A stretch of 60,183 bases of DNA from Alphaproteobacteria bacterium (GTDB lineage: Bacteria > Pseudomonadota > Alphaproteobacteria > Puniceispirillales > Puniceispirillaceae): positions 1 through 60,183 of the forward strand of contig JADHLH010000007.1 of assembly GCA_016780765.1 (NCBI GenBank), given 5' to 3'. Under the pieces are notes generated by a model. That model made no database searches, had not been told where the DNA came from, and saw nothing but the letters and a program-made list of their open reading frames with translations. Position 1 is the first letter of the stretch; each line of letters begins with the position of its first letter. A program made the position numbers and the translations under genes. Of this stretch, positions 1 through 60,183 are shown piece by piece.

Positions 1-120
1 GGGGTCCCAAGGACACATTTTGGGTTATATTTGAAGGAGTGTGAATGGCGTTTTAATACACCTAACCCAAAACAGCAATTATCACAGATGAAACAATGGG
101 TTAAAAAACATATGGGCTAG
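1..120 (+). mobile_element. IS1595-family transposase, C-terminal fragment (cut by window edge)
   Basis: An open frame runs from the window edge to a TAG at 118-120 and encodes 39 residues including the block HFGLYLKECEWRFN followed by a K/Q-rich tail ending in WVKKHMG. This matches the C-terminal end of ISXO2/IS1595-type DDE transposases as I know them. It is too short for the open-reading-frame length cut-off. The stretch is AT-rich compared with the flanking genes, as expected of a mobile element. The catalytic domain and left end lie outside the window, so intactness cannot be judged. Confidence 0.65.
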
Positions 121-137
121 TTATCTAGGACAGCCCC
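119..137. repeat. Probable right terminal inverted repeat of the IS
   Basis: Directly after the transposase stop lies agttatctaggacagcccc; read on the other strand this begins GGGGCTGTCC, the style of IS1595-family ends. The matching left end is outside the window, so the call rests on position and on G-rich terminal sequence. No target duplication can be assessed. Confidence 0.5.
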
Positions 138-224
138 TTCAACAATTTGTGTAGAAAGTGGTTAATGGCATGCAGGCTCTGACACATGACCGCGAAGGCC
201 AACAGACTTGTACGAGATTCGGGT

Positions 225-340
225 ATGATGGAATCTCTGCACACACATGCCAGCCCGCTGGGTGTGTTGGTGACAACCAGTATTGCAACCAGCATGGCCA
301 CTCAGATCACGCCGGGCCCGAATAACGTCATCATGCTGAT
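225..340 (+). pseudogene. LysE/RhtB-family exporter remnant (N-terminus only)
   Basis: The frame reads MMESLHTHASPLGVLV and then TSIATSMATQITPGPNNVIML. The ITPGPNN motif at the end of the first hydrophobic segment is the hallmark of the LysE/RhtB amino-acid exporter N-terminus. Similarity stops at about 340 and the frame runs straight into the gabD terminator and 3' end, so five of six membrane segments are missing. It sits about 90 bp from the IS end, so loss by IS-associated deletion or recombination is plausible. This is a fossil, not a functional gene. Confidence 0.6.
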
Positions 341-354
341 CCGGGAAAATCATC

Positions 355-385
355 AAAAAAGGGCATGCAGTCTGTCTGCACGCCC
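355..385 (-). terminator. Rho-independent terminator of gabD
   Basis: On the minus strand a 10-bp stem (GGGCGTGCAG paired with CTGCATGCCC, one G-U pair, five-base loop) is followed by six T residues (355-360 as A on the plus strand). It lies 32 bp past the gabD stop. Confidence 0.85.
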
Positions 386-416
386 CTTTCACTTTATCGC
401 ACGACGTCTCGGCCGG

Positions 417-1868
417 TCAGATGCCGACGCAGACGAATTTTATCTCCAGAAATTCGTCGATGCCGTATTTTGATCCCTCACGTCCGAGGCCGGAACTTTT
501 CACCCCGCCAAACGGGCCGACTTCTGACGAGAAAATGCCGGTATTGGCTGAAACCATGCCATATTCCAGCGCCTCGCTGACGCGGAACAGACGCGATGTG
601 TTGTTGGTAAAGATGTAGGCAGCCAAGCCAAACTCGGTATCATTCGCCATGGCCACCGCCTCATCATCACTGGAAAAGCGGAACAGGCCGGCAACCGGGC
701 CGAACGTCTCTTCGGTGAACATCTGCATGTCGGATGACATGTCGGTCAGCACGGTCGGCTCGTAGAAGGTGCCACCACGCGCATGCGGCTTGCCGCCGGT
801 TTGCACCTTGGCACCCTTGGCGATGGCATCGGCAACATGGCGTTCAACCTTGGCAAAGCCCTGATCATCAATAATCGGGCCCTGTTCAACGCCCTCTTCA
901 AAGCCGCTGCCAACCTTCATGGCGGCAGATGTTTCAGCAAGACGGCGAGCAAACTCGTCATAGATACCATCCTGCACGAACATCCGGTTGGCACAGACAC
1001 AGGTCTGGCCGGCATTGCGATATTTCGACGCCATAGCACCGGCAATGGCTATATCCATATCGGCATCATCAAACACGATCAGCGGTGCGTTGCCGCCCAG
1101 CTCCAGGCTCATCTTCTTGAGTGTGTCTGCACTCTGACGCATGAGGATGCGGCCGACTTCGGTTGAACCGGTAAAGGTCATCTTGCGGATACGGTCATCA
1201 TCGCACAGCGCGCTGCCCATGGCCGGTGCATCCATACCGGTCACGATATTCATCACACCGGCAGGCAGTCCGGCCCGGTGGGCCAGTTCAGCAAGGGCCA
1301 GCGCCGACAGCGGTGTTTGTTCGGCCGGCTTCAGCACGCAGGAACAGCCCGCGGCAATGCCCGGTGCCACCTTGCGGGTGATCATCGCGATCGGGAAGTT
1401 CCACGGGGTAATCGCGCCGAACACGCCGATCGGCTGTTTGAAGGTCAGAAACCTCTTGTCGGGGATCGGGCTTTCCATCACATCGCCGCAGACGCGGCGC
1501 GCCTCTTCGGCAAACCAGTCGATAAAGCTGGCACCATAGACAATTTCGCCGCGCGCCTCGGCCAGTGGCTTGCCCATTTCGGTGGTCAGGATAATCGCCA
1601 GATCATCGGCATTCGCCATGATCAGATCATACCATTTGCGCATCACCATGGCGCGATCTTTGGCCGTGCGGGCGGCCCATTCCTTTTGTGCTGGAACAGC
1701 CGCATCAATGGCGGCGGTAACATCACTGGCACCAAGATCGGCAACCTCGGCCACAATGTCGCCAGTGGCCGGATTGGTGACGGCAAAGCGCTTGTCACCG
1801 GCGGCCGTGGTCCAGGCACCGTTTACGTAGGAATCGACACGAAGCAGCGAAGGATCGTTCAGGTTCAT
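417..1868 (-). CDS. gabD: NAD(P)-dependent succinate-semialdehyde dehydrogenase
   Basis: 483-residue aldehyde dehydrogenase, the usual GabD length; it would oxidise succinate semialdehyde to succinate at the end of GABA-type degradation in the cytosol. Visible motifs are the coenzyme-binding FTGSTEVGR, the general-base segment LELGGNAP and the nucleophile segment GQTCVCANR. The C-terminal EVGPFGGVKSSGLGREGSKYG block is typical of the GabD branch. I chose the ATG at 1868 because a GGGAGA ribosome site lies about 12 bases upstream and the encoded MNLNDPSLLR start aligns with the family; an upstream start at 1925 would add 19 unlikely residues. A strong terminator follows the gene. Glutarate semialdehyde is an alternative substrate. 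Confidence 0.88.
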   Translation of the reverse strand: MNLNDPSLLRVDSYVNGAWTTAAGDKRFAVTNPATGDIVAEVADLGASDVTAAIDAAVPAQKEWAARTAKDRAMVMRKWYDLIMANADDLAIILTTEMGKPLAEARGEIVYGASFIDWFAEEARRVCGDVMESPIPDKRFLTFKQPIGVFGAITPWNFPIAMITRKVAPGIAAGCSCVLKPAEQTPLSALALAELAHRAGLPAGVMNIVTGMDAPAMGSALCDDDRIRKMTFTGSTEVGRILMRQSADTLKKMSLELGGNAPLIVFDDADMDIAIAGAMASKYRNAGQTCVCANRMFVQDGIYDEFARRLAETSAAMKVGSGFEEGVEQGPIIDDQGFAKVERHVADAIAKGAKVQTGGKPHARGGTFYEPTVLTDMSSDMQMFTEETFGPVAGLFRFSSDDEAVAMANDTEFGLAAYIFTNNTSRLFRVSEALEYGMVSANTGIFSSEVGPFGGVKSSGLGREGSKYGIDEFLEIKFVCVGI

Positions 1869-2053
1869 GGCGTCAAGGTCTCCCGATTTATCAAAGCTAA
1901 TCTCACGATGGCACGGCCATGTCAAAACGGCCCGCCTGTTTATCTGGTGCTCGCCCTGATGTTCAGAACCAGCCCTGACAGATGTGGCTGAGCAGGGGGC
2001 CGCCTGTCAAGGTGGCACGGTGTCAGGTCTGGTCTCCTGTGCAATACGAGGGA

Positions 2054-2671
2054 CTAGTTTTTTGGTGGCAGCTGGCGCCAGGTCATATGTTCGAACGGGC
2101 CGCCGGCATCACCCAGCCTGTGGGCGCGTGCCACCTCGACATAATGAGCAGCCGAGCGAAGATTGACGGCGATATCCCTGTCACCCAGATTGCGCATTTT
2201 CACCGCCGGGCGGCCAGCCCATAATTCACCTTCGGGAACTGTTTTGCTGGGGGTCAGCATGGCACCGGCTGCCAGCATGCCGCCCGGCTCGATCACCGCG
2301 CCATCCATGACAATCGATCCCATGCCGACAAAGCCGCCATCACCAATGGTACAGGCGTGAATGATGGCGCTGTGGCCGATGGTGACATTGTCGCCGATGA
2401 TGGTTGGCAGCTTCACACTGTCGATATGGACACAGGTATTGTCCTGAATATTGGTGTTCTTGCCGACAGTGATATAATTGTTGTCGCCGCGCATCGTGAC
2501 CTGATGCCAGACGCTGCTGTTGGCACCAATGCGGACCGCACCAATGATCGCGGCGGTCGGGGCGACGAATGCGGTGCTGTCAATTTCGGGGACAAGATCC
2601 ATGAAAGCGGCTATATAGGCACGCCGGATATGGGCCCCGGACGGGCCGTTTTCGGTCGGATCATAAGTCAT
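2054..2671 (-). CDS. Gamma-class carbonic anhydrase-like hexapeptide-repeat protein
   Basis: 205-residue left-handed beta-helix protein of the YrdA/PaaY/CaiE group. Hexapeptide turns ([LIV]-G-x4) run through about residues 40-150 (AAIIGAVRIGANSSVW, PTIIGDNVTIGHSAIIH, CTIGDGGFVGMGSIVMDGA). Candidate zinc ligands are the His in CVHID and the two in GHSAIIHAC, as in gamma carbonic anhydrases. The start at 2671 is preceded by AAGGACAG. The upstream alternative at 2713 lacks such a site. It stands alone between gabD and sodB and probably shares a divergent promoter region with sodB. Real carbonic anhydrase activity in this branch is often undetectable, so treat the reaction as unproven. Confidence 0.8.
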   Translation of the reverse strand: MTYDPTENGPSGAHIRRAYIAAFMDLVPEIDSTAFVAPTAAIIGAVRIGANSSVWHQVTMRGDNNYITVGKNTNIQDNTCVHIDSVKLPTIIGDNVTIGHSAIIHACTIGDGGFVGMGSIVMDGAVIEPGGMLAAGAMLTPSKTVPEGELWAGRPAVKMRNLGDRDIAVNLRSAAHYVEVARAHRLGDAGGPFEHMTWRQLPPKN

Positions 2672-2804
2672 TTTCTGTCCTTTCCGGTTTGGTGCTGATG
2701 CGATATCGCGCATCGGCCTGTTTTATTTTTAACTTCCGGCTTTATTGAAAACGAAACGCGGTGGTACAAGATACACCTTAAATCTTAACCCTATGGAGGC
2801 TGAC

Positions 2805-3404
2805 ATGGCATTCACTCTTCCGGACCTACCCTATTCACATGACGCGCTGGCAGAGTTGGGCATGAGCGCCGAAACGCTCGAATATCATCATGATCTGCAT
2901 CACAATGCCTATGTCGTCAACGGCAACAAGCTTGTTTCTGGCACCGAGTGGGAAGGCAAGCCACTCGAAGATATCATCACCGGTACCTATGATAAATCGG
3001 CGGTAGCGCAGAACGGCATTTTCAACAACGCCTCACAGCACTGGAACCACATGCAGTTCTGGGAAATGATGGGTCCCGGCAAGACCGGCATGCCGTCCGA
3101 GCTGGAATCAGCACTCACCGACAGTTTTGGCAGCGTGTCGGCATTCATGGATGAATTCAAGGCTGCTGGCGCTGGCCAGTTCGGTTCAGGCTGGTGCTGG
3201 CTGGTAAAGGCTGCGGATGGCGGGCTGAAGGTTACCAAGACCGAAAACGGCGTGAACCCGCTATGCTTTGGTCAGACGGCGCTTCTGGGCTGTGATGTGT
3301 GGGAGCATTCCTACTACATTGATTTCCGCAACAAGCGGCCTGACTATCTGGCGAACTTCCTCGATAATCTGGTGAATTGGGAGAATGTGGCAAGCCGTCT
3401 CTAG
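2805..3404 (+). CDS. sodB: Iron (or cambialistic) superoxide dismutase
   Basis: 199-residue Fe/Mn-type superoxide dismutase that detoxifies superoxide in the cytoplasm. The N-terminus LPDLPYSHDALAELGMSAETLEYHHDLHH is classical. Metal ligands expected are His28, the His of ASQHWNH, and the Asp and His of CDVWEHSYYIDF; GSGWCWLV is the usual core segment. Features such as FNNASQHWNH favour the iron form, but the metal cannot be fixed by eye. The ATG at 2805 follows TGGAGGCTGAC, a good ribosome site; an in-frame ATG 12 bases earlier overlaps that site. A terminator follows at 3490. Confidence 0.93.
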   Translation: MAFTLPDLPYSHDALAELGMSAETLEYHHDLHHNAYVVNGNKLVSGTEWEGKPLEDIITGTYDKSAVAQNGIFNNASQHWNHMQFWEMMGPGKTGMPSELESALTDSFGSVSAFMDEFKAAGAGQFGSGWCWLVKAADGGLKVTKTENGVNPLCFGQTALLGCDVWEHSYYIDFRNKRPDYLANFLDNLVNWENVASRL

Positions 3405-3433
3405 GCGGACACGCCGGATTATGGCCTTTATAG

Positions 3434-3475
3434 CCTGAATTGATGCCATTTGAATCCGGGCCATTTCAATTCAGG
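3434..3475. repeat. Inverted repeat downstream of sodB
   Basis: Perfect 10-bp arms CCTGAATTGA (3434-3443) and TCAATTCAGG (3466-3475) flank a 22-bp spacer that itself carries gccattt twice. It would form a hairpin in the sodB 3' region, upstream of the real terminator. Confidence 0.55.
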
Positions 3476-3489
3476 TGTGATCATCAATG

Positions 3490-3525
3490 ACCCTGGTCCG
3501 TTTCAGGCGGGCCGGGGTTGTTTTT
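3490..3525 (+). terminator. Rho-independent terminator of sodB
   Basis: Stem ACCCTGGTCCG paired with CGGGCCGGGGT (11 bp with two G-U pairs) followed by TGTTTTT. Confidence 0.85.
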
Positions 3526-3641
3526 GGTCTGTTCATGCAAGTGCCGGTGCCTTTTTTTAACCATGAAGCCGACAAAATGCGCACCTGTTTGCCGGCTAGA
3601 CATCCAACCAGTCGGAAATGTCCATTCAAAGGAGGCCCGAG

Positions 3642-3866
3642 ATGGGTGCAGCACTTCTCGTATTGATCGGCCTTGGTGTGTTCACGAGTGAGTCGATGCA
3701 GACGTTTCGTGAAAACAGCAACGGCAACCCGAAATATGTCATCAGCGTTGTCGGTGATTGCGATACCGGCATTCGCGACAGCGGCTTTGCCTATGCCCCG
3801 TTTGGCGGAATTGTGCTGAAGCAGGTCAATCTTGACGATACTGTCGGCGAAATCTGTTCAGACTGA
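3642..3866 (+). CDS. Small hypothetical membrane-anchored or secreted protein
   Basis: 74-residue protein not recognised. A hydrophobic N-terminus (MGAALLVLIGLGVFT) looks like a signal anchor or uncleaved signal, followed by a polar region with two Cys (GDCDTG and EICSD at the C-terminus) that could form a disulfide outside the cytoplasm. I chose the ATG at 3642 because a consensus AAAGGAGG ribosome site lies 6-7 bases before it; the earlier in-frame ATG at 3618 overlaps nothing comparable. It lies alone between the sodB terminator and the 3' end of argG. The strong ribosome site is the main support that it is translated. Confidence 0.55.
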   Translation: MGAALLVLIGLGVFTSESMQTFRENSNGNPKYVISVVGDCDTGIRDSGFAYAPFGGIVLKQVNLDDTVGEICSD

Positions 3867-3890
3867 CAAATATGTTTTTACTGACGGGGT

Positions 3891-3909
3891 GGCAGGTCAA
3901 AAGCCTGCC
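3891..3909. other. Hairpin between convergent genes
   Basis: GGCAGG and CCTGCC flank a seven-base loop in the 64-bp gap between the small ORF and the argG stop. No T tract follows on either strand, so any terminator role is weak. Confidence 0.3.
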
Positions 3910-3930
3910 ATGGCCGGCATGATTGGCGTG

Positions 3931-5151
3931 TCAGTCAGCGTCACTGACCATGCGACTGACGCGCAGCCGCAAGGCGTTCAGCCGGATAAAGCCATGCGCA
4001 TCGGCGTGATCATAATCCACCGCACCTTCCTCAAAGGTCACCAGATCAGCGTTATACAGCGAATTGGGTGACTTGCGGCCGGTGACAATCACATTGCCCT
4101 TATAGAGTTTGACCCGCACCACACCGCGCACCGCATCACGACAGCTGTCAATGGCGGCCTGCAGCATTTCGCGCTCTGGTGCGAACCAGAACCCGTTATA
4201 GACAAGCTCTGCATAGCGCGGCATCAATTCATCCTTCTGATGCGCTGCGCCGCGATCAAGCGTGATCGATTCCATCGCCCGGCGTGCGGTCAGCAGGATT
4301 GTACCACCCGGGGTTTCATAGACGCCGCGTGATTTCATTCCGACAAAGCGGTTTTCCACCAGATCAAGACGCCCGATGCCGTTTGCCCCGCCAAGCTCGT
4401 TGAGCTTTGCAAGGATTGTGGCCGGCGACATGGCCACACCATCGATGGCCACCGGATCACCAGCCTCAAACGTGATCTCGATTTCGGTTGGGCTGTCTGG
4501 CGCATCCTCGGGCGACACGCTGCGCGAGAAGACATATTCTTCGGGCGCGACCCATGGGTCTTCGAGCACTTTGCCCTCGGCAGAGATATGCAGCAGGTTG
4601 GCATCGACGCTGAACGGCGCTTCACCGCGTTTGTCGCGCGGGATCGGAATCTGGTTCTGCTCGGCATAGGTGATCAGCTTGGTGCGCGATCCCAGATCCC
4701 ATTCCCGCCATGGGGCGATGACCCTGATATCGGGCTGCTGCGCGTAATAGGCGAGTTCGAAACGAACCTGATCATTGCCCTTGCCGGTGGCACCGTGCGA
4801 AACAGCGTCAGCACCCACTTCGCGGGCAATTTCGATCTGGCGTTTGGCAATCAATGGCCGTGCGATCGAGGTGCCAAGAAGATACATGCCCTCATAGAGC
4901 GGGTTGGCGCGGAACATCGGGAATACATAGTCGCGCACAAATTCTTCGCGCAGATCTTCGATGAAAATCTCCTTGATGCCCAGCATCTCAGCTTTCGCGC
5001 GCGCCGGTTCAACCTCTTCACCCTGGCCGATATCGGCGGTGAAGGTTACAACTTCGGCATTGTACTCATCCTGCAGCCAGCGCAGAATGACCGAGGTGTC
5101 GAGCCCGCCCGAATAGGCGAGAACGACTTTTTTGACGTGATCCTGTTTCAT
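3931..5151 (-). CDS. argG: Argininosuccinate synthase
   Basis: 406-residue enzyme joining citrulline and aspartate with ATP to give argininosuccinate, the penultimate step of arginine synthesis. The PP-loop AYSGGLDTS is at residues 12-20. Other family blocks are [41 protein letters not shown] and [13 protein letters not shown]. Length matches the roughly 400-residue norm. The start [13 protein letters not shown] is the only reasonable one. It faces fhs across a 220-bp divergent intergenic region (5152-5371) in which I saw no riboswitch or clear operator. Confidence 0.96.
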
Positions 5152-5371
5152 GGCCGCTGTGATAGCCGATCATGTGGCCCCCCGCAACGCAGATTTTTCG
5201 ATCGCAGTTTTTCGGCGGCGGCAAAGCAGAAATGTCTCTTTCCAGCATTGCGCTGCCTTTTAGCTGGCTGGACGTTTATGTGACGTTTTGTGGCGAGGCC
5301 GTTACAGCCCGCCGCATCCGGTGACGCTAAGTCAGCACACGGTGTCAGTATTTTTCAGAAGGATTCAACCG

Positions 5372-7048
5372 ATGAGCCATCCCACGGACATTGAAATTGC
5401 GCGCGCGGCCAGCAAAATGCCCATTCAGGACATTGGCGCAAAATTGGGCATTTCAGCCAATGACCTTGTCCCCTTCGGACATGACAAGGCCAAGGTGTCG
5501 GCAGAATTCATCGCTGCGCAGGCGGGTCGAGAAGATGGCAAACTGATACTGGTGACGGCGATCAACCCGACACCGGCAGGCGAAGGCAAGACAACGACCA
5601 CTGTCGGGCTGGTCGACGGGCTGAACGCCGTCGGCAAACAGGCGACCGTCTGTATCCGCGAGGCATCTCTTGGTCCGTGTTTCGGCATGAAGGGTGGCGC
5701 GGCGGGCGGCGGCTATGCGCAGGTTGTCCCGATGGAGGATATGAACCTTCATTTCACCGGTGACTTCCACGCCATCACCTCGGCGCATAATCTGTTGTCG
5801 GCGATGATCGACAACCATATTTACTGGGGCAACAAGCTGGATATTGACCAGCGCCGCGTATCATGGCGGCGTGTTGTCGATATGAATGACCGCGCCTTGC
5901 GTGATATTGTCACCAGCCTTGGCGGTGTATCGAACGGATTTCCGCGGCAAGCCGGATTTGATATCACGGTTGCATCCGAGGTCATGGCGATCCTGTGTCT
6001 GGCAAATGATCTTGAAGATTTGCAGCAACGCCTTGGCGATATCATTGTCGCGTATCGGCGGGACCGGACCCCTGTCTTTTGCCGCGATATCAAGGCTGAT
6101 GGCGCGATGACGGTACTGCTGGCGCAGGCATTGCAGCCCAATCTGGTGCAGACGCTGGAAAACAATCCGGCCTTTGTGCATGGCGGCCCGTTTGCCAATA
6201 TCGCGCATGGGTGCAATTCGGTCATTGCCACACAGACAGCGCTGAAATTGTCCGATTATGTGGTGACCGAAGCCGGATTTGGTGCCGATCTTGGTGCCGA
6301 AAAATTCCTGAACATCAAATGCCGCAAGGCCGGCCTGTCGCCAAGTGTTGTCGTGCTGGTGGCAACTGTCCGTGCGATGAAAATGAATGGCGGCGTGGCG
6401 CGGGCCGATCTGGGCACTGAAAATGTGGATGCAGTAAAGGCCGGCTGTGCAAATCTTGGCCGCCATATTGAAAATCTGAAAAGCTTTGGCGTGCCGGTTG
6501 TGGTGGCTGTTAACCATTTCCTCGGCGATACGGATGCCGAGGTGGCGGCGCTTCAGGACTATGTCAGTGCGCAGGGCAGCGAAGCCATTATATCGCGCCA
6601 TTGGGAGCTGGGGTCCAAAGGGTCGGCAGAGCTGGCGACACGGGTGGCTGAAATTGCCGATTCGGATAGCAGCAATTTTGCCCCGATCTATCCTGATGAC
6701 ATGCCGCTGTTCGAGAAGATTGAAACAATTGCCAAGCGTATCTACCGCGCTGACGAGGTGTTGGCCGACAAAAAGATTCGCGACCAGCTTGCCCAGTGGG
6801 AAGAGCAGGGATACGGGCATCTGCCTGTCTGTATGGCCAAGACCCAATACAGCTTCAGCACCGACCCCACACAGCGCGGCGCGCCAACCGGCCATTCAGT
6901 GCCGGTCCGCGAAGTGCGCCTGTCGGCAGGGGCCGGTTTCATCGTTGCCATCTGCGGCGAGATCATGACCATGCCGGGCCTGCCAAGCGTGCCGGCTGCT
7001 GAATCAATCCGGCTGAATGACGACGGCGACATCGAAGGCCTGTTTTAG
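5372..7048 (+). CDS. fhs: Formate--tetrahydrofolate ligase
   Basis: 558-residue ATP-dependent ligase making 10-formyl-tetrahydrofolate from formate, feeding one-carbon units to purine and methionine synthesis or, run in reverse, releasing formate from methyl-group catabolism. The ATP-binding loop [14 protein letters not shown] is near residue 67. Further blocks are [22 protein letters not shown] (in part), FTGDFHAIT, and [14 protein letters not shown]. The chosen ATG follows AGAAGGATTCAACCG. Its neighbour on the other strand ends only 20 bp away. In an organism with betaine and carnitine demethylation genes elsewhere in the window this enzyme is a plausible outlet for methyl carbon, an inference only. 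Confidence 0.96.
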
Positions 7049-7067
7049 GGAATATTATTGTCGCCGG

Positions 7068-9653
7068 TCAGATTTCGCGAAGCAATGGTGCCGGTTTCCG
7101 CCCAAGCGTGCGGGCCGCGCCGATCAACCCCAGGACAGCTGTGCCGGCGGCGCCTGCCATTGTGGTGATCAGAACAAGCCCGAAATCCATCTCGAAGTCG
7201 CTCTGCAATAATGTCTCGATCATTGCCCAGCTGGCAATCGTGCCGATAATCGTCGCGGCAGCAGCAGCCAGTACGCCCAGCAGCGCATATTCCAGAAGCC
7301 AGGCGATGGTGATGGCGATGCGCGTTGCCCCCAGAACTTTCAGAATGACTGAATCGGCAAGGCGCTGCGCCTCGGTGCTGGCCACCGTGCCAGCCAGAAC
7401 AGCAAGCCCGGCAACCAGCGTGACAGCGGCTGTCAGTTGCACTGCCGCGCCCAGCAAGCCGATGACGCGCTGTGCCGTGTCCACGGCTTCACGCACCGAA
7501 ATCGCCGAGATATTGGCAAATTCAGTGGCGACATTGCGCTCTACCGCGGTGGCAGCTGCATCATCATTGGCATAGGTTGTTGCCATCCAGCTGTGCGGCG
7601 CTGCCTCCAGCACCCCGGGGGACAGCACGAAAACGAAATTGATGCTGAAGCTTTCCCACTCAACGTCGCGGATATTGACGATTTCTGCCTTGATGCGCCG
7701 CCCAAGAACATTGAAGACAACGGTATCGCCAACCCACACACCAAGATCGAGCGCCTCTTCCGCGGTCATTGATGCCAGTGGTGGACCGCTGTAATCACTC
7801 TGCCACCAGCTGCCAGCAATAATCTCACCCGTTTCGGGCGGGGTGGCCGACCATGTCAGCGCCCGATCCCCGCGCAATACCCAGGCCGACCCGTTTTTCA
7901 TGTCGAAACTGTCGGATGACCTGCCACCAAGTTCGGAAATACGCCCGCGCAACATCGGCGTGCGGCCCACATCGTTGATGCCGGGCGTGCCCTCGGCGAT
8001 CTGCATGAAGCTGTCAATCTGCGTTGGCTGAATATCGATGAAGAACCAGGCGGGTGCATCCTCGGACACGCGCGTATCGATCTGCCGGCTGATATTCGTC
8101 TGCGACAAGGCGACCGTAACCAGCACTGACAAGCCAAGGCCAAAGGCGATGATCACCGACCGCACCGGTGATCCGGGGCGGGTAATCGCCGACAGCGCAA
8201 GACGGGCCGGCACATAGCGCGGTGCTGGCAGACGGCCCAAACCGCGGACCAATATCTCTCCCAATCCGGCCAGCAGCGCAATGGCTGCCAGTGATCCGCC
8301 GATAAAGCTGGCGGTCAGCATCAGATCACGGGTGGCGGCAAAGGCAAGACCGGCGAGGACCATCAGTGTCACCGCCGCGATACCAAGATAGATGCCGCGC
8401 GGCCGGCCGGCGGGCATGCTGTTCAGCTGACGGAACAGATTGGCAGCGCGCACTTCCTCGGCCTTGGCAAGCGGCCACAGGGCAAACAGGAATGAAGTGA
8501 CGACGCCAAATCCGGCGGCAATGGCAAGCGGCAGCGGATAGATGGCCATTGTGATCGGAACGGTGACGTAGGATGACAGCAGATCAATGGCAAATATCGG
8601 GGCAATAGCGGCCACGACAACCCCGGCAGCAACCCCGGCGCCGGCAATCAGCATCACCTGCAACAGATAGGTGCGAAAAATCAGGCGTGCCGGTGCGCCA
8701 AGGCATTTCAGGGTGGCAATCACCGGCATCCGGCTGGACAGCCAGGCACGCACGGCCCCGGCCACACCAAGGCCGCCAATCAGCAAGGCGGTCAGGCCAA
8801 CAAGAACCAGAAACACCTCGGTGCGGTCGATGAAGACATCAAAGCCGGGGGCCGCATCCAGCAGATCGCGCAGCCGCACGAACCCGTCGGCAGTCGTAGC
8901 TTTCAGGGCGGCGGTGGCGGCCACGCGTTCAGTCTGGTCATCCAGCAGCAGGCGCAGCCGATGGGTGATCATCGCGCCGGGCTGGTCAAGGCCGGTGGCG
9001 GCCAGCGTCTCCATCGACATCAGAACGCGCGGACCAAAGGTGATAAAGCTGACCGACCTGTCCGGCTCATAGGCCAGAATACCGGCAACAGTAACCTCAT
9101 AGCTGCCGATCCGTGCGGTATCGCCGACCTGCAAACCCATGGCGCGGGTCAAAGCCGGATCAATCAGGATGGTGCCGGGGGCCAATGGCAAACTGGCACC
9201 GCCCTCAATTTCCGGTGTGCCAACAATTTCCGGTGTGCCAACAATCTCCGGTGTGCCAACAAGGGGCCAGCTGTCATCAACAGCCTTGAGGGCGACAAGC
9301 TTGCGTTCATCGGCATTCTGCAGCATCGCCCGCATTTCGCGCGTGCGCGCCAGCGTGCCATACTGGCGGGCAAGACTGACCATCTCGGCGGGTGGTTCTG
9401 CATAAAGGGTGCGCATCTCGATATCGCCGCCAAGCAGCAGGCGGGCATTGCCGGAAATGCCATCGCGCATCGCCTCGGCAACCGAACCGACAGTGCCGAT
9501 CGCGGCAACGCCCAGCATCAATGCGCCAAGAAACACCCGGAAACGAGACAGTGATCCGCGAATTTCACGGCGGGCCAGACGCCAGGCAAGGCCCCAGCCG
9601 GAATCGCCAGCTGGCAGCGGTGTGCTGTTATGTGTGCCGGATTGCGATGTCAT
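7068..9653 (-). CDS. ABC transporter permease, YbbP/FtsX-like
   Basis: 861-residue inner-membrane permease of the YbbP type: two MacB/FtsX modules, with membrane segments near the N-terminus, clusters around residues 280-500 (for example VFLVLVGLTALLIGGLGVAGAV and the LIAGAGVAAGVVVAAIAPIF stretch) and four at the C-terminus. The ATG overlaps the stop of the ATPase gene by ATGA (9650-9653), indicating translational coupling. The gene pair lies divergent from tesA, the same order as ybbAP/tesA in E. coli, where a lipid or peptide export role is suspected but unproven. An 18-bp tandem repeat inserts GTPEIV units into the first periplasmic domain. Confidence 0.88.
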   Translation of the reverse strand: MTSQSGTHNSTPLPAGDSGWGLAWRLARREIRGSLSRFRVFLGALMLGVAAIGTVGSVAEAMRDGISGNARLLLGGDIEMRTLYAEPPAEMVSLARQYGTLARTREMRAMLQNADERKLVALKAVDDSWPLVGTPEIVGTPEIVGTPEIEGGASLPLAPGTILIDPALTRAMGLQVGDTARIGSYEVTVAGILAYEPDRSVSFITFGPRVLMSMETLAATGLDQPGAMITHRLRLLLDDQTERVAATAALKATTADGFVRLRDLLDAAPGFDVFIDRTEVFLVLVGLTALLIGGLGVAGAVRAWLSSRMPVIATLKCLGAPARLIFRTYLLQVMLIAGAGVAAGVVVAAIAPIFAIDLLSSYVTVPITMAIYPLPLAIAAGFGVVTSFLFALWPLAKAEEVRAANLFRQLNSMPAGRPRGIYLGIAAVTLMVLAGLAFAATRDLMLTASFIGGSLAAIALLAGLGEILVRGLGRLPAPRYVPARLALSAITRPGSPVRSVIIAFGLGLSVLVTVALSQTNISRQIDTRVSEDAPAWFFIDIQPTQIDSFMQIAEGTPGINDVGRTPMLRGRISELGGRSSDSFDMKNGSAWVLRGDRALTWSATPPETGEIIAGSWWQSDYSGPPLASMTAEEALDLGVWVGDTVVFNVLGRRIKAEIVNIRDVEWESFSINFVFVLSPGVLEAAPHSWMATTYANDDAAATAVERNVATEFANISAISVREAVDTAQRVIGLLGAAVQLTAAVTLVAGLAVLAGTVASTEAQRLADSVILKVLGATRIAITIAWLLEYALLGVLAAAAATIIGTIASWAMIETLLQSDFEMDFGLVLITTMAGAAGTAVLGLIGAARTLGRKPAPLLREI
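9207..9260. repeat. 3 x 18-bp tandem repeat inside the permease gene
   Basis: Three head-to-tail copies of aatttccggtgtgccaac (third copy has one change) encode repeated VGTPEI in the predicted extracytoplasmic domain. The unit is a multiple of three so the frame is kept. Confidence 0.9.
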
Positions 9654-10393
9654 TGGTGTGCAGCGCCCGCAGCGGTAACACGGTCATCGGTGATCTGCCC
9701 GTCCTCGATTGTCAGAACACGCCCGCACCGTTCGGCAAGCGCGGCATCGTGCGTTACAAGGACAAGTGCGGCGCCGGCCGCACGGGTGGCATCAAACAGG
9801 GTGGCGATCACTTTTTCGCTGGTGCCACTGTCCAGATTTCCGGTTGGCTCATCAGCGAGCAGAATGCGCGGGCGCGGTGCGATGGCACGCGCGATGGCCA
9901 CGCGTTGCTGTTCACCGCCGGACAGCTGATCCGGCAGATGGGTCATCCGGTGGTCAAGCCCGACTGATGCCAGCGCGGCGGCGGCGCGTTCCTGCGCATC
10001 CTGCCGACCGGCAAGTTCCAGCGGTACGGCGACATTCTGCACGGCTGTCATGGACGGGATCAGACGAAACGCCTGAAACACGATGCCAACATGGTCACGC
10101 CGCAGCGCTGCCAGCGAATCCTCCGGCATGCGGGTGATATCAAATCCGGCAAGGTCGATCCGGCCAGTTGTCAGGCTTTCAAGGCCGGCCATGATCATCA
10201 GAAGGCTGGTCTTTCCGGCGCCGCTGGGGCCCAGAACGCCGACCGTTTCGCCAGCCCCGATCGCCAGCGAGATACCACGCAGAATTTCAACCATGCCATC
10301 GGCGCTGGACAGCGACAGGCGGGCTTCCGACAAATCGATCACGGCGGTGCTGGCCGAAGATGTGCTGCCAATGTCGGGGTCAGGGGTGTGCAT
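9650..10393 (-). CDS. ABC transporter ATP-binding protein, YbbA/LolD-like
   Basis: 247-residue ATPase of the LolD/MacB/YbbA class that should energise the permease encoded just downstream. Walker A GPSGAGKTS is at residues 55-63, signature LSGGEQQRVAIARA near 155, Walker B ILLADEPTGNLDSGTSE near 178, and the switch His in LVTHDAALAERC. A roughly 20-residue Ser/Asp-rich tail precedes the domain. The stop overlaps the permease start. Divergent transcription from tesA suggests a shared promoter region at 10394-10600. Confidence 0.93.
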   Translation of the reverse strand: MHTPDPDIGSTSSASTAVIDLSEARLSLSSADGMVEILRGISLAIGAGETVGVLGPSGAGKTSLLMIMAGLESLTTGRIDLAGFDITRMPEDSLAALRRDHVGIVFQAFRLIPSMTAVQNVAVPLELAGRQDAQERAAAALASVGLDHRMTHLPDQLSGGEQQRVAIARAIAPRPRILLADEPTGNLDSGTSEKVIATLFDATRAAGAALVLVTHDAALAERCGRVLTIEDGQITDDRVTAAGAAHQ

Positions 10394-10600
10394 ATACGGA
10401 ACCTGTTCTTATATCTTTGGGGGGATGACTGATGTGATGGCTGTGTGGTCTTGGCGGGCTGGCGTATCATGTCTGGACGCAGTCGGGTTTGTCTTCTAGA
10501 TGAGATCGGTCTTGTTTTCTATTTTTTCCGCTTCGCCAACGGGTTTCGGGACGGCATGCCGGATAGCAGCCCGTCCGGTTTTGGGCATATGGTAACCAAC

Positions 10601-11377
10601 ATGAATACAATCAACGCCATATCTTCGAATGCCGTATTTTCGAGTGCCGTATTTTCGAGTGCCAGGTTTTGGAATGCCGATTCTGCGAAGGCCGGATCTG
10701 CGCGCCCGTTGCGCTTTTGCCGTGTTGTGCTTCTGACACTGCTTTTCACAAATGTTATGACCGCAGCGCGCGCTGATACCAGTGGTGATGCCGGCCGTAA
10801 TATTGGCGGTGATGCAGAGGTTGTGCGCATCACCGTTCTGGGGGATTCGCTGGTTGCCGGATACGGATTGCCACCAGGCACCTCATTCCCCGATGCGCTG
10901 GATAGTGCGCTTTCTGCCGCCGGTTTCAAGGTCGAGGTGGTGAATGCGGGCGTTTCGGGCGATACCACGGCTGGCGGGCTGGCGCGGCTTGACTGGTCGC
11001 TTGCCGATGATCCGGACATGGTGATCATTGTCATGGGCGGTAATGACATGCTGCGCGGGCTCGATCCGGCTGCCACACGCGCCAATCTAGATGCGATGAT
11101 CACCCGGCTGCGCGCGCAGGGTGTGACCGTGTTGCTGGCCGGTATGCTGGCCCCGCGCAATCTGGGGGCAGATTATGTTGCCGAATTTGATTCCCTCTAT
11201 CCGGCGCTGGCGGCACGGCACGAAACAGGCTTTTATCCCTTCTTTCTGGACGGGGTTGCCATGGATGCCGCGCTGAACCTGCCGGATGGCCTGCATCCCA
11301 ACAAGGCTGGCATTGACGAAATCACCCGCCGTATCCTGCCGGTGGTGACCGAAATGCTGGCGGGTCTGCAAGGGTGA
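10601..11377 (+). CDS. tesA: Arylesterase / acyl-CoA thioesterase I-like SGNH hydrolase
   Basis: Periplasmic SGNH-family lipolytic enzyme. Block I with the nucleophile is VLGDSLVAGYGLPPG, block III is MGGNDMLRG, and block V with the catalytic Asp and His is LPDGLHPNKAG. A signal peptide (RFCRVVLLTLLFTNVMTAARA) precedes the mature part. The start is uncertain: ATG at 10601 gives 258 residues with a roughly 35-residue repetitive leader; ATG 10589 is possible; TTG at 10709 would give a compact signal peptide and leave the 15-bp repeats untranslated. Divergence from the ABC pair reproduces the E. coli tesA-ybbAP order. Confidence 0.88.
   Translation: MNTINAISSNAVFSSAVFSSARFWNADSAKAGSARPLRFCRVVLLTLLFTNVMTAARADTSGDAGRNIGGDAEVVRITVLGDSLVAGYGLPPGTSFPDALDSALSAAGFKVEVVNAGVSGDTTAGGLARLDWSLADDPDMVIIVMGGNDMLRGLDPAATRANLDAMITRLRAQGVTVLLAGMLAPRNLGADYVAEFDSLYPALAARHETGFYPFFLDGVAMDAALNLPDGLHPNKAGIDEITRRILPVVTEMLAGLQG
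10624..10698. repeat. 5 x 15-bp degenerate tandem repeat in the tesA leader
   Basis: Units tcgaatgccgtattt, tcgagtgccgtattt, tcgagtgccaggttt, tggaatgccgattct and gcgaaggccggatct lie head to tail. Divergence increases along the array, suggesting old copies at the 3' side. If translated they give AVFSS-AVFSS-ARFWN-ADSAK-AGSAR before the signal peptide. Confidence 0.85.
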
Positions 11378-11632
11378 TGATCCGCACCGGCAACCGGCAA
11401 TTTTCTTTGCATCGACAGGCTTCCTGCCGTACATTGCCGCCGATGGTTGCAAGGCATCATCGCCAAGCCTAAATCTTGCCATGATAATACAGCAATCTGC
11501 GATGCGTCGGCGGCTATGCAAAAGGGCATGAAAACAGGCATGAACGCCATGCTTTCAAGCCGGTTTTGACGCGAAAAGACAGTGAAAATGCCCATAGTTC
11601 CTGTGGGCGAAGAATGAGGCATTGATCAGGCG

Positions 11633-12157
11633 ATGAAAACGTTCAGGACATTTCTTGCAGTGCTTGTGGCGGGACTTGTTATGGCAGTCTATTCGGGCGG
11701 TACAGCCGCTGCAGAGTCCAAGCGGATCCTCAGCGAAAAAGACTGGGAAGCCTACACGTTCGAAGCGGACACGGGGCGCACCTGCTACATCACCTCGGTG
11801 CCGACCAAATCGAGCGGCAAATATGATCCGGCCAATCGCGGTGAAATTCGCGTATTCGTATCGCACGGTCCGGACAAGGGTGTGCGCAACGTGGTCCAGT
11901 TCCTTGCCGGTTACAAACACAAGAAACATTCGGCAGTCGATGTCTCGATTGACGGCAAGAAATTCAAGCTCTTCACCATTGAGGGGCGCGCCTATGCCGA
12001 AAGCGAAGAAGATGACGTCGCCATGGTTCGCGCCATGAAGCGGGGCCGCAAAATGACCGTGGTTGGCACATCATCGCGCGGCACGGTGACAACCGACAGC
12101 TATTCCCTTTCAGGCTTCACAAAGACCAAGAACCTGATCGACAAGACCTGTAAATAG
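11633..12157 (+). CDS. Invasion-associated locus B (IalB) family protein
   Basis: 174-residue exported protein. A cleavable signal peptide is clear ([29 protein letters not shown] in part, with AxA before Glu). The body has the IalB layout: a W-x-A/V segment near the mature start ([10 protein letters not shown]), paired Cys residues (RTCYITS and the C-terminal KTCK) likely forming a disulfide, and the [20 protein letters not shown] beta-strands. The family is common in free-living alphaproteobacteria; the name comes from Bartonella and does not imply virulence. It has a 255-bp upstream gap (11378-11632) in which I saw no RNA or operator. Periplasmic role unknown. Confidence 0.75.
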
Positions 12158-12222
12158 CCAGACGCGAATGCACCGGCTGGCATGAACGAGGCGGGCTGCC
12201 GAAAGGCGGACCCGAAGCCAAT

Positions 12223-13377
12223 TTGGACGAACTATCGCAGATCAGTGCCGCGCCGACAGACACTGCCGGAGAGCCGGCGCGCCGTTCAGTTCTGGAGATG
12301 AGCGCGCGCGAGCTGGAAGAGGCGGTCACCGAAGCCGGATTGCCGAAATTCCGCGCTCGTCAGCTGTGGCGCTGGGTCTGGCGGCATGGTTTGACATCCT
12401 TTGATGAGATGAGTGACCTTGGCAAGCCGGTCCGCGCGCAGTTTGCCGACATGTTCAGCCTTGGCCGTCCGGCAGTAACGCAGCGACTGAAATCAAGTGA
12501 CGGCACCATCAAATGGCTGCTGCGCTTTGCTGATGGCAGCGAGGCTGAAACCGTCTATATCCCCGACAGACATCGCGGCACCTTGTGTATTTCCTCGCAG
12601 GTCGGCTGCACATTGACATGCAGCTTTTGCCATACGGGCACGCAAAAGCTGGTGCGTAACCTGACAGCTGGTGAAATCTGCGGACAGGTGTTGCTGGCGA
12701 TGGATGAGCTGGGTGACTGGCCTGCAGGCAAGCCTGAGCGCCGCTTGACCAATATCGTGCTGATGGGCATGGGCGAACCGCTGTTCAATTACGATAATGT
12801 GGCCAAGGCCATGCGGATCGTGATGAGCGGCGAAGGTGTCGGCCTGTCAAAGCGGCGAATCACGCTGTCGACCTCGGGTGTGGTGCCGGAAATTGCCCGT
12901 GCCGGTGCCGATCTCGGGGTTAATCTGGCGATTTCACTGCATGCGGTACGCGATGACCTGCGTGACGAGCTGGTGCCGATCAACCGTAAATATCCGCTTG
13001 CCGAACTGATTGAGGCGTGCCGCAATTATCCCGGCCTGTCGAATGCGCGCCGCATCACCTGGGAATATGTGATGCTGGACGGGGTCAATGACAGTGATGA
13101 GGATTGCGCCGCGCTGTTGAAGCTGATCAAGGGGATCCCGTCGAAACTGAACCTGATCCCGTTTAATCCGTGGCCGGGAAGCCCGTATGCATGTTCCAGC
13201 GATGACCGGATCGAGGCGTTTGCTGCAAAGGTGCTGAAGGCAGGATATGCCTCGCCTGTCCGCACACCGCGTGGGCGAGATATTCTGGCAGCATGCGGAC
13301 AGCTGAAATCTGCATCCGAGCGGCAGCGCGGCCAGCGTACCGGCACGGGCAAGGCGCGGGCTGATCTGGCCAGTTAA
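12223..13377 (+). CDS. rlmN: 23S rRNA (A2503-C2) / tRNA (A37-C2) methyltransferase
   Basis: 384-residue radical-SAM enzyme that methylates C2 of A2503 in 23S rRNA. The iron-sulfur motif CTLTCSFC is near residue 130, with FHTG after it. Other family marks are [53 protein letters not shown], and the C-terminal catalytic Cys in ILAACGQLK. The first in-frame start is TTG at 12223; the next ATG at 12298 would remove the less conserved N-terminal tail but keep the domain, so the exact start is unsure. No gene overlaps it. Confidence 0.95.
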
Positions 13378-13423
13378 TTCTTCGGGCTGATTATTATTAT
13401 GGACTTATTTTGATGGTTGACGT

Positions 13424-13453
13424 GGTGGCCCCCTGAAATTGAGGGGTACCACC
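13424..13453 (+). ncRNA. Candidate ybhL leader RNA element
   Basis: A strong hairpin (GGTGG..CCCCT paired with AGGGG..CCACC, with a small internal loop and a seven-base apical loop) sits 120 bp before a Bax-inhibitor-1 (YbhL-type) gene. A structured element named ybhL leader is known upstream of such genes in alphaproteobacteria. I recognise the position and the hairpin style but could not compare it with the family model. Flanking boundaries are uncertain. Confidence 0.5.
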
Positions 13454-13571
13454 AAAAGGAAGGCGCGTCGGGGCATGGGCGATGCGACAGGAGGCAGCGT
13501 CGCTTTACCTTGAAAATCTGCGGCGCGCCAATTACATTCTACAGTAACTGATCATCTCCCAGGGGGTACAC

Positions 13572-14291
13572 ATGGCTGATAACCGATTTATGAATACGGC
13601 TGCTGCCGAGGCATCGCAAATCGACCTCGGATTGCGGTCTTACATGCTTGGCGTCTACAACCACATGACGACAGCATTGCTGATGACCGGCTTTTTCGCC
13701 TATGCGATGAAGTGGATGGTGCTGAATGTGCCTGGTTTAGGCCAGCTGGTCTATGGCTCCCCGCTGAAGTGGGTTGTGATGCTGGCACCGCTGGGCATGG
13801 TGTTCTGGCTGTCGGCGCGCATTCAATCAATGTCGGCGACCAAGGCGCGTAACCTCTTTTACGTCTATGCCGCCCTGATGGGTGTTTCGCTGTCATCGAT
13901 CCTGCTTCTGTATACAGGCGGCAGCGTGGCACGGGCCTTCTTCATCACGGCCGGGGCGTTTGCCGGGCTCAGCATTTATGGCTACACGACCAAGCGCAGC
14001 CTGTCGGCGATGGGCTCATTCATGGTCGTTGGCCTGATTGGCCTGATCATCGCATCCGTTGTGAACATCTTCCTGGCATCGACACAGCTCGACTTCATGA
14101 TTTCGGTCGCCGGTGTGCTGATTTTCGCCGGCCTGACGGCATGGGACACACAAAAGATCAAGCTGATGTATATGGCTGGTGACAGCCAGTCAGAGATGAC
14201 CAAGAAGTCAATCTTTGGTGCGCTGATGCTGTATCTGGATTTCATCAACATGTTCATGTTCATCCTGCATCTGTTCGGCAACCGCGAATAG
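13572..14291 (+). CDS. Bax inhibitor-1 family (YbhL/YccA-type) membrane protein
   Basis: 239-residue integral membrane protein with seven hydrophobic segments after a short cytoplasmic N-terminus (IDLGLRSYMLGVYNHM). The family block GLTAWDTQKIKLMY near residue 195 carries the Asp implicated in pH-gated calcium leak in BsYetJ, and a second acidic residue occurs near the C-terminus (LYLDFINMFMFILHLFG). The ribosome site CAGGGGG lies eight bases upstream. Physiological role in bacteria is unsettled (ion leak, membrane protease control). A clean terminator follows. Confidence 0.92.
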   Translation: MADNRFMNTAAAEASQIDLGLRSYMLGVYNHMTTALLMTGFFAYAMKWMVLNVPGLGQLVYGSPLKWVVMLAPLGMVFWLSARIQSMSATKARNLFYVYAALMGVSLSSILLLYTGGSVARAFFITAGAFAGLSIYGYTTKRSLSAMGSFMVVGLIGLIIASVVNIFLASTQLDFMISVAGVLIFAGLTAWDTQKIKLMYMAGDSQSEMTKKSIFGALMLYLDFINMFMFILHLFGNRE

Positions 14292-14322
14292 ACGAACAGC
14301 GTGCATGAAAGACAATCTGGTG

Positions 14323-14356
14323 CCCGGCTCCCAATTTTGGGGCCGGGTATTTTTTT
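14323..14356 (+). terminator. Rho-independent terminator of the Bax-inhibitor gene
   Basis: Stem CCCGGCTCC paired with GGGGCCGGG (one G-U pair), seven-base loop, then TATTTTTTT. Confidence 0.85.
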
Positions 14357-14394
14357 ATCGTCTTTTGGTGTCTGACTGGAAACAGGTGACATAA

Positions 14395-15342
14395 ATGGCA
14401 GATACACCGTCCCTTGGGCCCTATCTTGACGATGCGACTTCAGATGATGTTGCCGGCATTGTTATGGCGCTGGCTGGTGCAGCGGCGCAGATCGCCGAGC
14501 AGATCCGCCACCCCCAAACCGCGCTGGATGCAGCAGCTGGCGATATCAATGCCGATGGCGATACGCAGAAAAAGCTGGATGTTATTGCTGATTTCATCAT
14601 TGAGGATGCATTGCGCGATACCGCAGCAATGTCCTATCTGTCCGAAGAGCGGGAACAAGCGGTGGCATTGGGTGATGGCGGGCTGATCGTCGCCTGTGAC
14701 CCGCTGGACGGATCATCGAATATCGGTGTCAATGTGTCGGTCGGGACGATCTTTTCCGTTCTGCCGGCGGCGGGCGGTGAATTGCAGCCGGGCCGCGCGC
14801 AGCTGGCCGCCGGATTTTTCGTCTATGGCCCGCAGACGACATTGCTGATCAGCGTCGGCGCTGGCACCGCGTCCTTCCGGATGGATGCGGACGGTGTTTT
14901 TCACCTGATTGACGGACAGATCAGCATTCCCGAAACAGCAACCGAATTCGCCGTCAATGCCTCGAACCAGCGGCATTGGCCAGCCGCTGTGCAGCGGTAT
15001 ATCGACGAATGCCTGGCTGGCAGTGAGGGCAATCGCGATCATGATTTCAACATGCGGTGGGTGGCCTCTCTGGTGGCTGAAACCTGGCGTGTGACATGCC
15101 GCGGCGGGGTGTTTCTATATATGGATGATGCACGCCCCGGGTATGAGACGGGCCGCCTGCGCCTGGTCTATGAAGCTGCCCCTGTTGCCATGCTGGTCGA
15201 ACAGGCGGGCGGTCTTGCCAGCGATGGCAGGATGCCCATTCTTGATGTCATTCCGGGCGAATTGCATCAGCGCGTGCCGCTGGTGTTTGGTGCGGCAGCA
15301 GAGGTGCGCCGGCTTGAGGCGCATTATCGTGGCGAGGCGTGA
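14395..15342 (+). CDS. fbp: Class I fructose-1,6-bisphosphatase
   Basis: 315-residue gluconeogenic phosphatase. The metal-binding core CDPLDGSSNIGVNVSVGTIF is intact, with the upstream acidic YLSEERE and downstream FNMRWVASLVAE, and GGVFLYMDDARPG and the C-terminal EQAGGLASDG blocks. Length is typical of the class. The start MADTPSLGPYL follows AGGTGACATAA. The last 19 bp overlap the 3' end of the convergent SDR gene. No Calvin-cycle genes accompany it, so a gluconeogenic role is the simplest reading. Confidence 0.95.
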   Translation: MADTPSLGPYLDDATSDDVAGIVMALAGAAAQIAEQIRHPQTALDAAAGDINADGDTQKKLDVIADFIIEDALRDTAAMSYLSEEREQAVALGDGGLIVACDPLDGSSNIGVNVSVGTIFSVLPAAGGELQPGRAQLAAGFFVYGPQTTLLISVGAGTASFRMDADGVFHLIDGQISIPETATEFAVNASNQRHWPAAVQRYIDECLAGSEGNRDHDFNMRWVASLVAETWRVTCRGGVFLYMDDARPGYETGRLRLVYEAAPVAMLVEQAGGLASDGRMPILDVIPGELHQRVPLVFGAAAEVRRLEAHYRGEA

Positions 15343-16196
15343 TCGCCCTGCTCGGCCTGCAGAACGGCTGCGAGGCCACTTTCATAATCGGGATAACGCA
15401 GGGTGATTCCCAGCTCCGGCCCGATCACCTTTGAGCCCACCTTGCGCCGCGAGACATAGAAGCTGCGCGCCATCGGTGACAGATCAGCCTCTTCCAGAGT
15501 TTGCGCGGCCGGCGGTTCAACGCCCAGAAGGCGGGCAGCATGGCGCACCACATCGCCCTGTGCTGCCGGCTTTTCATCTGCAAGATTGATGATCCGCCCG
15601 CGCCGCGGCGATTCAATGGCGGCATCGATGATGCGGCAGATATCATCAACATGGATGCGGTTGAACAGCTGGCCTTCATTTTCGATAATCCGCGCCGTGC
15701 CATCGCGCAAACTGTCGAACGGGCTGCGGCCGGGGCCATAAATGCCGGCAGTGCGAAACAATTCGGTGCCAAGAAGGTCCTGCCAGCGCTGTTCGGCGAT
15801 GACCCGCGCGCGGCCCCGATTCGTTGCCGGGTCGACAGGCGTGTCCTCATAGCAGAACCCGTCGGGCTTGTCGGGATAGACCGAGGTCGCCGAGACATAG
15901 CCGGTCCAGCCGGTGAAGCGCGCAATCAGATCGCCATGCGCATCCAGCACCGGATCACTGCCACCAATCGCGGTGATGGTTGTCAGCAAGGCATCCACGC
16001 CATGCAGTGCCGCAGCCGGGTCGCGCAATGGCTGGCTGTCAGAAAAGGGCAGTATCTGCCAGCCATCGGCCGCCTCGGCCTGCAGGCGTTCGGGAGTGCG
16101 CGTTGTACCGCGGATGGTCCAGCCTTTACGGGCCAGAAGATGGCCAAGAGGCCGTCCGACATAGCCAAGGCCAAAGATGAAGATTGTGCGCGACAT
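15324..16196 (-). CDS. NAD(P)-binding SDR-family protein (YeeZ-like epimerase/reductase)
   Basis: 290-residue extended-type short-chain dehydrogenase relative. The dinucleotide-binding loop is GLGYVGRPLG at residues 10-19. A YVSATSVYPD segment resembles the S..Y catalytic region but the classical YxxxK is not clear, and RTAGIYGPGRSP and HVDDICRIIDAAIE follow the sugar-nucleotide epimerase pattern. Such proteins next to fbp in other genomes are annotated only as SDR or NAD-dependent epimerase. It overlaps fbp tail to tail by 19 bp. Substrate unknown. Confidence 0.8.
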   Translation of the reverse strand: MSRTIFIFGLGYVGRPLGHLLARKGWTIRGTTRTPERLQAEAADGWQILPFSDSQPLRDPAAALHGVDALLTTITAIGGSDPVLDAHGDLIARFTGWTGYVSATSVYPDKPDGFCYEDTPVDPATNRGRARVIAEQRWQDLLGTELFRTAGIYGPGRSPFDSLRDGTARIIENEGQLFNRIHVDDICRIIDAAIESPRRGRIINLADEKPAAQGDVVRHAARLLGVEPPAAQTLEEADLSPMARSFYVSRRKVGSKVIGPELGITLRYPDYESGLAAVLQAEQGDHASPR

Positions 16197-16225
16197 GCTG
16201 TTCCTGTGAGTTGCCCTGGTCTGAT

Positions 16226-17113
16226 TTAGCCACTTATCCGGCTGACGGCAATCTGTTGGCGCACCAATGCAGCATCGAGCCGGCGTCCCTGCCAGTCCAG
16301 CCGCCAGTCCAGATGTGGCCCGGTTGACCTGCCAGTTGATCCGACAGTACCGATTTGCGTGCCGCGCCGGACCACATCACCGCTGGCCACGCTGACGCTG
16401 TCCATATGAAGAAAGGCCGCGTTCAGGCCGAAGCCATGGGTGATCAGGACAGTCCAGCCGGAAAAATACAAATCCTTGACAAGGGTGACCCGGCCGCCAG
16501 CCGGGGCCAGCACGGGCGTGCCTTTGGCGGCGGCGATATCAATGCCGTAATGCGGTGCCCGCGGTGCCCCGTTCAGAATACGCTGGCTGCCATAGATGCC
16601 AGTGATCCGGCCGGTAACAGGCATATCAAATCCGCGCAGAAAATCGCCAGCCTGACCGCCAGCATCATGCCGGGTGCGGGCGCGCTTCACATCATCGGCA
16701 TCGGCTGCAATGCGGGCCAGCACATCATCAGGTGGCGAGACATAGGCTGACTTCAACCCGTCGATGCGCTGGATATCATAGAGGCGCTGTCGTGCGCCAA
16801 GGGTTGTCTGCTGCGTAACGCCGTCGGCCCCGGTCACGCGCAGGATCATGATATCGGGGCTGTCGCGGTGAAAGCCGATCATGAACCTGCCATCTGCATC
16901 AGTCGCCACCGACATATCATCAAGGGTGACCTGCGCACCGGCAGGCACTGCGGCAATGATCACCCCGCCCTCAACGGCTTCACCGGCGAGCAGGTTTGCC
17001 CCGTTCAGCTGCAGGGCGGATACCGGAAGGGTGCTGGCAAGGCAGATCAGCATTGCCAGAATAAATTGCGCAAAACAGCTGCCGATGGCGGCGAACAGGC
17101 TTGGAAACAACAT
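16226..17113 (-). CDS. M23 (LytM-type) cell-wall peptidase
   Basis: 295-residue exported protein: N-terminal hydrophobic signal, a roughly 120-residue beta domain, then a C-terminal LytM domain. The zinc-site motif HYGIDIAA (H-x3-D) and the loop HGFGLNAAFLHMD are present. The third motif reads GPHLDWRL, so the usual second His of HxH is Asp. That variant occurs in related alphaproteobacterial proteins as I recall, and Asp can still bind zinc, but reduced or regulatory activity is possible. The start at 17113 gives a plausible signal peptide. It sits 30 bp before the SDR gene on the same strand and may be co-transcribed. Confidence 0.88.
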   Translation of the reverse strand: MLFPSLFAAIGSCFAQFILAMLICLASTLPVSALQLNGANLLAGEAVEGGVIIAAVPAGAQVTLDDMSVATDADGRFMIGFHRDSPDIMILRVTGADGVTQQTTLGARQRLYDIQRIDGLKSAYVSPPDDVLARIAADADDVKRARTRHDAGGQAGDFLRGFDMPVTGRITGIYGSQRILNGAPRAPHYGIDIAAAKGTPVLAPAGGRVTLVKDLYFSGWTVLITHGFGLNAAFLHMDSVSVASGDVVRRGTQIGTVGSTGRSTGPHLDWRLDWQGRRLDAALVRQQIAVSRISG

Positions 17114-17271
17114 GGGTGGACGCTAGCATTTGGGATGGAATTTGGCACGTCCAAAGGCTATATATTCCACACATAAAAATGAGAGGTGATGCCTTTGTGG
17201 CAGCGCCTGTCCAGTTTCATCAAGAAGGGGCGTGTCCAGCATCATAGCCGCGGCGACGCTCGGAAAGCATC

Positions 17272-18210
17272 ATGTCCAGTACCACCCACGAAAATGTTGT
17301 CATCATAGGCGCAGGCGCCGCCGGTCTTACTGCTGCCATCTATACAGCACGCGCTAATCTTTCACCTGTGATCATCGCCGGCCTGCAGCCTGGCGGACAG
17401 ATGACAATTACCACCGATGTCGAAAACTATCCCGGATTTGCCGATGTCATTCAGGGGCCGTGGTTGATGACAGAAATGCAGCAGCAGGCGGAAAATGTTG
17501 GTGCGCGCGTGCTCTATGACATTGTGACATCTCTTGATGCCAGCAGCCGTCCTTTCAGTCTGACGATGGATTCTGGTGATACCATCACAGCCGATGCGGT
17601 GATTGTGGCCACCGGCGCGCAGGCGCGCTGGCTTGGCCTTGAGTCTGAGCAGGCGTTTAACGGGCGCGGCGTGTCGGCTTGCGCAACATGTGACGGGTTT
17701 TTCTACAAGGATCGTGATGTGGCTGTTATCGGCGGCGGCAACACGGCAGTGGAAGAAGCGCTGTATCTCGCCAATATCTGCAAGTCGGTGACGCTGGTAC
17801 ACCGCCGCGATTCGCTGCGTGCCGAACAGATCATGCAGGACCGGCTGTTGCGGCATGAGAAAATCAGCGTCGAATGGAACAGGACCGTGACCGAGGTGAT
17901 CGGCGATGACAGCGGTGTGACCGGCTTGCGGCTGGAGTCCACGACTGGCGAGGACGCCAAGCAGATTGACGTACATGGCATGTTTGTGGCCATCGGGCAT
18001 GACCCGGCCACGGCCGCTTTTGCGGGTGCGCTGACGCTGGATGATGAGGGATATATCCTTGCCGAACAGGGCGGAACGCGTACCTCTGTCGAGGGCGTGT
18101 TTGCTGCCGGTGACTGTGTGGACAAAATCTACCGGCAGGCGGTGACGGCGGCAGGTATGGGCTGCATGGCGGCACTTGATGCTGAACGCTGGCTTGGCGA
18201 ACAGCATTAG
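17272..18210 (+). CDS. trxB: Thioredoxin-disulfide reductase
   Basis: 312-residue FAD/NADPH flavoprotein that reduces thioredoxin. The FAD loop IGAGAAGLTAAIYTARA is at the N-terminus, the redox pair CATC at Cys137 and Cys140, the NADPH loop GGGNTAVEEALYL near 160, and the closing FAD block VFAAGDCVDKIYRQAVTAAGMGC. Length and order are standard for the bacterial low-Mr class. It is divergent from the peptidase gene and convergent with the cold-shock gene. Confidence 0.96.
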   Translation: MSSTTHENVVIIGAGAAGLTAAIYTARANLSPVIIAGLQPGGQMTITTDVENYPGFADVIQGPWLMTEMQQQAENVGARVLYDIVTSLDASSRPFSLTMDSGDTITADAVIVATGAQARWLGLESEQAFNGRGVSACATCDGFFYKDRDVAVIGGGNTAVEEALYLANICKSVTLVHRRDSLRAEQIMQDRLLRHEKISVEWNRTVTEVIGDDSGVTGLRLESTTGEDAKQIDVHGMFVAIGHDPATAAFAGALTLDDEGYILAEQGGTRTSVEGVFAAGDCVDKIYRQAVTAAGMGCMAALDAERWLGEQH

Positions 18211-18283
18211 CGGGATACAGGTCTCTGGTGTGGCCAGATATCAAGGATTGTCAGCCGAGCGGGCCTGTTGAGCCGCTTCAGCT

Positions 18284-18328
18284 GGTTAATCTGCCAGTGG
18301 TTAATCTGCCAGTGATTAATCTGCCAAC
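18284..18328. repeat. 3 x 15-bp tandem repeat at the cold-shock gene 3' end
   Basis: Two exact copies of ggttaatctgccagt and one diverged copy (gattaatctgccaac). The stop codon of the cold-shock gene (18316-18318) lies in the third copy; the outer copies are beyond the stop, so the duplication extended the 3' untranslated region. Confidence 0.9.
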
Positions 18329-18825
18329 AATCTGACCGAGTTCACCTGCAGGCCGCGGCCCGAATCATCTACCTTTACCAGTAATTTCTGGCCCTGAATC
18401 AGCGAGCTGAATCCGCAATCATTCAACACGCGTGAATGCACAAACACATCATCTTCCAGACTGTCGGCGGTCACAAAACCATAGCCGCGAAGATCGTTGA
18501 AGAACTTGACCACGGCGCGCAGTTCGCCCTCTTCGGGTTCATGCGCTGCCGGCGGTGTCGGGCTTAGCGGACGTTTGACCGACAGCAGGTCCTTGATCAC
18601 CTGTCCATGTTCATTGGTACTGAGCGAAACCGCCACGATGTCGCCGGTGAGAAGACGCACAAGGCCGAATCGATCAAGGGTTGAGCGGTGCAGAAACACC
18701 TCGTCCTCGCCAATGCGCACGAAGCCGTATCCCTTGCGCTCATTATACCAGACGAGTTCACCCTCACACATTTCATCGTTGCCGGTGCCGGCAGATGACA
18801 CATTTATGTCCGGTGTCGCCGGCAT
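18316..18825 (-). CDS. Two-domain cold-shock protein (downstream part of an interrupted gene)
   Basis: 169 residues with two cold-shock domains: the first from GELVWYNERKGYGFVRIGEDEVFLH (in part) and the second from AVVKFFNDLRGYGFVTADSLEDDVFVH. Both keep the RNP1-type K/R-GYGFV and RNP2-type DVFVH or EVFLH cores that bind single-stranded nucleic acid. This two-domain form is common in alphaproteobacteria. The only in-frame start downstream of the interrupting TAA is ATG 18825, with a weak ribosome site. Upstream codons in the same frame (18826-18981) encode a Lys/Ala-rich linker, so the native protein was probably longer. Confidence 0.8.
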   Translation of the reverse strand: MPATPDINVSSAGTGNDEMCEGELVWYNERKGYGFVRIGEDEVFLHRSTLDRFGLVRLLTGDIVAVSLSTNEHGQVIKDLLSVKRPLSPTPPAAHEPEEGELRAVVKFFNDLRGYGFVTADSLEDDVFVHSRVLNDCGFSSLIQGQKLLVKVDDSGRGLQVNSVRLLAD

Positions 18826-19030
18826 ATCATCTTCGGGGCTTGCCGATTTTGCCGAAGACTTGCCTGCGGATTTTGCTGCTGCTTTGGTTGCAGATTTTGC
18901 CGAAGATTTAGTGGCCGCTTTGGCTGCAGATTTTGGGGCATCAGAACTGGCCTTCCGGCGCTTTGGTTTGGCAGCAGCCTCTTATGCCTCTTCATCGCCA
19001 GTTTCCATATCGTCAGCTTCTGGTTCATCA

Positions 19031-19105
19031 GCGTCCGAGATGGTGGCGTCCGAGATGGTGGCGTCCGAGATGGTGGCGTCCGAGATGGTGGTGTCCGAGA
19101 TGGCG
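19031..19105. repeat. 5 x 15-bp tandem repeat in the acidic region
   Basis: Five head-to-tail copies of gcgtccgagatggtg (last copy with two changes), encoding ISDAT/ISDTT on the minus strand. Confidence 0.92.
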
Positions 19106-19134
19106 GCGCTTGCCGCGTCTTCATGTTCGGCAAT

Positions 19135-19206
19135 TTCGTCTGGTCCTGTAACTTCGTCAGGTCCTGTAACTTCGTCAGGTCCTGTCACTTCGTCTGGCCC
19201 AACGAT
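19135..19206. repeat. 4 x 18-bp tandem repeat in the acidic region
   Basis: Copies of ttcgtcaggtcctgtaac with small changes and a fourth partial copy, encoding TGPDEV/I on the minus strand. It lies 30 bp from the 15-bp array, so two unrelated units expanded in one gene. Confidence 0.9.
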
Positions 19207-19522
19207 CTCTGTTACACTGGTATCTGTCATGTCTGTCACCCGCATTTCACTGGCTATCTGCGTGACAAGTAAAGGTAAGCGCACACGAACGCAGACCGGG
19301 ACAACTGTCATGTATAGCCATTCATTCAGGGTGATGATGGACGGCGTTAAGAGGCCTCAAAAAGCGCAAAACAGCGTGGTAACGAGCACGTGAAGTGGCG
19401 GAAATATTTTGTGAATATTTACAGCGATTTTTTCGTTTAGAACGGGGCCAGAAACAGGACCTGAATCAGGATCGGAAGCCGAGCCCGGGCAGACTGAACT
19501 CGTGCGCAGGATTGGCGGCGCG

Positions 19523-20428
19523 TCAGTTCACGGCAGCAAGGGCGCTGCTGCTGTCACTTATGACGGCATCGATGGCAGCGCGCCAGTCTGCCTTTGTGGA
19601 CGCGCTGGCGGCTGTTTTCGGGAAAATCAGTCCGCGCGTGCTGTTCACAAGACCGCCTTCCCAGATCCCGTTTACCTTTTTCAACCCGGCAAGCGCGGCG
19701 GCGGCACTGCCCCCCTGCGCACCGAAACCAGGCACCAGAAACGGTGCTGAGGGCAGGGTATAACGCAGGTTGATGGCTTCATCCGGCCAGGTGGCACCGG
19801 CCACAATCCCCAGTGATGACCAGCTGTGCGATCCGATACGTGCGGCCGCCAGCGGCGCCAGACGTTCAGCCAGCTGCATAAAAACAGGTTTTCCGTCAGC
19901 GGTGAGATCCTGCAGGTCACCAGCGCCGGGATTGCTGGTGCGCACCAGAACAAACAGCCCGGCTGACTGCGAATCGGCGTGTGTCAGAAACGGGTCCAGC
20001 GTGTCGATGCCCAGATACGGATTGACCGTCAGCGCATCAGACGGAAAGGGCGCATCATGACCAATCCATGCAGTGGCATAGGCGGTCGAGGTGCTGCCGA
20101 TATCACCGCGTTTGGCATCGATGATCACCAACAATCCGGCGTCGATAGCTTCGCGTTGCAGAGCTGCAAGGATTTTCAACCCATCCGGTCCTTGCGCTTC
20201 AAAGAACGCAGCTTGCGGCTTGATCGCTGGCACTTTGCCCTTCGCCGCGTCAAGACAGGCCATGACAAAGTCACCAACCGCCCGAAGAGCAGCCGGGCTG
20301 CCCGCGACACTGGCATCACCAAACAAGGGCGGAATCATCGCCGCATGCGGGTCGATCCCCATACAGAGCGGTGTGCCGGTGCGTCGCATCGCTTCTGTCA
20401 GCCGTGTGCCGAACGGATCAAGGGTCAT
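19523..20428 (-). CDS. pyrF: Orotidine 5'-phosphate decarboxylase, type 2
   Basis: 301-residue enzyme making UMP from OMP. The catalytic DAKRGD is at residues 104-109; CMGIDPH at 22-28 and KPQAAFFE near 70 are marks of the longer type 2 (mycobacterial-like) family, as is the length. VRTSNPGAGD and LVPGFGAQGG are the phosphate-binding loops. It starts 12 bp after the gapR stop on the same strand, so the two are likely co-transcribed. The 19246-19522 gap downstream holds no gene. Confidence 0.95.
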   Translation of the reverse strand: MTLDPFGTRLTEAMRRTGTPLCMGIDPHAAMIPPLFGDASVAGSPAALRAVGDFVMACLDAAKGKVPAIKPQAAFFEAQGPDGLKILAALQREAIDAGLLVIIDAKRGDIGSTSTAYATAWIGHDAPFPSDALTVNPYLGIDTLDPFLTHADSQSAGLFVLVRTSNPGAGDLQDLTADGKPVFMQLAERLAPLAAARIGSHSWSSLGIVAGATWPDEAINLRYTLPSAPFLVPGFGAQGGSAAAALAGLKKVNGIWEGGLVNSTRGLIFPKTAASASTKADWRAAIDAVISDSSSALAAVN

Positions 20429-20440
20429 CGGCCAGCTGCC

Positions 20441-20692
20441 TCAGACAAGGCCGACAGCATTGCGATAGGTTGTCAGCAACTCGTCCTGCTCCTGCAGGAT
20501 ATCACGGTCCATGGCGCGCATCTTGACGAGCTGGCGCATGATTTTTGGCTCAAAGCCCGTGGCCTTGGCCTCGCTATAGACATCGCGAATATCCGCCATG
20601 AGGGCGCGTTTCTCTTCCTCGAGACGTTCGATACGTTCGATGAACTGGGTCAGCTGTTCGGCGCCCGCGCCGGTGCCTGGAATGATGGCCAT
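20441..20692 (-). CDS. gapR: GapR-family (DUF2312) DNA-binding protein
   Basis: 83-residue basic/acidic helical protein. The order QLTQFIERIERLEEEKRALMADIRDVYSEAKATGFE then KIMRQLVKMR..D..EQDELLTTYR is the DUF2312 signature; in Caulobacter GapR tetramers clamp overtwisted AT-rich DNA ahead of replication and transcription forks. The first long helix is a predicted coiled coil. I chose ATG 20692 (AAAGGATCAGGG upstream); the longer frame to 20833 would overlap the upstream gene. It lies between DUF1244 and pyrF on the same strand. Confidence 0.93.
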   Translation of the reverse strand: MAIIPGTGAGAEQLTQFIERIERLEEEKRALMADIRDVYSEAKATGFEPKIMRQLVKMRAMDRDILQEQDELLTTYRNAVGLV

Positions 20693-20729
20693 GATGCCCT
20701 GATCCTTTTCCTGCCGGTCGGTATGCCGG

Positions 20730-21029
20730 TCAATTGTCGTGTTTGTGGGTCTTGTCGTAAGTGGCGCGCGCCTCGGAGCTTGCCTCGGTCTGGTATTGTG
20801 CCTTCCAGTCGGCATAATCCATACCATAGACAATCTTCCGCGCGGCGCTGTCCTCGATTGTGATTCCCTTGTCTGCGGCCTCTTCCCGATACCAGCGAGA
20901 CAGACAGTTACGACAAAAACCCGCCAGGTTCATCATGTCGATATTCTGCACGTCGGTGCGGTTCTGAAGGTGGCTGACAAGGCGGCGGAATGCGGCGGCT
21001 TCAAGCTCGGTTCTTGTGGTGTCGGTCAT
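20730..21029 (-). CDS. DUF1244 domain protein
   Basis: 99-residue protein of the DUF1244 family, recognised by FRRLVSHLQNRTDVQNIDMMNLAGFCRNCLSRWY and GMDYADWKAQYQ. The CRNC pair may bind a metal. The family is almost confined to proteobacteria and commonly neighbours DUF2312/gapR. Function is unknown. It begins the probable DUF1244-gapR-pyrF transcript; its promoter would lie in the 207-bp gap shared with mntR. Confidence 0.9.
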   Translation of the reverse strand: MTDTTRTELEAAAFRRLVSHLQNRTDVQNIDMMNLAGFCRNCLSRWYREEAADKGITIEDSAARKIVYGMDYADWKAQYQTEASSEARATYDKTHKHDN

Positions 21030-21236
21030 GGGTGATATCTCCGGCAGTCGAAACGGGCTGTCCGGTCACACCGAACGGCCACTGCGGGGCGGACAATATC
21101 CAACAAGATGACGCCGCGCAACCACGCACCTGCGTGGAATACGCATCTAAATTAAAATGATTTCAAAAATTTTGGTGTGGCTAAATTTCTTGTCTTTCTT
21201 TATAACGTCTCCGTGCCATCGCCAGAAATCAAAGAC

Positions 21237-21674
21237 ATGACAGACAAACAGACCAATGAACAGGTTGCTGACAGCGCCGCGAAATTCGATCGGATTCGCC
21301 GTGCGCACCAGTCCGAAGTTGCCGAAGATTATGTTGAGATGATCTCCGAGCTGATCGCCACCACCGGCGAGGCGCGAACGGTTGATCTTGCCGCACGCTT
21401 CGGGGTGACCAGCCCGACGGTCAATGCCATCATCCAGCGTTTGCAGCGTGAAGACCTTGTCGAGACGCGGCCTTACCGGTCGATCTTTCTGACCGACAAG
21501 GGCAAGGCACTTGCCGAGGCCAGTCAGGCGCGGCATCAGATTGTACGTGATTTTCTGGTTACCATCGGCGTGCCGGCCAGCATTGCCGAGGAAGATGCCG
21601 AAGGTGTCGAGCATCATGTCAGCGAGGAAACCTTGCGGGTGTTTGCTGATATTACCAAGCGTGGAACCGTCTAG
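21237..21674 (+). CDS. mntR: Manganese-responsive regulator of the MntR/DtxR family
   Basis: 145-residue repressor lacking the SH3 domain, as in MntR. The N-terminal metal residues fall in EDYVEMISELI, a winged helix follows (TVDLAARFGVTSPTVNAIIQRLQREDLV), then the dimer/metal helix RHQIVRDFLVTIGVP...EEDAEGVEHHVS with the His and Glu ligands expected for manganese. The start MTDKQTNE is preceded by a short AT-rich leader; the ORF extends 20 codons further upstream without a good ribosome site. Target genes (mntH or similar) are not in the window. It presumably represses manganese uptake. Confidence 0.9.
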   Translation: MTDKQTNEQVADSAAKFDRIRRAHQSEVAEDYVEMISELIATTGEARTVDLAARFGVTSPTVNAIIQRLQREDLVETRPYRSIFLTDKGKALAEASQARHQIVRDFLVTIGVPASIAEEDAEGVEHHVSEETLRVFADITKRGTV

Positions 21675-21733
21675 CCGCCAGCCTTCGACCCCAGTTCAGA
21701 TATGGCAGGCGGCCCAGATTCGTATGCTCGGTC

Positions 21734-23305
21734 CTATTCGATGCCGCTGAACAGATAGAGGCGGCGTGACCTGTTCTGCGCGATCTTTGTATCTGACAGC
21801 GCGGTCTCGCCATTCCACAGAACAGTGCCGATGGCGGGCGGTGTCTCATTGGCATGCAGCGCAACGATGCGCCGGCCAGGGGTTGGGGCCCACGGGTGGT
21901 TCGCCTCAAAATGGTTTGACGGATAGCCATCATCATCATGCACCAGCACAGTGATGTCGCTGTCATAAAAATGCCAGTGCAGCAGTGCCGCGCTGGCCCG
22001 TCGGTCGGCAATCACCGTGCGCGCGTCATGCGTTGTCAGCACTGCGCGCGTATCGACTGCCAGATCATGCCATCCGCGCAGACGGCGCAACGGGTCAGAT
22101 TCGGGCGTTATCGGCCCCATGCTGCCGGCCCAGCAAATGGCAACCAGCACCGCCGCCAACAGCGCATTCACACCGGCGGCCATGCCAACAAGGCGACGGC
22201 GTGTCAGACATCGCGTGTGTGGCGGTGTTGATTCAGGCCCCTGTGACAGGCCTGACACCTGTGATGGCCAGATGGCCAGCCACAGCACCAATGCCGGCAT
22301 CGCTGTCAGCACCCAGTTGGCATTCGCCTCGCTGAGAAAGGCCTGCAGTGTGATGATCAGTAATGGCGGTGCCGAAAACGCAAACAGCAAAACATGCGTG
22401 GCTGCGGCGGTGCGCAGGCTGAAGACACCCAGCATCAGGGCAAAGACCAGCGGACCCGCGGTCAGGAATTGCGCACCGATAAAGCGGATGCTGTTGCCGA
22501 TATCATAGCTTTGACGGGCAAGATTTGCGTTATCGCCAAGATGGCGCACCGTGGCAAAATCATGCGACAGGTTCCAGATCAGATTCGGGCTGGCCAGCAG
22601 CAGAAATCCCCCGCCAAACCAGATCAGCGCCTTCAGTGGCAGTCGGGTTTCAGCGTGCCAGACGCGGGTGATGACTATCAGCAGAACCAGCGCCGGGAAT
22701 GCATAGATGGCGGCATATTTTGCCAGAAAGGCGATGCCGAACGCCGCCCCGGCCAGCAGCATGCCGCGTTCGATGCCAATCCGGTTGCCCATCACGCCGA
22801 TGATCGCCAGCAGACCGGCAGACCAGAACAGCAGCAGCGGTGTGTCTGTCGACATCAGGAAGCTGCCAAGTCCGACTGCTGGCAGGGTGATCCACAACAG
22901 GGCTGCACGTCGGCCGGCTGCCGGGCTGGCAAGCCAGACCGCCCCGCGCCACAACACAAGCGCTGTCAGCAGATGCAGCCATGGCGCTGGCAGGCGCACG
23001 GCCCATTGATGATGACCGAATGCCGCGTGCGACAGGCCGATGATCCAGCTTGTCAGTGGCGGTTTGGTGAAATAGCCGAAATCGAATGTCTGGCTCCACA
23101 ACCAGTATTGCGCCTCGTCAACGCCAAGCTCCAGCGGGCTGGCCAGAATGGAAAGGCTGCGCAGACAGGTGATGGCAAGCAATATGAAAAAGACCCAGCG
23201 GTCAGCCCGCAGATTGGTGCTGATATCGCGCGGATCACCATTCGCCCACATGCCGGTATCCTTGCTATCATCTAGGGAATAGGGAGTGGCATTGGGCGTG
23301 GCCAT
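21734..23305 (-). CDS. GT39-family (ArnT/PMT-like) glycosyltransferase
   Basis: 523-residue polytopic membrane enzyme with about eleven hydrophobic segments. The first loop carries the expected acidic motif LGVDEAQYWLWSQ followed by FGYFTKPPLTSWIIG, where Asp/Glu act in GT-C enzymes using polyprenyl-phosphate sugars, and LMSTDTPLLLFW is a second conserved loop. A hydrophilic C-terminal domain follows. ATG 23305 has GAGGATAGCC upstream. It is divergent from mutA, with an 18-bp tandem repeat covering the start region. Acceptor (lipid A, glycan or protein) unknown. Confidence 0.85.
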   Translation of the reverse strand: MATPNATPYSLDDSKDTGMWANGDPRDISTNLRADRWVFFILLAITCLRSLSILASPLELGVDEAQYWLWSQTFDFGYFTKPPLTSWIIGLSHAAFGHHQWAVRLPAPWLHLLTALVLWRGAVWLASPAAGRRAALLWITLPAVGLGSFLMSTDTPLLLFWSAGLLAIIGVMGNRIGIERGMLLAGAAFGIAFLAKYAAIYAFPALVLLIVITRVWHAETRLPLKALIWFGGGFLLLASPNLIWNLSHDFATVRHLGDNANLARQSYDIGNSIRFIGAQFLTAGPLVFALMLGVFSLRTAAATHVLLFAFSAPPLLIITLQAFLSEANANWVLTAMPALVLWLAIWPSQVSGLSQGPESTPPHTRCLTRRRLVGMAAGVNALLAAVLVAICWAGSMGPITPESDPLRRLRGWHDLAVDTRAVLTTHDARTVIADRRASAALLHWHFYDSDITVLVHDDDGYPSNHFEANHPWAPTPGRRIVALHANETPPAIGTVLWNGETALSDTKIAQNRSRRLYLFSGIE

Positions 23306-23340
23306 TGGCTATCCTCGGCCTATTGGCTATTCTTGGCCTG
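23305..23340. repeat. 2 x 18-bp tandem repeat at the GT39 start
   Basis: ttggctatcctcggccta is followed by ttggctattcttggcctg. The first copy touches the GT39 start codon and both copies supply its ribosome-site region, so one or two GAGGA/AAGAA motifs are displayed at different distances. Confidence 0.8.
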
Positions 23341-23481
23341 GTGGCGATGCCCGACCCGGTGGTAGAGCATTGCCCTTTGGTCAAAGATGGCCCGTTAATA
23401 AAACATGCAGTGCCGTCAGCGACCTGCCCGGCAGTGCTGACGCACGATAGCCCGGCCTGTACAAGAAAGAAACCCGTCGGC

Positions 23482-25161
23482 ATGACCGAGACATCAACAT
23501 ACTTCACAGCTGCCAATCCGTCTGACTGGTCGGCGATGGTGGAAAAAGTGCTGAAAGGGGCGTCAGCGGACAGCCTTGCACGCCGTGATGAAGACGGGCT
23601 GGTCACGCACGCTTTCTATCCGGCCACGGGTGATGATGCCGATGCGGCACCTTTGTTGCCGGCATCACCTGCATCACGCCTGACAGGTGGCTGGGACATC
23701 TGCCAGCCACTGGCGCATGGCAGCAGCAATGATGACATTCTGGACGTGCTTGCCAGCGGCGCAACAGCGCTGTCGCTTGCAGATACCGACCCGCAGACAA
23801 TTTCGGCGCGGCTGCAATCGGTTGTCCTGTCAGCCATCACCATCGGCTTTGAAGGTGGCTTCGGGGCTGCTGATGATCATGCCAACCGATATAGCGATCT
23901 GTATGTGGCTTTGCTGCGCTGCGGTGAGTCTGGCGAGGATGCGCCGGAGGATATGCGCCCGGAAGATGTGCAGATTGATCTGGGCATCGATCCCTTTGCC
24001 GGCAGCGGGCATCGTGCGCGCATCACCACCGGTCTGGGCCTTGTCCATCAGGCAGCGCCAACGCACCGCCTGATGCGGGTCGATGGATGGGCGCGCCACA
24101 ATCAGGGGCTTACCGCAGCACAGGAGCTGGGATTCATTCTCGCCGGCATGGCTGAAATCCTGCGCGAAGGGGTGGCCAGCGGGGCCGAGGTCACCTCTGT
24201 TGCCAGCCATATGTCAGCCCGTGTGGCCTTGACCGGAGATATGTTCGAAGCCATCGCCAAATGCCGGGCCATGCGCAGCCTCCATGCCGGGATGCTGGCG
24301 GCCTGCGGGGTGTCGCGCAGCGACATGCCGGCGCTGTATCTGCAGGGATTTGGCGGGTTGCGGATGATGTCTGTGCTGGACGCCGAAGTGAATATGCTGC
24401 GCACCACAACCGCTTTGCTGGGCGGGGCCATTGGCGGGGCAGACGCGCTGGCCGGGTTCGGGCATGATCTGCTGACCGGTGAAACGCCAGCATCGATGCG
24501 GCTTGTGCGCATGACACAAGCGATGATGATTGCCGAATCACAACTCGCAACAACGCTGGACCCGGCGGCCGGCGCCCCTTTCATTGAACAGCGAAGTGAT
24601 GATCTGGCCGCGGCGAGCTGGGCTGCTTTTCAGGATATCGAACGCGGTGGCGGCCTTCTGGCAGCACTGGCGGACGGCGTCATCGACGATCTTGCAACGC
24701 GCGCGGCAGATGACCGGGAAACCGCCATACGCAGCGGTCAGACTGATCTGGTTGGTGTGACCCTGCAACCTCGCGGCGAGACAGTGCCACCAGTACTGCC
24801 CGCCTTTGGCCATCTGCGCCGCCCGGCAGCGCCGGTCGAAGCGCTGCGCCGCAGCGTATCACAGCAATCGCCACGGATTTTGCTTCTGCGTGGCCCGGCT
24901 GATACTGCTGGCGCACAGGAAAAAATGGCGCGCCGTTGGCTGGATGTTGCCGGCATGCAGGCGGTCATGCTGGCGCATGATGATGATGCGGCGATTGCCA
25001 CTGCCCGCCCCGACGGGATCATCACCTGCGGACTTGATGAGTCTGACGTGATGGGAACAGCAATGGGCAGCGTGCGCATGGTGGCAGCTGATGCGCTGGC
25101 TACAAGTGATGACAAGCTTGGCCTTTTGGCATCATTGCTGCCAGAGGGAGGCAGCGCATGA
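23482..25161 (+). CDS. mutA: Methylmalonyl-CoA mutase, small (beta) subunit
   Basis: About 559 residues of the mutase small subunit, which pairs with the B12-binding large subunit to convert methylmalonyl-CoA and succinyl-CoA. It has the TIM-barrel layout of the family ([54 protein letters not shown]) with a degenerate C-terminal flavodoxin-like domain lacking the DxHxxG B12 motif, as expected for this subunit. The start is uncertain: [16 protein letters not shown] at 23482 best matches family beginnings. The stop overlaps mutB by ATGA, indicating coupling. Confidence 0.9.
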
Positions 25162-27365
25162 CCCGTATTCCTGATTTTACCAGAATCGATTTGCCAGATA
25201 TCGATTTGCCAGATACCGATCTGCCAGTTGGCAATCCCGCAGGTGTCAGCACAAACACGCTGCCATCACAGATGACGCCTGAAGGCATCTCGCTGCCGGG
25301 TCTGCCGGCACGTGATCAGGCGAACCGCCAGCCGGTAATTGACGGGCTGCCGGGCATCGCACCCTTCCTGCGCGGTCCCTATCCGACGATGTATGCCACG
25401 CGCCCCTGGACCATTCGTCAATATGCCGGATTTTCAACGGCCGAGGAATCAAACGCCTTTTACCGCCGCAATCTGGAGGCCGGGCAGATGGGGCTGTCGG
25501 TGGCATTCGATCTGCCAACGCATCGCGGTTATGATTCGGATGATGATCTGGTTGCCGATGATGTCGGGATGGCGGGTGTGGCGATTGATTCGATCGCCGA
25601 TATGAACCTTCTGTTCCGTGATATTCCGCTGGACCGGATGTCGGTTTCCATGACGATGAACGGGGCGGTTCTGCCGGTTCTGGCATTGTTCATTACCGCC
25701 GCAGAGGAACAGGGTGTTCCGCCAGAGGCACTGGCCGGCACGATCCAGAATGACGTGCTGAAAGAATTCATGGTGCGCAACACCTATATCTATCCGCCGA
25801 CCCCGTCGATGCGGATCATCTCGGATATTTTCGGCTATTGCGCCGACCACATGCCGAAATTCAACTTCATTTCGGTCTCTGGCTATCACATGCAGGAAGC
25901 AGGTGCCTCGAACGATCTGGAACTGGCCTACACGCTGGCTGACGGTCTGGAATATGTGCGGGCCGGGGTGGCTGCCGGTCTTGATGTGGATGCTTTTGCC
26001 CCGCGCCTGTCGTTCTTCTTTGCCACCGGCATGCATTACTTCATGGAGATTGCCAAGCTGCGCGCCGCGCGGGTGCTGTGGGCCGAGATCATGAAGAAGA
26101 ATTTTGACCCGAAGGACCCGAAATCCCTGATGTTGCGGACCCATTGCCAGACATCGGGATGGTCGCTGGCGGCACAGGATGTGTTCAACAATGTGGCGCG
26201 CACCTGTATCGAGGCCAGTGCGGCAGTTGCCGGTCATACGCAATCGCTGCATACGAATTCGCTGGATGAGGCGCTGGGGCTGCCGACCGACCACGCCGCC
26301 CGCATCGCGCGCAATACGCAGCTTCATCTGCAAAGCGAAGCCAATATGGCGCATGTGATCGATCCGTTTGGCGGGTCGCATCTGGTCGAGGAGCTGACGC
26401 AGGGGCTGATCACGCGGGCGCGCCATCACATAGCCGAGGTTGAGGAACTGGGCGGCATGGCGGCTGCGATAGAGGCCGGTATTCCGAAATTGCGGATCGA
26501 AGAGGTGGCCACCGCCACCCAGGCCGAGATTGATTCAGGCATACGCCAGATCATCGGCGTGAACAGCTTTCCGCCCGCCCAGCGCAGTGATGGCAGCGAA
26601 GAAGTACAGGTGCGGCGGATCGACAATAGCGAGGTGCGCGCGCAGCAGATTGCCGGCCTGAAAACCATTCGCGCCAGCCGTGACAGCGGGCGGGTGGCAG
26701 CTGCACTTGATGCGCTGGCCAACGCGGCCGCCGGCAGTGACAATCTGATGCCCTTTGCCATCGAGGCGGCGCGGGCGCGGGCGACAGTTGGTGAGATGTC
26801 GGCGGCCATGGCACGTCATTTTGGTCGCCACAAGGCCGAGATCAAGATGGTGCGCGGTGTCTGGAAGGCCCGCATGAAAGCCAATCCGGATATCAGTGCT
26901 GACATCGACATCCTGAAGGACCGGGTGGATGCGTTTGCTGCTGCCACAGGACGCGCCCCGCGTTTGCTGGTGGCCAAGCTTGGTCAGGATGGCCATGATC
27001 GCGGCCAGAAGGTGATCGCCTCGGCCTTTGCCGATATCGGCTTTGATGTCACCATTGGCCCTTTGTTCCAGAGCCCTGACGAGGTGTATGACCTTGCCAT
27101 TGAAAGCGATGTCGACGCGGTGGGCATTTCAACCCTTGCCGCAGCCCATCTGAGCCAGGTTCCAGCGCTGCGCCGGCGTCTTGATGCGGGTGAAGGGCGT
27201 CATATCGAACTGGTTGTGGGCGGCGTCATTCCGCCGGGGGATGTGCCAGCGCTGACAGCGGCAGGTGCGGCGGCAGTCTTTCCGCCGGGTACCAAATCCA
27301 CGGATGCGGCAGGACGCCTTCTTGACCTTTTGGCGCGGCGTCGCAATATCCCCGTGCATGGATGA
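25158..27365 (+). CDS. mutB: Methylmalonyl-CoA mutase, large (alpha) subunit
   Basis: 735-residue adenosylcobalamin-dependent subunit. Substrate-domain marks include [20 protein letters not shown] (in part), [27 protein letters not shown] and HCQTSGWSL. The C-terminal B12 domain has [12 protein letters not shown] at about 611-622 (the His is the lower axial ligand), GISTLAAAH, and VGGVIPPGD. It supplies the succinyl-CoA exit for propionyl-CoA from odd-chain, branched amino acid or MmsA-derived metabolism. Epimerase and the MeaB chaperone are not in the window. The N-terminal extension contains a 15-bp repeat array. Confidence 0.97.
25173..25232. repeat. 4 x 15-bp tandem repeat in the mutB N-terminus
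   Basis: Units gattttaccagaatc, gatttgccagatatc, gatttgccagatacc and gatctgccagttggc encode [20 protein letters not shown] immediately after the start. The segment lies before the conserved dimer-contact region and is probably disordered. Confidence 0.88.
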
Positions 27366-27455
27366 CACGCGCCAGTCAGCCTGTTTTCCGCAGCTGAGCT
27401 GGCGTGAACACTATGCTGTTTCTGCTGCTGAATTGACCCGCAAAGAGAGTGCCTG

Positions 27456-27860
27456 ATGAACCGAGCCGCCGCCGCCGCCGCCGAAATCGTAGATGAATTC
27501 AGCTTTCTGGATGATTGGGAAGACCGCTATCAGCTGCTGATCGACCTTGGACGTCAGCTGCCGCCGCTGCCCGATATCTATCACAAGGATGAATATCAGT
27601 TGCGGGGCTGTCAGTCGGTGGTGCATTTTGCAGCCGAGCGCGAAGGCGATGAAATCCGCTTTCATGCCGGTTCGGACGCCGCGATCGTGCAGGGCCTGAT
27701 CGCCCTGCTGATCCGCGTCTATTCGCAGCGCACGCCGGATGAAATCCTGTCAACGGATGCACAGTTTCTGGCCGAGATCGGACTTGATTCGCATTTATCG
27801 GCGACGCGCAAGACCGGCCTTGCCAGCATGATGTCAGCGATCAAGGCCAGCGCCGGATAA
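27456..27860 (+). CDS. sufE: Cysteine desulfuration protein SufE
   Basis: 134-residue sulfur-acceptor protein for a SufS-type desulfurase in iron-sulfur cluster assembly. The acceptor Cys52 lies in LRGCQSVVH, with the upstream LIDLGRQLPPLPD and downstream IVQGLIALLIRVYSQRTPDEI family blocks. An Ala-rich start (MNRAAAAAAE) is encoded by a GCC run. It follows mutB by 90 bp; whether it shares the transcript is unclear. No suf operon is near, which is usual for stand-alone sufE in alphaproteobacteria. Confidence 0.94.
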   Translation: MNRAAAAAAEIVDEFSFLDDWEDRYQLLIDLGRQLPPLPDIYHKDEYQLRGCQSVVHFAAEREGDEIRFHAGSDAAIVQGLIALLIRVYSQRTPDEILSTDAQFLAEIGLDSHLSATRKTGLASMMSAIKASAG

Positions 27861-27904
27861 CTTTTTGCGGCAATCAGGGTTTCGCCGAGAATAGCGGATA
27901 TGCG

Positions 27905-28894
27905 TCAGCCGGGCGCGCGTTCAGCCCTTGGCGTGCGGCCATAGCATTCGCGATAGCATTTCGAGAAATGCGATGCTGATACAAAACCGCATGCAAGTGC
28001 AACAGACAGAATCGACATTGATGTCTGACGCAGCAGATGGCGGGCGCGCGCCAGCCGCAAATTCAGGTAATAGCGGGTTGGCGTGGTGTTCAGATATTTA
28101 CGGAACAGACGTTCAAGCTGACGGGTCGACAGGTTCGTCATGCGCGCAATATCGGTTTGCGCCAGCGGTTCTTCCAGATTGTCTTCCATCGTCTTGACCA
28201 CTGCCAGCAGCTTGGGGTGGCTGACACCAAGGCGCGAGCGCAGCTCCATCCGCTGGCGGTCGGTAGGCTCGCGGATACGGTCATGAATGAACTGGTCGGA
28301 TACCTCGGCGGCAAGGTTTGACCCATGCGCCTGTGCAATCAGGTTCAGCATCATGTCCAGCGATGCCGTCCCGCCGGAACAGGTCACGCGCGTGCCATCG
28401 ACCTCAAACAAATCATTGGTGATTTCAAGCTCGGGGAATTCCTCGCTCAGCCCGTCGATATTCTCCCAATGGATGGTGCAACGCCGGTCATCCAGCAGAC
28501 CGGCGGCGGCCATGACATAGGTGCCCGTGCAAATCGCGCCGATCACCGCGCCGTTACGATCAAGCCGCCGGACAAGATTCAGCGTGTTGCGATCGGTGTT
28601 GCCGCGCACATTTACCCCGGCGCAGACAAATACCATGCGGCAGTCCTGCAGCACCGACGGATCGCCGTCCGAGGCAACCTCAACACCGTTACTGGCAGCG
28701 GCGGGTGTGCCGTCGGTGCTGGCGATCACCCATTGATAAAGTTCGCGCCCGCTCTGCCTGTTTGCCGAGCGCAAGGGTTCAATCGCCGAGGCAAAGGCAA
28801 GCAGCGAAAACTCGTTCAGCAGCAGAAACCCGATTCTTTGCGCGGTTTCATTGCCGTCATCTTGCAAAAGTGACTTGATTGTAGGCGCACTCAT
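27905..28894 (-). CDS. GlxA/CdhR-type AraC-family regulator
   Basis: 329-residue regulator with an N-terminal DJ-1/PfpI-like sensing domain (RIGFLLLNEFSLLAFASAIEPLRSAN; nucleophile-elbow region ICTGTYVMAAAGLLD) and a C-terminal double helix-turn-helix (AQTDIARMTNLSTRQLERLFRKYL and SILSVALACGFVSASHFSKCYRECYG). ATG 28894 has GAGGGGAC upstream. This subfamily includes CdhR and GbdR, the carnitine and glycine-betaine regulators of Pseudomonas, so it is a fair candidate regulator of the carnitine island that begins 4 kb away. That link is inference. The aminomethyl-compound sensing site was not checked residue by residue. Confidence 0.88.
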   Translation of the reverse strand: MSAPTIKSLLQDDGNETAQRIGFLLLNEFSLLAFASAIEPLRSANRQSGRELYQWVIASTDGTPAAASNGVEVASDGDPSVLQDCRMVFVCAGVNVRGNTDRNTLNLVRRLDRNGAVIGAICTGTYVMAAAGLLDDRRCTIHWENIDGLSEEFPELEITNDLFEVDGTRVTCSGGTASLDMMLNLIAQAHGSNLAAEVSDQFIHDRIREPTDRQRMELRSRLGVSHPKLLAVVKTMEDNLEEPLAQTDIARMTNLSTRQLERLFRKYLNTTPTRYYLNLRLARARHLLRQTSMSILSVALACGFVSASHFSKCYRECYGRTPRAERAPG

Positions 28895-29048
28895 GGCCAA
28901 TAGTCCCCTCATCTGCCCGCGCCATTGCCCCTGTTTTCGGTCTTGGCTGTAAGGCGATCCACATTCCCTGTCTGACTATGTACGAAGGAAAGGGTCGCAA
29001 TCAAAACAAAAAATTGGTTTGCCAATCGTTTTGTTGTGACAGGAAATA

Positions 29049-29864
29049 TTGGCCTTGAACCTGCCCGATCCGATCACCAGCGCCGCGAATGCCGAGGTGA
29101 AACGCCTGCGTGCGTTGCATGAGCGAAAATATCGTCGCCAGACTGGCTGGTTTCTGGCCGAGGGAACGCGAATCTGTACCGAAGCCGTGTCGCTTGGCTG
29201 GCGGCTGCATCGTCTGGCCTTCCTTGCCGGGCGCGAGAATGACCGGCATGTCCGTCCGCTGCTGGAAGCGCTGGAACGCGATGGTGGCCGGGCCCTGCCG
29301 ATGACAGAATCCCTGCTGGGACGGATCAGCCGCAAAGATAACCCGCAAATGGTTCTTGGTGCCTTTGAACAGCATCTGACAACCCCCGACGCAAGGTCAG
29401 GCAGCGGATCGCCCCTGTGGGTCGCGCTGGACCGGGTGCGGGATCCGGGCAATCTGGGGACCATCATGCGAACAGCCGATGCTACGGGCGCTGAAGGGGT
29501 GATTCTGGTTGGTGATTGCACTGACCCCTATTCGGTGGAGGCCGTGCGCGCCTCGATGGGGGCGGTGTTCAATGTTGGTATTGCCATGATGGGTGCTGAT
29601 GCTTTTGTCGATTTTGCGGCGACCTGGCCAGGGCGCACCATCGGCACAGCCTTGCCGGCAAGCAGTGACTACCGCGACGCTGACTATCAGGGGCCGTTGA
29701 TCCTGTTGATGGGGAACGAACAATCCGGTTTGCCGGACCAGCTGGTTGAGGCCTGTGATACGGTGATCCGGATGCCGATGCTGGGGCGCTCGGACTCACT
29801 TAATCTGGCAGTCGCCACCGGGGTTACGCTATATGAGGCGCTACGTCACCGGCACCCGGCCTGA
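29049..29864 (+). CDS. TrmH/SpoU-family RNA 2'-O-methyltransferase
   Basis: 271-residue SPOUT-fold enzyme. Substrate-binding N-domain, then motif 1 ALDRVRDPGNLGTIMRTADATGAEGVIL (in part), motif 2 LLMGNEQSGLP, and motif 3 MPMLGRSDSLNLAVATGV, the trefoil-knot AdoMet site. It resembles the RlmB/TsnR/23S rRNA Gm-type group; the exact RNA site is unknown. The first in-frame start is TTG 29049 with AGGAAATAT before it; no better ATG precedes the first conserved residues. A short tandem repeat covers the stop codon. Confidence 0.88.
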   Translation: MALNLPDPITSAANAEVKRLRALHERKYRRQTGWFLAEGTRICTEAVSLGWRLHRLAFLAGRENDRHVRPLLEALERDGGRALPMTESLLGRISRKDNPQMVLGAFEQHLTTPDARSGSGSPLWVALDRVRDPGNLGTIMRTADATGAEGVILVGDCTDPYSVEAVRASMGAVFNVGIAMMGADAFVDFAATWPGRTIGTALPASSDYRDADYQGPLILLMGNEQSGLPDQLVEACDTVIRMPMLGRSDSLNLAVATGVTLYEALRHRHPA

Positions 29865-29893
29865 TTGACCGGGCTGATTGACCGGGCTGATTG
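29861..29893. repeat. 2.5 x 13-bp tandem repeat at the SpoU gene stop
   Basis: ctgattgaccggg occurs twice head to tail and a third partial copy follows (ctgattgaggg). The stop codon of the methyltransferase (29862-29864) is in the first copy; since 13 is not a multiple of three, each copy offers a TGA in a different frame. Confidence 0.85.
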
Positions 29894-29932
29894 AGGGTCG
29901 CCCGGATGGTGGATCGTCCGAAAGCGGGGCTG

Positions 29933-30943
29933 TCAGAATGGCGTCCAGCGGGCGAAATTGGCCTGAGAAATGACCCGCGGCGAGATCGCTTCATCAGCCT
30001 GGGTCTTAACAGTCCGGGTCCTGACGGGCGGGTCTTCAGCAATGACAAGTTCGCCTGATGTAACTTCGCCGCCAAGCGCCGCAACAATGTCGGCCATGGC
30101 AAAATGTGCTGCCTGTGATGATGCGCGGATGGCATAGATTGTCAGCAGCAAAAACAGCGGTGTTTCGGACAGCAGGCCGCGGCAGGCCTGCATCATCGGC
30201 ACAAGATCGCTTTCGATGCGCCATCGCTCGCCCTTTGGTCCGCGCCCATATTTTGGCGGGTCCAGCAGAATGCCGTCATAGTGCCGTCCGCGCCGCGCCT
30301 CACGCTCGACAAAGCGCATGGCGTCTTCGGTGATAAAGCGGATTGGCGCATCCTGCAGCTCAGCGGTATCACGGTTTTCGAACGCCTGTGCGATGGCTTT
30401 GCGGCTGGCATCAACATGCGTGACTTCAGCACCAGCCCGCGCGGCATGGATTGAGGCAACACCTGAATAGGCGAACAGGTTCAGGATACGCGGCGGGCGC
30501 TTGTGGGTGGCAAGGAATCTGTCGATCAGGTCGGCACACCACCGCCAGTGTGGTGCCTGTTCAGGAAAGAAACCCAGATGCCGGAACGGTGTCGGCCGTG
30601 CGATGAATCGCAGCCCGTCATATCCGACTTCCCATTGTTCAGGCAGCGATGGAGACAACGACCAGCCGCCCGAATCCTCGTCATCCTCACCGCGCCCCTG
30701 ACTGGCCACAAAGGTGCCGTCAGCAGCCCATGCTGTGCTGTCAAGGCGCGCGGCCCACATTGCCTGCGGTTCGGGCCGGATGAATCTGTATCGTCCGAAC
30801 CGTTCCAGCTTGCGCCCGTCGCCGCTGTCAATCAGCGCGTAATCTGTCCAGTCATCGACACACAGCAGGCTGGGGCCGGACAATCTGTAGAGATAGTCTG
30901 TCATGCCCGGACCATGCGCTGTCACATCAGCAAAATCAAGCAT
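29933..30943 (-). CDS. Class I SAM-dependent methyltransferase (RlmI/RlmK-like)
   Basis: 336-residue methyltransferase. The AdoMet loop ILNLFAYSGVASIHAARAGAEVTHVDASRKAI (in part) lies near residue 160 and the catalytic/substrate motif LDPPKYGRGPKGERW near 230; these match the RlmI/RlmK cytosine-C5 and guanine-N7 rRNA methyltransferase fold, but no PUA domain was seen. Convergent with the SpoU gene. Substrate unknown, probably rRNA. Start 30943 is the first ATG; MTDYLYRL 13 codons later is an alternative. Confidence 0.84.
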   Translation of the reverse strand: MLDFADVTAHGPGMTDYLYRLSGPSLLCVDDWTDYALIDSGDGRKLERFGRYRFIRPEPQAMWAARLDSTAWAADGTFVASQGRGEDDEDSGGWSLSPSLPEQWEVGYDGLRFIARPTPFRHLGFFPEQAPHWRWCADLIDRFLATHKRPPRILNLFAYSGVASIHAARAGAEVTHVDASRKAIAQAFENRDTAELQDAPIRFITEDAMRFVEREARRGRHYDGILLDPPKYGRGPKGERWRIESDLVPMMQACRGLLSETPLFLLLTIYAIRASSQAAHFAMADIVAALGGEVTSGELVIAEDPPVRTRTVKTQADEAISPRVISQANFARWTPF

Positions 30944-31120
30944 GGCGCAAATACTTGTAAAAAAACCCTAACCGCGCCAATTCTTTTCAAATGAGGCACA
31001 TATAGCCGCGTTTTGTAGAAATTGTTTTCGTTATCGGCACGTTTCAGAAAGGAAAGAGCCTGCTGGCCTGCCATGCGGCGCGCACCAGTCACAGGGTCTG
31101 ACACAGAAAGGAAAGATGTC

Positions 31121-31600
31121 ATGGCGGCGATGGATGCAATTGACAGGAACATCCTTGCGCGACTTCAGGAAAATGCCGCGCAACCGGTGGCAGAGATTGC
31201 CCGCAAGGTCGGTCTGTCGGTCACACCATGCTGGCGGCGCATTCAGCGGCTTGAGGAAACCGGGGTTATCCGCAAGAGGGTTGCCCTTCTTGATGGCAAG
31301 AAAGTCGGGGTTCCGATGTCGGTGTTTGTGGCGCTGCGCACGAACCAGCACAATGCCGAATGGCTTGCCGAATTTGCGCACAGTATTTCGGCAATGCCGG
31401 AGGTTGTCGAATTCTACCGGATGAGCGGCGAGGTGGATTACATGTTGCGCGTGGTTGTGGCCAACATGAATGCCTATGATGCTTTCTATCGCCGTCTGAT
31501 CAGCGAAGTTCAGCTGACCGATGTCAGCTCATCCTTTGCGATGGAGGAAATCAAATTCACGACGGCTCTGCCAATTAACGCGGCCCCGCCGCCGCAATAA
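31121..31600 (+). CDS. Lrp/AsnC-family transcriptional regulator
   Basis: 159-residue regulator: helix-turn-helix (DRNILARLQENAAQPVAEIARKVGLSVTPCWRRIQRLEE) then the RAM ligand-binding domain ending in SSFAMEEIKFTTALPI. ATG 31121 has AAAGGAAAGATGTC before it; the frame is open upstream to 31022 but less suitable. It overlaps the 3' end of the glycosyltransferase gene by 26 bp on the opposite strand. Ligand and targets unknown; such proteins usually sense an amino acid. Confidence 0.92.
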   Translation: MAAMDAIDRNILARLQENAAQPVAEIARKVGLSVTPCWRRIQRLEETGVIRKRVALLDGKKVGVPMSVFVALRTNQHNAEWLAEFAHSISAMPEVVEFYRMSGEVDYMLRVVVANMNAYDAFYRRLISEVQLTDVSSSFAMEEIKFTTALPINAAPPPQ

Positions 31601-32660
31601 GCCTGTCCAGCCTGTCTGCCAGCGCCGCCATATCGAAGTCGTCGGCAATCCGCTGATGCGCAGCCGTCCCCGCCGCCTGCAGCGCTGCGCGATCCGTGGC
31701 AAAAAAGGTGATGGCGTCTGCCATGGCATCGGCATCGTCTGGTGGGACAAGAATACCGCCAGCCTGCAGCGTCTTGTCAGCTGTCTGGCCGGCATGGCCC
31801 AGAACATCCAGCGCCCCGTCGGTCTTGGTGGCAACCATCGGCAGGCCGCGGCCCATCGCCTCGCCAATCACCAGACCAAACGGTTCATCACGTGATGGCA
31901 GACAGAAAAGATCGCTATTGTCAAAGACGCTGCCGAGATCGGCGGTCCATCCATGAAGGGCAAAGTTGGTCAGGCCGGCATCAGCTGCCTGCCGGGCAAG
32001 CGCCGGGGCCAGCGGCCCGTCACCATATACCGCGATTTGCACAGAAATGCCGCGCTGATGCAGCAACTGTGCCGCATCGATCAGCACTGAAAACCCCTTT
32101 TTCTGGACGAACCGGCCAGCCGCAACCACCCGCAGCGCTGCGGCGGGATCTGATTCGCGGCGCGTTGCCGGCTGTGCGGGGAACCCATGCGGTATCACAT
32201 GGATGACCGGTGCCTTGGCATGCTCGCCCATGGTGGTGGCAGTAAGATGATCACCGGCCCGGCCCGCCGCCGCATGAGACAGGAATACGGCATGATCAGC
32301 ATCTGCAATATGCCGCAGCTTTCCGGAATGACTGAACAGCACTACCGGTCGATTGAAGGCGCGCGAAGACGCAACCAGCCTTGCATTATGAAGGAACAGC
32401 GCATCAGCATCGGCGAAGGTGTGGCGCAGCTGCCGGCTGAATAGCGCACGGGTTGCCAGATGAAACCGGATCAATGCTGCCGGCATGGTGATGAGCGTGA
32501 CTGTCTCGATCCCGGCAAGGCCATCAAGGGCAACTGAATCCGAAGGCAGCACTATGGTGTGGTGATGCCCGCGCTGGCCAAGCGTCCGCGAATAGGATTG
32601 CAACGCGGTGGCGATGCCGCCTTGTTTGCGGTCGGTTGTGATCGAGAGAACCATCGCCAT
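31575..32660 (-). CDS. GT4-family glycosyltransferase
   Basis: 361-residue GT-B fold enzyme with an N-terminal acceptor domain starting MAMVLSITTDRKQGGIATAL and a C-terminal donor domain containing VVAAGRFVQKKGFSVLIDAAQLL and the EPFGLVIGEAMGRGLPMVAT block, whose EX7E pair (first Glu before PFG, second in GEAMG) is the class catalytic/nucleotide site. No polysaccharide cluster surrounds it. Probable role is surface glycan or glycolipid assembly; sugar and acceptor unknown. Confidence 0.87.
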   Translation of the reverse strand: MAMVLSITTDRKQGGIATALQSYSRTLGQRGHHHTIVLPSDSVALDGLAGIETVTLITMPAALIRFHLATRALFSRQLRHTFADADALFLHNARLVASSRAFNRPVVLFSHSGKLRHIADADHAVFLSHAAAGRAGDHLTATTMGEHAKAPVIHVIPHGFPAQPATRRESDPAAALRVVAAGRFVQKKGFSVLIDAAQLLHQRGISVQIAVYGDGPLAPALARQAADAGLTNFALHGWTADLGSVFDNSDLFCLPSRDEPFGLVIGEAMGRGLPMVATKTDGALDVLGHAGQTADKTLQAGGILVPPDDADAMADAITFFATDRAALQAAGTAAHQRIADDFDMAALADRLDRLIAAAGPR

Positions 32661-32767
32661 CAGTTATCGGCTTCGATGTGGGGCATTTATCATTGGCAGT
32701 GCGATTGTCAGTTGAAGCATTGGGCGTCAGCCACCTTTCCTGTGGCCGGCCTGCGCCAGCCGGTGCG

Positions 32768-34198
32768 TTAAAGCTGGATATAGGTTGTCTTGATCTCGCT
32801 ATAGGCGTCCAGCGTATAGGTGCTGTTTTCACGCCCGAAGCCGGATTGTTTGACCCCACCAAACGGCAGCCCCGGCGGCAGAAGATTGTAGGTGTTCACC
32901 CAGACATTACCGCTCTGCAACGCGCCGGCGATACGGTGTGCTCGTGTCAGATCACGCGTCATGACACCCGCCCCCAGGCCGAATTCGGTGGCGTTGGCGC
33001 GGCGGATCGCATCATCCTCATCGCTGAAGGTCAGAACTGACATCACCGGACCAAAAATTTCCTCACGGACCACACGCATATCATCCCGGCATTTCGTCAG
33101 GATTGTCGGCTCCATGAAGTAACCGGCTTCAAAGCCTTGCGGGTGAATGCGCTTGCCGCCAGTGGCAAGCGTTGCACCTTCTGCTGTGCCGACAGCAACA
33201 TAATCCAGCACCTTGTTCAGATGCGGCTCTGAAATCAGCGCGCCCATCTGCACATCATCGGCCATCGGATCACCAACCCGCATGGCACGCGCGCGTTCAA
33301 CAAGCGCTGCCTCGAAATCGGCGGCAATGGACTCCTCGACATAGACACGGGTGGCGTTCGAGCAGACTTCGCCAGCGGTGTAGAAATTTGCTGCCAGCGC
33401 GGTTTCAACGGCAGTGTCAAAATCGGCGTCGGCGAAAATGATCAGGGGTGACTTGCCACCAAGTTCGAGCGTGACCTTTTTCAATGTCTCGGCAGATTGC
33501 GCCATGATCAGGCGGCCAGTATCAACCCCGCCGGTGAGCGAGATCTTGGCGATGCCGGGGTGCGCACAGATCGCCCGCCCGATGCTGTGATCACCGTGAA
33601 TGATCTGGAACAGACCTTCTGGCAGGCCGGCATCACTCAGAATTTCGGCGACAAGATGCGCTGTCAGCGGGGTCAGCTCGGACGGTTTCAGGATAAAGGC
33701 ATTGCCCGCCGCCAGTGCAGGGGCGGCTTTCCAGCAGGCGATCTGCACCGGATAATTCCACGCACCGATACCAGCGCAGACGCCAAGTGGTAAGCGCTCA
33801 CAATAGGCGATAGCATCTCCAAACCGGTGCATGTCGCCGGTTTCCGTCATCGCCATTGAGGCAAAAAACGCCATCGCATCGGCGCCGCTCGGCACATCTG
33901 CCGATACCGCTTCGCCATAACATTTGCCAACATCCATCACTTCAAGACGCGACAGCTCATCATTGCGCGCACGCAACCCGTCAGCCGCTGCCTGCAGAAT
34001 GACAGACCGTTCGGCCCCGCTGCGGGCACCCCATTCGCGTTGTGCCTCGGCAGCCACCGCAACGGCCTGATCAAGCACAGTCTCGTCAGCTGGCTCGATG
34101 CGGGCGATCACCTCGCCGGTGGCGGGATAATGCTTGTCGATAGGTGGCCGTGATCCGGCAACAGGCTTGCCGCCGACAAGCGATCTGCAAAGTTCCAT
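32768..34198 (-). CDS. Betaine-aldehyde / 4-trimethylaminobutyraldehyde-type dehydrogenase
   Basis: 476-residue NAD-dependent aldehyde dehydrogenase of the BetB/ALDH9 group. Visible are ITLE-type LELGGKSPLIIF (general base), FTAGEVCSNATRVYV (nucleophile Cys) and the C-terminal FGGVKQSGFGRENSTYTLDAYSEIKTTYIQL, typical of BADH. ATG 34198 is supported by AAGGAGCGCGTTTCA; the longer form from 34354 is not needed. Divergent from the class II aldolase gene. Near a carnitine pathway, trimethylaminobutyraldehyde to gamma-butyrobetaine is as reasonable as betaine aldehyde to glycine betaine. No choline dehydrogenase (betA) is adjacent. Confidence 0.85.
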   Translation of the reverse strand: MELCRSLVGGKPVAGSRPPIDKHYPATGEVIARIEPADETVLDQAVAVAAEAQREWGARSGAERSVILQAAADGLRARNDELSRLEVMDVGKCYGEAVSADVPSGADAMAFFASMAMTETGDMHRFGDAIAYCERLPLGVCAGIGAWNYPVQIACWKAAPALAAGNAFILKPSELTPLTAHLVAEILSDAGLPEGLFQIIHGDHSIGRAICAHPGIAKISLTGGVDTGRLIMAQSAETLKKVTLELGGKSPLIIFADADFDTAVETALAANFYTAGEVCSNATRVYVEESIAADFEAALVERARAMRVGDPMADDVQMGALISEPHLNKVLDYVAVGTAEGATLATGGKRIHPQGFEAGYFMEPTILTKCRDDMRVVREEIFGPVMSVLTFSDEDDAIRRANATEFGLGAGVMTRDLTRAHRIAGALQSGNVWVNTYNLLPPGLPFGGVKQSGFGRENSTYTLDAYSEIKTTYIQL

Positions 34199-34285
34199 TG
34201 AAACGCGCTCCTTGTTGGTTTCTGTGGCCATTTCACCCTGCTGGCTGCGTTGGCGCAACTGTGAAAAATCGGCAAGCAATTTTAC

Positions 34286-34329
34286 GTTGCCATGCAACCT
34301 TTCTATGCGGCAGTCTGGCAACGCGTTGG
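34286..34329. promoter_or_regulatory. Candidate operator in the aldehyde dehydrogenase / aldolase divergent region
   Basis: Two dyads lie between the divergent starts: GTTGC-CAT-GCAAC (34286-34298) and the perfect palindrome CAACGCGTTG (34319-34328), 20 bp apart centre to centre or so, with further ccaac/gttgg half-sites after. The GNTTGCAAC-like style would suit a dimeric LacI/GntR/TetR-type repressor, identity unknown. Confidence 0.4.
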
Positions 34330-34371
34330 AAACCAACTGGTAACCCGTTGGCAAAAAAGGGGGATGAATTT

Positions 34372-35106
34372 ATGTCACAGATCAATACAGATATAAATGA
34401 AGCACGCCGCGATATGGCTGCAATATTCCGCTGGGTGGTCCGCGAAGGGATGCATGAAGGGATTGCCAATCACTTTTCATGCGCGGTATCGGACGATGGC
34501 CAGACCTTTCTGATTAACCCATACGGCATTCATTTTTCCAAGCTGAAGGCCAGCGATCTGTTGCTGGTTGATGCGCATGAGCTGTCTGATGAGGCGCGCG
34601 CGCGGGTGGATCCGACCGCCTGGTCCATCCATGGGGCCATGCATCGCAACAATCCGCAGGCCGGCTGCATCGTGCATCTGCACACGCATTATGCCACCGC
34701 GCTGAGCGTTCTTGAGTCTCCCGAACTGCCAGCTGTCGACCAGACTACAGCGCGCTTTCACAATCGCATCGCGATTGACAGCGGGTTTGGCGGTATGGGG
34801 GTTGGCGATGAGGCCGAGCGCCTGTCACGCCTGCTGGGCAACAAGATGATGATGATGATGGGCAATCACGGGTTCCTGACGGTGGGGCCGACGCCGGCAT
34901 TGGCTTTTGATCTGGCCTATCATTTCGAACGCGGTTGCCGTACCTATATCACCGCCCTGTCTACGGGCCGGGCGCTGTCGGTTCTTGGCGATGATGTGGC
35001 CGAGAAGACAGCCCGCCAGTGGGAAAGCTATGACGATGCAAATGAACAGCATCTGGCTGCCATTCGCGCTGTTCTTGATGAAGAAGAGCCGGATTACCGG
35101 CATTAG
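34372..35106 (+). CDS. Class II aldolase/adducin family protein
   Basis: 244-residue zinc aldolase-fold protein. Metal ligands are expected in VHLHTHYATAL (HxH) and a third His further on; MGNHGFLTVGPTPALAFD is the usual C-terminal block, and GIANHFSCAVSDDG the N-terminal one. ATG 34372 follows AAGGGGGATGAATTT. Such stand-alone family members next to dehydrogenases act on diverse hydroxy-acids and many have no known reaction. It is followed after 13 bp by an Ldh2-family gene, so the two form an operon with an unknown substrate. Confidence 0.86.
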   Translation: MSQINTDINEARRDMAAIFRWVVREGMHEGIANHFSCAVSDDGQTFLINPYGIHFSKLKASDLLLVDAHELSDEARARVDPTAWSIHGAMHRNNPQAGCIVHLHTHYATALSVLESPELPAVDQTTARFHNRIAIDSGFGGMGVGDEAERLSRLLGNKMMMMMGNHGFLTVGPTPALAFDLAYHFERGCRTYITALSTGRALSVLGDDVAEKTARQWESYDDANEQHLAAIRAVLDEEEPDYRH

Positions 35107-35119
35107 GAGGCGTTTAAAC

Positions 35120-36115
35120 ATGTCCGAGACAAGCCTGAGCCTTGACGAGATTTATGCGCTGGCACATGATGCCATGACGGCAAACGGCTGTAATGATGCG
35201 AATGCCGGCGCGCTGGCCGATATCGTGATGCGGGCCGAACGAGACGGGTCACATTCGCACGGATTGTTCCGTGTGCCGGGATATGTAAAGGCGCTTCGCA
35301 GCGGCAAGGTGGATGGCAAGGCCACGCCAACGGTGACCAAAAAGACACCGGCGATCATCCATGTTGACGGGCATGGCTGTTTTGCCCCGCTGGCGCAGGC
35401 GGCAGGTCTGCCAGTGCTGGCCGAGGCCACTGCCGAGATTGGTGTGGCGGCGCTGTCGCTGACCGGAATACATCACTTTGCGGCCTTGTGGCCAGAGACC
35501 GAGTTTCTTGCTGATCGGGGCCTCGTCGGTATTGCCTGCACTGCCTATATGCCAATGGTGGCGCCGTCCGGTACGCGCGAAAAACTGTTTGGAACCAACC
35601 CGATTTCCTTTGCCTGGCCGCGCCCGGGAAAAACGCCGGTCTGTTATGATATGGCAACCGCGGCCATGGCGATGGGCGATGTGCAGATCGCCGCGCGTGA
35701 TGGCAAGACGGTACCGCTGGGCACCGGCCTTGATGCCGAGGGTAACGAGACCACTGATCCGGCGAAGATTGCTGCCGGGGTGTTGCTGCCCTTTGGCGGC
35801 TATAAGGGGTCGGCGATTGCGCTGATGGTTGAATTGCTGGCGGCCGGACTGACCGGCGAGCAGTTCAGCTATGAAGCAAAGCAAACTGACAATGGTGATG
35901 GCGGGCCGCCGCGCGGCGGCGAAATGGTCATCGGCCTGTCACCCGCGTTGATTGCCGGTGATGGATGGGAATCCCATGTCGAGGCATTTATGGACCGGAT
36001 GACCGCGATCGACGGCGTGCGTATTCCGGGCGCGCGGCGTCATCAGAACAGGCTCGACACCGGCCTGCGCGCTATCAACAGCACGCTTGTCGAGACGATC
36101 AGGGGCCTGATTTAG
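35120..36115 (+). CDS. Ldh2-family NAD(P)-dependent reductase (malate/lactate or piperideine-carboxylate type)
   Basis: 331-residue enzyme of the malate/L-lactate/ureidoglycolate dehydrogenase superfamily, which also includes delta1-piperideine-2-carboxylate reductase (DpkA). Marks: ADIVMRAERDGSHSHGLFRVPGY with the catalytic His, TGIHHFAALWPETE, FGTNPISFAWPR and LLPFGGYKGSAIALMVELL. ATG 35120 follows TTAGGAGGCGTTTAAAC, an excellent ribosome site. The DGSHSHG segment suits the DpkA side. Paired with the class II aldolase. Allantoin-pathway ureidoglycolate dehydrogenase is another member but the purine genes are 13 kb away. Confidence 0.82.
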   Translation: MSETSLSLDEIYALAHDAMTANGCNDANAGALADIVMRAERDGSHSHGLFRVPGYVKALRSGKVDGKATPTVTKKTPAIIHVDGHGCFAPLAQAAGLPVLAEATAEIGVAALSLTGIHHFAALWPETEFLADRGLVGIACTAYMPMVAPSGTREKLFGTNPISFAWPRPGKTPVCYDMATAAMAMGDVQIAARDGKTVPLGTGLDAEGNETTDPAKIAAGVLLPFGGYKGSAIALMVELLAAGLTGEQFSYEAKQTDNGDGGPPRGGEMVIGLSPALIAGDGWESHVEAFMDRMTAIDGVRIPGARRHQNRLDTGLRAINSTLVETIRGLI

Positions 36116-36136
36116 CCATAGCCTGATTTGACTATA
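36105..36136. repeat. 2 x 16-bp tandem repeat at the Ldh2 gene stop
   Basis: gcctgatttagccata followed by gcctgatttgactata; the stop TAG of the Ldh2 gene is inside the first copy. Confidence 0.75.
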
Positions 36137-36153
36137 AACTGTCGGCAGACGGA

Positions 36154-36963
36154 TCAGCGGCCTTTCCAGACCGGATCGCGCTTTTCGGTAAAGGCGCGAA
36201 ACCCTTCCTGTCCGTCTTCCGAATTATACAGCTGGTCAACCGTGGCAAGCTGCATCTTGGTGATCCGGTTCATCATGTCCTGAAATTTCATCGCCTCGGC
36301 CTCGCGCGCCACTTCCTTGATTGTGGCAAAGACCAACGGCGGCCCGGCGGCCAGCATCGTTGCCAGTTCCCACACCCGGTCATACAGTTTTGGCCCGTCG
36401 GCAAGAACCTCGTTCACCAACCCCCAGCGATGCGCCTCGCTGCTGTCCATCCAGCGCCCGGTCAGCAGCATATCCATGGCCACATGATAGGGAATGCGCT
36501 TTGGCAGCTTGATCGTGGCGGCGTCGGCAAGGGTGCCGGCTCTGATTTCAGGCAGGGCAAAGCTGGATGCCTCGGTAGACAGAATCAGATCGCAAGCCAG
36601 TGCAAGTTCGAAGCCGCCGCCGACACACATACCCTCAACAGCGGCAATCACCGGCTTGTTCAGATCGCGCAGTTCCTGCAATCCGGCAAAGCCGCCAACA
36701 CCATAATCGCCGACAACTGAATCACCGGCCGCCGCGGCCTTGAGATCCCAGCCGGCGGAAAAGAATTTCTCTCCTGCGGTGCGCACAATACAGACCCGCA
36801 GATCAGGATCATCGCGGAAGGATTTGAATGTCTCGCCCATCAGGCGCGAGGTGATCAGATCAATGGCATTGGCCTTTGGCCGGTCAAGAGTGACCTCGAA
36901 GACATGCCCCTCACGGCGGGTTTTGACAACCGCATCCGCAGCGGCGTTTTCAGTATTCGTCAT
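36154..36963 (-). CDS. caiD: Crotonobetainyl-CoA hydratase-type enoyl-CoA hydratase
   Basis: 269-residue crotonase-fold enzyme. It matches E. coli CaiD closely in DRPKANAID, FFSAGWDLKAAA, PVIAAVEG.CVGGGFELALACD, ASFALPE and the C-terminal AFTEKRDPVWKGR. It would hydrate crotonobetainyl-CoA to carnitinyl-CoA. ATG 36963 follows AAGGAGAGACA; a near-copy of this ribosome site and start lies 22 bp upstream (see findings). It heads toward convergent Ldh2 and trails the synthetase gene by 63 bp, forming the last gene of the minus-strand carnitine operon. Confidence 0.88.
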   Translation of the reverse strand: MTNTENAAADAVVKTRREGHVFEVTLDRPKANAIDLITSRLMGETFKSFRDDPDLRVCIVRTAGEKFFSAGWDLKAAAAGDSVVGDYGVGGFAGLQELRDLNKPVIAAVEGMCVGGGFELALACDLILSTEASSFALPEIRAGTLADAATIKLPKRIPYHVAMDMLLTGRWMDSSEAHRWGLVNEVLADGPKLYDRVWELATMLAAGPPLVFATIKEVAREAEAMKFQDMMNRITKMQLATVDQLYNSEDGQEGFRAFTEKRDPVWKGR

Positions 36964-37026
36964 CTTGTCTCTCCTTGATGGGCATCTGTCTCTCCTAACC
37001 GGAAAAGTGCCAGCCATAACGGCGTC

Positions 37027-39141
37027 CTATGGGCCAGCCTTATCCTGGCCAGGTTCATCCCGGGCAGTATCACGCATCCAGATCACCGCGTCGACAGCGG
37101 TGGCGCCGGCCTGCCCCAGCATGAGGGGGTTGATTTCAATTTCGTCAATCGCCGGACCGCTATCGGGAATCTCGTCCAGTATGCCTGTCAGGCGCACAGC
37201 AACATCAACCGCCGCATCAATATCGCTGGCCGGTCTGCCGCGATACCCATGCAGCAGCGGTGCCAGTGTCAGCCGGTCAATGGCAGCTCTGATCTGGCCA
37301 GCATCAACCGGCAGAACCAGTGTGACGACATCGCGCAACAGCTCGGCAGCTGTGCCGCCTGCACCGATGGTCAGCGTCGCGCCATAGACCGGGTCACGCT
37401 GCACACCAATCAGCATCTCGGCTACCGGCGGGCTGGCCATTTCCTCGACAAGGAACCCGCTCGCAGCTGTCATGCTGGCAGCCGCATCGGCCAGCTCATC
37501 AGGCATCAGCGACAGGCGCACAAGGCCGGCCTCGCTTTTATGGGCATGTCCCAAGCCCTTTAGCACCAGCGGGGTCTGTAGTCCGGCGGCGGCAGTCGCC
37601 AGATCACTGCTATCACGGGCCTTTCGGCCAGCCGGAACAGCTATGCCTGCTGCTGACAGCATGGTTTTGGCATCAGCCTCGTCAACAAGCTGGCGATTCA
37701 GCGGCGCGGGATGTGCCGGCATGGGGGTCCAGCCGGCATTCGGAACAGGGCGCGCAGCCAGCGATATGGCGCGCAGACCATGTTCAAAGCCGCATAGCGG
37801 TACAATCCCCTGATCCATCAACTGCCCCGCCCACGCATCAGAGATGCCTTCGGCCAGTGTGCCAAGCATAGCGGTGCGCGTTCCGGTCATCTCGCCAGCG
37901 CGGCGCATGGCCGCCACAGCCGGCATCCAGGCTGCATCACTGCACCGGTCGGCACGCGGAAAATCGATCACCAGCACCGACATGTCGACCCAGTCGCCCA
38001 TCATCGCCGCGAATGTCTGCATCATCTTGTCTTCATCGCCCCAGATGAAGGTGTGATAGTCCAGCGGGTTGGCAATGGTAACCAGCGGGCCCAGAACGGC
38101 TGACAGATCGGTTGCATGTGATGCGGGTATATCCGGCCAGGACAACGCCCTGCCCATAGCGCCAGTATCGCCAATGCCCGGGGTGGCGGCCAGATCGGCG
38201 ATCAGCCCAGCCTCACCGCCGGAACAGCACATGGCGCTGAGACGCGCGCCGTCGATCCTGCCATGGCAATGCAGAATCTTCAATGTCTCCAGCATGTCTT
38301 CCGGACCGTTCGCTTCAATCACCCCGCATTGTGCAAGGAAGGCGGCGGACGCTGCCGCGCTGCCGGCCAGTGCGGCGGTATGCGAGCTTGCGGCCTGTGC
38401 CGAGGCCTCGGTCTTGCCGGATTTGATGGCGACAATCGATTTGCCGCGCGCCGCAGCCTCGCTGGCCATGGCAGCAAAATCAGCCGGATCGATAAAGCCC
38501 TCAACATAGATACCGGCGGCGGTAACCCGTTCATCCGCCAGCAGGGTGCGAGCCATATCGCTGAGGGTTGTCTGCGCCTGATTGCCAACGCAGGCGATAT
38601 AGGCGACAGGCAGGCCGCGCGCCTGCATGCTGATATTGATCGCGATGTTGGATGACTGGCTGATGATGGCAATACCGCTGTCGACTGGCTGGCCGCCATG
38701 CTGGTCAGGCCACAGCATCGCGCCATCAAGGTAATTCAGAAAGCCGTAACAATTCGGACCCAGCAGCGGCATATTGCCTGCTGCCTCGACCAGCGCTGCC
38801 TGCAGGTCATCATCGCCGGTCTCGGCAAAGCCGGAGGCAAAACACACCCCGCCGCCGCACCCCATATCGGCAAGATCGCGGGCGATATCAATCACCGCAT
38901 GACGATTGATCCCCAGAAAGGCCGCATCCGGCACCCCCGGCAATGCGGCCAGACTGTCAAAGCAGGGAACATCGCTGATGCTGGTTCGGGTGGGATGGAC
39001 AGGCCAGATATTACCGTCAAAACCGGACTTGCGGCATTGGGCGATGACATTTTCCGCCCACCAGCCCCCAAACACCACGATCGATCGCGGCCGGAACAGC
39101 CGCGACAGGTCGCGTATGGTTTCTGGCTGGCGGCCATCCAT
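37027..39141 (-). CDS. NDP-forming acyl-CoA synthetase (fused alpha-beta)
   Basis: 704-residue single-chain acyl-CoA synthetase of the ADP-forming type. The N-terminal CoA-binding domain (RSIVVFGGWWAENVI; LLGPNCYGFLNY), the ligase domain with the phospho-His motif SSHTAALAGSAAASAAF, and a C-terminal ATP-grasp domain (AAGIAVPAGRKA..., PLVLKGLGHAHKSEAGLVRL in part) are in the fused order. Starts 2 bp after the stop of the acyl-CoA dehydrogenase. In this operon it is the only candidate to activate gamma-butyrobetaine, crotonobetaine or carnitine, replacing the AMP-forming CaiC. Substrate is inferred. Confidence 0.86.
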   Translation of the reverse strand: MDGRQPETIRDLSRLFRPRSIVVFGGWWAENVIAQCRKSGFDGNIWPVHPTRTSISDVPCFDSLAALPGVPDAAFLGINRHAVIDIARDLADMGCGGGVCFASGFAETGDDDLQAALVEAAGNMPLLGPNCYGFLNYLDGAMLWPDQHGGQPVDSGIAIISQSSNIAINISMQARGLPVAYIACVGNQAQTTLSDMARTLLADERVTAAGIYVEGFIDPADFAAMASEAAARGKSIVAIKSGKTEASAQAASSHTAALAGSAAASAAFLAQCGVIEANGPEDMLETLKILHCHGRIDGARLSAMCCSGGEAGLIADLAATPGIGDTGAMGRALSWPDIPASHATDLSAVLGPLVTIANPLDYHTFIWGDEDKMMQTFAAMMGDWVDMSVLVIDFPRADRCSDAAWMPAVAAMRRAGEMTGTRTAMLGTLAEGISDAWAGQLMDQGIVPLCGFEHGLRAISLAARPVPNAGWTPMPAHPAPLNRQLVDEADAKTMLSAAGIAVPAGRKARDSSDLATAAAGLQTPLVLKGLGHAHKSEAGLVRLSLMPDELADAAASMTAASGFLVEEMASPPVAEMLIGVQRDPVYGATLTIGAGGTAAELLRDVVTLVLPVDAGQIRAAIDRLTLAPLLHGYRGRPASDIDAAVDVAVRLTGILDEIPDSGPAIDEIEINPLMLGQAGATAVDAVIWMRDTARDEPGQDKAGP

Positions 39142-39143
39142 GC

Positions 39144-40304
39144 CTATCCCCCCAACGGGCGCAACAGATCGCGGCTGATGATATGCCGCTGGATTTCCGA
39201 AGTGCCGTCCCAGATACGTTCCACCCGCGCATCTCGCCAGAACCGCGCCAGCGGCAGATCATCCATCAGCCCCATACCGCCATAGACCTGAATAGCCTCG
39301 TCCGTTACGCGTGCCAGCATTTCCGACGCATACAGTTTTGCCGAGGCAATCTCGCGATTGGCAGGCAGGCCCTGATCAAGACGCCACGCCGCCGCCAGTG
39401 TCAGCCAGTCAGCAGCATCGATTTCGGTAATCATGTCGGCGATCTTGAAGCTGACGCCCTGGAACTTGCCGATTTGCTTGCCGAACTGCTTGCGCTCGGC
39501 CGCATAGTGCAGCGCATAGTCAAAGGCCCGCCGCGCGCGGCCCACGCACATCGTGGCTACGGTAATGCGAGTGGCATAAAGCCAGGTGTTCATCACCTCA
39601 AAACCACCATCAACGTCGCCAAGCACATGGGCATCGCTCAACCGGCAATCCTCAAACTTCAGAATCACATTGTGATATCCGGCATGCGAGACCGAGGCGT
39701 AGCCGGGCAGCACCTCGAAGCCCGGATGTCCGCGATCAACGAGGAAGCAGGTGATCCGCTTCTTTGGGCCATGCGGGGTATCATCAACGCCGGTTGCTAC
39801 AAACACGATGAAAAAGTCGGCATGATCACCGCCTGAAATGAAATGCTTTGTGCCGTTCAGGATCCAGTCACCACCAGTGCGGCGGGCGGTCGTGCTCATC
39901 CCGCGCACATCAGACCCGGCATCGGGTTCTGTCATCGCCAGCGCATCCATCTTCTCACCGCGCACAGCAGGCATCAGATAGCGTTCAACCTGATCACCCT
40001 CACAGGCCATCAGGATGTTCTGGGGGCGGCCAAAGAAATGCGTCAGCGCCATGGACCCGCGACCAAGCTCGCGCTCCAGCAAGGCGAATTCCAGATTGTT
40101 CAGTCCGCCGCCGCCAACCGATTCGGGAAAGTTTGGGGCGTAAAAACCCATTTCCAGAACCTTGTCGCGGATCGCCTTGCCCATTTCGGCTGGCACATGA
40201 CCGCTCTTTTCAACTTCGTCTTCAAGCGGATAAATCTCGGTTTCGACAAAGCTGCGCACTGTCGAGACGATCATCTCCTGTTCTTCGGTCAGTCCAAACT
40301 GCAT
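39144..40304 (-). CDS. Acyl-CoA dehydrogenase (CaiA-like role)
   Basis: 386-residue FAD enzyme, likely oxidising gamma-butyrobetainyl-CoA to crotonobetainyl-CoA. Family blocks are ALAMTEPDAGSDVRGMSTTA, GTKHFISGG, ERKQFGKQIGKFQGVSFKIADM and VYGGMGLMDDLPLARFWRDARV. The position of the usual catalytic Glu (I-Y-E-G-T-S) reads IWDGTSEIQ, with Asp366 instead of Glu. Asp is a conservative change but unusual, and the general base could lie elsewhere as in isovaleryl-CoA dehydrogenase. Two bp separate its stop from the synthetase start. Confidence 0.86.
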   Translation of the reverse strand: MQFGLTEEQEMIVSTVRSFVETEIYPLEDEVEKSGHVPAEMGKAIRDKVLEMGFYAPNFPESVGGGGLNNLEFALLERELGRGSMALTHFFGRPQNILMACEGDQVERYLMPAVRGEKMDALAMTEPDAGSDVRGMSTTARRTGGDWILNGTKHFISGGDHADFFIVFVATGVDDTPHGPKKRITCFLVDRGHPGFEVLPGYASVSHAGYHNVILKFEDCRLSDAHVLGDVDGGFEVMNTWLYATRITVATMCVGRARRAFDYALHYAAERKQFGKQIGKFQGVSFKIADMITEIDAADWLTLAAAWRLDQGLPANREIASAKLYASEMLARVTDEAIQVYGGMGLMDDLPLARFWRDARVERIWDGTSEIQRHIISRDLLRPLGG

Positions 40305-40363
40305 ATGTCTCTCTCCCAGACTGAATTCTGTTTCTGCAGTGGCCCTCTGGGCCAGCTTGTCAT

Positions 40364-41863
40364 TTAGCCGATGGCGCTGCCGGCCCCGTCGGGACGCGGC
40401 AGCCGGGCGTGTGCCTCCGTAATCTCGATAAGGCGGCTGGCCACAGCATCGCCCGGCAGGCAGGACGACCGTGTGGTCATATCGACATGGATCAGCATAT
40501 GTTCGCCCGTTGCCAGCAGCCGGTCAGGCCCGTTCGGCACGACTGCATAAAGATGGTGGAACAGCTGCATCTTCTTGCCGGTCCCCTGCAATATTTGCGA
40601 GGTAGCAAAAATCTGCGTGCCGGCGACAACTTCGTCCAGATGCCGGATATGCGTCTCTACAGTGAAAAAGCTGTTGCCCGCTGCAAGATAATCCGCATCA
40701 ACCCCGACCCAGCGCATGACAGCATCTGTCGCCATCGAGAAACAGTCCAGATAGCGCGCTTCATTCATGTGCCCGTTATAGTCTGTCCAGGCGGACGGTA
40801 CTTGCTGGCGCATCGTTTCCAGCGGCTGGTCGATGGCGGTTTCGGTGCGCGCCGGCACCGCGTCATAAAGAGCGGTTTCCCAGTCGGCAAGGGTTTTCCC
40901 GGCCCCCCAGTCATTCGCCTTCAAGGCCTGCATTATGGCCACAAGATTGGTGTCGCGAATGCGTTCCAGCTCGCGGATTGAATGAATGCCCGACTGCGCA
41001 TCCGACTGGTCTGAAATGGTTTTCACCAGATCGTCTGTCAGTTCAGGAACATCCATCAGCTTGGTCCAGGGCCATTTCAGGCATGGGCCAAACTGGGCAA
41101 TGAAATGCGCCATGCCAGCCTCGCCACCTGCGACGCGGTATGTCTCGAACAGGCCCATCTGCGCCCAGCGCAGCCCAAAACCAAAGCGGATGGCATCATC
41201 GATCTCTGCGGTTGTCGCAATGCCGTCCTTGACCAGCCACAGCGCCTCGCGCCAGACAGCCTCAAGGAACCGGTCAGCAACAAAGGCCTCAATCTCTTTT
41301 CTGATGGGAAGCGGATGCATGCCGATGCTAGCAAAACAGGCGGCCGCGCGGGTGATTGTATCGGGGTCTGTGGTTTTGCCGCCTACAAGTTCGACCAGCG
41401 GCAACAGATAGACCGGATTGAAGGGATGCCCGACAAGAAGTCGCCCGGGATGCATCATCCCGTCCTGCAGGTCGGTCGGCATGATACCGGATGTTGACGA
41501 GCTGATGAGGGCATCGCGGGGCGCGGCGGCCTCAATCTCGGCATAGACGGCCTGTTTGACATCCAGGCGTTCGGGCACCGCTTCGATGATCAGTTCGGCG
41601 TCACTGACGGCGTCGGCAATGCTGCTGGCAAACACCATGCTGCCACGTACAGGCAGGGGTGCCATGGTCAGCTTGCCGATGGCCCGGTCGGCATTTTCCA
41701 TCACCGCAGCGATTTTGCGCTCTGCCTCGGGGTCGGGATCGAAAATACAGACATCGACGCCGTTCTGGACCAGTCGCGCCACCCAGCCACCGCCGATAAC
41801 GCCGCCGCCAACAACAGCGGCTTTTTGCGGTTTGGATTTGCCCGGTTTTTTTGTGTCTGCCAT
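40364..41863 (-). CDS. lcdH: L-carnitine 3-dehydrogenase / betainyl-CoA thioesterase fusion
   Basis: 499-residue two-domain protein. The N-terminal 3-hydroxyacyl-CoA-dehydrogenase fold has GGGVIGGGWVA (residues 19-29) for NAD, SSSTSGIMPTDLQ and VGHPFNPVYLLPLVELVGG, matching carnitine dehydrogenases. From about residue 340 a hot-dog thioesterase domain follows (WTDYNGHMNEARYLDCF). Such fusions are documented for the carnitine pathway: the first domain makes 3-dehydrocarnitine and the second hydrolyses betainyl-CoA released by the next enzyme. ATG 41863 follows AGGAAGAGAGTC. It is 29 bp downstream of the BKACE gene. Confidence 0.9.
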   Translation of the reverse strand: MADTKKPGKSKPQKAAVVGGGVIGGGWVARLVQNGVDVCIFDPDPEAERKIAAVMENADRAIGKLTMAPLPVRGSMVFASSIADAVSDAELIIEAVPERLDVKQAVYAEIEAAAPRDALISSSTSGIMPTDLQDGMMHPGRLLVGHPFNPVYLLPLVELVGGKTTDPDTITRAAACFASIGMHPLPIRKEIEAFVADRFLEAVWREALWLVKDGIATTAEIDDAIRFGFGLRWAQMGLFETYRVAGGEAGMAHFIAQFGPCLKWPWTKLMDVPELTDDLVKTISDQSDAQSGIHSIRELERIRDTNLVAIMQALKANDWGAGKTLADWETALYDAVPARTETAIDQPLETMRQQVPSAWTDYNGHMNEARYLDCFSMATDAVMRWVGVDADYLAAGNSFFTVETHIRHLDEVVAGTQIFATSQILQGTGKKMQLFHHLYAVVPNGPDRLLATGEHMLIHVDMTTRSSCLPGDAVASRLIEITEAHARLPRPDGAGSAIG

Positions 41864-41892
41864 CTTTGACTCTCTTCCTGGTGTACGACCGG

Positions 41893-42810
41893 CTAATGTG
41901 CGACCGGTGCGCGCCTGGTCAGGCCAAGCTGGCTGCGCACGGCGTCCGGCCCGATAATCGATGCGCCCATATTTTCAACGACAGTGACGGCACGTTCGAC
42001 AAGCTGGGCATTTGTTGCGAACACACCGCGTGACAGATACAGATTGTCTTCAAGCCCCACCCGGACATTACCGCCTGCCAGAACAGCCGCCGCCGGGTAG
42101 GCCATGGCATTCCGGCCAATTGAAAAGGCTGAAAAGACCCAGCCCTCGGGGATGTTGTTGACCATCGCCATAAGCGTGTTCAGATCATCCGGCGCGCCCC
42201 AGGGAATACCCATGCAAAGCTGGACCAGCGCCGGCATATCAATATGCCCTTGTTCAACCAGATGTTTGGCAAACCACAGATGGCCGGTATCGAAGGCTTC
42301 AATCTCGGGCTTTATGCCGAGCGCTTTCATCTGATTGGCCATTTCGACAAGCATTGATGTGCTGTTCGTCATGATGTAGTCGCCATGTCCGAAATTCATC
42401 GTGCCGCAATCCAGCGTGCAAATTTCCGGCAGGCAGTCAGCGATATGGGCAAGGCGCTCGGTGGCACCGGCCATGTCGGTGCCAACCGGATCGGGCGGCA
42501 GGGGTGTTTCCACCCCGCCCAGAACCAGATCGCCGCCCATGCCGGCTGTCAGATTCAGCACCACATCAATATCAGCATCGCGGATGCGCTCCGTCACTTC
42601 GCGGAACAGCGCCGGATCGCGTGACGGTGCACCAGTTTCAGGATCGCGCACATGGCAGTGAACAACCGCCGCGCCGGCCCGTGCGGCATCAAGCGCCGAG
42701 TCTGCAATCTGTTGCGGGGTTACGGGCACCTTGTCTGATTTGCCGGTGGTGTCTCCCGACCCGGTAACGGCACAGGTGATGAAAACATTGCGGTTCATTT
42801 CCAGCGGCAT
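41893..42810 (-). CDS. BKACE-family 3-dehydrocarnitine cleavage enzyme (DUF849)
   Basis: 305-residue zinc enzyme that joins a beta-keto acid to acetyl-CoA to give acetoacetate and a new CoA ester. Zn ligands HCH at His51/His53 (AAVVHCHVRDPETG), PEIEAFDTGHL with the Glu ligand, and NLTAGMGGDL and VRVGLEDNLYL are family blocks. Next to carnitine dehydrogenase its product should be betainyl-CoA. ATG 42810 follows AAGGAGGATCGCC, the best ribosome site of the region, and opens the minus-strand operon, divergent from the MttB-like gene across 229 bp. Confidence 0.92.
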   Translation of the reverse strand: MPLEMNRNVFITCAVTGSGDTTGKSDKVPVTPQQIADSALDAARAGAAVVHCHVRDPETGAPSRDPALFREVTERIRDADIDVVLNLTAGMGGDLVLGGVETPLPPDPVGTDMAGATERLAHIADCLPEICTLDCGTMNFGHGDYIMTNSTSMLVEMANQMKALGIKPEIEAFDTGHLWFAKHLVEQGHIDMPALVQLCMGIPWGAPDDLNTLMAMVNNIPEGWVFSAFSIGRNAMAYPAAAVLAGGNVRVGLEDNLYLSRGVFATNAQLVERAVTVVENMGASIIGPDAVRSQLGLTRRAPVAH

Positions 42811-43039
42811 GGCGATCCTCCTTGTTATATCTGGCAGTCTTGCAATGCCTTGCCGTCTGAATCCAACGAAAAAAGAACATTTTTGACTGATTTCGGAACT
42901 TGCCGCTGCTTTCCGGCCTGCAATGCGACTTTTTTGCATAAAACGGCCCGCTGAATTTTGCCGTTTCTGGACAGCATATGACGGGTTCGTGACAGTGCCT
43001 GACCGCCTGTTCCACAGCATGAGACAGAGGGGGTTGATT

Positions 43040-44641
43040 ATGGATAATCTGGATCAGACATATGCCGGGCGCAGGCGCACACGGCGCGGCAACAGGCGCA
43101 ATGCCGGACGTGATACCGCTGCGGCGGGGGCGCTCATAGACGGCCAGCCGGGCGGCCAGCTAGGCGGATTGGCAGGCTGGCAGGACATCCAGACCAACCT
43201 GCCGCCACTGACCCCGCTGAGTGCTGATCAACTTGAGGCAGTTCATCAGGCGTCGCTGCAGCTGCTGGAAGAATACGGTATCGAAGTGATGAGTGCCGAT
43301 GCGCGCGCCCGCTTCCGCGCTGCCGGTGCCGATGTTGATGAGGCCTCGATGATCGTGCGGGCTGACCGCGGCCTGATCCTGGCGGCGATTGCCAGCGCGC
43401 CGCCCGTTTTTCGACTGACCCCGACCAACCCGCAGCGTGCGCTGACTGTTGGTGGCAGGCATATTCATTTCGGCATGGTGTCTGGCGCACCGAATGTCCA
43501 TGACATTGCAGGCGGGCGGCGCAGCGGCAATTTCGAAGATTACAAAAAGCTGATCAAGCTGGGCCAGAGCTTCAATATACTGCATTTTTTCGGCAATCAG
43601 ACCCTGGCCCCGAATGATCTGCCGGTCAGCACCCGGCATCTTGATACCGTCTTTGCCAATCTGACGCTGAGTGACAAGATTTTCATGTCGATGTCTATTG
43701 GCGCGGAGCGGGTGCGCGACACGGCGGCGCTGACCGCCATTGCCCGCGGGATCAGCCTTGACGAAATGGCGGATGACCCGTCATCGATCACCAACATCAA
43801 TATCAATTCGCCGCGCAAGCTTGATGTCGAGATGGCCGCTGCCGCCATTGCCATGGCCGAAATGGGGCAGGCGGTGGTGGTCACCCCGTTCACGCTGATG
43901 GGCGCGATGACGCCGGTGACCCTTGCCGCCGCCCTGACGCAGCAGAATGCCGAGGCGCTGTTCGCAATTGCGCTGACCCAGCTGGCGCGCCCGGGTGCGC
44001 CGGTGGTGTATGGCGGCTTTACCTCGAATGTTGATATGAAAACCGGTGCCCCGGCTTTTGGCACACCGGAAAACACCCGCGCCAACATGGCTGGCGGACA
44101 GCTGGCGCGGTTTTACAACCTTCCCTATCGGACCAGTGCCTGCAGCGCATCGAACGCCGCCGATGCGCAGGCTGTGTGGGAAACGCAGATGGCGCTGTGG
44201 GGCGCGGTGACCGGCCATGGCAATCTGGTCTATCATGCCGCCGGATGGGGCGAAGGCGGGCTGGTCGCCGATTTCGAAAAGCTGGTCATCGATTGCGAAA
44301 TGCTGCAGGCGATGGCGGCAATGCTGCGCCCGGTCGGCTTTGATACAGCTGATTTCGGATTTTCCGCGCATAACGAGGTGGACCCCGGCGGGCATTTCTT
44401 TGGGACGGCGCACACGATGGAACGCTATCAGGACGCGTTCTATGCACCGTTCCTGTCGGACTGGTCGAATCACGAGAACTGGCGCGATGCCGGGTCGAAA
44501 ACGGCCACAACGCGCGCCATGGCGCTGTGGCCGCGCATGCTGGATGCCTATACCCCGCCGCCGATGGATGCGGGCCGGATTGAGGAAATGCAGGCCTATA
44601 TCGCCCACCGGAAAGAACAGATCGGCAGCGACACGCCCTAG
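43040..44641 (+). CDS. MttB-family methyltransferase without pyrrolysine (candidate glycine betaine methyltransferase)
   Basis: 533-residue TIM-barrel corrinoid-dependent methyltransferase relative. Marks: LQLLEEYGIEVMSADARARFRAAG, SPRKLDVEMA, LPYRTSACSASNAADAQAVWE, GFSAHNEVDPGGHFFGTAHTMERY. There is no in-frame TAG before the normal C-terminus, so it is the non-pyrrolysine branch, some of which demethylate glycine betaine (MtgB) or proline betaine. No corrinoid protein (MtgC) is beside it. ATG 43040 follows AGAGGGGGTTGATT. A basic, Arg-rich 30-residue N-terminus precedes the fold. Divergent from BKACE, so the likely substrate is glycine betaine from carnitine. Confidence 0.85.
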   Translation: MDNLDQTYAGRRRTRRGNRRNAGRDTAAAGALIDGQPGGQLGGLAGWQDIQTNLPPLTPLSADQLEAVHQASLQLLEEYGIEVMSADARARFRAAGADVDEASMIVRADRGLILAAIASAPPVFRLTPTNPQRALTVGGRHIHFGMVSGAPNVHDIAGGRRSGNFEDYKKLIKLGQSFNILHFFGNQTLAPNDLPVSTRHLDTVFANLTLSDKIFMSMSIGAERVRDTAALTAIARGISLDEMADDPSSITNININSPRKLDVEMAAAAIAMAEMGQAVVVTPFTLMGAMTPVTLAAALTQQNAEALFAIALTQLARPGAPVVYGGFTSNVDMKTGAPAFGTPENTRANMAGGQLARFYNLPYRTSACSASNAADAQAVWETQMALWGAVTGHGNLVYHAAGWGEGGLVADFEKLVIDCEMLQAMAAMLRPVGFDTADFGFSAHNEVDPGGHFFGTAHTMERYQDAFYAPFLSDWSNHENWRDAGSKTATTRAMALWPRMLDAYTPPPMDAGRIEEMQAYIAHRKEQIGSDTP

Positions 44642-44813
44642 GCCGCCAACTATGCCCGGGCCACGCGTCATGCCCGCGGCCGTACTCGCAAGGATTGGCG
44701 CGCCCAAGGGCAAATCGCAATTCCCTGCGCCTGGCGCTATCTTGCGCTTTGCCGAAAAGCCTGTAAGTTTTGTTTCACTTTTCACTTTAATCTGTTTTCG
44801 CAAGGATCAGACC

Positions 44814-46316
44814 ATGACGTTGATGCATTATATCGGTGGTTCCGAGGCGGCTGGCACAAGTGGCCGCGCTCAGGATGTGTTCAATCCGGCAACCGGACAG
44901 GCTGTTACCTCGGTACCGCTGGCCAGTGCCGATGAGGTGCAGGCCGCTGTTGCCGCCGCCAAGGCCGCGCTGCCGGGCTGGTCAAATACGCCGGCTGCCA
45001 AGCGCGCGCAGGTGATGTTCAATTTCCGTGATCTGATCAAAGCCAATCTTGATGAGCTGGCGCGGCTGATTTCATCGCAGCATGGCAAGACCTTTGATGA
45101 TGCCAAGGGCGAGGTTGCCCGCGGGCTGGAGGTTGTTGAATTTGCCTGCGGCATTCCGCATGCGCTGAAAGGTGAATATTCGCCGCAGGTTGCCGGCGGT
45201 GTGGATGTGTATTCGCTGCGCCAGCCGGTTGGTGTTGTGGCCGGCATCACCCCGTTCAATTTCCCGGCGATGGTGCCGATGTGGATGTTCCCGATGGCGC
45301 TGGCCTGCGGCAACACCTTTGTTCTGAAACCATCCGAGCGTGATCCCGGTGCGCCGATGATGCTGGCCCGTCTGATGTCCGAGGCCGGCGCGCCCGACGG
45401 TGTGATGAATGTGGTGAATGGCGACAAGGAAGCTGTCGACGCGATCCTTGATCATCCCGATATCGGCGCGATCAGCTTTGTCGGCTCCACCCCGATTGGC
45501 CATTACATCTATTCGCGTGGAACGGCCAATGGCAAGCGCGTGCAGGCCCTGTGCGGCGCGAAAAACCATATGATTATCATGCCCGATGCCGATATGGACC
45601 AGGCGGTCGATGCGGCGATGGGCGCGGCCTACGGGTCTGCTGGTGAACGCTGCATGGCAATTTCGGCCGTGCTGGCGGTTGGTGATGACACGGCTGACCG
45701 GTTTGTTCAGCAGCTTGCGCCGAAAGTGCGCGCGCTGAAGATCGGCCAGTATGACGAGCCGGGCGTCGAGATGGGTCCGGTGATCACCGCTGATGCGAAA
45801 GCCCGCATCGAAGGCTATATCGACCAGGGCGAAAAGGACGGCGTTGATGTGGTTGTCGATGGCCGCGGCCTGAAACTGCAGGGCTATGAGGATGGCTTTT
45901 TTGTCGGTGGCACGCTGCTCGACCGGGTGACCCCCGACATGTCTGTCTATCGTGACGAGATTTTCGGACCGGTGCTGTCGGTGTTGCGCCCGCAAAGCTA
46001 TGAAGAGGCGCGCCAGCTGGTGATCGACCATGAATATGGCAACGGCACCGCCATCTTTACGCGGGACGGTGATGCGGCGCGCGATTTCACCAGCAATGTG
46101 AATGTCGGCATGGTTGGCGTGAATGTGCCGATTCCGGTGCCGGTGGCCTATCACAGCTTTGGTGGCTGGAAGGCATCGATGTTCGGTGACCATTCGATCC
46201 ACGGCATGGAAGGCGTGCGCTTTTACACCAAGCTGAAAACGGTGACCGCGCGCTGGCCATCCGGCATCAAGGAAGGCGCGGTATTCAATTTCCATTCGGG
46301 AAGCGATACCAACTGA
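44814..46316 (+). CDS. mmsA: CoA-acylating methylmalonate-semialdehyde dehydrogenase
   Basis: 500-residue ALDH6-type enzyme converting (methyl)malonate semialdehyde plus CoA and NAD to propionyl- or acetyl-CoA. Marks: GITPFNFPAMVPMWMFPMALACGNTFVLKPSERDP (in part), FVGSTPIG, LCGAKNHMIIMPDADMD (Lys-Asn in place of the general-base Glu, typical of MmsA), GSAGERCMAISAV with the nucleophile Cys, and GDHSIHGMEGVRFYTKLKTVTARWP. ATG 44814 follows CAAGGATCAGACC. Product propionyl-CoA would flow to the mutA/mutB mutase. A long repeat array and a terminator follow. Confidence 0.94.
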   Translation: MTLMHYIGGSEAAGTSGRAQDVFNPATGQAVTSVPLASADEVQAAVAAAKAALPGWSNTPAAKRAQVMFNFRDLIKANLDELARLISSQHGKTFDDAKGEVARGLEVVEFACGIPHALKGEYSPQVAGGVDVYSLRQPVGVVAGITPFNFPAMVPMWMFPMALACGNTFVLKPSERDPGAPMMLARLMSEAGAPDGVMNVVNGDKEAVDAILDHPDIGAISFVGSTPIGHYIYSRGTANGKRVQALCGAKNHMIIMPDADMDQAVDAAMGAAYGSAGERCMAISAVLAVGDDTADRFVQQLAPKVRALKIGQYDEPGVEMGPVITADAKARIEGYIDQGEKDGVDVVVDGRGLKLQGYEDGFFVGGTLLDRVTPDMSVYRDEIFGPVLSVLRPQSYEEARQLVIDHEYGNGTAIFTRDGDAARDFTSNVNVGMVGVNVPIPVPVAYHSFGGWKASMFGDHSIHGMEGVRFYTKLKTVTARWPSGIKEGAVFNFHSGSDTN

Positions 46317-46337
46317 CCGGTGTGATATCTGGCTAAT

Positions 46338-46472
46338 CCGGGCCAGGTTGTTCCGGGCCAGGTTGTTCCGGGCCAGGTTGTTCCGGGTCTGGTTGATCCG
46401 GTTTTGGCTGATCCGGTTTTGGCTGATCCAGTTTTGGCTGATCCAGTTTTGGCTGATCCGGGTCAGGCTTGC
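46338..46472. repeat. 9 x 15-bp tandem array after mmsA
   Basis: Nine head-to-tail units from ccgggccaggttgtt (three exact copies) through ccgggtctggttgat to ccggttttggctgat and ccagttttggctgat (two each) and a last diverged copy. Neighbouring copies match best, the pattern of stepwise expansion. It lies between the mmsA stop and its terminator, so it should be in the mRNA 3' region. No gene is seen in 46317-46581. Confidence 0.95.
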
Positions 46473-46523
46473 CGGTGTGCTGTCTACTCCGCCACCCCTC
46501 ACAAACTTGTGTGAAAATATGAA

Positions 46524-46552
46524 CGCTGCCCAGAGTTGGGCAGCGCTTTTTT
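46524..46552 (+). terminator. Rho-independent terminator after mmsA
   Basis: Perfect 9-bp stem CGCTGCCCA with TGGGCAGCG around a GAGT loop, then CTTTTTT. Confidence 0.9.
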
Positions 46553-46581
46553 CATGCGACTGACAGATGAGGAGACGAGAC

Positions 46582-47001
46582 ATGGCTGAACCGCACACAG
46601 CTGATGCCGCCGACATCGCCAGATCGGGCCGCAATCTGGTCGGATGGTTCGAAATCTATGTGGCCGATATGCAGCGGGCGAAGGATTTCTACGCCGATGT
46701 GGTGCAGACGTCATTCACCGAATCGCAAATGAGCGGCGGCGATATGGAGATGTGGATGTTCGCTGGTGATCCGATGGCCGCGGGGGCCACTGGCGGGTTG
46801 ATCCGGCATGATATGCGCCCGCCCAGCATGGACGGCACGCTGGTCTATTTCAGCGTCGATGATTGCGCTGCGGCCATTGCCCGCGCCACAGCGCGCGGCA
46901 GCATCGTTATTGTCGACAGGATTCCGATTGGCGAGATGGGCTTCATCGGTATTATCACCGATAGCGAAGGCAACAGCATCGGCCTGCATAGTATGGTGTA
47001 G
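46582..47001 (+). CDS. VOC (glyoxalase/bleomycin-resistance) family protein
   Basis: 139-residue paired beta-alpha-beta3 protein. The first module starts VGWFEIYVADMQRAKDFYADV and the second LVYFSVDDCAAAIARATARGS, ending DSEGNSIGLHSM, the form found in small VOC proteins of unknown substrate. ATG 46582 follows GAGGAGACGAGAC. It lies between the terminator and a repeat array at the convergent FAD gene. Possible metal ligands are the Glu/His residues of WFEIY and IGLHS. Reaction unknown. Confidence 0.85.
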   Translation: MAEPHTADAADIARSGRNLVGWFEIYVADMQRAKDFYADVVQTSFTESQMSGGDMEMWMFAGDPMAAGATGGLIRHDMRPPSMDGTLVYFSVDDCAAAIARATARGSIVIVDRIPIGEMGFIGIITDSEGNSIGLHSMV

Positions 47002-47004
47002 GCC

Positions 47005-47058
47005 CCCTACATCAACACCGTTCCCTATAGCAATACCTTGCCCTACAGCAACACCTTG
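47005..47058. repeat. 3 x 18-bp tandem repeat at the FAD-oxidoreductase stop
   Basis: ccctacatcaacaccgtt, ccctatagcaataccttg, ccctacagcaacaccttg. The last copy holds the final KVLL codons and TAG stop of the FAD gene; the other two lie downstream of the stop and reach the VOC gene stop. Confidence 0.85.
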
Positions 47059-48563
47059 CCGGGGTTGAGGATGTTGTCGGGGTCGAGGGCGGCCTTGATC
47101 GATGTCATCATCGCATAGGCGGCCGGGTCCTTCATCGCCTTCATATCGGCCTGTTTTTCCGTGCCGATCCCGTGTTCGGCGCTGATCGACCCGCGCCATC
47201 TGGTAACCACATCACGCACCGCCTGCTTGATCGCCGCTGCCTCTGCCGGACAATCCGCCGGGTCCTTGTCATAGGGCCGCGCGCAGACATGCAGATTGCC
47301 ATCGCCCATATGCCCGAAGGCAGTGCCGTAAACGCCCGGCGCAACAGCGGCAAAGGCGGCATCCAGATCGGCAATCGCGGCCGGCAGATCGGCCACCTGA
47401 AAGCTGATGTCGTTCATCACCCATTTGCCATGCGCGACCATTGCCGACAGCACATCTTCGCGCATCGCCCACATATTGGCACGCTGTGATGCTGAGCGGG
47501 CGACCACCGCATCGCTGATCCAGCCGGCCTCGAGCGCGGTGCCCAGAATCGCCTCAAGCTGTGCGGTGACAGGCAAGCTGCCATCATCCCCGACGGTTGC
47601 ATCGGCATCGGTGCCGGCGGCGATCTCAATCATCACCGCCAGATCGGCCGGCTCGGCAAAGGGCGGGGTGATATGCGGCAAATGCCTGATGCACAGCTCA
47701 TAATGCAGGCGGCCAAACAACTCGAACGCCTCAATCCGGCCACCGCTTTCGGCCTGTGTGAAATTCATCAGTTCCAGTGCAGCCGGTACATCGCGCACCT
47801 TTACCATGGCGGTGGCATAGGCGGGCGGCGGCGTGACAAGTGACAGGCTGGCCGCCGTGATGATGCCGAGTGTGCCTTCCGCGCCAATCATCAGATTGAT
47901 CAGATCATAGCCGGTATTGTTCTTTTTCAGCGCGGGCAGCAGGTCCATCACCTCGCCGCGGGCTGTTACCACCTCAAGACCAAGGCACAGATTGCGCGCA
48001 TTGCCATAGCGGACAACATTCAGCCCGCCAGCATTGGTGCTGAGCGCGCCGCCGATCTGCGCCGTACCCTTGGCCCCGAACACCAGCGGAAACATCAGCC
48101 CCTGTGCCTCGGCGGCATGGTGCAGATGCTCGATGATGCAGCCAGCCTCGGCCACCATGACACGGCCCGGCACATTCATCTCGCGGATGCGGTTCATGCG
48201 TTCCAGTGACAACAGCACAATATCCTGACCGTCTGCCGCCATGGTGCCGCCAGCCAGCCCGGAATTTCCGCCAAAGGGAATGACAGCGGTGCGGGTTTCA
48301 GCGCACAGCGCCATCACCGCGGCAACCGCGGCCGTATCACCCGGGCGCACAACAATCGCCGGGTGCGAATCGGCCCGGCCAAGCCAGTCACGCTGATAGT
48401 GGGGATCAATATCGCTGCCGACACTGACATGCGCATCACCGCAGATGGCGGCAAGGCGCGGGGCCAGATCTGCAGCCGAAGGCGTGGCAAGGTCCGTCTT
48501 TGAGCCGGTCATCGCGGGTGCATCGCGTTTGGCGGTTGTTGCTGCGTGGCCGGTTTTGTCCAT
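47043..48563 (-). CDS. FAD-linked oxidoreductase, GlcD/D-lactate dehydrogenase type
   Basis: About 506 residues of the FAD_binding_4/lactate oxidase family. PP-loop VIPFGGNSGLAGGTM, FPLVFGAKGTAQIGGALSTNAGG (in part), LKKNNTGYDL, MIGAEGTLGIIT and the C-terminal FGHMGDGNLHV and SAEHGIGTEK are the family blocks, with the HxH-type metal/active-site positions. ATG 48563 has CAGGAAGCGCGC upstream; an in-frame ATG at 48599 is possible. D-lactate, D-2-hydroxyglutarate and glycolate are the usual substrates. Next to purine genes that yield glyoxylate, glycolate is worth considering, an inference. Confidence 0.84.
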   Translation of the reverse strand: MDKTGHAATTAKRDAPAMTGSKTDLATPSAADLAPRLAAICGDAHVSVGSDIDPHYQRDWLGRADSHPAIVVRPGDTAAVAAVMALCAETRTAVIPFGGNSGLAGGTMAADGQDIVLLSLERMNRIREMNVPGRVMVAEAGCIIEHLHHAAEAQGLMFPLVFGAKGTAQIGGALSTNAGGLNVVRYGNARNLCLGLEVVTARGEVMDLLPALKKNNTGYDLINLMIGAEGTLGIITAASLSLVTPPPAYATAMVKVRDVPAALELMNFTQAESGGRIEAFELFGRLHYELCIRHLPHITPPFAEPADLAVMIEIAAGTDADATVGDDGSLPVTAQLEAILGTALEAGWISDAVVARSASQRANMWAMREDVLSAMVAHGKWVMNDISFQVADLPAAIADLDAAFAAVAPGVYGTAFGHMGDGNLHVCARPYDKDPADCPAEAAAIKQAVRDVVTRWRGSISAEHGIGTEKQADMKAMKDPAAYAMMTSIKAALDPDNILNPGKVLL

Positions 48564-48609
48564 CTGCGCGCTTCCTGATACGGTCTTCTGAACTGACATG
48601 CCGGCAAGG

Positions 48610-49131
48610 TTAGCATAAATCGGCAAGGCGCAGACGGGCAATCTTGTGCACCTCGGCAAGGGCGGTGGCGAACTCGGTTTCGGGATCGTTCGTGGCGCGC
48701 TGTTCAAAGGCGGCAAGAATATCGCTGCGGGTCAGGCCGCGAACGGCGATGATGAACGGGTGGCCGAATGCAGCGCCATAGCGCGTGTTCAGCATCTGAA
48801 AGCGGGCAAATTCATCCGCGCTGCAGGCATCAAGGCCGGCCCCGGCCTGTTCGGCGCTGGATTCGGCTGTCAGGTTCCCGGCAATGGCCAGTTTACCGGC
48901 AAGTTCGGGATGCGCGCGCAGCAGCGTCAATTGCGCATCATGGCCGGCAGCATCGACAATGCCCGCCATACGCGCGGCGAAGTGGGTCAATTGGTCATCC
49001 TGCACATCACAGCCTTGTGTGAATAATGACGAGGCGACCCAGGGCGAATGTTCGTAAATGCCGCCGAATCGTGCCATGAATTCAGCCTTGGGAAGGCTGG
49101 CAGGTGGTGAGACAAAGCGTAGATCGTCCAT
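48610..49131 (-). CDS. uraD: OHCU decarboxylase
   Basis: 173-residue 2-oxo-4-hydroxy-4-carboxy-5-ureidoimidazoline decarboxylase, which turns OHCU into (S)-allantoin. Marks are RFGGIYEHSPWVA, LLRAHPELAGKLA (catalytic His) and NTRYGAAFGHPFIIAVRG. I chose ATG 49131 (AAGGGCCCTTGTTG upstream); longer alternatives at 49146 or 49170 exist. It lies divergent from uraH, its pathway partner, across 155 bp, and just upstream of the FAD gene on the same strand. Confidence 0.92.
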   Translation of the reverse strand: MDDLRFVSPPASLPKAEFMARFGGIYEHSPWVASSLFTQGCDVQDDQLTHFAARMAGIVDAAGHDAQLTLLRAHPELAGKLAIAGNLTAESSAEQAGAGLDACSADEFARFQMLNTRYGAAFGHPFIIAVRGLTRSDILAAFEQRATNDPETEFATALAEVHKIARLRLADLC

Positions 49132-49286
49132 CAACAAGGGCCCTTGCATGAAGTGGTGAAACACGCGCAAGCTTCATCAAATTTGTTTGCCTGTTCAATC
49201 ATTAATTGGCAATCTGCGGATCGCCAGAGGCATATTATGGCTGGTCTGGGCGCCGTCCGACTGCCAGAATACGAAAGGTGCGCGGC

Positions 49287-49640
49287 ATGGGCCGACTGAC
49301 AACGCATGTGCTGGACACGGCTTCGGGGCGACCGGCTGCCGGTTTGCGAATCGATCTCTATCGCCGCGCCGGCGACGACCGCCTGTTGCTGGACAGTGTT
49401 GTAACCAACGATGACGGGCGTGTGGATGCGCCGCTTCTTGACGGGGCGGATATGGTGGCAGGCCGGTATGAGCTGGTGTTCCATGCCGCTGCCTATCTGG
49501 GCGCGCAGGGGACCTTTCTTCCCGATCCACCGTTTCTTGACGAGATTGTGATCGCATTCGGGCTTGCCGATAACGAGGCGCATTATCATGTCCCGTTGTT
49601 GTTGTCGCCCTATGGCTATTCGACCTATCGCGGCAGCTGA
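49287..49640 (+). CDS. uraH: 5-hydroxyisourate hydrolase
   Basis: 117-residue transthyretin-related protein hydrolysing 5-hydroxyisourate to OHCU. The family signature is complete: [14 protein letters not shown] near the start (active-site His), an Arg-containing [11 protein letters not shown], and the C-terminal [19 protein letters not shown] tetrapeptide YRGS. ATG 49287 follows GAAAGGTGCGCGG. It is 14 bp before xdhA and opens the uraH-xdhABC-puuD-puuE-allA run. Confidence 0.95.
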
Positions 49641-49654
49641 CGGAAAGGGATACC

Positions 49655-51205
49655 GTGCGCGAGACCATCACATTTGTGCTGAACAACAGGATCGAGACAG
49701 TGTCCGGACTGTCTGGTGACACCACCCTGTTGAACTGGTTGCGCCAGACAAGGCGGCTGACCGGATCAAAGGAAGGGTGCGGCGAGGGCGATTGCGGTGC
49801 CTGCACCGTTGTGATCGCCCGGCCCGGCAAGACTGGCAAGACTGGCAAGACTGGCAGGACTGGTGAGACTGGCAGGACTGGTGAGACTGGCAGGACTGGT
49901 GATATGCACTGGCATCCGGTCAATGCCTGCATTCTGTTCATGGGCATGCTGGAAGGAGCGTCGGTAACAACGGTTGAAGGCATTGCCCGGGCCGATGGCA
50001 GTCTGCATCCCTGTCAGCAGGTTATGGTTGACCATCATGGCTCGCAATGCGGGTTCTGCACGCCCGGTTTTGTGATGTCGCTGTTTGCAGCCTGGTGTAA
50101 TGGTGACGGGCTGGCTGCCAGTGCTATTGATACAACGCTGGCTGGCAATCTGTGCCGGTGCACCGGGTATCGCCCGATTGCCGATGCCGCCGCCCATCTG
50201 CGTCCGATAAATGTGCCGCCAGACTTTGAAGCAGAGAGGCGCGCCACCGAGGCCCGTCTGATGAAAAAGATTGCACATCGCGATACAGTGATGCTGTCGG
50301 ATGGCCGTTGCCGCTTTGTCGCGCCGGCTACAGCTGATGATTTCACTGCTGCTTATGAGCAAACGCCGGATGCGACCATCGTGTCAGGTGCAACGGATGT
50401 CGGGCTGTGGGTGACCAAGGGGCATGCCCGTCTGCCGATGTTGCTGTGGACGGGCCGGGTGAGCGGCTTTGACCGGATGAAAAAGGCCGGCGCCTATTGG
50501 CAGATCGGACCAGCGGTTAACCATGCTGCTGCGATGGACCGGTTGGCAAAGGGACGCCCTGATCTTGCCGAGGTCATGCGCCGGTTCGGTTCGGTGCAGG
50601 TGCGTGCCAGCGGGACAGTCTGCGGCAATATCGCGAACGGATCGCCCATTGGCGACCTGCCCCCGATGCTGATCGCGCTGGCCGCAGAGGTGGAGTTGAG
50701 CGCTGCAGAGTCAAACCGGGTGCTGCCGCTTGAGGACTTCTTCCTCGATTACGGCAAGCAGGACCGCGCGCCGGGTGAATATGTCTCGGCGATACGGGTG
50801 CCGGTGGGGGCCGCCCCGCATTTTCGCGCCTACAAGATTTCCAAACGGTTTGACCAGGATATTTCAGCGGTGATGGGGGCGTTCAACATCACCATTTCGG
50901 GAAAGCGGATCACCTCGGCGCGGTTTGCCTTTGGCGGCATGGCAGCGACACCACGACGTGCGCCGGCGGTTGAGGACTGTCTGGTGGGTCACCCGTTGAC
51001 GATGGACAGTTTTGTGACCGCCGCCACGGCCCTTGAGGATGATTTCAGCCCGATTGACGACATGCGCGCATCGGCTGATTACCGCCTGCAAGTGGCGCAG
51101 AATCTGATCCTGAAATACGGTATGGATATGACCGGGTCTGCGGTGCCGCGCCTTGCCGGCCCGCAGGGTGTTGCCGATATCGCAGCATTGCTGGAGGCAG
51201 GATAA
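49655..51205 (+). CDS. xdhA: Xanthine dehydrogenase small subunit (FeS and FAD)
   Basis: 516-residue subunit. The plant-type 2Fe-2S site uses Cys42, Cys47, Cys50 (GCGEGDCGAC) and a fourth Cys in VNACILFMG; the second cluster lies in CGFCTPGFVMS and NLCRCTGYRPI. The FAD domain follows (GATDVGLWVTKG, GSVQVRASGTVCGNIANGSPIGDLPP in part). It starts at GTG 49655 with GGAAAGGGA upstream. A run of Gly-Thr repeats inserts about 26 residues between the third and fourth Cys of the first cluster domain. TAATG overlap with xdhB. Confidence 0.93.
   Translation: MRETITFVLNNRIETVSGLSGDTTLLNWLRQTRRLTGSKEGCGEGDCGACTVVIARPGKTGKTGKTGRTGETGRTGETGRTGDMHWHPVNACILFMGMLEGASVTTVEGIARADGSLHPCQQVMVDHHGSQCGFCTPGFVMSLFAAWCNGDGLAASAIDTTLAGNLCRCTGYRPIADAAAHLRPINVPPDFEAERRATEARLMKKIAHRDTVMLSDGRCRFVAPATADDFTAAYEQTPDATIVSGATDVGLWVTKGHARLPMLLWTGRVSGFDRMKKAGAYWQIGPAVNHAAAMDRLAKGRPDLAEVMRRFGSVQVRASGTVCGNIANGSPIGDLPPMLIALAAEVELSAAESNRVLPLEDFFLDYGKQDRAPGEYVSAIRVPVGAAPHFRAYKISKRFDQDISAVMGAFNITISGKRITSARFAFGGMAATPRRAPAVEDCLVGHPLTMDSFVTAATALEDDFSPIDDMRASADYRLQVAQNLILKYGMDMTGSAVPRLAGPQGVADIAALLEAG
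49826..49903. repeat. Tandem repeat of 9-bp units inside xdhA
   Basis: Eight 9-bp units ggcaagact / ggcaggact / ggtgagact (alternating in an 18-bp higher-order pattern in the second half) encode GKTGKTGKTGRTGETGRTGE-like sequence. The frame is preserved. It falls in the loop before the fourth cluster Cys, where related proteins have a short variable segment. Confidence 0.92.
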
Positions 51206-53625
51206 TGCCCGACCAGTGGCCCCTCGAAGACACTGGCACCGGATCGCCAGATTGCACCCTCGGCATTGCTGGCGACATCCGCACGCCGCGTCGCCATGAC
51301 AGTGCCCACAAGCATGTGGCGGGCACCGCAGTCTATGTCGATGATATACGCACGCCGGATGATACGCTGATTGTTCTGATCGGTCAGAGCCCGCATGCGC
51401 ATGCGCGCATCACCAGCATGGACCTGTCACAGGTGGCTGGTGCGCCGGGGGTGGTTGCTGTTCTGACACACAAGGACATACCGGGGGTGAATGACTGCAG
51501 CCCGGTGCATGGTGATGATCCGATTCTGGCCGAAGATATTGTCAGCTATGTCGGACAGGCGGTCTTTGCCATTGTCGCCGAAAACATGCGCGCTGCACGT
51601 GATGCGCTGCCGCTTGCCGCTGTCAGTTATAATGCGCTGCCAGCTATTCTGACGATAGAAGATGCGATGCGTGCCGGATCGTGGCTTGGTCCGGCAGCGG
51701 TGATGGAAAATGGCGATCCTGACGGGGCCATTGCGGCCGCGCCGCATCATTTGTCTGGACGTATCGATATCGGTGGTCAGGAACATTTCTATCTTGAGGG
51801 ACAGGCGGCGCTGGCCATGCCGGCCGAAGATGGTGACATCACGGTATATTGCTCAACCCAGCATCCAACCGAAATTCAGCATAAGGTGGCGGATGCGCTG
51901 GGCCTTGCCAGTAATGCGGTGACGGTTGAGACACGCCGCATGGGTGGCGGCTTTGGCGGCAAGGAAAGCCAGGGCAATCTGCCGGCCATCCTGTCGGCGC
52001 TGGCGGTGCAGGCGACAGGTCGTCCTGCGAAAACAGTCTATGACCGCGATGATGATTTTATGCTGACTGGCAAACGGCATGATGTGCGGATCGACTATCA
52101 TGTCGGCTTTGATTCTGACGGGCGGATTCGCGGCGCCGAGTTTGAGCAGGCTTTACGCTGTGGCATGTCGTGGGACCTGTCCGAAGCGATTGCCGCGCGT
52201 GCCATGTGCCATGCCGACAATGCCTATCACGTGCCTGACATGCGGGTGATCTCGCATCGCTGCAAGACGCATACGCAGTCAAACACCGCTTTTCGCGGGT
52301 TTGGAGGGCCACAGGGCATGCTGGGGATTGAGCGCGTAATCGATGCCATTGCGCATGAACTGGACCTCGACCCGCTTGCGGTGCGTCGCCGCAATTTCTA
52401 TCCGCATCACACCGCCAGCGCGCATGGTGTGACGCCGTACGGGCAGACGGTTGAAGATTGTGTTCTTCAGGACATTGTCGACCAGCTGGCAGATGATGCA
52501 GAGTACGCCAAGCGCCACACCGCGATTGAGGCCTTCAATGCTGACAGCCCGGTGATCAAGCGCGGCATTGCCCTGACACCGGTGAAATTCGGCATTTCCT
52601 TCAATACCACCTTTCTGAACCAGGCGGGCGCGCTGGTGCATGTATATACCGATGGGTCCGTTCATCTGAACCATGGTGGCACCGAAATGGGTCAGGGGCT
52701 GAACACCAAGGTGGCGCAGATTGTGGCGCATGAATTCCAGATTGACTTCGATGCCATCAAGATTACCGCCACAACCACCGGAAAGGTGCCAAACACATCT
52801 GCGACAGCGGCATCGTCGGGAACCGATCTCAACGGTATGGCCGCGCAGGCGGCGGCACGAACGATCAAGACACGGATGACCACCCATCTTGCCGGTCTGC
52901 ATGAATGCGCGGCTGAGGACGTGATCTTCAGCGATGGGATGGTGCGCGCCGGGGCGGTACGCCTGTCATTTGCCGAGGCGGTGAAGGCCTGTTACATGGG
53001 GCGGGTGTCCTTGTCATCGACGGGATATTATGCCACGCCGAAAATCCATTGGGACAGCTCCCGCGCGCGGGGGCGGCCTTTCTATTATTTTGCCTATGGG
53101 GCGGCTGTCAGCGAGGTTGTCATCGATACGCTGACGGGCGAGAACCGGATCCTGCGCACGGATATTCTGCATGATGCGGGACGATCACTGAATCCGGCGA
53201 TTGATATCGGCCAGATCGAGGGTGGTTTCGTACAGGGCGCGGGCTGGCTTACCACCGAAGAGCTGGTCTGGGATGGGGATGGCCGTCTGCGGACGCACGC
53301 GCCTTCCACCTACAAGATTCCGGCCTGTGGTGACCGGCCGATGGCCTTTAATGTGGCGCTGTTCGGTGCTGGTGAGAATCTTGAGGATACGATCCATAAA
53401 TCAAAGGCGGTTGGCGAGCCGCCGCTGATGCTGGGCATTTCGGTGTTGATGGCCATATCACACGCGCTGCAGGGGCTTGGCAGCGCTGACTATCCTATGC
53501 TGAATGCGCCGGCAACGCCCGAGAGGATATGCTTTGCTGCGCGGCGGATCGGTGCAGCCGGGTTCAATGCTGCTGATCGGGTGCCTGATGTATCTGGTTC
53601 TGGTGATGGGAATAATCCGGCGTGA
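51205..53625 (+). CDS. xdhB: Xanthine dehydrogenase large (molybdopterin) subunit
   Basis: 806-residue Mo-cofactor subunit that oxidises hypoxanthine and xanthine to urate. Family marks are SAHKHVAGTAVYVDD near the start, GQEHFYLEGQAAL, RRMGGGFGGKESQ (cofactor loop), FRGFGGPQGMLGIERV, and HGGTEMGQGLNTKVAQIVAHE, TAASSGTDLNGMA. A catalytic Glu is expected in the C-terminal VGEPPLMLG segment. ATG overlaps the xdhA stop and the C-terminus overlaps xdhC by GTGA. Confidence 0.95.
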   Translation: MPDQWPLEDTGTGSPDCTLGIAGDIRTPRRHDSAHKHVAGTAVYVDDIRTPDDTLIVLIGQSPHAHARITSMDLSQVAGAPGVVAVLTHKDIPGVNDCSPVHGDDPILAEDIVSYVGQAVFAIVAENMRAARDALPLAAVSYNALPAILTIEDAMRAGSWLGPAAVMENGDPDGAIAAAPHHLSGRIDIGGQEHFYLEGQAALAMPAEDGDITVYCSTQHPTEIQHKVADALGLASNAVTVETRRMGGGFGGKESQGNLPAILSALAVQATGRPAKTVYDRDDDFMLTGKRHDVRIDYHVGFDSDGRIRGAEFEQALRCGMSWDLSEAIAARAMCHADNAYHVPDMRVISHRCKTHTQSNTAFRGFGGPQGMLGIERVIDAIAHELDLDPLAVRRRNFYPHHTASAHGVTPYGQTVEDCVLQDIVDQLADDAEYAKRHTAIEAFNADSPVIKRGIALTPVKFGISFNTTFLNQAGALVHVYTDGSVHLNHGGTEMGQGLNTKVAQIVAHEFQIDFDAIKITATTTGKVPNTSATAASSGTDLNGMAAQAAARTIKTRMTTHLAGLHECAAEDVIFSDGMVRAGAVRLSFAEAVKACYMGRVSLSSTGYYATPKIHWDSSRARGRPFYYFAYGAAVSEVVIDTLTGENRILRTDILHDAGRSLNPAIDIGQIEGGFVQGAGWLTTEELVWDGDGRLRTHAPSTYKIPACGDRPMAFNVALFGAGENLEDTIHKSKAVGEPPLMLGISVLMAISHALQGLGSADYPMLNAPATPERICFAARRIGAAGFNAADRVPDVSGSGDGNNPA

Positions 53626-54587
53626 GCGGATGGATTTCGATGGCACGTGGCCTTGCCGGGCCGGATGGCGTGGTGGTGCGTGCCAGCCTTGTCGGTGTCA
53701 AGGGATCATCCCCGCGTGAAGCCGGGGCGATGATGCTGATCACCGAGGATACAATCTGGCAGACGATTGGCGGCGGCACGCTGGAACATCAGGTCATGTC
53801 CCGCGCACGGGAAATGATGAACCGGACGCTGGATATAACGACTGGTGCGCGGGCCGGCTGGCATCGCGAGGTGATGAAGGCGGTGCTGGGCCCTGATATG
53901 GGTCAGTGCTGCGGCGGTCAGGTGCGCGTTTTGCTGGAACATTTCGGCCCGGCCGAGCTGACAGCGCTGGCAGCGTTGCAAGACGCCCCGTTTCTGATGC
54001 ATCCGCTGGCCGGGCACGCGCCGGTTACCGCAGCCAGCACGTCTGAAAGCGGCTTGTCGCCTGCGGGTGATGCGTTCACAGCGCCGGTGATACGCCCGCA
54101 ACACGCGCTATTCCTTTATGGAGCCGGGCATATCGGGCGCGCGCTGGCACCACATCTGGTGGCGCTTGAGTGCGATCTGAACTGGGTCGATATCAATGAA
54201 GACCGATTTCCTGATACGCTGCCAGCCGGCGCAAACAGGATTATTGCCAGCGATCCGGCGGTGATTGCCGGACATGCCCCGCCGGATGCGATGCATCTTG
54301 TCATCACGCATAACCATGCGCTGGATGAAGCCATCTGCCTGACCATTCTGAAACGGGCCAATGAGGCGGACGGCGGGTTTGCAAGGCTTGGCCTGATCGG
54401 ATCGGATACCAAGTCTGCGCGGTTTCGCTCGCGGCTTTCGCGTGCCGGTGTAGAACAAAGCCAGCTGGCGCGTCTTGTCTGTCCGGTCGGCTTGCCAGAT
54501 ATCGCGGGCAAGCAGCCAGCACGGGTGGCGCTGTCGATTGCGGCGGGTGTGGCGATCTGGCAGCAGGAATTGGACGCAGATGGTTGA
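53622..54587 (+). CDS. xdhC: Xanthine dehydrogenase accessory protein
   Basis: 321-residue molybdenum-cofactor insertion protein (cofactor sulfuration). The N-terminal domain has VVRASLVGVKGSSPREAGAMML and GGGTLEHQ; the Rossmann-like C-terminal domain has LFLYGAGHIGRALAPHLVAL and LGLIGSDTKSARFRSRL. GTG start overlaps the xdhB stop. Adjacent to the enzyme it matures. Confidence 0.93.
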   Translation: MSGWISMARGLAGPDGVVVRASLVGVKGSSPREAGAMMLITEDTIWQTIGGGTLEHQVMSRAREMMNRTLDITTGARAGWHREVMKAVLGPDMGQCCGGQVRVLLEHFGPAELTALAALQDAPFLMHPLAGHAPVTAASTSESGLSPAGDAFTAPVIRPQHALFLYGAGHIGRALAPHLVALECDLNWVDINEDRFPDTLPAGANRIIASDPAVIAGHAPPDAMHLVITHNHALDEAICLTILKRANEADGGFARLGLIGSDTKSARFRSRLSRAGVEQSQLARLVCPVGLPDIAGKQPARVALSIAAGVAIWQQELDADG

Positions 54588-54625
54588 TGCTGGCACACTG
54601 GCGTCAACTTCTAGGGGGAGCATGA

Positions 54626-55882
54626 ATGATTGACTATGCCTGGATGTGGTCAGAACTTCTGGTTCGCTGGCTACATGTCATCGCTGGAATTGCCTGGATT
54701 GGCTCTTCCTTCTACTTCATCGCGCTGGATCTGAGCCTGAAGCCCGGCAAGGCATTGCCCGAGCAGGCGCATGGTCAGGCCTGGCAGGTGCATGGGGGCG
54801 GGTTCTACAATATGGTGAAATATCTGGTGGCACCATCGCGCATGCCGGATGAACTGACATGGTTCAAATGGGAGGCGTATACCACCTTTCTGTCGGGCTT
54901 TGCGTTGCTCACCATCATCTATTATACGCAGTCTGCTCTTTATATGATCGATATCGAGATACTCGATCTTGAGCCGTGGCAGGCCATTGCCATCAGCATC
55001 GCCGGTATTGTCGGTGGCTGGGTGGTCTATGATGCGCTGTGTCGCAGCCCGCTTGGCCGCAACGACAATGTGCTGGCGCTGGCCGGGTTTGTGTTCATTG
55101 TCGCGCTGGCATGGGCGTTTACCCAGATGTTTTCGGCGCGCGGTGCCTTTGTGCAGATCGGTGTTACCATCGGGAACATCATGGTGGCGAATGTGGCCAT
55201 GGTGATCATCCCTGGCCAGAAGAAGGTGGTGGCCGCACTGGTCGCCGGTGATGACCCTGATCCGCGTTACGGTGCGCGGGGCAAGCAGCGGTCCCTGCAT
55301 AACAACTATCTGACATTGCCGGTGATATTCGTGATGATCGGTGGGCATTATCCAGCCATTTTTGCGACAACCTATGCCTGGGTGATTCTGGCGGTGGTTA
55401 TTGTGATTGGTGCGGTGATCCGGCATTTCTTCAATACCAAGCACAAGGGTGATCCGGCCCCGTGGTGGACATGGATTTTTGCTGGTGCGCTGACATTGTT
55501 TGCGGTGTTCCTCAGCCATGCCGGTGCCCCGAAATATGATGAGCAAGCCTATAGTGAATATGAGTTTGGCACCGGTGCCGCATTGCATGTGGCGGCGGTC
55601 GAACTTGTCACCGAGCGATGCGCGTCCTGCCATGCTGTTGAACCGCTCTGGGATGGCATTGCCTTTGCGCCCAAAGGGGTGGTGCTGGAAAATGAGGCTG
55701 ATATCCTGCGGCGGGTGGATGAGATTTACTGGCAGGCAGCTGTCAGCCATGCCATGCCGCCGGGCAATGTCATCTGGATGGAGCCGGAAGAGCGCGAGAT
55801 GCTGGCGCGCTGGCGGGCAATGCTGAAGGAAGGTGACACTGCGCTTGTACCAACGGGTGCCAATAATGACGACAGTGGTTGA
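54626..55882 (+). CDS. puuD: Membrane urate oxidase with cytochrome c domain
   Basis: 418-residue protein: about eight membrane segments followed by a C-terminal cytochrome c domain with the haem motif CASCH (Cys332, Cys335, His336) and a likely axial Met in HAMPPGN. WLHVIAGIAWIGSSFYFIALD and HGGGFYNMVKYL are PuuD blocks. It couples urate to 5-hydroxyisourate oxidation to the respiratory chain instead of making peroxide as UOX does, so no uricase is needed. ATG 54626 follows AGGGGGAGCATGA-type sequence. No TTHL or alternative uricase is in the window. Confidence 0.92.
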   Translation: MIDYAWMWSELLVRWLHVIAGIAWIGSSFYFIALDLSLKPGKALPEQAHGQAWQVHGGGFYNMVKYLVAPSRMPDELTWFKWEAYTTFLSGFALLTIIYYTQSALYMIDIEILDLEPWQAIAISIAGIVGGWVVYDALCRSPLGRNDNVLALAGFVFIVALAWAFTQMFSARGAFVQIGVTIGNIMVANVAMVIIPGQKKVVAALVAGDDPDPRYGARGKQRSLHNNYLTLPVIFVMIGGHYPAIFATTYAWVILAVVIVIGAVIRHFFNTKHKGDPAPWWTWIFAGALTLFAVFLSHAGAPKYDEQAYSEYEFGTGAALHVAAVELVTERCASCHAVEPLWDGIAFAPKGVVLENEADILRRVDEIYWQAAVSHAMPPGNVIWMEPEEREMLARWRAMLKEGDTALVPTGANNDDSG

Positions 55883-55926
55883 TGCCACTGGTTGATGACA
55901 ACAGTGCGTGATGACGGGAGTGGTTG

Positions 55927-56853
55927 ATGAGCGCAGCGCCGGAATATCCGCGTGACCTGATCGGTTATGGGCCGAACCCGCCGCATGCCGCCTGGCCGGG
56001 TGATGCGCGGATCGCGTTGCAATTCGTACTGAATTACGAGGAAGGCGGCGAGAACGCCATTTTGCATGGTGATCCGGCCTCAGAAGCGTTTCTGTCCGAG
56101 ATTATCGGTGCCGCCCCGTTCGAAGGTGCGCGGCATATGTCGATGGAATCGATTTATGAGTACGGATCGCGCGCCGGGGTGTGGCGGTTGCTGGACCTGT
56201 TCCGCGACCGTGATGTGCCCCTGACCCTGTTCGCTGTGGCCATGGCGATGCAGCGTCATCCGGCGGTCATTGAACGCGCCCTCGGCGATGGTCATGAAAT
56301 TGCCTCGCACGGCTATCGCTGGATCAATTATCACGGCATGTCAGTTGCCGAGGAGACCGCGCATCTTAACCGCGCCATCGAGATTCACACTGAGATTTGC
56401 GGTGAGCGCCCGCTTGGCTGGTATACTGGTCGTACATCTGAAAACACCCGCCAGATTGTTGCTGAGGAAGGCGGTTTTCTGTATGACGCCGATGATTATT
56501 CCGATGATCTGCCATTCTGGAGTACGCAGACCGACAGCCCGCATCTGATTGTGCCTTATACGCTGGACACCAATGACATGCGCTTTGCCACTGCACAGGG
56601 GTTTCATACCGGTGATCAGTTTGCCGCCTATCTGATTGACGCTTTTGACACGCTGTATGCCGAGGGTGAGCGCGCGCCAAAGATGATGTCGGTCGGGTTG
56701 CATTGCCGGCTGATTGGCCGTCCGGCCCGCTTTGCCGGACTGAAAAAATTCCTCGACCATGTGCAGAAACATGACCGTGTGTGGCTGGCGCGCCGGATTG
56801 ATATCGCGCGGCACTGGCGCAAGATGCATCCCTATAATGGTGACGCGGAATGA
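55927..56853 (+). CDS. puuE: Allantoinase, polysaccharide-deacetylase type
   Basis: 308-residue PuuE enzyme hydrolysing allantoin to allantoate, unrelated to the amidohydrolase allantoinases. The N-terminus YPRDLIGYGPNPPHAAWPGDARIALQFVLNYEEG (in part) is diagnostic, with HEIASHGYRWINYHGMS (His motif) and GWYTGRTSENTRQIVAEEGGFLYDADDYSDDLPFW (in part). ATG 55927 has CGGGAGTGGTT before it. Between puuD and puuE lies a short degenerate repeat of tggttgatg. Its stop overlaps allA by ATGA. Confidence 0.93.
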   Translation: MSAAPEYPRDLIGYGPNPPHAAWPGDARIALQFVLNYEEGGENAILHGDPASEAFLSEIIGAAPFEGARHMSMESIYEYGSRAGVWRLLDLFRDRDVPLTLFAVAMAMQRHPAVIERALGDGHEIASHGYRWINYHGMSVAEETAHLNRAIEIHTEICGERPLGWYTGRTSENTRQIVAEEGGFLYDADDYSDDLPFWSTQTDSPHLIVPYTLDTNDMRFATAQGFHTGDQFAAYLIDAFDTLYAEGERAPKMMSVGLHCRLIGRPARFAGLKKFLDHVQKHDRVWLARRIDIARHWRKMHPYNGDAE

Positions 56854-57371
56854 ATCTGCCGCCCCTTGCCATTGAACCGCTGTCAAAGGCGGCGTTTGCC
56901 CCGTTTGGTACTGTGATTGAACGTGACGGTGCAGACATCAGGATGATTAATGAAGGCACCACGACGCGATTTCACGCGCTGTCGGATGTGGATGTGGCGC
57001 GCGAAGGCGGTACCCCGATCCTGTCAATTTTTGCTGGCACGCCGCGGCCGGTCCCGATCGCGATCACGATGCTGGAACGCCACCCCCTGGGATCGCAGAG
57101 CTTTATGCCGCTTTCGGATGAAGACTGGCTGGTGGTGGTTGCGCCGACAAACAGTGATGACAGCGCGCCAGCTTTCGACGCATTGCGCTGTTTTTCGGCC
57201 CGCGGTGATCAGGGCGTAACCTATGCGCCCGGTGTCTGGCATCACCCGCTATTGGTGCTGGCACCACAGGATTTCCTGATTGCCGACCGTGCGGGACCGG
57301 CGGGAGAAGATGCCAGCGCCAACCTGACGGAATACTGGTTTGACGGCGTGGCCGCAGCGATCAGCCTGTAA
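56850..57371 (+). CDS. allA: Ureidoglycolate lyase
   Basis: 173-residue cupin-like enzyme splitting ureidoglycolate into glyoxylate and urea. Family blocks are IEPLSKAAFAPFGTVIE, MLERHPLGSQSFMPLSDEDWLVVVAP (in part), GVTYAPGVWHHPLLVL and the C-terminal EYWFD. ATGA overlap with puuE marks coupling. The step before it, allantoicase (or the allantoate amidohydrolase route), is not in this window. Confidence 0.93.
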   Translation: MNLPPLAIEPLSKAAFAPFGTVIERDGADIRMINEGTTTRFHALSDVDVAREGGTPILSIFAGTPRPVPIAITMLERHPLGSQSFMPLSDEDWLVVVAPTNSDDSAPAFDALRCFSARGDQGVTYAPGVWHHPLLVLAPQDFLIADRAGPAGEDASANLTEYWFDGVAAAISL

Positions 57372-57450
57372 TGGGCATGCGATCTGTCTGCTTGCATGGC
57401 CTCTGGATTCTCTTTCGATTTTCTCACTAAAATGTCATTGAAAATTAACT

Positions 57451-57491
57451 GAACATTAAGCGAACATCCCTATATTGTTCTATATATGTTC
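57451..57491 (+). promoter_or_regulatory. Two LexA-type boxes flanking a -10 element
   Basis: GAAC-attaagc-GAAC (57451-57465) and GTTC-tatatat-GTTC (57477-57491) are each exact matches to the alphaproteobacterial LexA consensus GTTC-N7-GTTC, in opposite orientation. TATATT (57471-57476) between them is a good -10, with CTGAAC 16 bp before it as a weak -35. The next start is the DMT gene 60 bp on. Binding is inferred from sequence only. Confidence 0.55.
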
Positions 57492-57500
57492 ACGAAAAAA

Positions 57501-57556
57501 ACTGACAAATCAAGACTGACAAATCAAGGCTGGCAAATCAAGGCTGGCGCATGACA
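57501..57556. repeat. 3.5 x 14-bp tandem repeat before the DMT transporter
   Basis: actgacaaatcaag twice, then gctggcaaatcaag and gctggcgcatgaca; the start ATG (57551) of the transporter is in the last partial copy, so the 5' untranslated leader consists of repeats and no purine-rich ribosome site is obvious beyond aaatcaag. Confidence 0.88.
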
Positions 57557-58447
57557 AAGTTCCCCATAACAGGCCATCTGCTGCAAGGTGGCAGACCGCT
57601 AGGTGTTATGCTGATCATTGCCTCAACGCTGTTCTTCAGCACCGCTGGCGTTTTCACAAAGGGTGTATATGCAGACGCCTGGAGTGTCATTTTCTGGCGA
57701 GGGGTATTTGCAGCTTTGCTGGGAATCCTGTATCTGGGGATGATTGGCAGGCTCAGGACCGAGATGCGGCGCATGCGTCGTGTGGGCTGGTGTCTTGCCT
57801 TCATTTATGCAAGCGGTACGGCGGCCTTCATCCCGGCCTTCAAGATGACATCCATTGCCAACGTGGCATTGATCTGGTCATCGGCACCATTGCTGGCAGC
57901 GATGCTGGCCTGGCTCTGGTTCAGACAGACCGTGTCGTTTGGCTTTGTTCTGGCAACATTGCTTGCTGCTCTTGGAACGCTGGTGGTTGTCTGGGGGTCC
58001 TTTGGCAGTGCCAGCCTTGCTGGTGATCTGCTGGCGGTCTGGATGACCGCAATGATGGTGCTGATCATGACCATCTATCGCTGCTATCCGGACGCGCCGA
58101 CAACGCTTCCAACGGTTATGGCGTCATTGATTCTATTGCCGGTTGCCTGGCTTCGGGCCGACCACATGCTGATACCGCTGGATGAGATTATGATCACCAG
58201 CCTGTTTGGCGTCACCTTTGTTGTGGCGTCTGTGACCTTGTCAGAGGGGTCGCGCCATCTGGCCTCTGGTGAGACAGCCTTGCTCAGCCTTGGTGAAACG
58301 CCTCTGGCCATTCTCTTGGCGCTTCTGATCCTGGCGGAATACCCGTCAGTTCAGACGCTTGTTGGTGGAGGCATCATCATGGCGGCTGTCGGGTGGTATC
58401 AATGGGCGATGCTGCGTGCAGAACGCCAGTCGCCTAAACGCCAGTAG
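57551..58447 (+). CDS. EamA/DMT-superfamily transporter
   Basis: 298-residue membrane protein with ten hydrophobic segments in two EamA repeats (LIIASTLFFSTAGVFTKG opening the first; LAGDLLAVWMTAMMVLIMTIYR opening the second, LASGETALLSLGETPLAILLALLILAEYPS near the end). It is probably an inner-membrane metabolite exporter; substrate unknown. It stands between the purine operon and the deaminase gene but has its own promoter region with two LexA-type boxes. Convergent with the deaminase gene. Confidence 0.88.
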   Translation: MTKFPITGHLLQGGRPLGVMLIIASTLFFSTAGVFTKGVYADAWSVIFWRGVFAALLGILYLGMIGRLRTEMRRMRRVGWCLAFIYASGTAAFIPAFKMTSIANVALIWSSAPLLAAMLAWLWFRQTVSFGFVLATLLAALGTLVVVWGSFGSASLAGDLLAVWMTAMMVLIMTIYRCYPDAPTTLPTVMASLILLPVAWLRADHMLIPLDEIMITSLFGVTFVVASVTLSEGSRHLASGETALLSLGETPLAILLALLILAEYPSVQTLVGGGIIMAAVGWYQWAMLRAERQSPKRQ

Positions 58448-58503
58448 CATGGCTGATGGGGCAAAGTGTTTGGTCTCCAAGGGGCCGCCAGGCGATATAA
58501 CAC

Positions 58504-59895
58504 TCAGGCGATATGACCGGATTTCTGCATCAGATGATGCGCCATTGCTGTGTGGTGTTCCAGAATCTGGCCCATTTCCATGGTTGTCAGCTGGCCATTT
58601 GCCACAACATGGCGTCCGTTGATGACAGTGTGACTCGCCTTGACCGGCCCGCAGAACAGCAGGCTGGCGAGCGGGTCCCAGTCACTGCCGGCAAAATCGA
58701 TGGTGCGTCGGTCAAAGGCGGTGATATCGGCGGCATAGCCGGGGGCCAGTATGCCGATATCGTCACGCCCCAGGACCGCCGCCCCGCCGCGTGTGGCAAG
58801 GGCAAGCGTCTGGCGCGCATTCAACGCATCCCCGCCCTTGCACACACGTTGCAACAGCATCGCCTGCCTGGCTTCATTCAGCATGTGGCCACTGTCATTG
58901 GACGCGGATCCATCAACACCGATGCCCACCTTTACCCCCTGATCAATCATCTCGCGGACCGGCGCAATACCGCTGGCAAGGCGCATGTTCGAACAGGGGC
59001 AATGCGCCACGCTGGTGCCGGTGCGGGCAAACAGATCAACCTCGGCGCTGTCAAGCTGGACACAATGCGCGTGCCAGACATCATCGCCGGTCCAGCCTAC
59101 GGCCTCGGCATAGTCGCCGGGGCGCATCCCGAACTGCGCAAGACTATAATCGATATCCTCGACATTCTCGGCCAGATGGGTGTGCAGACCAACGCCAAGT
59201 GCGCGCGCCATATCGGCTGTTTCGCGCATCAGGTCCATCGATACTGAAAATGGTGAGCAGGGTGCCAGCGCCACCCGCTGCATGGCATGGCGCGCCGGAT
59301 TATGAAAGGCTTCAACAACGCGCTGGCTGTCGGCAAGAATGGCAGCTTCGTCTTCGCAAAGATTGTCCGGTGGCAACCCGCCCTTGCTCTCGCCGATGCT
59401 CATCGACCCGCGTGTACCGTGAAAGCGCACGCCGATATCGGCGGCGGCGGCCATCGAATCATCCAGCTTTGCACCGTTCGGATAGAGATAGAGATGGTCA
59501 GAGGATGTTGTGCAGCCGCTCAACGCCAGTTCAGCAAGACCAAGCACCGTCGACCAGTAGATATGTTCGGGGCCCAGATGTGACCAGACCGGGTACAGGG
59601 TCTGCAGCCAGCCGAACAGGGGCGCGTCCTGTGCCGGCGGTACCACGCGCGTCAGATTCTGGAACAGATGGTGATGCGTGTTCACCATCCCCGGAATCAC
59701 AACATGTCCGGTCATATCGATGATCTGGTCGGCATCATCCGGCAGTGACGCGGTTGGGCCAACCTGTTCGATCACACCATCGCGTGCATAAAGACCAGCG
59801 TCCCTGATCTCGATACCGGCAGGCTGTTCAGCACTGGCATCCGCCATGGTGCAGAGAAGGTCAGCATGTTTCAGAAGAAGTGTATGTGATGTCAT
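58504..59895 (-). CDS. 8-oxoguanine/guanine deaminase-type amidohydrolase
   Basis: 463-residue zinc amidohydrolase of the AtzB/TrzN/8-oxoguanine deaminase group. Metal and catalytic residues fall in VNTHHHLFQN (HxH), GVGLHTHLAENVEDIDY (His and catalytic Glu), HAHCVQLDSAEVDLFARTG, and GVGIGVDGSASNDSGHM (Asp). HHLFQNLTR and the SDWDPLASLLFCGP segment fit the 8-oxoguanine deaminases known from marine bacteria. Product uric acid would enter puuD directly. Guanine to xanthine is the alternative. Divergence from guanine deaminase guaD cannot be settled by eye. Confidence 0.86.
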   Translation of the reverse strand: MTSHTLLLKHADLLCTMADASAEQPAGIEIRDAGLYARDGVIEQVGPTASLPDDADQIIDMTGHVVIPGMVNTHHHLFQNLTRVVPPAQDAPLFGWLQTLYPVWSHLGPEHIYWSTVLGLAELALSGCTTSSDHLYLYPNGAKLDDSMAAAADIGVRFHGTRGSMSIGESKGGLPPDNLCEDEAAILADSQRVVEAFHNPARHAMQRVALAPCSPFSVSMDLMRETADMARALGVGLHTHLAENVEDIDYSLAQFGMRPGDYAEAVGWTGDDVWHAHCVQLDSAEVDLFARTGTSVAHCPCSNMRLASGIAPVREMIDQGVKVGIGVDGSASNDSGHMLNEARQAMLLQRVCKGGDALNARQTLALATRGGAAVLGRDDIGILAPGYAADITAFDRRTIDFAGSDWDPLASLLFCGPVKASHTVINGRHVVANGQLTTMEMGQILEHHTAMAHHLMQKSGHIA

Positions 59896-59966
59896 TTATG
59901 GTGCCATTTGTGATGACGGCCCGGATGCCATGACAGATATTATGACAGGCACCCGCGCAGGTCGGC

Positions 59967-59996
59967 AAAAAACATCGGCCCGATCACGGGCCGATG
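59967..59996 (-). terminator. Rho-independent terminator, minus strand
   Basis: Perfect 10-bp stem CATCGGCCCG with CGGGCCGATG around an ATCA loop; on the minus strand six T residues follow (59967-59972). It ends the transcript of the permease gene on the right and lies 72 bp before the deaminase start. Confidence 0.88.
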
Positions 59997-60112
59997 CGCA
60001 AGGGTATGTTTTTATGTGACTGAATGCCAGTACCGGCATGCAGAATTGCGCCCCGGATTTGCCCATAGACCTCATTCAGCAGCGTTCCGGGCGGTATCCG
60101 TCACAAACAGCC

Positions 60113-60183
60113 TCAGTCAGCGTCTGCGGGCAACAGCAGGTTCATCACCACCGCCAGGACAGCGACCGGCAACAGGCCTGATG
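60113..60183 (-). CDS. NCS2 xanthine/uracil permease, C-terminal end (cut by window edge)
   Basis: The minus strand encodes 22 residues, SGLLPVAVLAVVMNLLLPAD.., ending at TGA (60113-60115). A last hydrophobic helix finishing in NLLLP is characteristic of nucleobase:cation symporter-2 permeases. It is too short for firm assignment by itself, but the place beside purine-catabolic genes and the terminator supports it. Most of the gene is outside the window. Confidence 0.6.
   Translation of the reverse strand, partial: SGLLPVAVLAVVMNLLLPADAD

Follow-up and report, generated by a model that had tools for sequence, protein, structure and literature searches.

An EamA/DMT-superfamily transporter gene of this alphaproteobacterium is very likely a member of the LexA/SOS regulon (probability about 0.88), the plus-strand site at 57477-57491 being its candidate LexA operator. 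This reading, which the original prediction had put forward, is well supported by sequence because the box also stands at lexA, imuA and, imperfectly, recA of this genome and because the box is conserved at the exporter promoter in 6/6 genomes of the genus that have the gene. The exporter would very probably be induced upon DNA damage, and a LexA-controlled DMT transporter would be a new target in a known SOS regulon.

Sites and promoter layout

The relevant features of the window, i.e. the whole stretch of 60,183 nucleotides that was analysed, are the following:

56850-57371, plus strand: allA-like ureidoglycolate lyase gene (Pfam PF04115, E = 1.3e-51), ending before the boxes
57451-57465, minus strand: second LexA-type box GTTCGCTTAATGTTC (GAAC-N7-GAAC on the plus strand), upstream of the putative -10, exact here and in the closest relative (G053) only
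57471-57476, plus strand: putative -10 hexamer TATATT, assigned by position, abutting the plus-strand box
57477-57491, plus strand: LexA-type box GTTCTATATATGTTC, the conserved one, directly 3' of the putative -10, exact in 7/7 promoters from six genomes
57502-57546, plus strand: 14-bp tandem repeat CTGACAAATCAAGG in 3.2 copies, situated between the plus-strand box and the ATG, in this genome only
57551-58447, plus strand: EamA/DMT-superfamily transporter gene, 298 aa (Pfam EamA, E = 1.2e-16, two stretches)
58504-59895, minus strand: 8-oxoguanine deaminase gene (NCBIfam NF006055, 669 bits, cut-off 532), convergent with and downstream of the transporter gene

The plus strand at 57450-57494 reads TGAACATTAAGCGAACATCCCTATATTGTTCTATATATGTTCACG, with two GAAC tetramers (57451, 57462) followed by two GTTC tetramers (57477, 57488). 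There is thus one exact GTTC-N7-GTTC on each strand, both 8-of-8 matches, just as originally described. The two sites were also said to flank a -10, TATATT, and the positions agree with this; the -10 itself, however, is an assignment that we infer from its place, since a sigma-70 promoter scan of 57300-57600 yielded no site reaching the threshold. The same place in the promoters of relatives is occupied by TATATG, TATCTT, TAGATT, CATAAT, CATATT or a TAGCCT-like hexamer. A search of 57300-57700 for an RNA element found none. The plus-strand box lies 60 bp from the ATG of the transporter gene (57551), compared with 15-25 bp in most promoters of the genus, because of the 14-bp tandem repeat, which is missing from the six other transporter promoters. 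Each unit of this repeat contains AAGG, a possible ribosome-binding sequence.

LexA and the SOS genes of the genus

The genome encodes a LexA that has both the DNA-binding and the peptidase part (PF01726, E = 1.4e-14; TIGR00498, 178 bits against a cut-off of 111), and the promoter of its lexA gene (L035, minus strand) contains GAAC-N7-GAAC-N7-GAAC, which amounts to two overlapping exact boxes in tandem. At least one exact box, with the same 11-bp ladder, is found at each of the nine lexA loci in the genus. An exact box also precedes imuA; next come an ImuB-like gene and the gene for an error-prone DNA polymerase (dnaE2; NF004225, 1325 bits). The recA gene has no exact box but displays TTTCCTGTTTTGTTC and GTACCTGATTTGTTC, each with one mismatch, and a box of the GTACCTGATTTGTTC type is kept in 7/10 recA loci of the genus (330 bp examined). 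It had been suggested to check whether lexA, imuA and recA have the box in common: they do, exactly at lexA and imuA and with one mismatch at recA.

As a separate observation, an opposite-strand box with one mismatch (nnTC-N7-GTTC) is kept upstream of the lexA boxes, at a distance of approximately 35-40 bp (L031, L064-L070), and another is found upstream of the recA boxes. Opposed boxes may be usual in the genus.

A distance of 11 bp between half-sites is likewise typical of certain response regulators, which counts for an alternative in which these promoters are bound not by LexA but by another regulator with TGTTC half-sites at that distance. Inspection by eye of L059, L061 and L062 upstream of position 4001 adds to this, as homologous transporters in other alphaproteobacteria apparently adjoin a different local regulator, a helix-turn-helix protein whose gene seems divergent from the transporter gene, instead of having a LexA box. 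However, the same core is found at lexA and imuA, and imperfectly at recA, of the genus, and no regulator gene adjoins the transporter gene here. Moreover, the core equals the published Caulobacter LexA box, GTTC-N7-GTTC (PMC9578287, Table 1; PMC12700426). We therefore consider binding by another regulator very improbable, and LexA is the preferred candidate.

Chance and enrichment

Exactness by itself proves little, since the loose pattern is not enriched. GTTC-N7-GTTC occurs three times in the window against 1.19 expected from the shuffled window, and 49 times in the 2.25-Mb genome against 56 for the reversed control, most of the genome-wide matches falling inside genes. This would suit the view that the boxes are functionless, being fortuitous or relic sites in a promoter rich in A and T. 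Two other sites were set aside on grounds of location, an exact one at 25677 inside a 735-aa ORF and one at the pal gene (L047) within the end of pal itself.

A tighter core, GTTC-N4-WW-TGTTC, is common to the boxes of lexA, imuA and the transporter gene. It was observed three times in the window (0.04 expected), nine times in this genome (none in the reversed control) and 82 times in the 12 genomes of the genus (21 in the reversed control, about a fourfold enrichment), counts that are indicative as the core was defined after inspecting these boxes. The full opposed pair was observed once in the window against 0 expected, and nowhere in the 12 genomes other than at this gene and its G053 orthologue. 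The tighter core being post hoc, conservation is the better argument.

Conservation at the transporter promoter

The transporter is present in 6/12 genomes of the genus, and the exact plus-strand box is found in all seven transporter promoters of these six genomes (two promoters come from G052). In an alignment of the seven promoters, 10/10 columns of the TGTTC/TGTTC core are invariant and 0/6 spacer columns are, compared with 10/74 of the other ungapped non-coding columns. The probability that all ten core columns fall among the invariant ones is 7e-8 if columns are exchangeable, a value that is too small because the seven sequences share descent. Box presence also tracks the DMT gene: in the transporter-less G049 and G051, the deaminase gene comes immediately after allA, without a box. 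Half-sites that stay invariant while the spacer changes freely, together with the roughly fourfold enrichment of the tighter core, speak against chance matches or relics, which already appear unlikely given the conservation and which we regard as extremely improbable.

The original prediction counted on conservation of both boxes in relatives. This was borne out for the plus-strand box, but not for the minus-strand box, which is exact in G053 only, so that conservation concerns the plus-strand box and not the opposed pair as a unit. Outside the genus, a homologue with 40% identity was found in one genome of another genus (G010), and neither this homologue nor four from other alphaproteobacteria have a box with two exact halves. 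A survey of 136 genomes from the order, together with further genome contigs, likewise yielded no boxed orthologue outside the genus. The link between box and transporter therefore appears confined to the genus.

The transporter and its neighbourhood

A structure model of the transporter has ten helices (mean pLDDT 81), and its best Foldseek matches are the DMT structures 5oge, 5i20 and 7paf (E = 2.4e-7 to 1e-5, TM 0.6-0.7). According to this model, the protein, which has two EamA repeats, adopts the DMT fold, and an exporter function is predicted. The two Pfam EamA matches and the ten-helix DMT fold make it similar to EamA/DMT exporters (5i20 has this fold), but, unlike these, sequence searches found no relative of solved structure and no NCBIfam equivalog above cut-off. 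Comparison with the G053 orthologue gives dN 0.20 and dS 1.22, hence the protein is kept under purifying selection. Of the two copies in G052, the one on contig C150 is frameshifted and the other is cut by a contig end, which may reflect an assembly of mixed strains.

Throughout the genus, the transporter gene is situated between allA, which it either adjoins or is separated from by a lipoprotein-like gene, and the 8-oxoguanine deaminase gene. In the window, a urate oxidase/PuuE/AllA cluster flanks the transporter gene on the side opposite to the deaminase gene. The lipoprotein-like gene, which encodes 283 aa and is absent from the window, lies between allA and the transporter gene in G053 (L058:3027-3878) and also follows allA in G058 (L177); its product has no Pfam or NCBIfam match.

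The convergent deaminase gene is a hint, suggestive only, to the substrate of the transporter, and its conserved proximity offers a concrete candidate substrate. The original prediction had suggested export of a toxic nucleobase or damage product. A more specific idea is that the SOS response induces this exporter to remove a harmful product of purine damage, such as 8-oxoguanine or a related base, alongside the neighbouring deaminase; such a product would form upon oxidation of DNA or of the nucleotide pool. We regard this specific idea as quite doubtful. The purine link is perhaps only positional because the deaminase gene and allA also adjoin each other in the absence of the exporter. In a broader version, the main role of LexA control would be to tie the purine-degradation cluster to DNA damage, with breakdown products of purines, or oxidized purines, leaving the cell through the exporter. 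Although the gene order of the genus (allA, transporter, 8-oxoguanine deaminase) favours such coupling, the box is found at the exporter only, the deaminase gene being boxless and on the other strand, purine genes exist in relatives that have no exporter, and DMT substrates are not readable from sequence at such distance. This version is unlikely too.

A model for LexA control of the exporter

Repression by LexA, RecA-triggered self-cleavage of LexA and the ensuing SOS induction are established LexA behaviour. By extension, we infer LexA binding, repression, induction and the start point at this promoter. In undamaged cells, LexA would sit on 57477-57491, immediately after the putative -10, covering the start site and blocking RNA polymerase. 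In this genome and in G053, the minus-strand site would act as a second, probably reinforcing, operator on the upstream side of the putative -10. Upon damage, RecA filaments on damaged DNA would promote LexA self-cleavage, and the exporter would then be made along with recA, lexA and imuA-imuB-dnaE2.

Comparison with known systems

SOS regulons consist mostly of repair, mutagenesis and division genes. To our knowledge, exporters in such regulons are few, DinF being the known case, with a purpose that is unsettled. DinF is an exporter of the MATE family encoded in the lexA-dinF operon of E. coli; enterobacteria and vibrios more generally have it in their lexA operon, and it protects against oxidants and bile salts (PMC3327717). 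It resembles the transporter described here in being a putative exporter under SOS control, with a similar position in the network, which in the present case is predicted from comparisons of promoters. However, DinF belongs to the MATE superfamily, occurs in another lineage with another box and is transcribed from the lexA promoter, whereas the DMT gene has its own promoter. DinF is the nearest functional precedent, and the transporter is not a DinF family member. Should the present reading be correct, a second, unrelated exporter superfamily would have come independently under LexA, which would point to export as a recurrent element of the response to DNA damage.

With the LexA regulon of Caulobacter crescentus, the likeness is one of box (da Rocha et al. 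2008, cited in PMC9578287; PMC12700426), with lexA and imuA boxed in the genus studied here and recA at one mismatch, and the difference is the DMT exporter as a target. The words 'transporter' and 'efflux' are absent from the main texts of PMC9578287 and PMC12700426. A search of the literature on LexA together with EamA or DMT turned up no description of such a target, which is weak evidence of novelty as most subscription journals are outside its coverage.

Other boxed genes in the genus

Two further genes of the genus are preceded by conserved exact boxes:

L038:1983-1997 (G000:C109:11982-11996): LexA-type box upstream of mraZ; also in L097, L101, L110, L113, L128, L135 and L144
L114:1153-1434: gene for a 93-aa protein; also in L096, L108, L126, L132, L142 and L153, the copy of this genome being L172 (G000:C49:381-659)

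In eight genomes of the genus, the mraZ box lies approximately 150-350 bp upstream of this gene, with which the division cluster begins. In parallel, for gut bacteria a LexA site ahead of mraZ was confirmed by EMSA with B. subtilis LexA (PMC3998124), although that box is of the Gram-positive type and from another phylum, so the link between LexA and mraZ seems, as far as the boxes indicate, to have arisen in distant groups. In seven genomes, an exact box precedes the gene for the 93-aa protein, which has four paired cysteines (zinc-ribbon-like) and matches no Pfam family. The copy in this genome has a box with one mismatch, GAACAAATCATAAAC, and the gene is likely an uncharacterized SOS gene.
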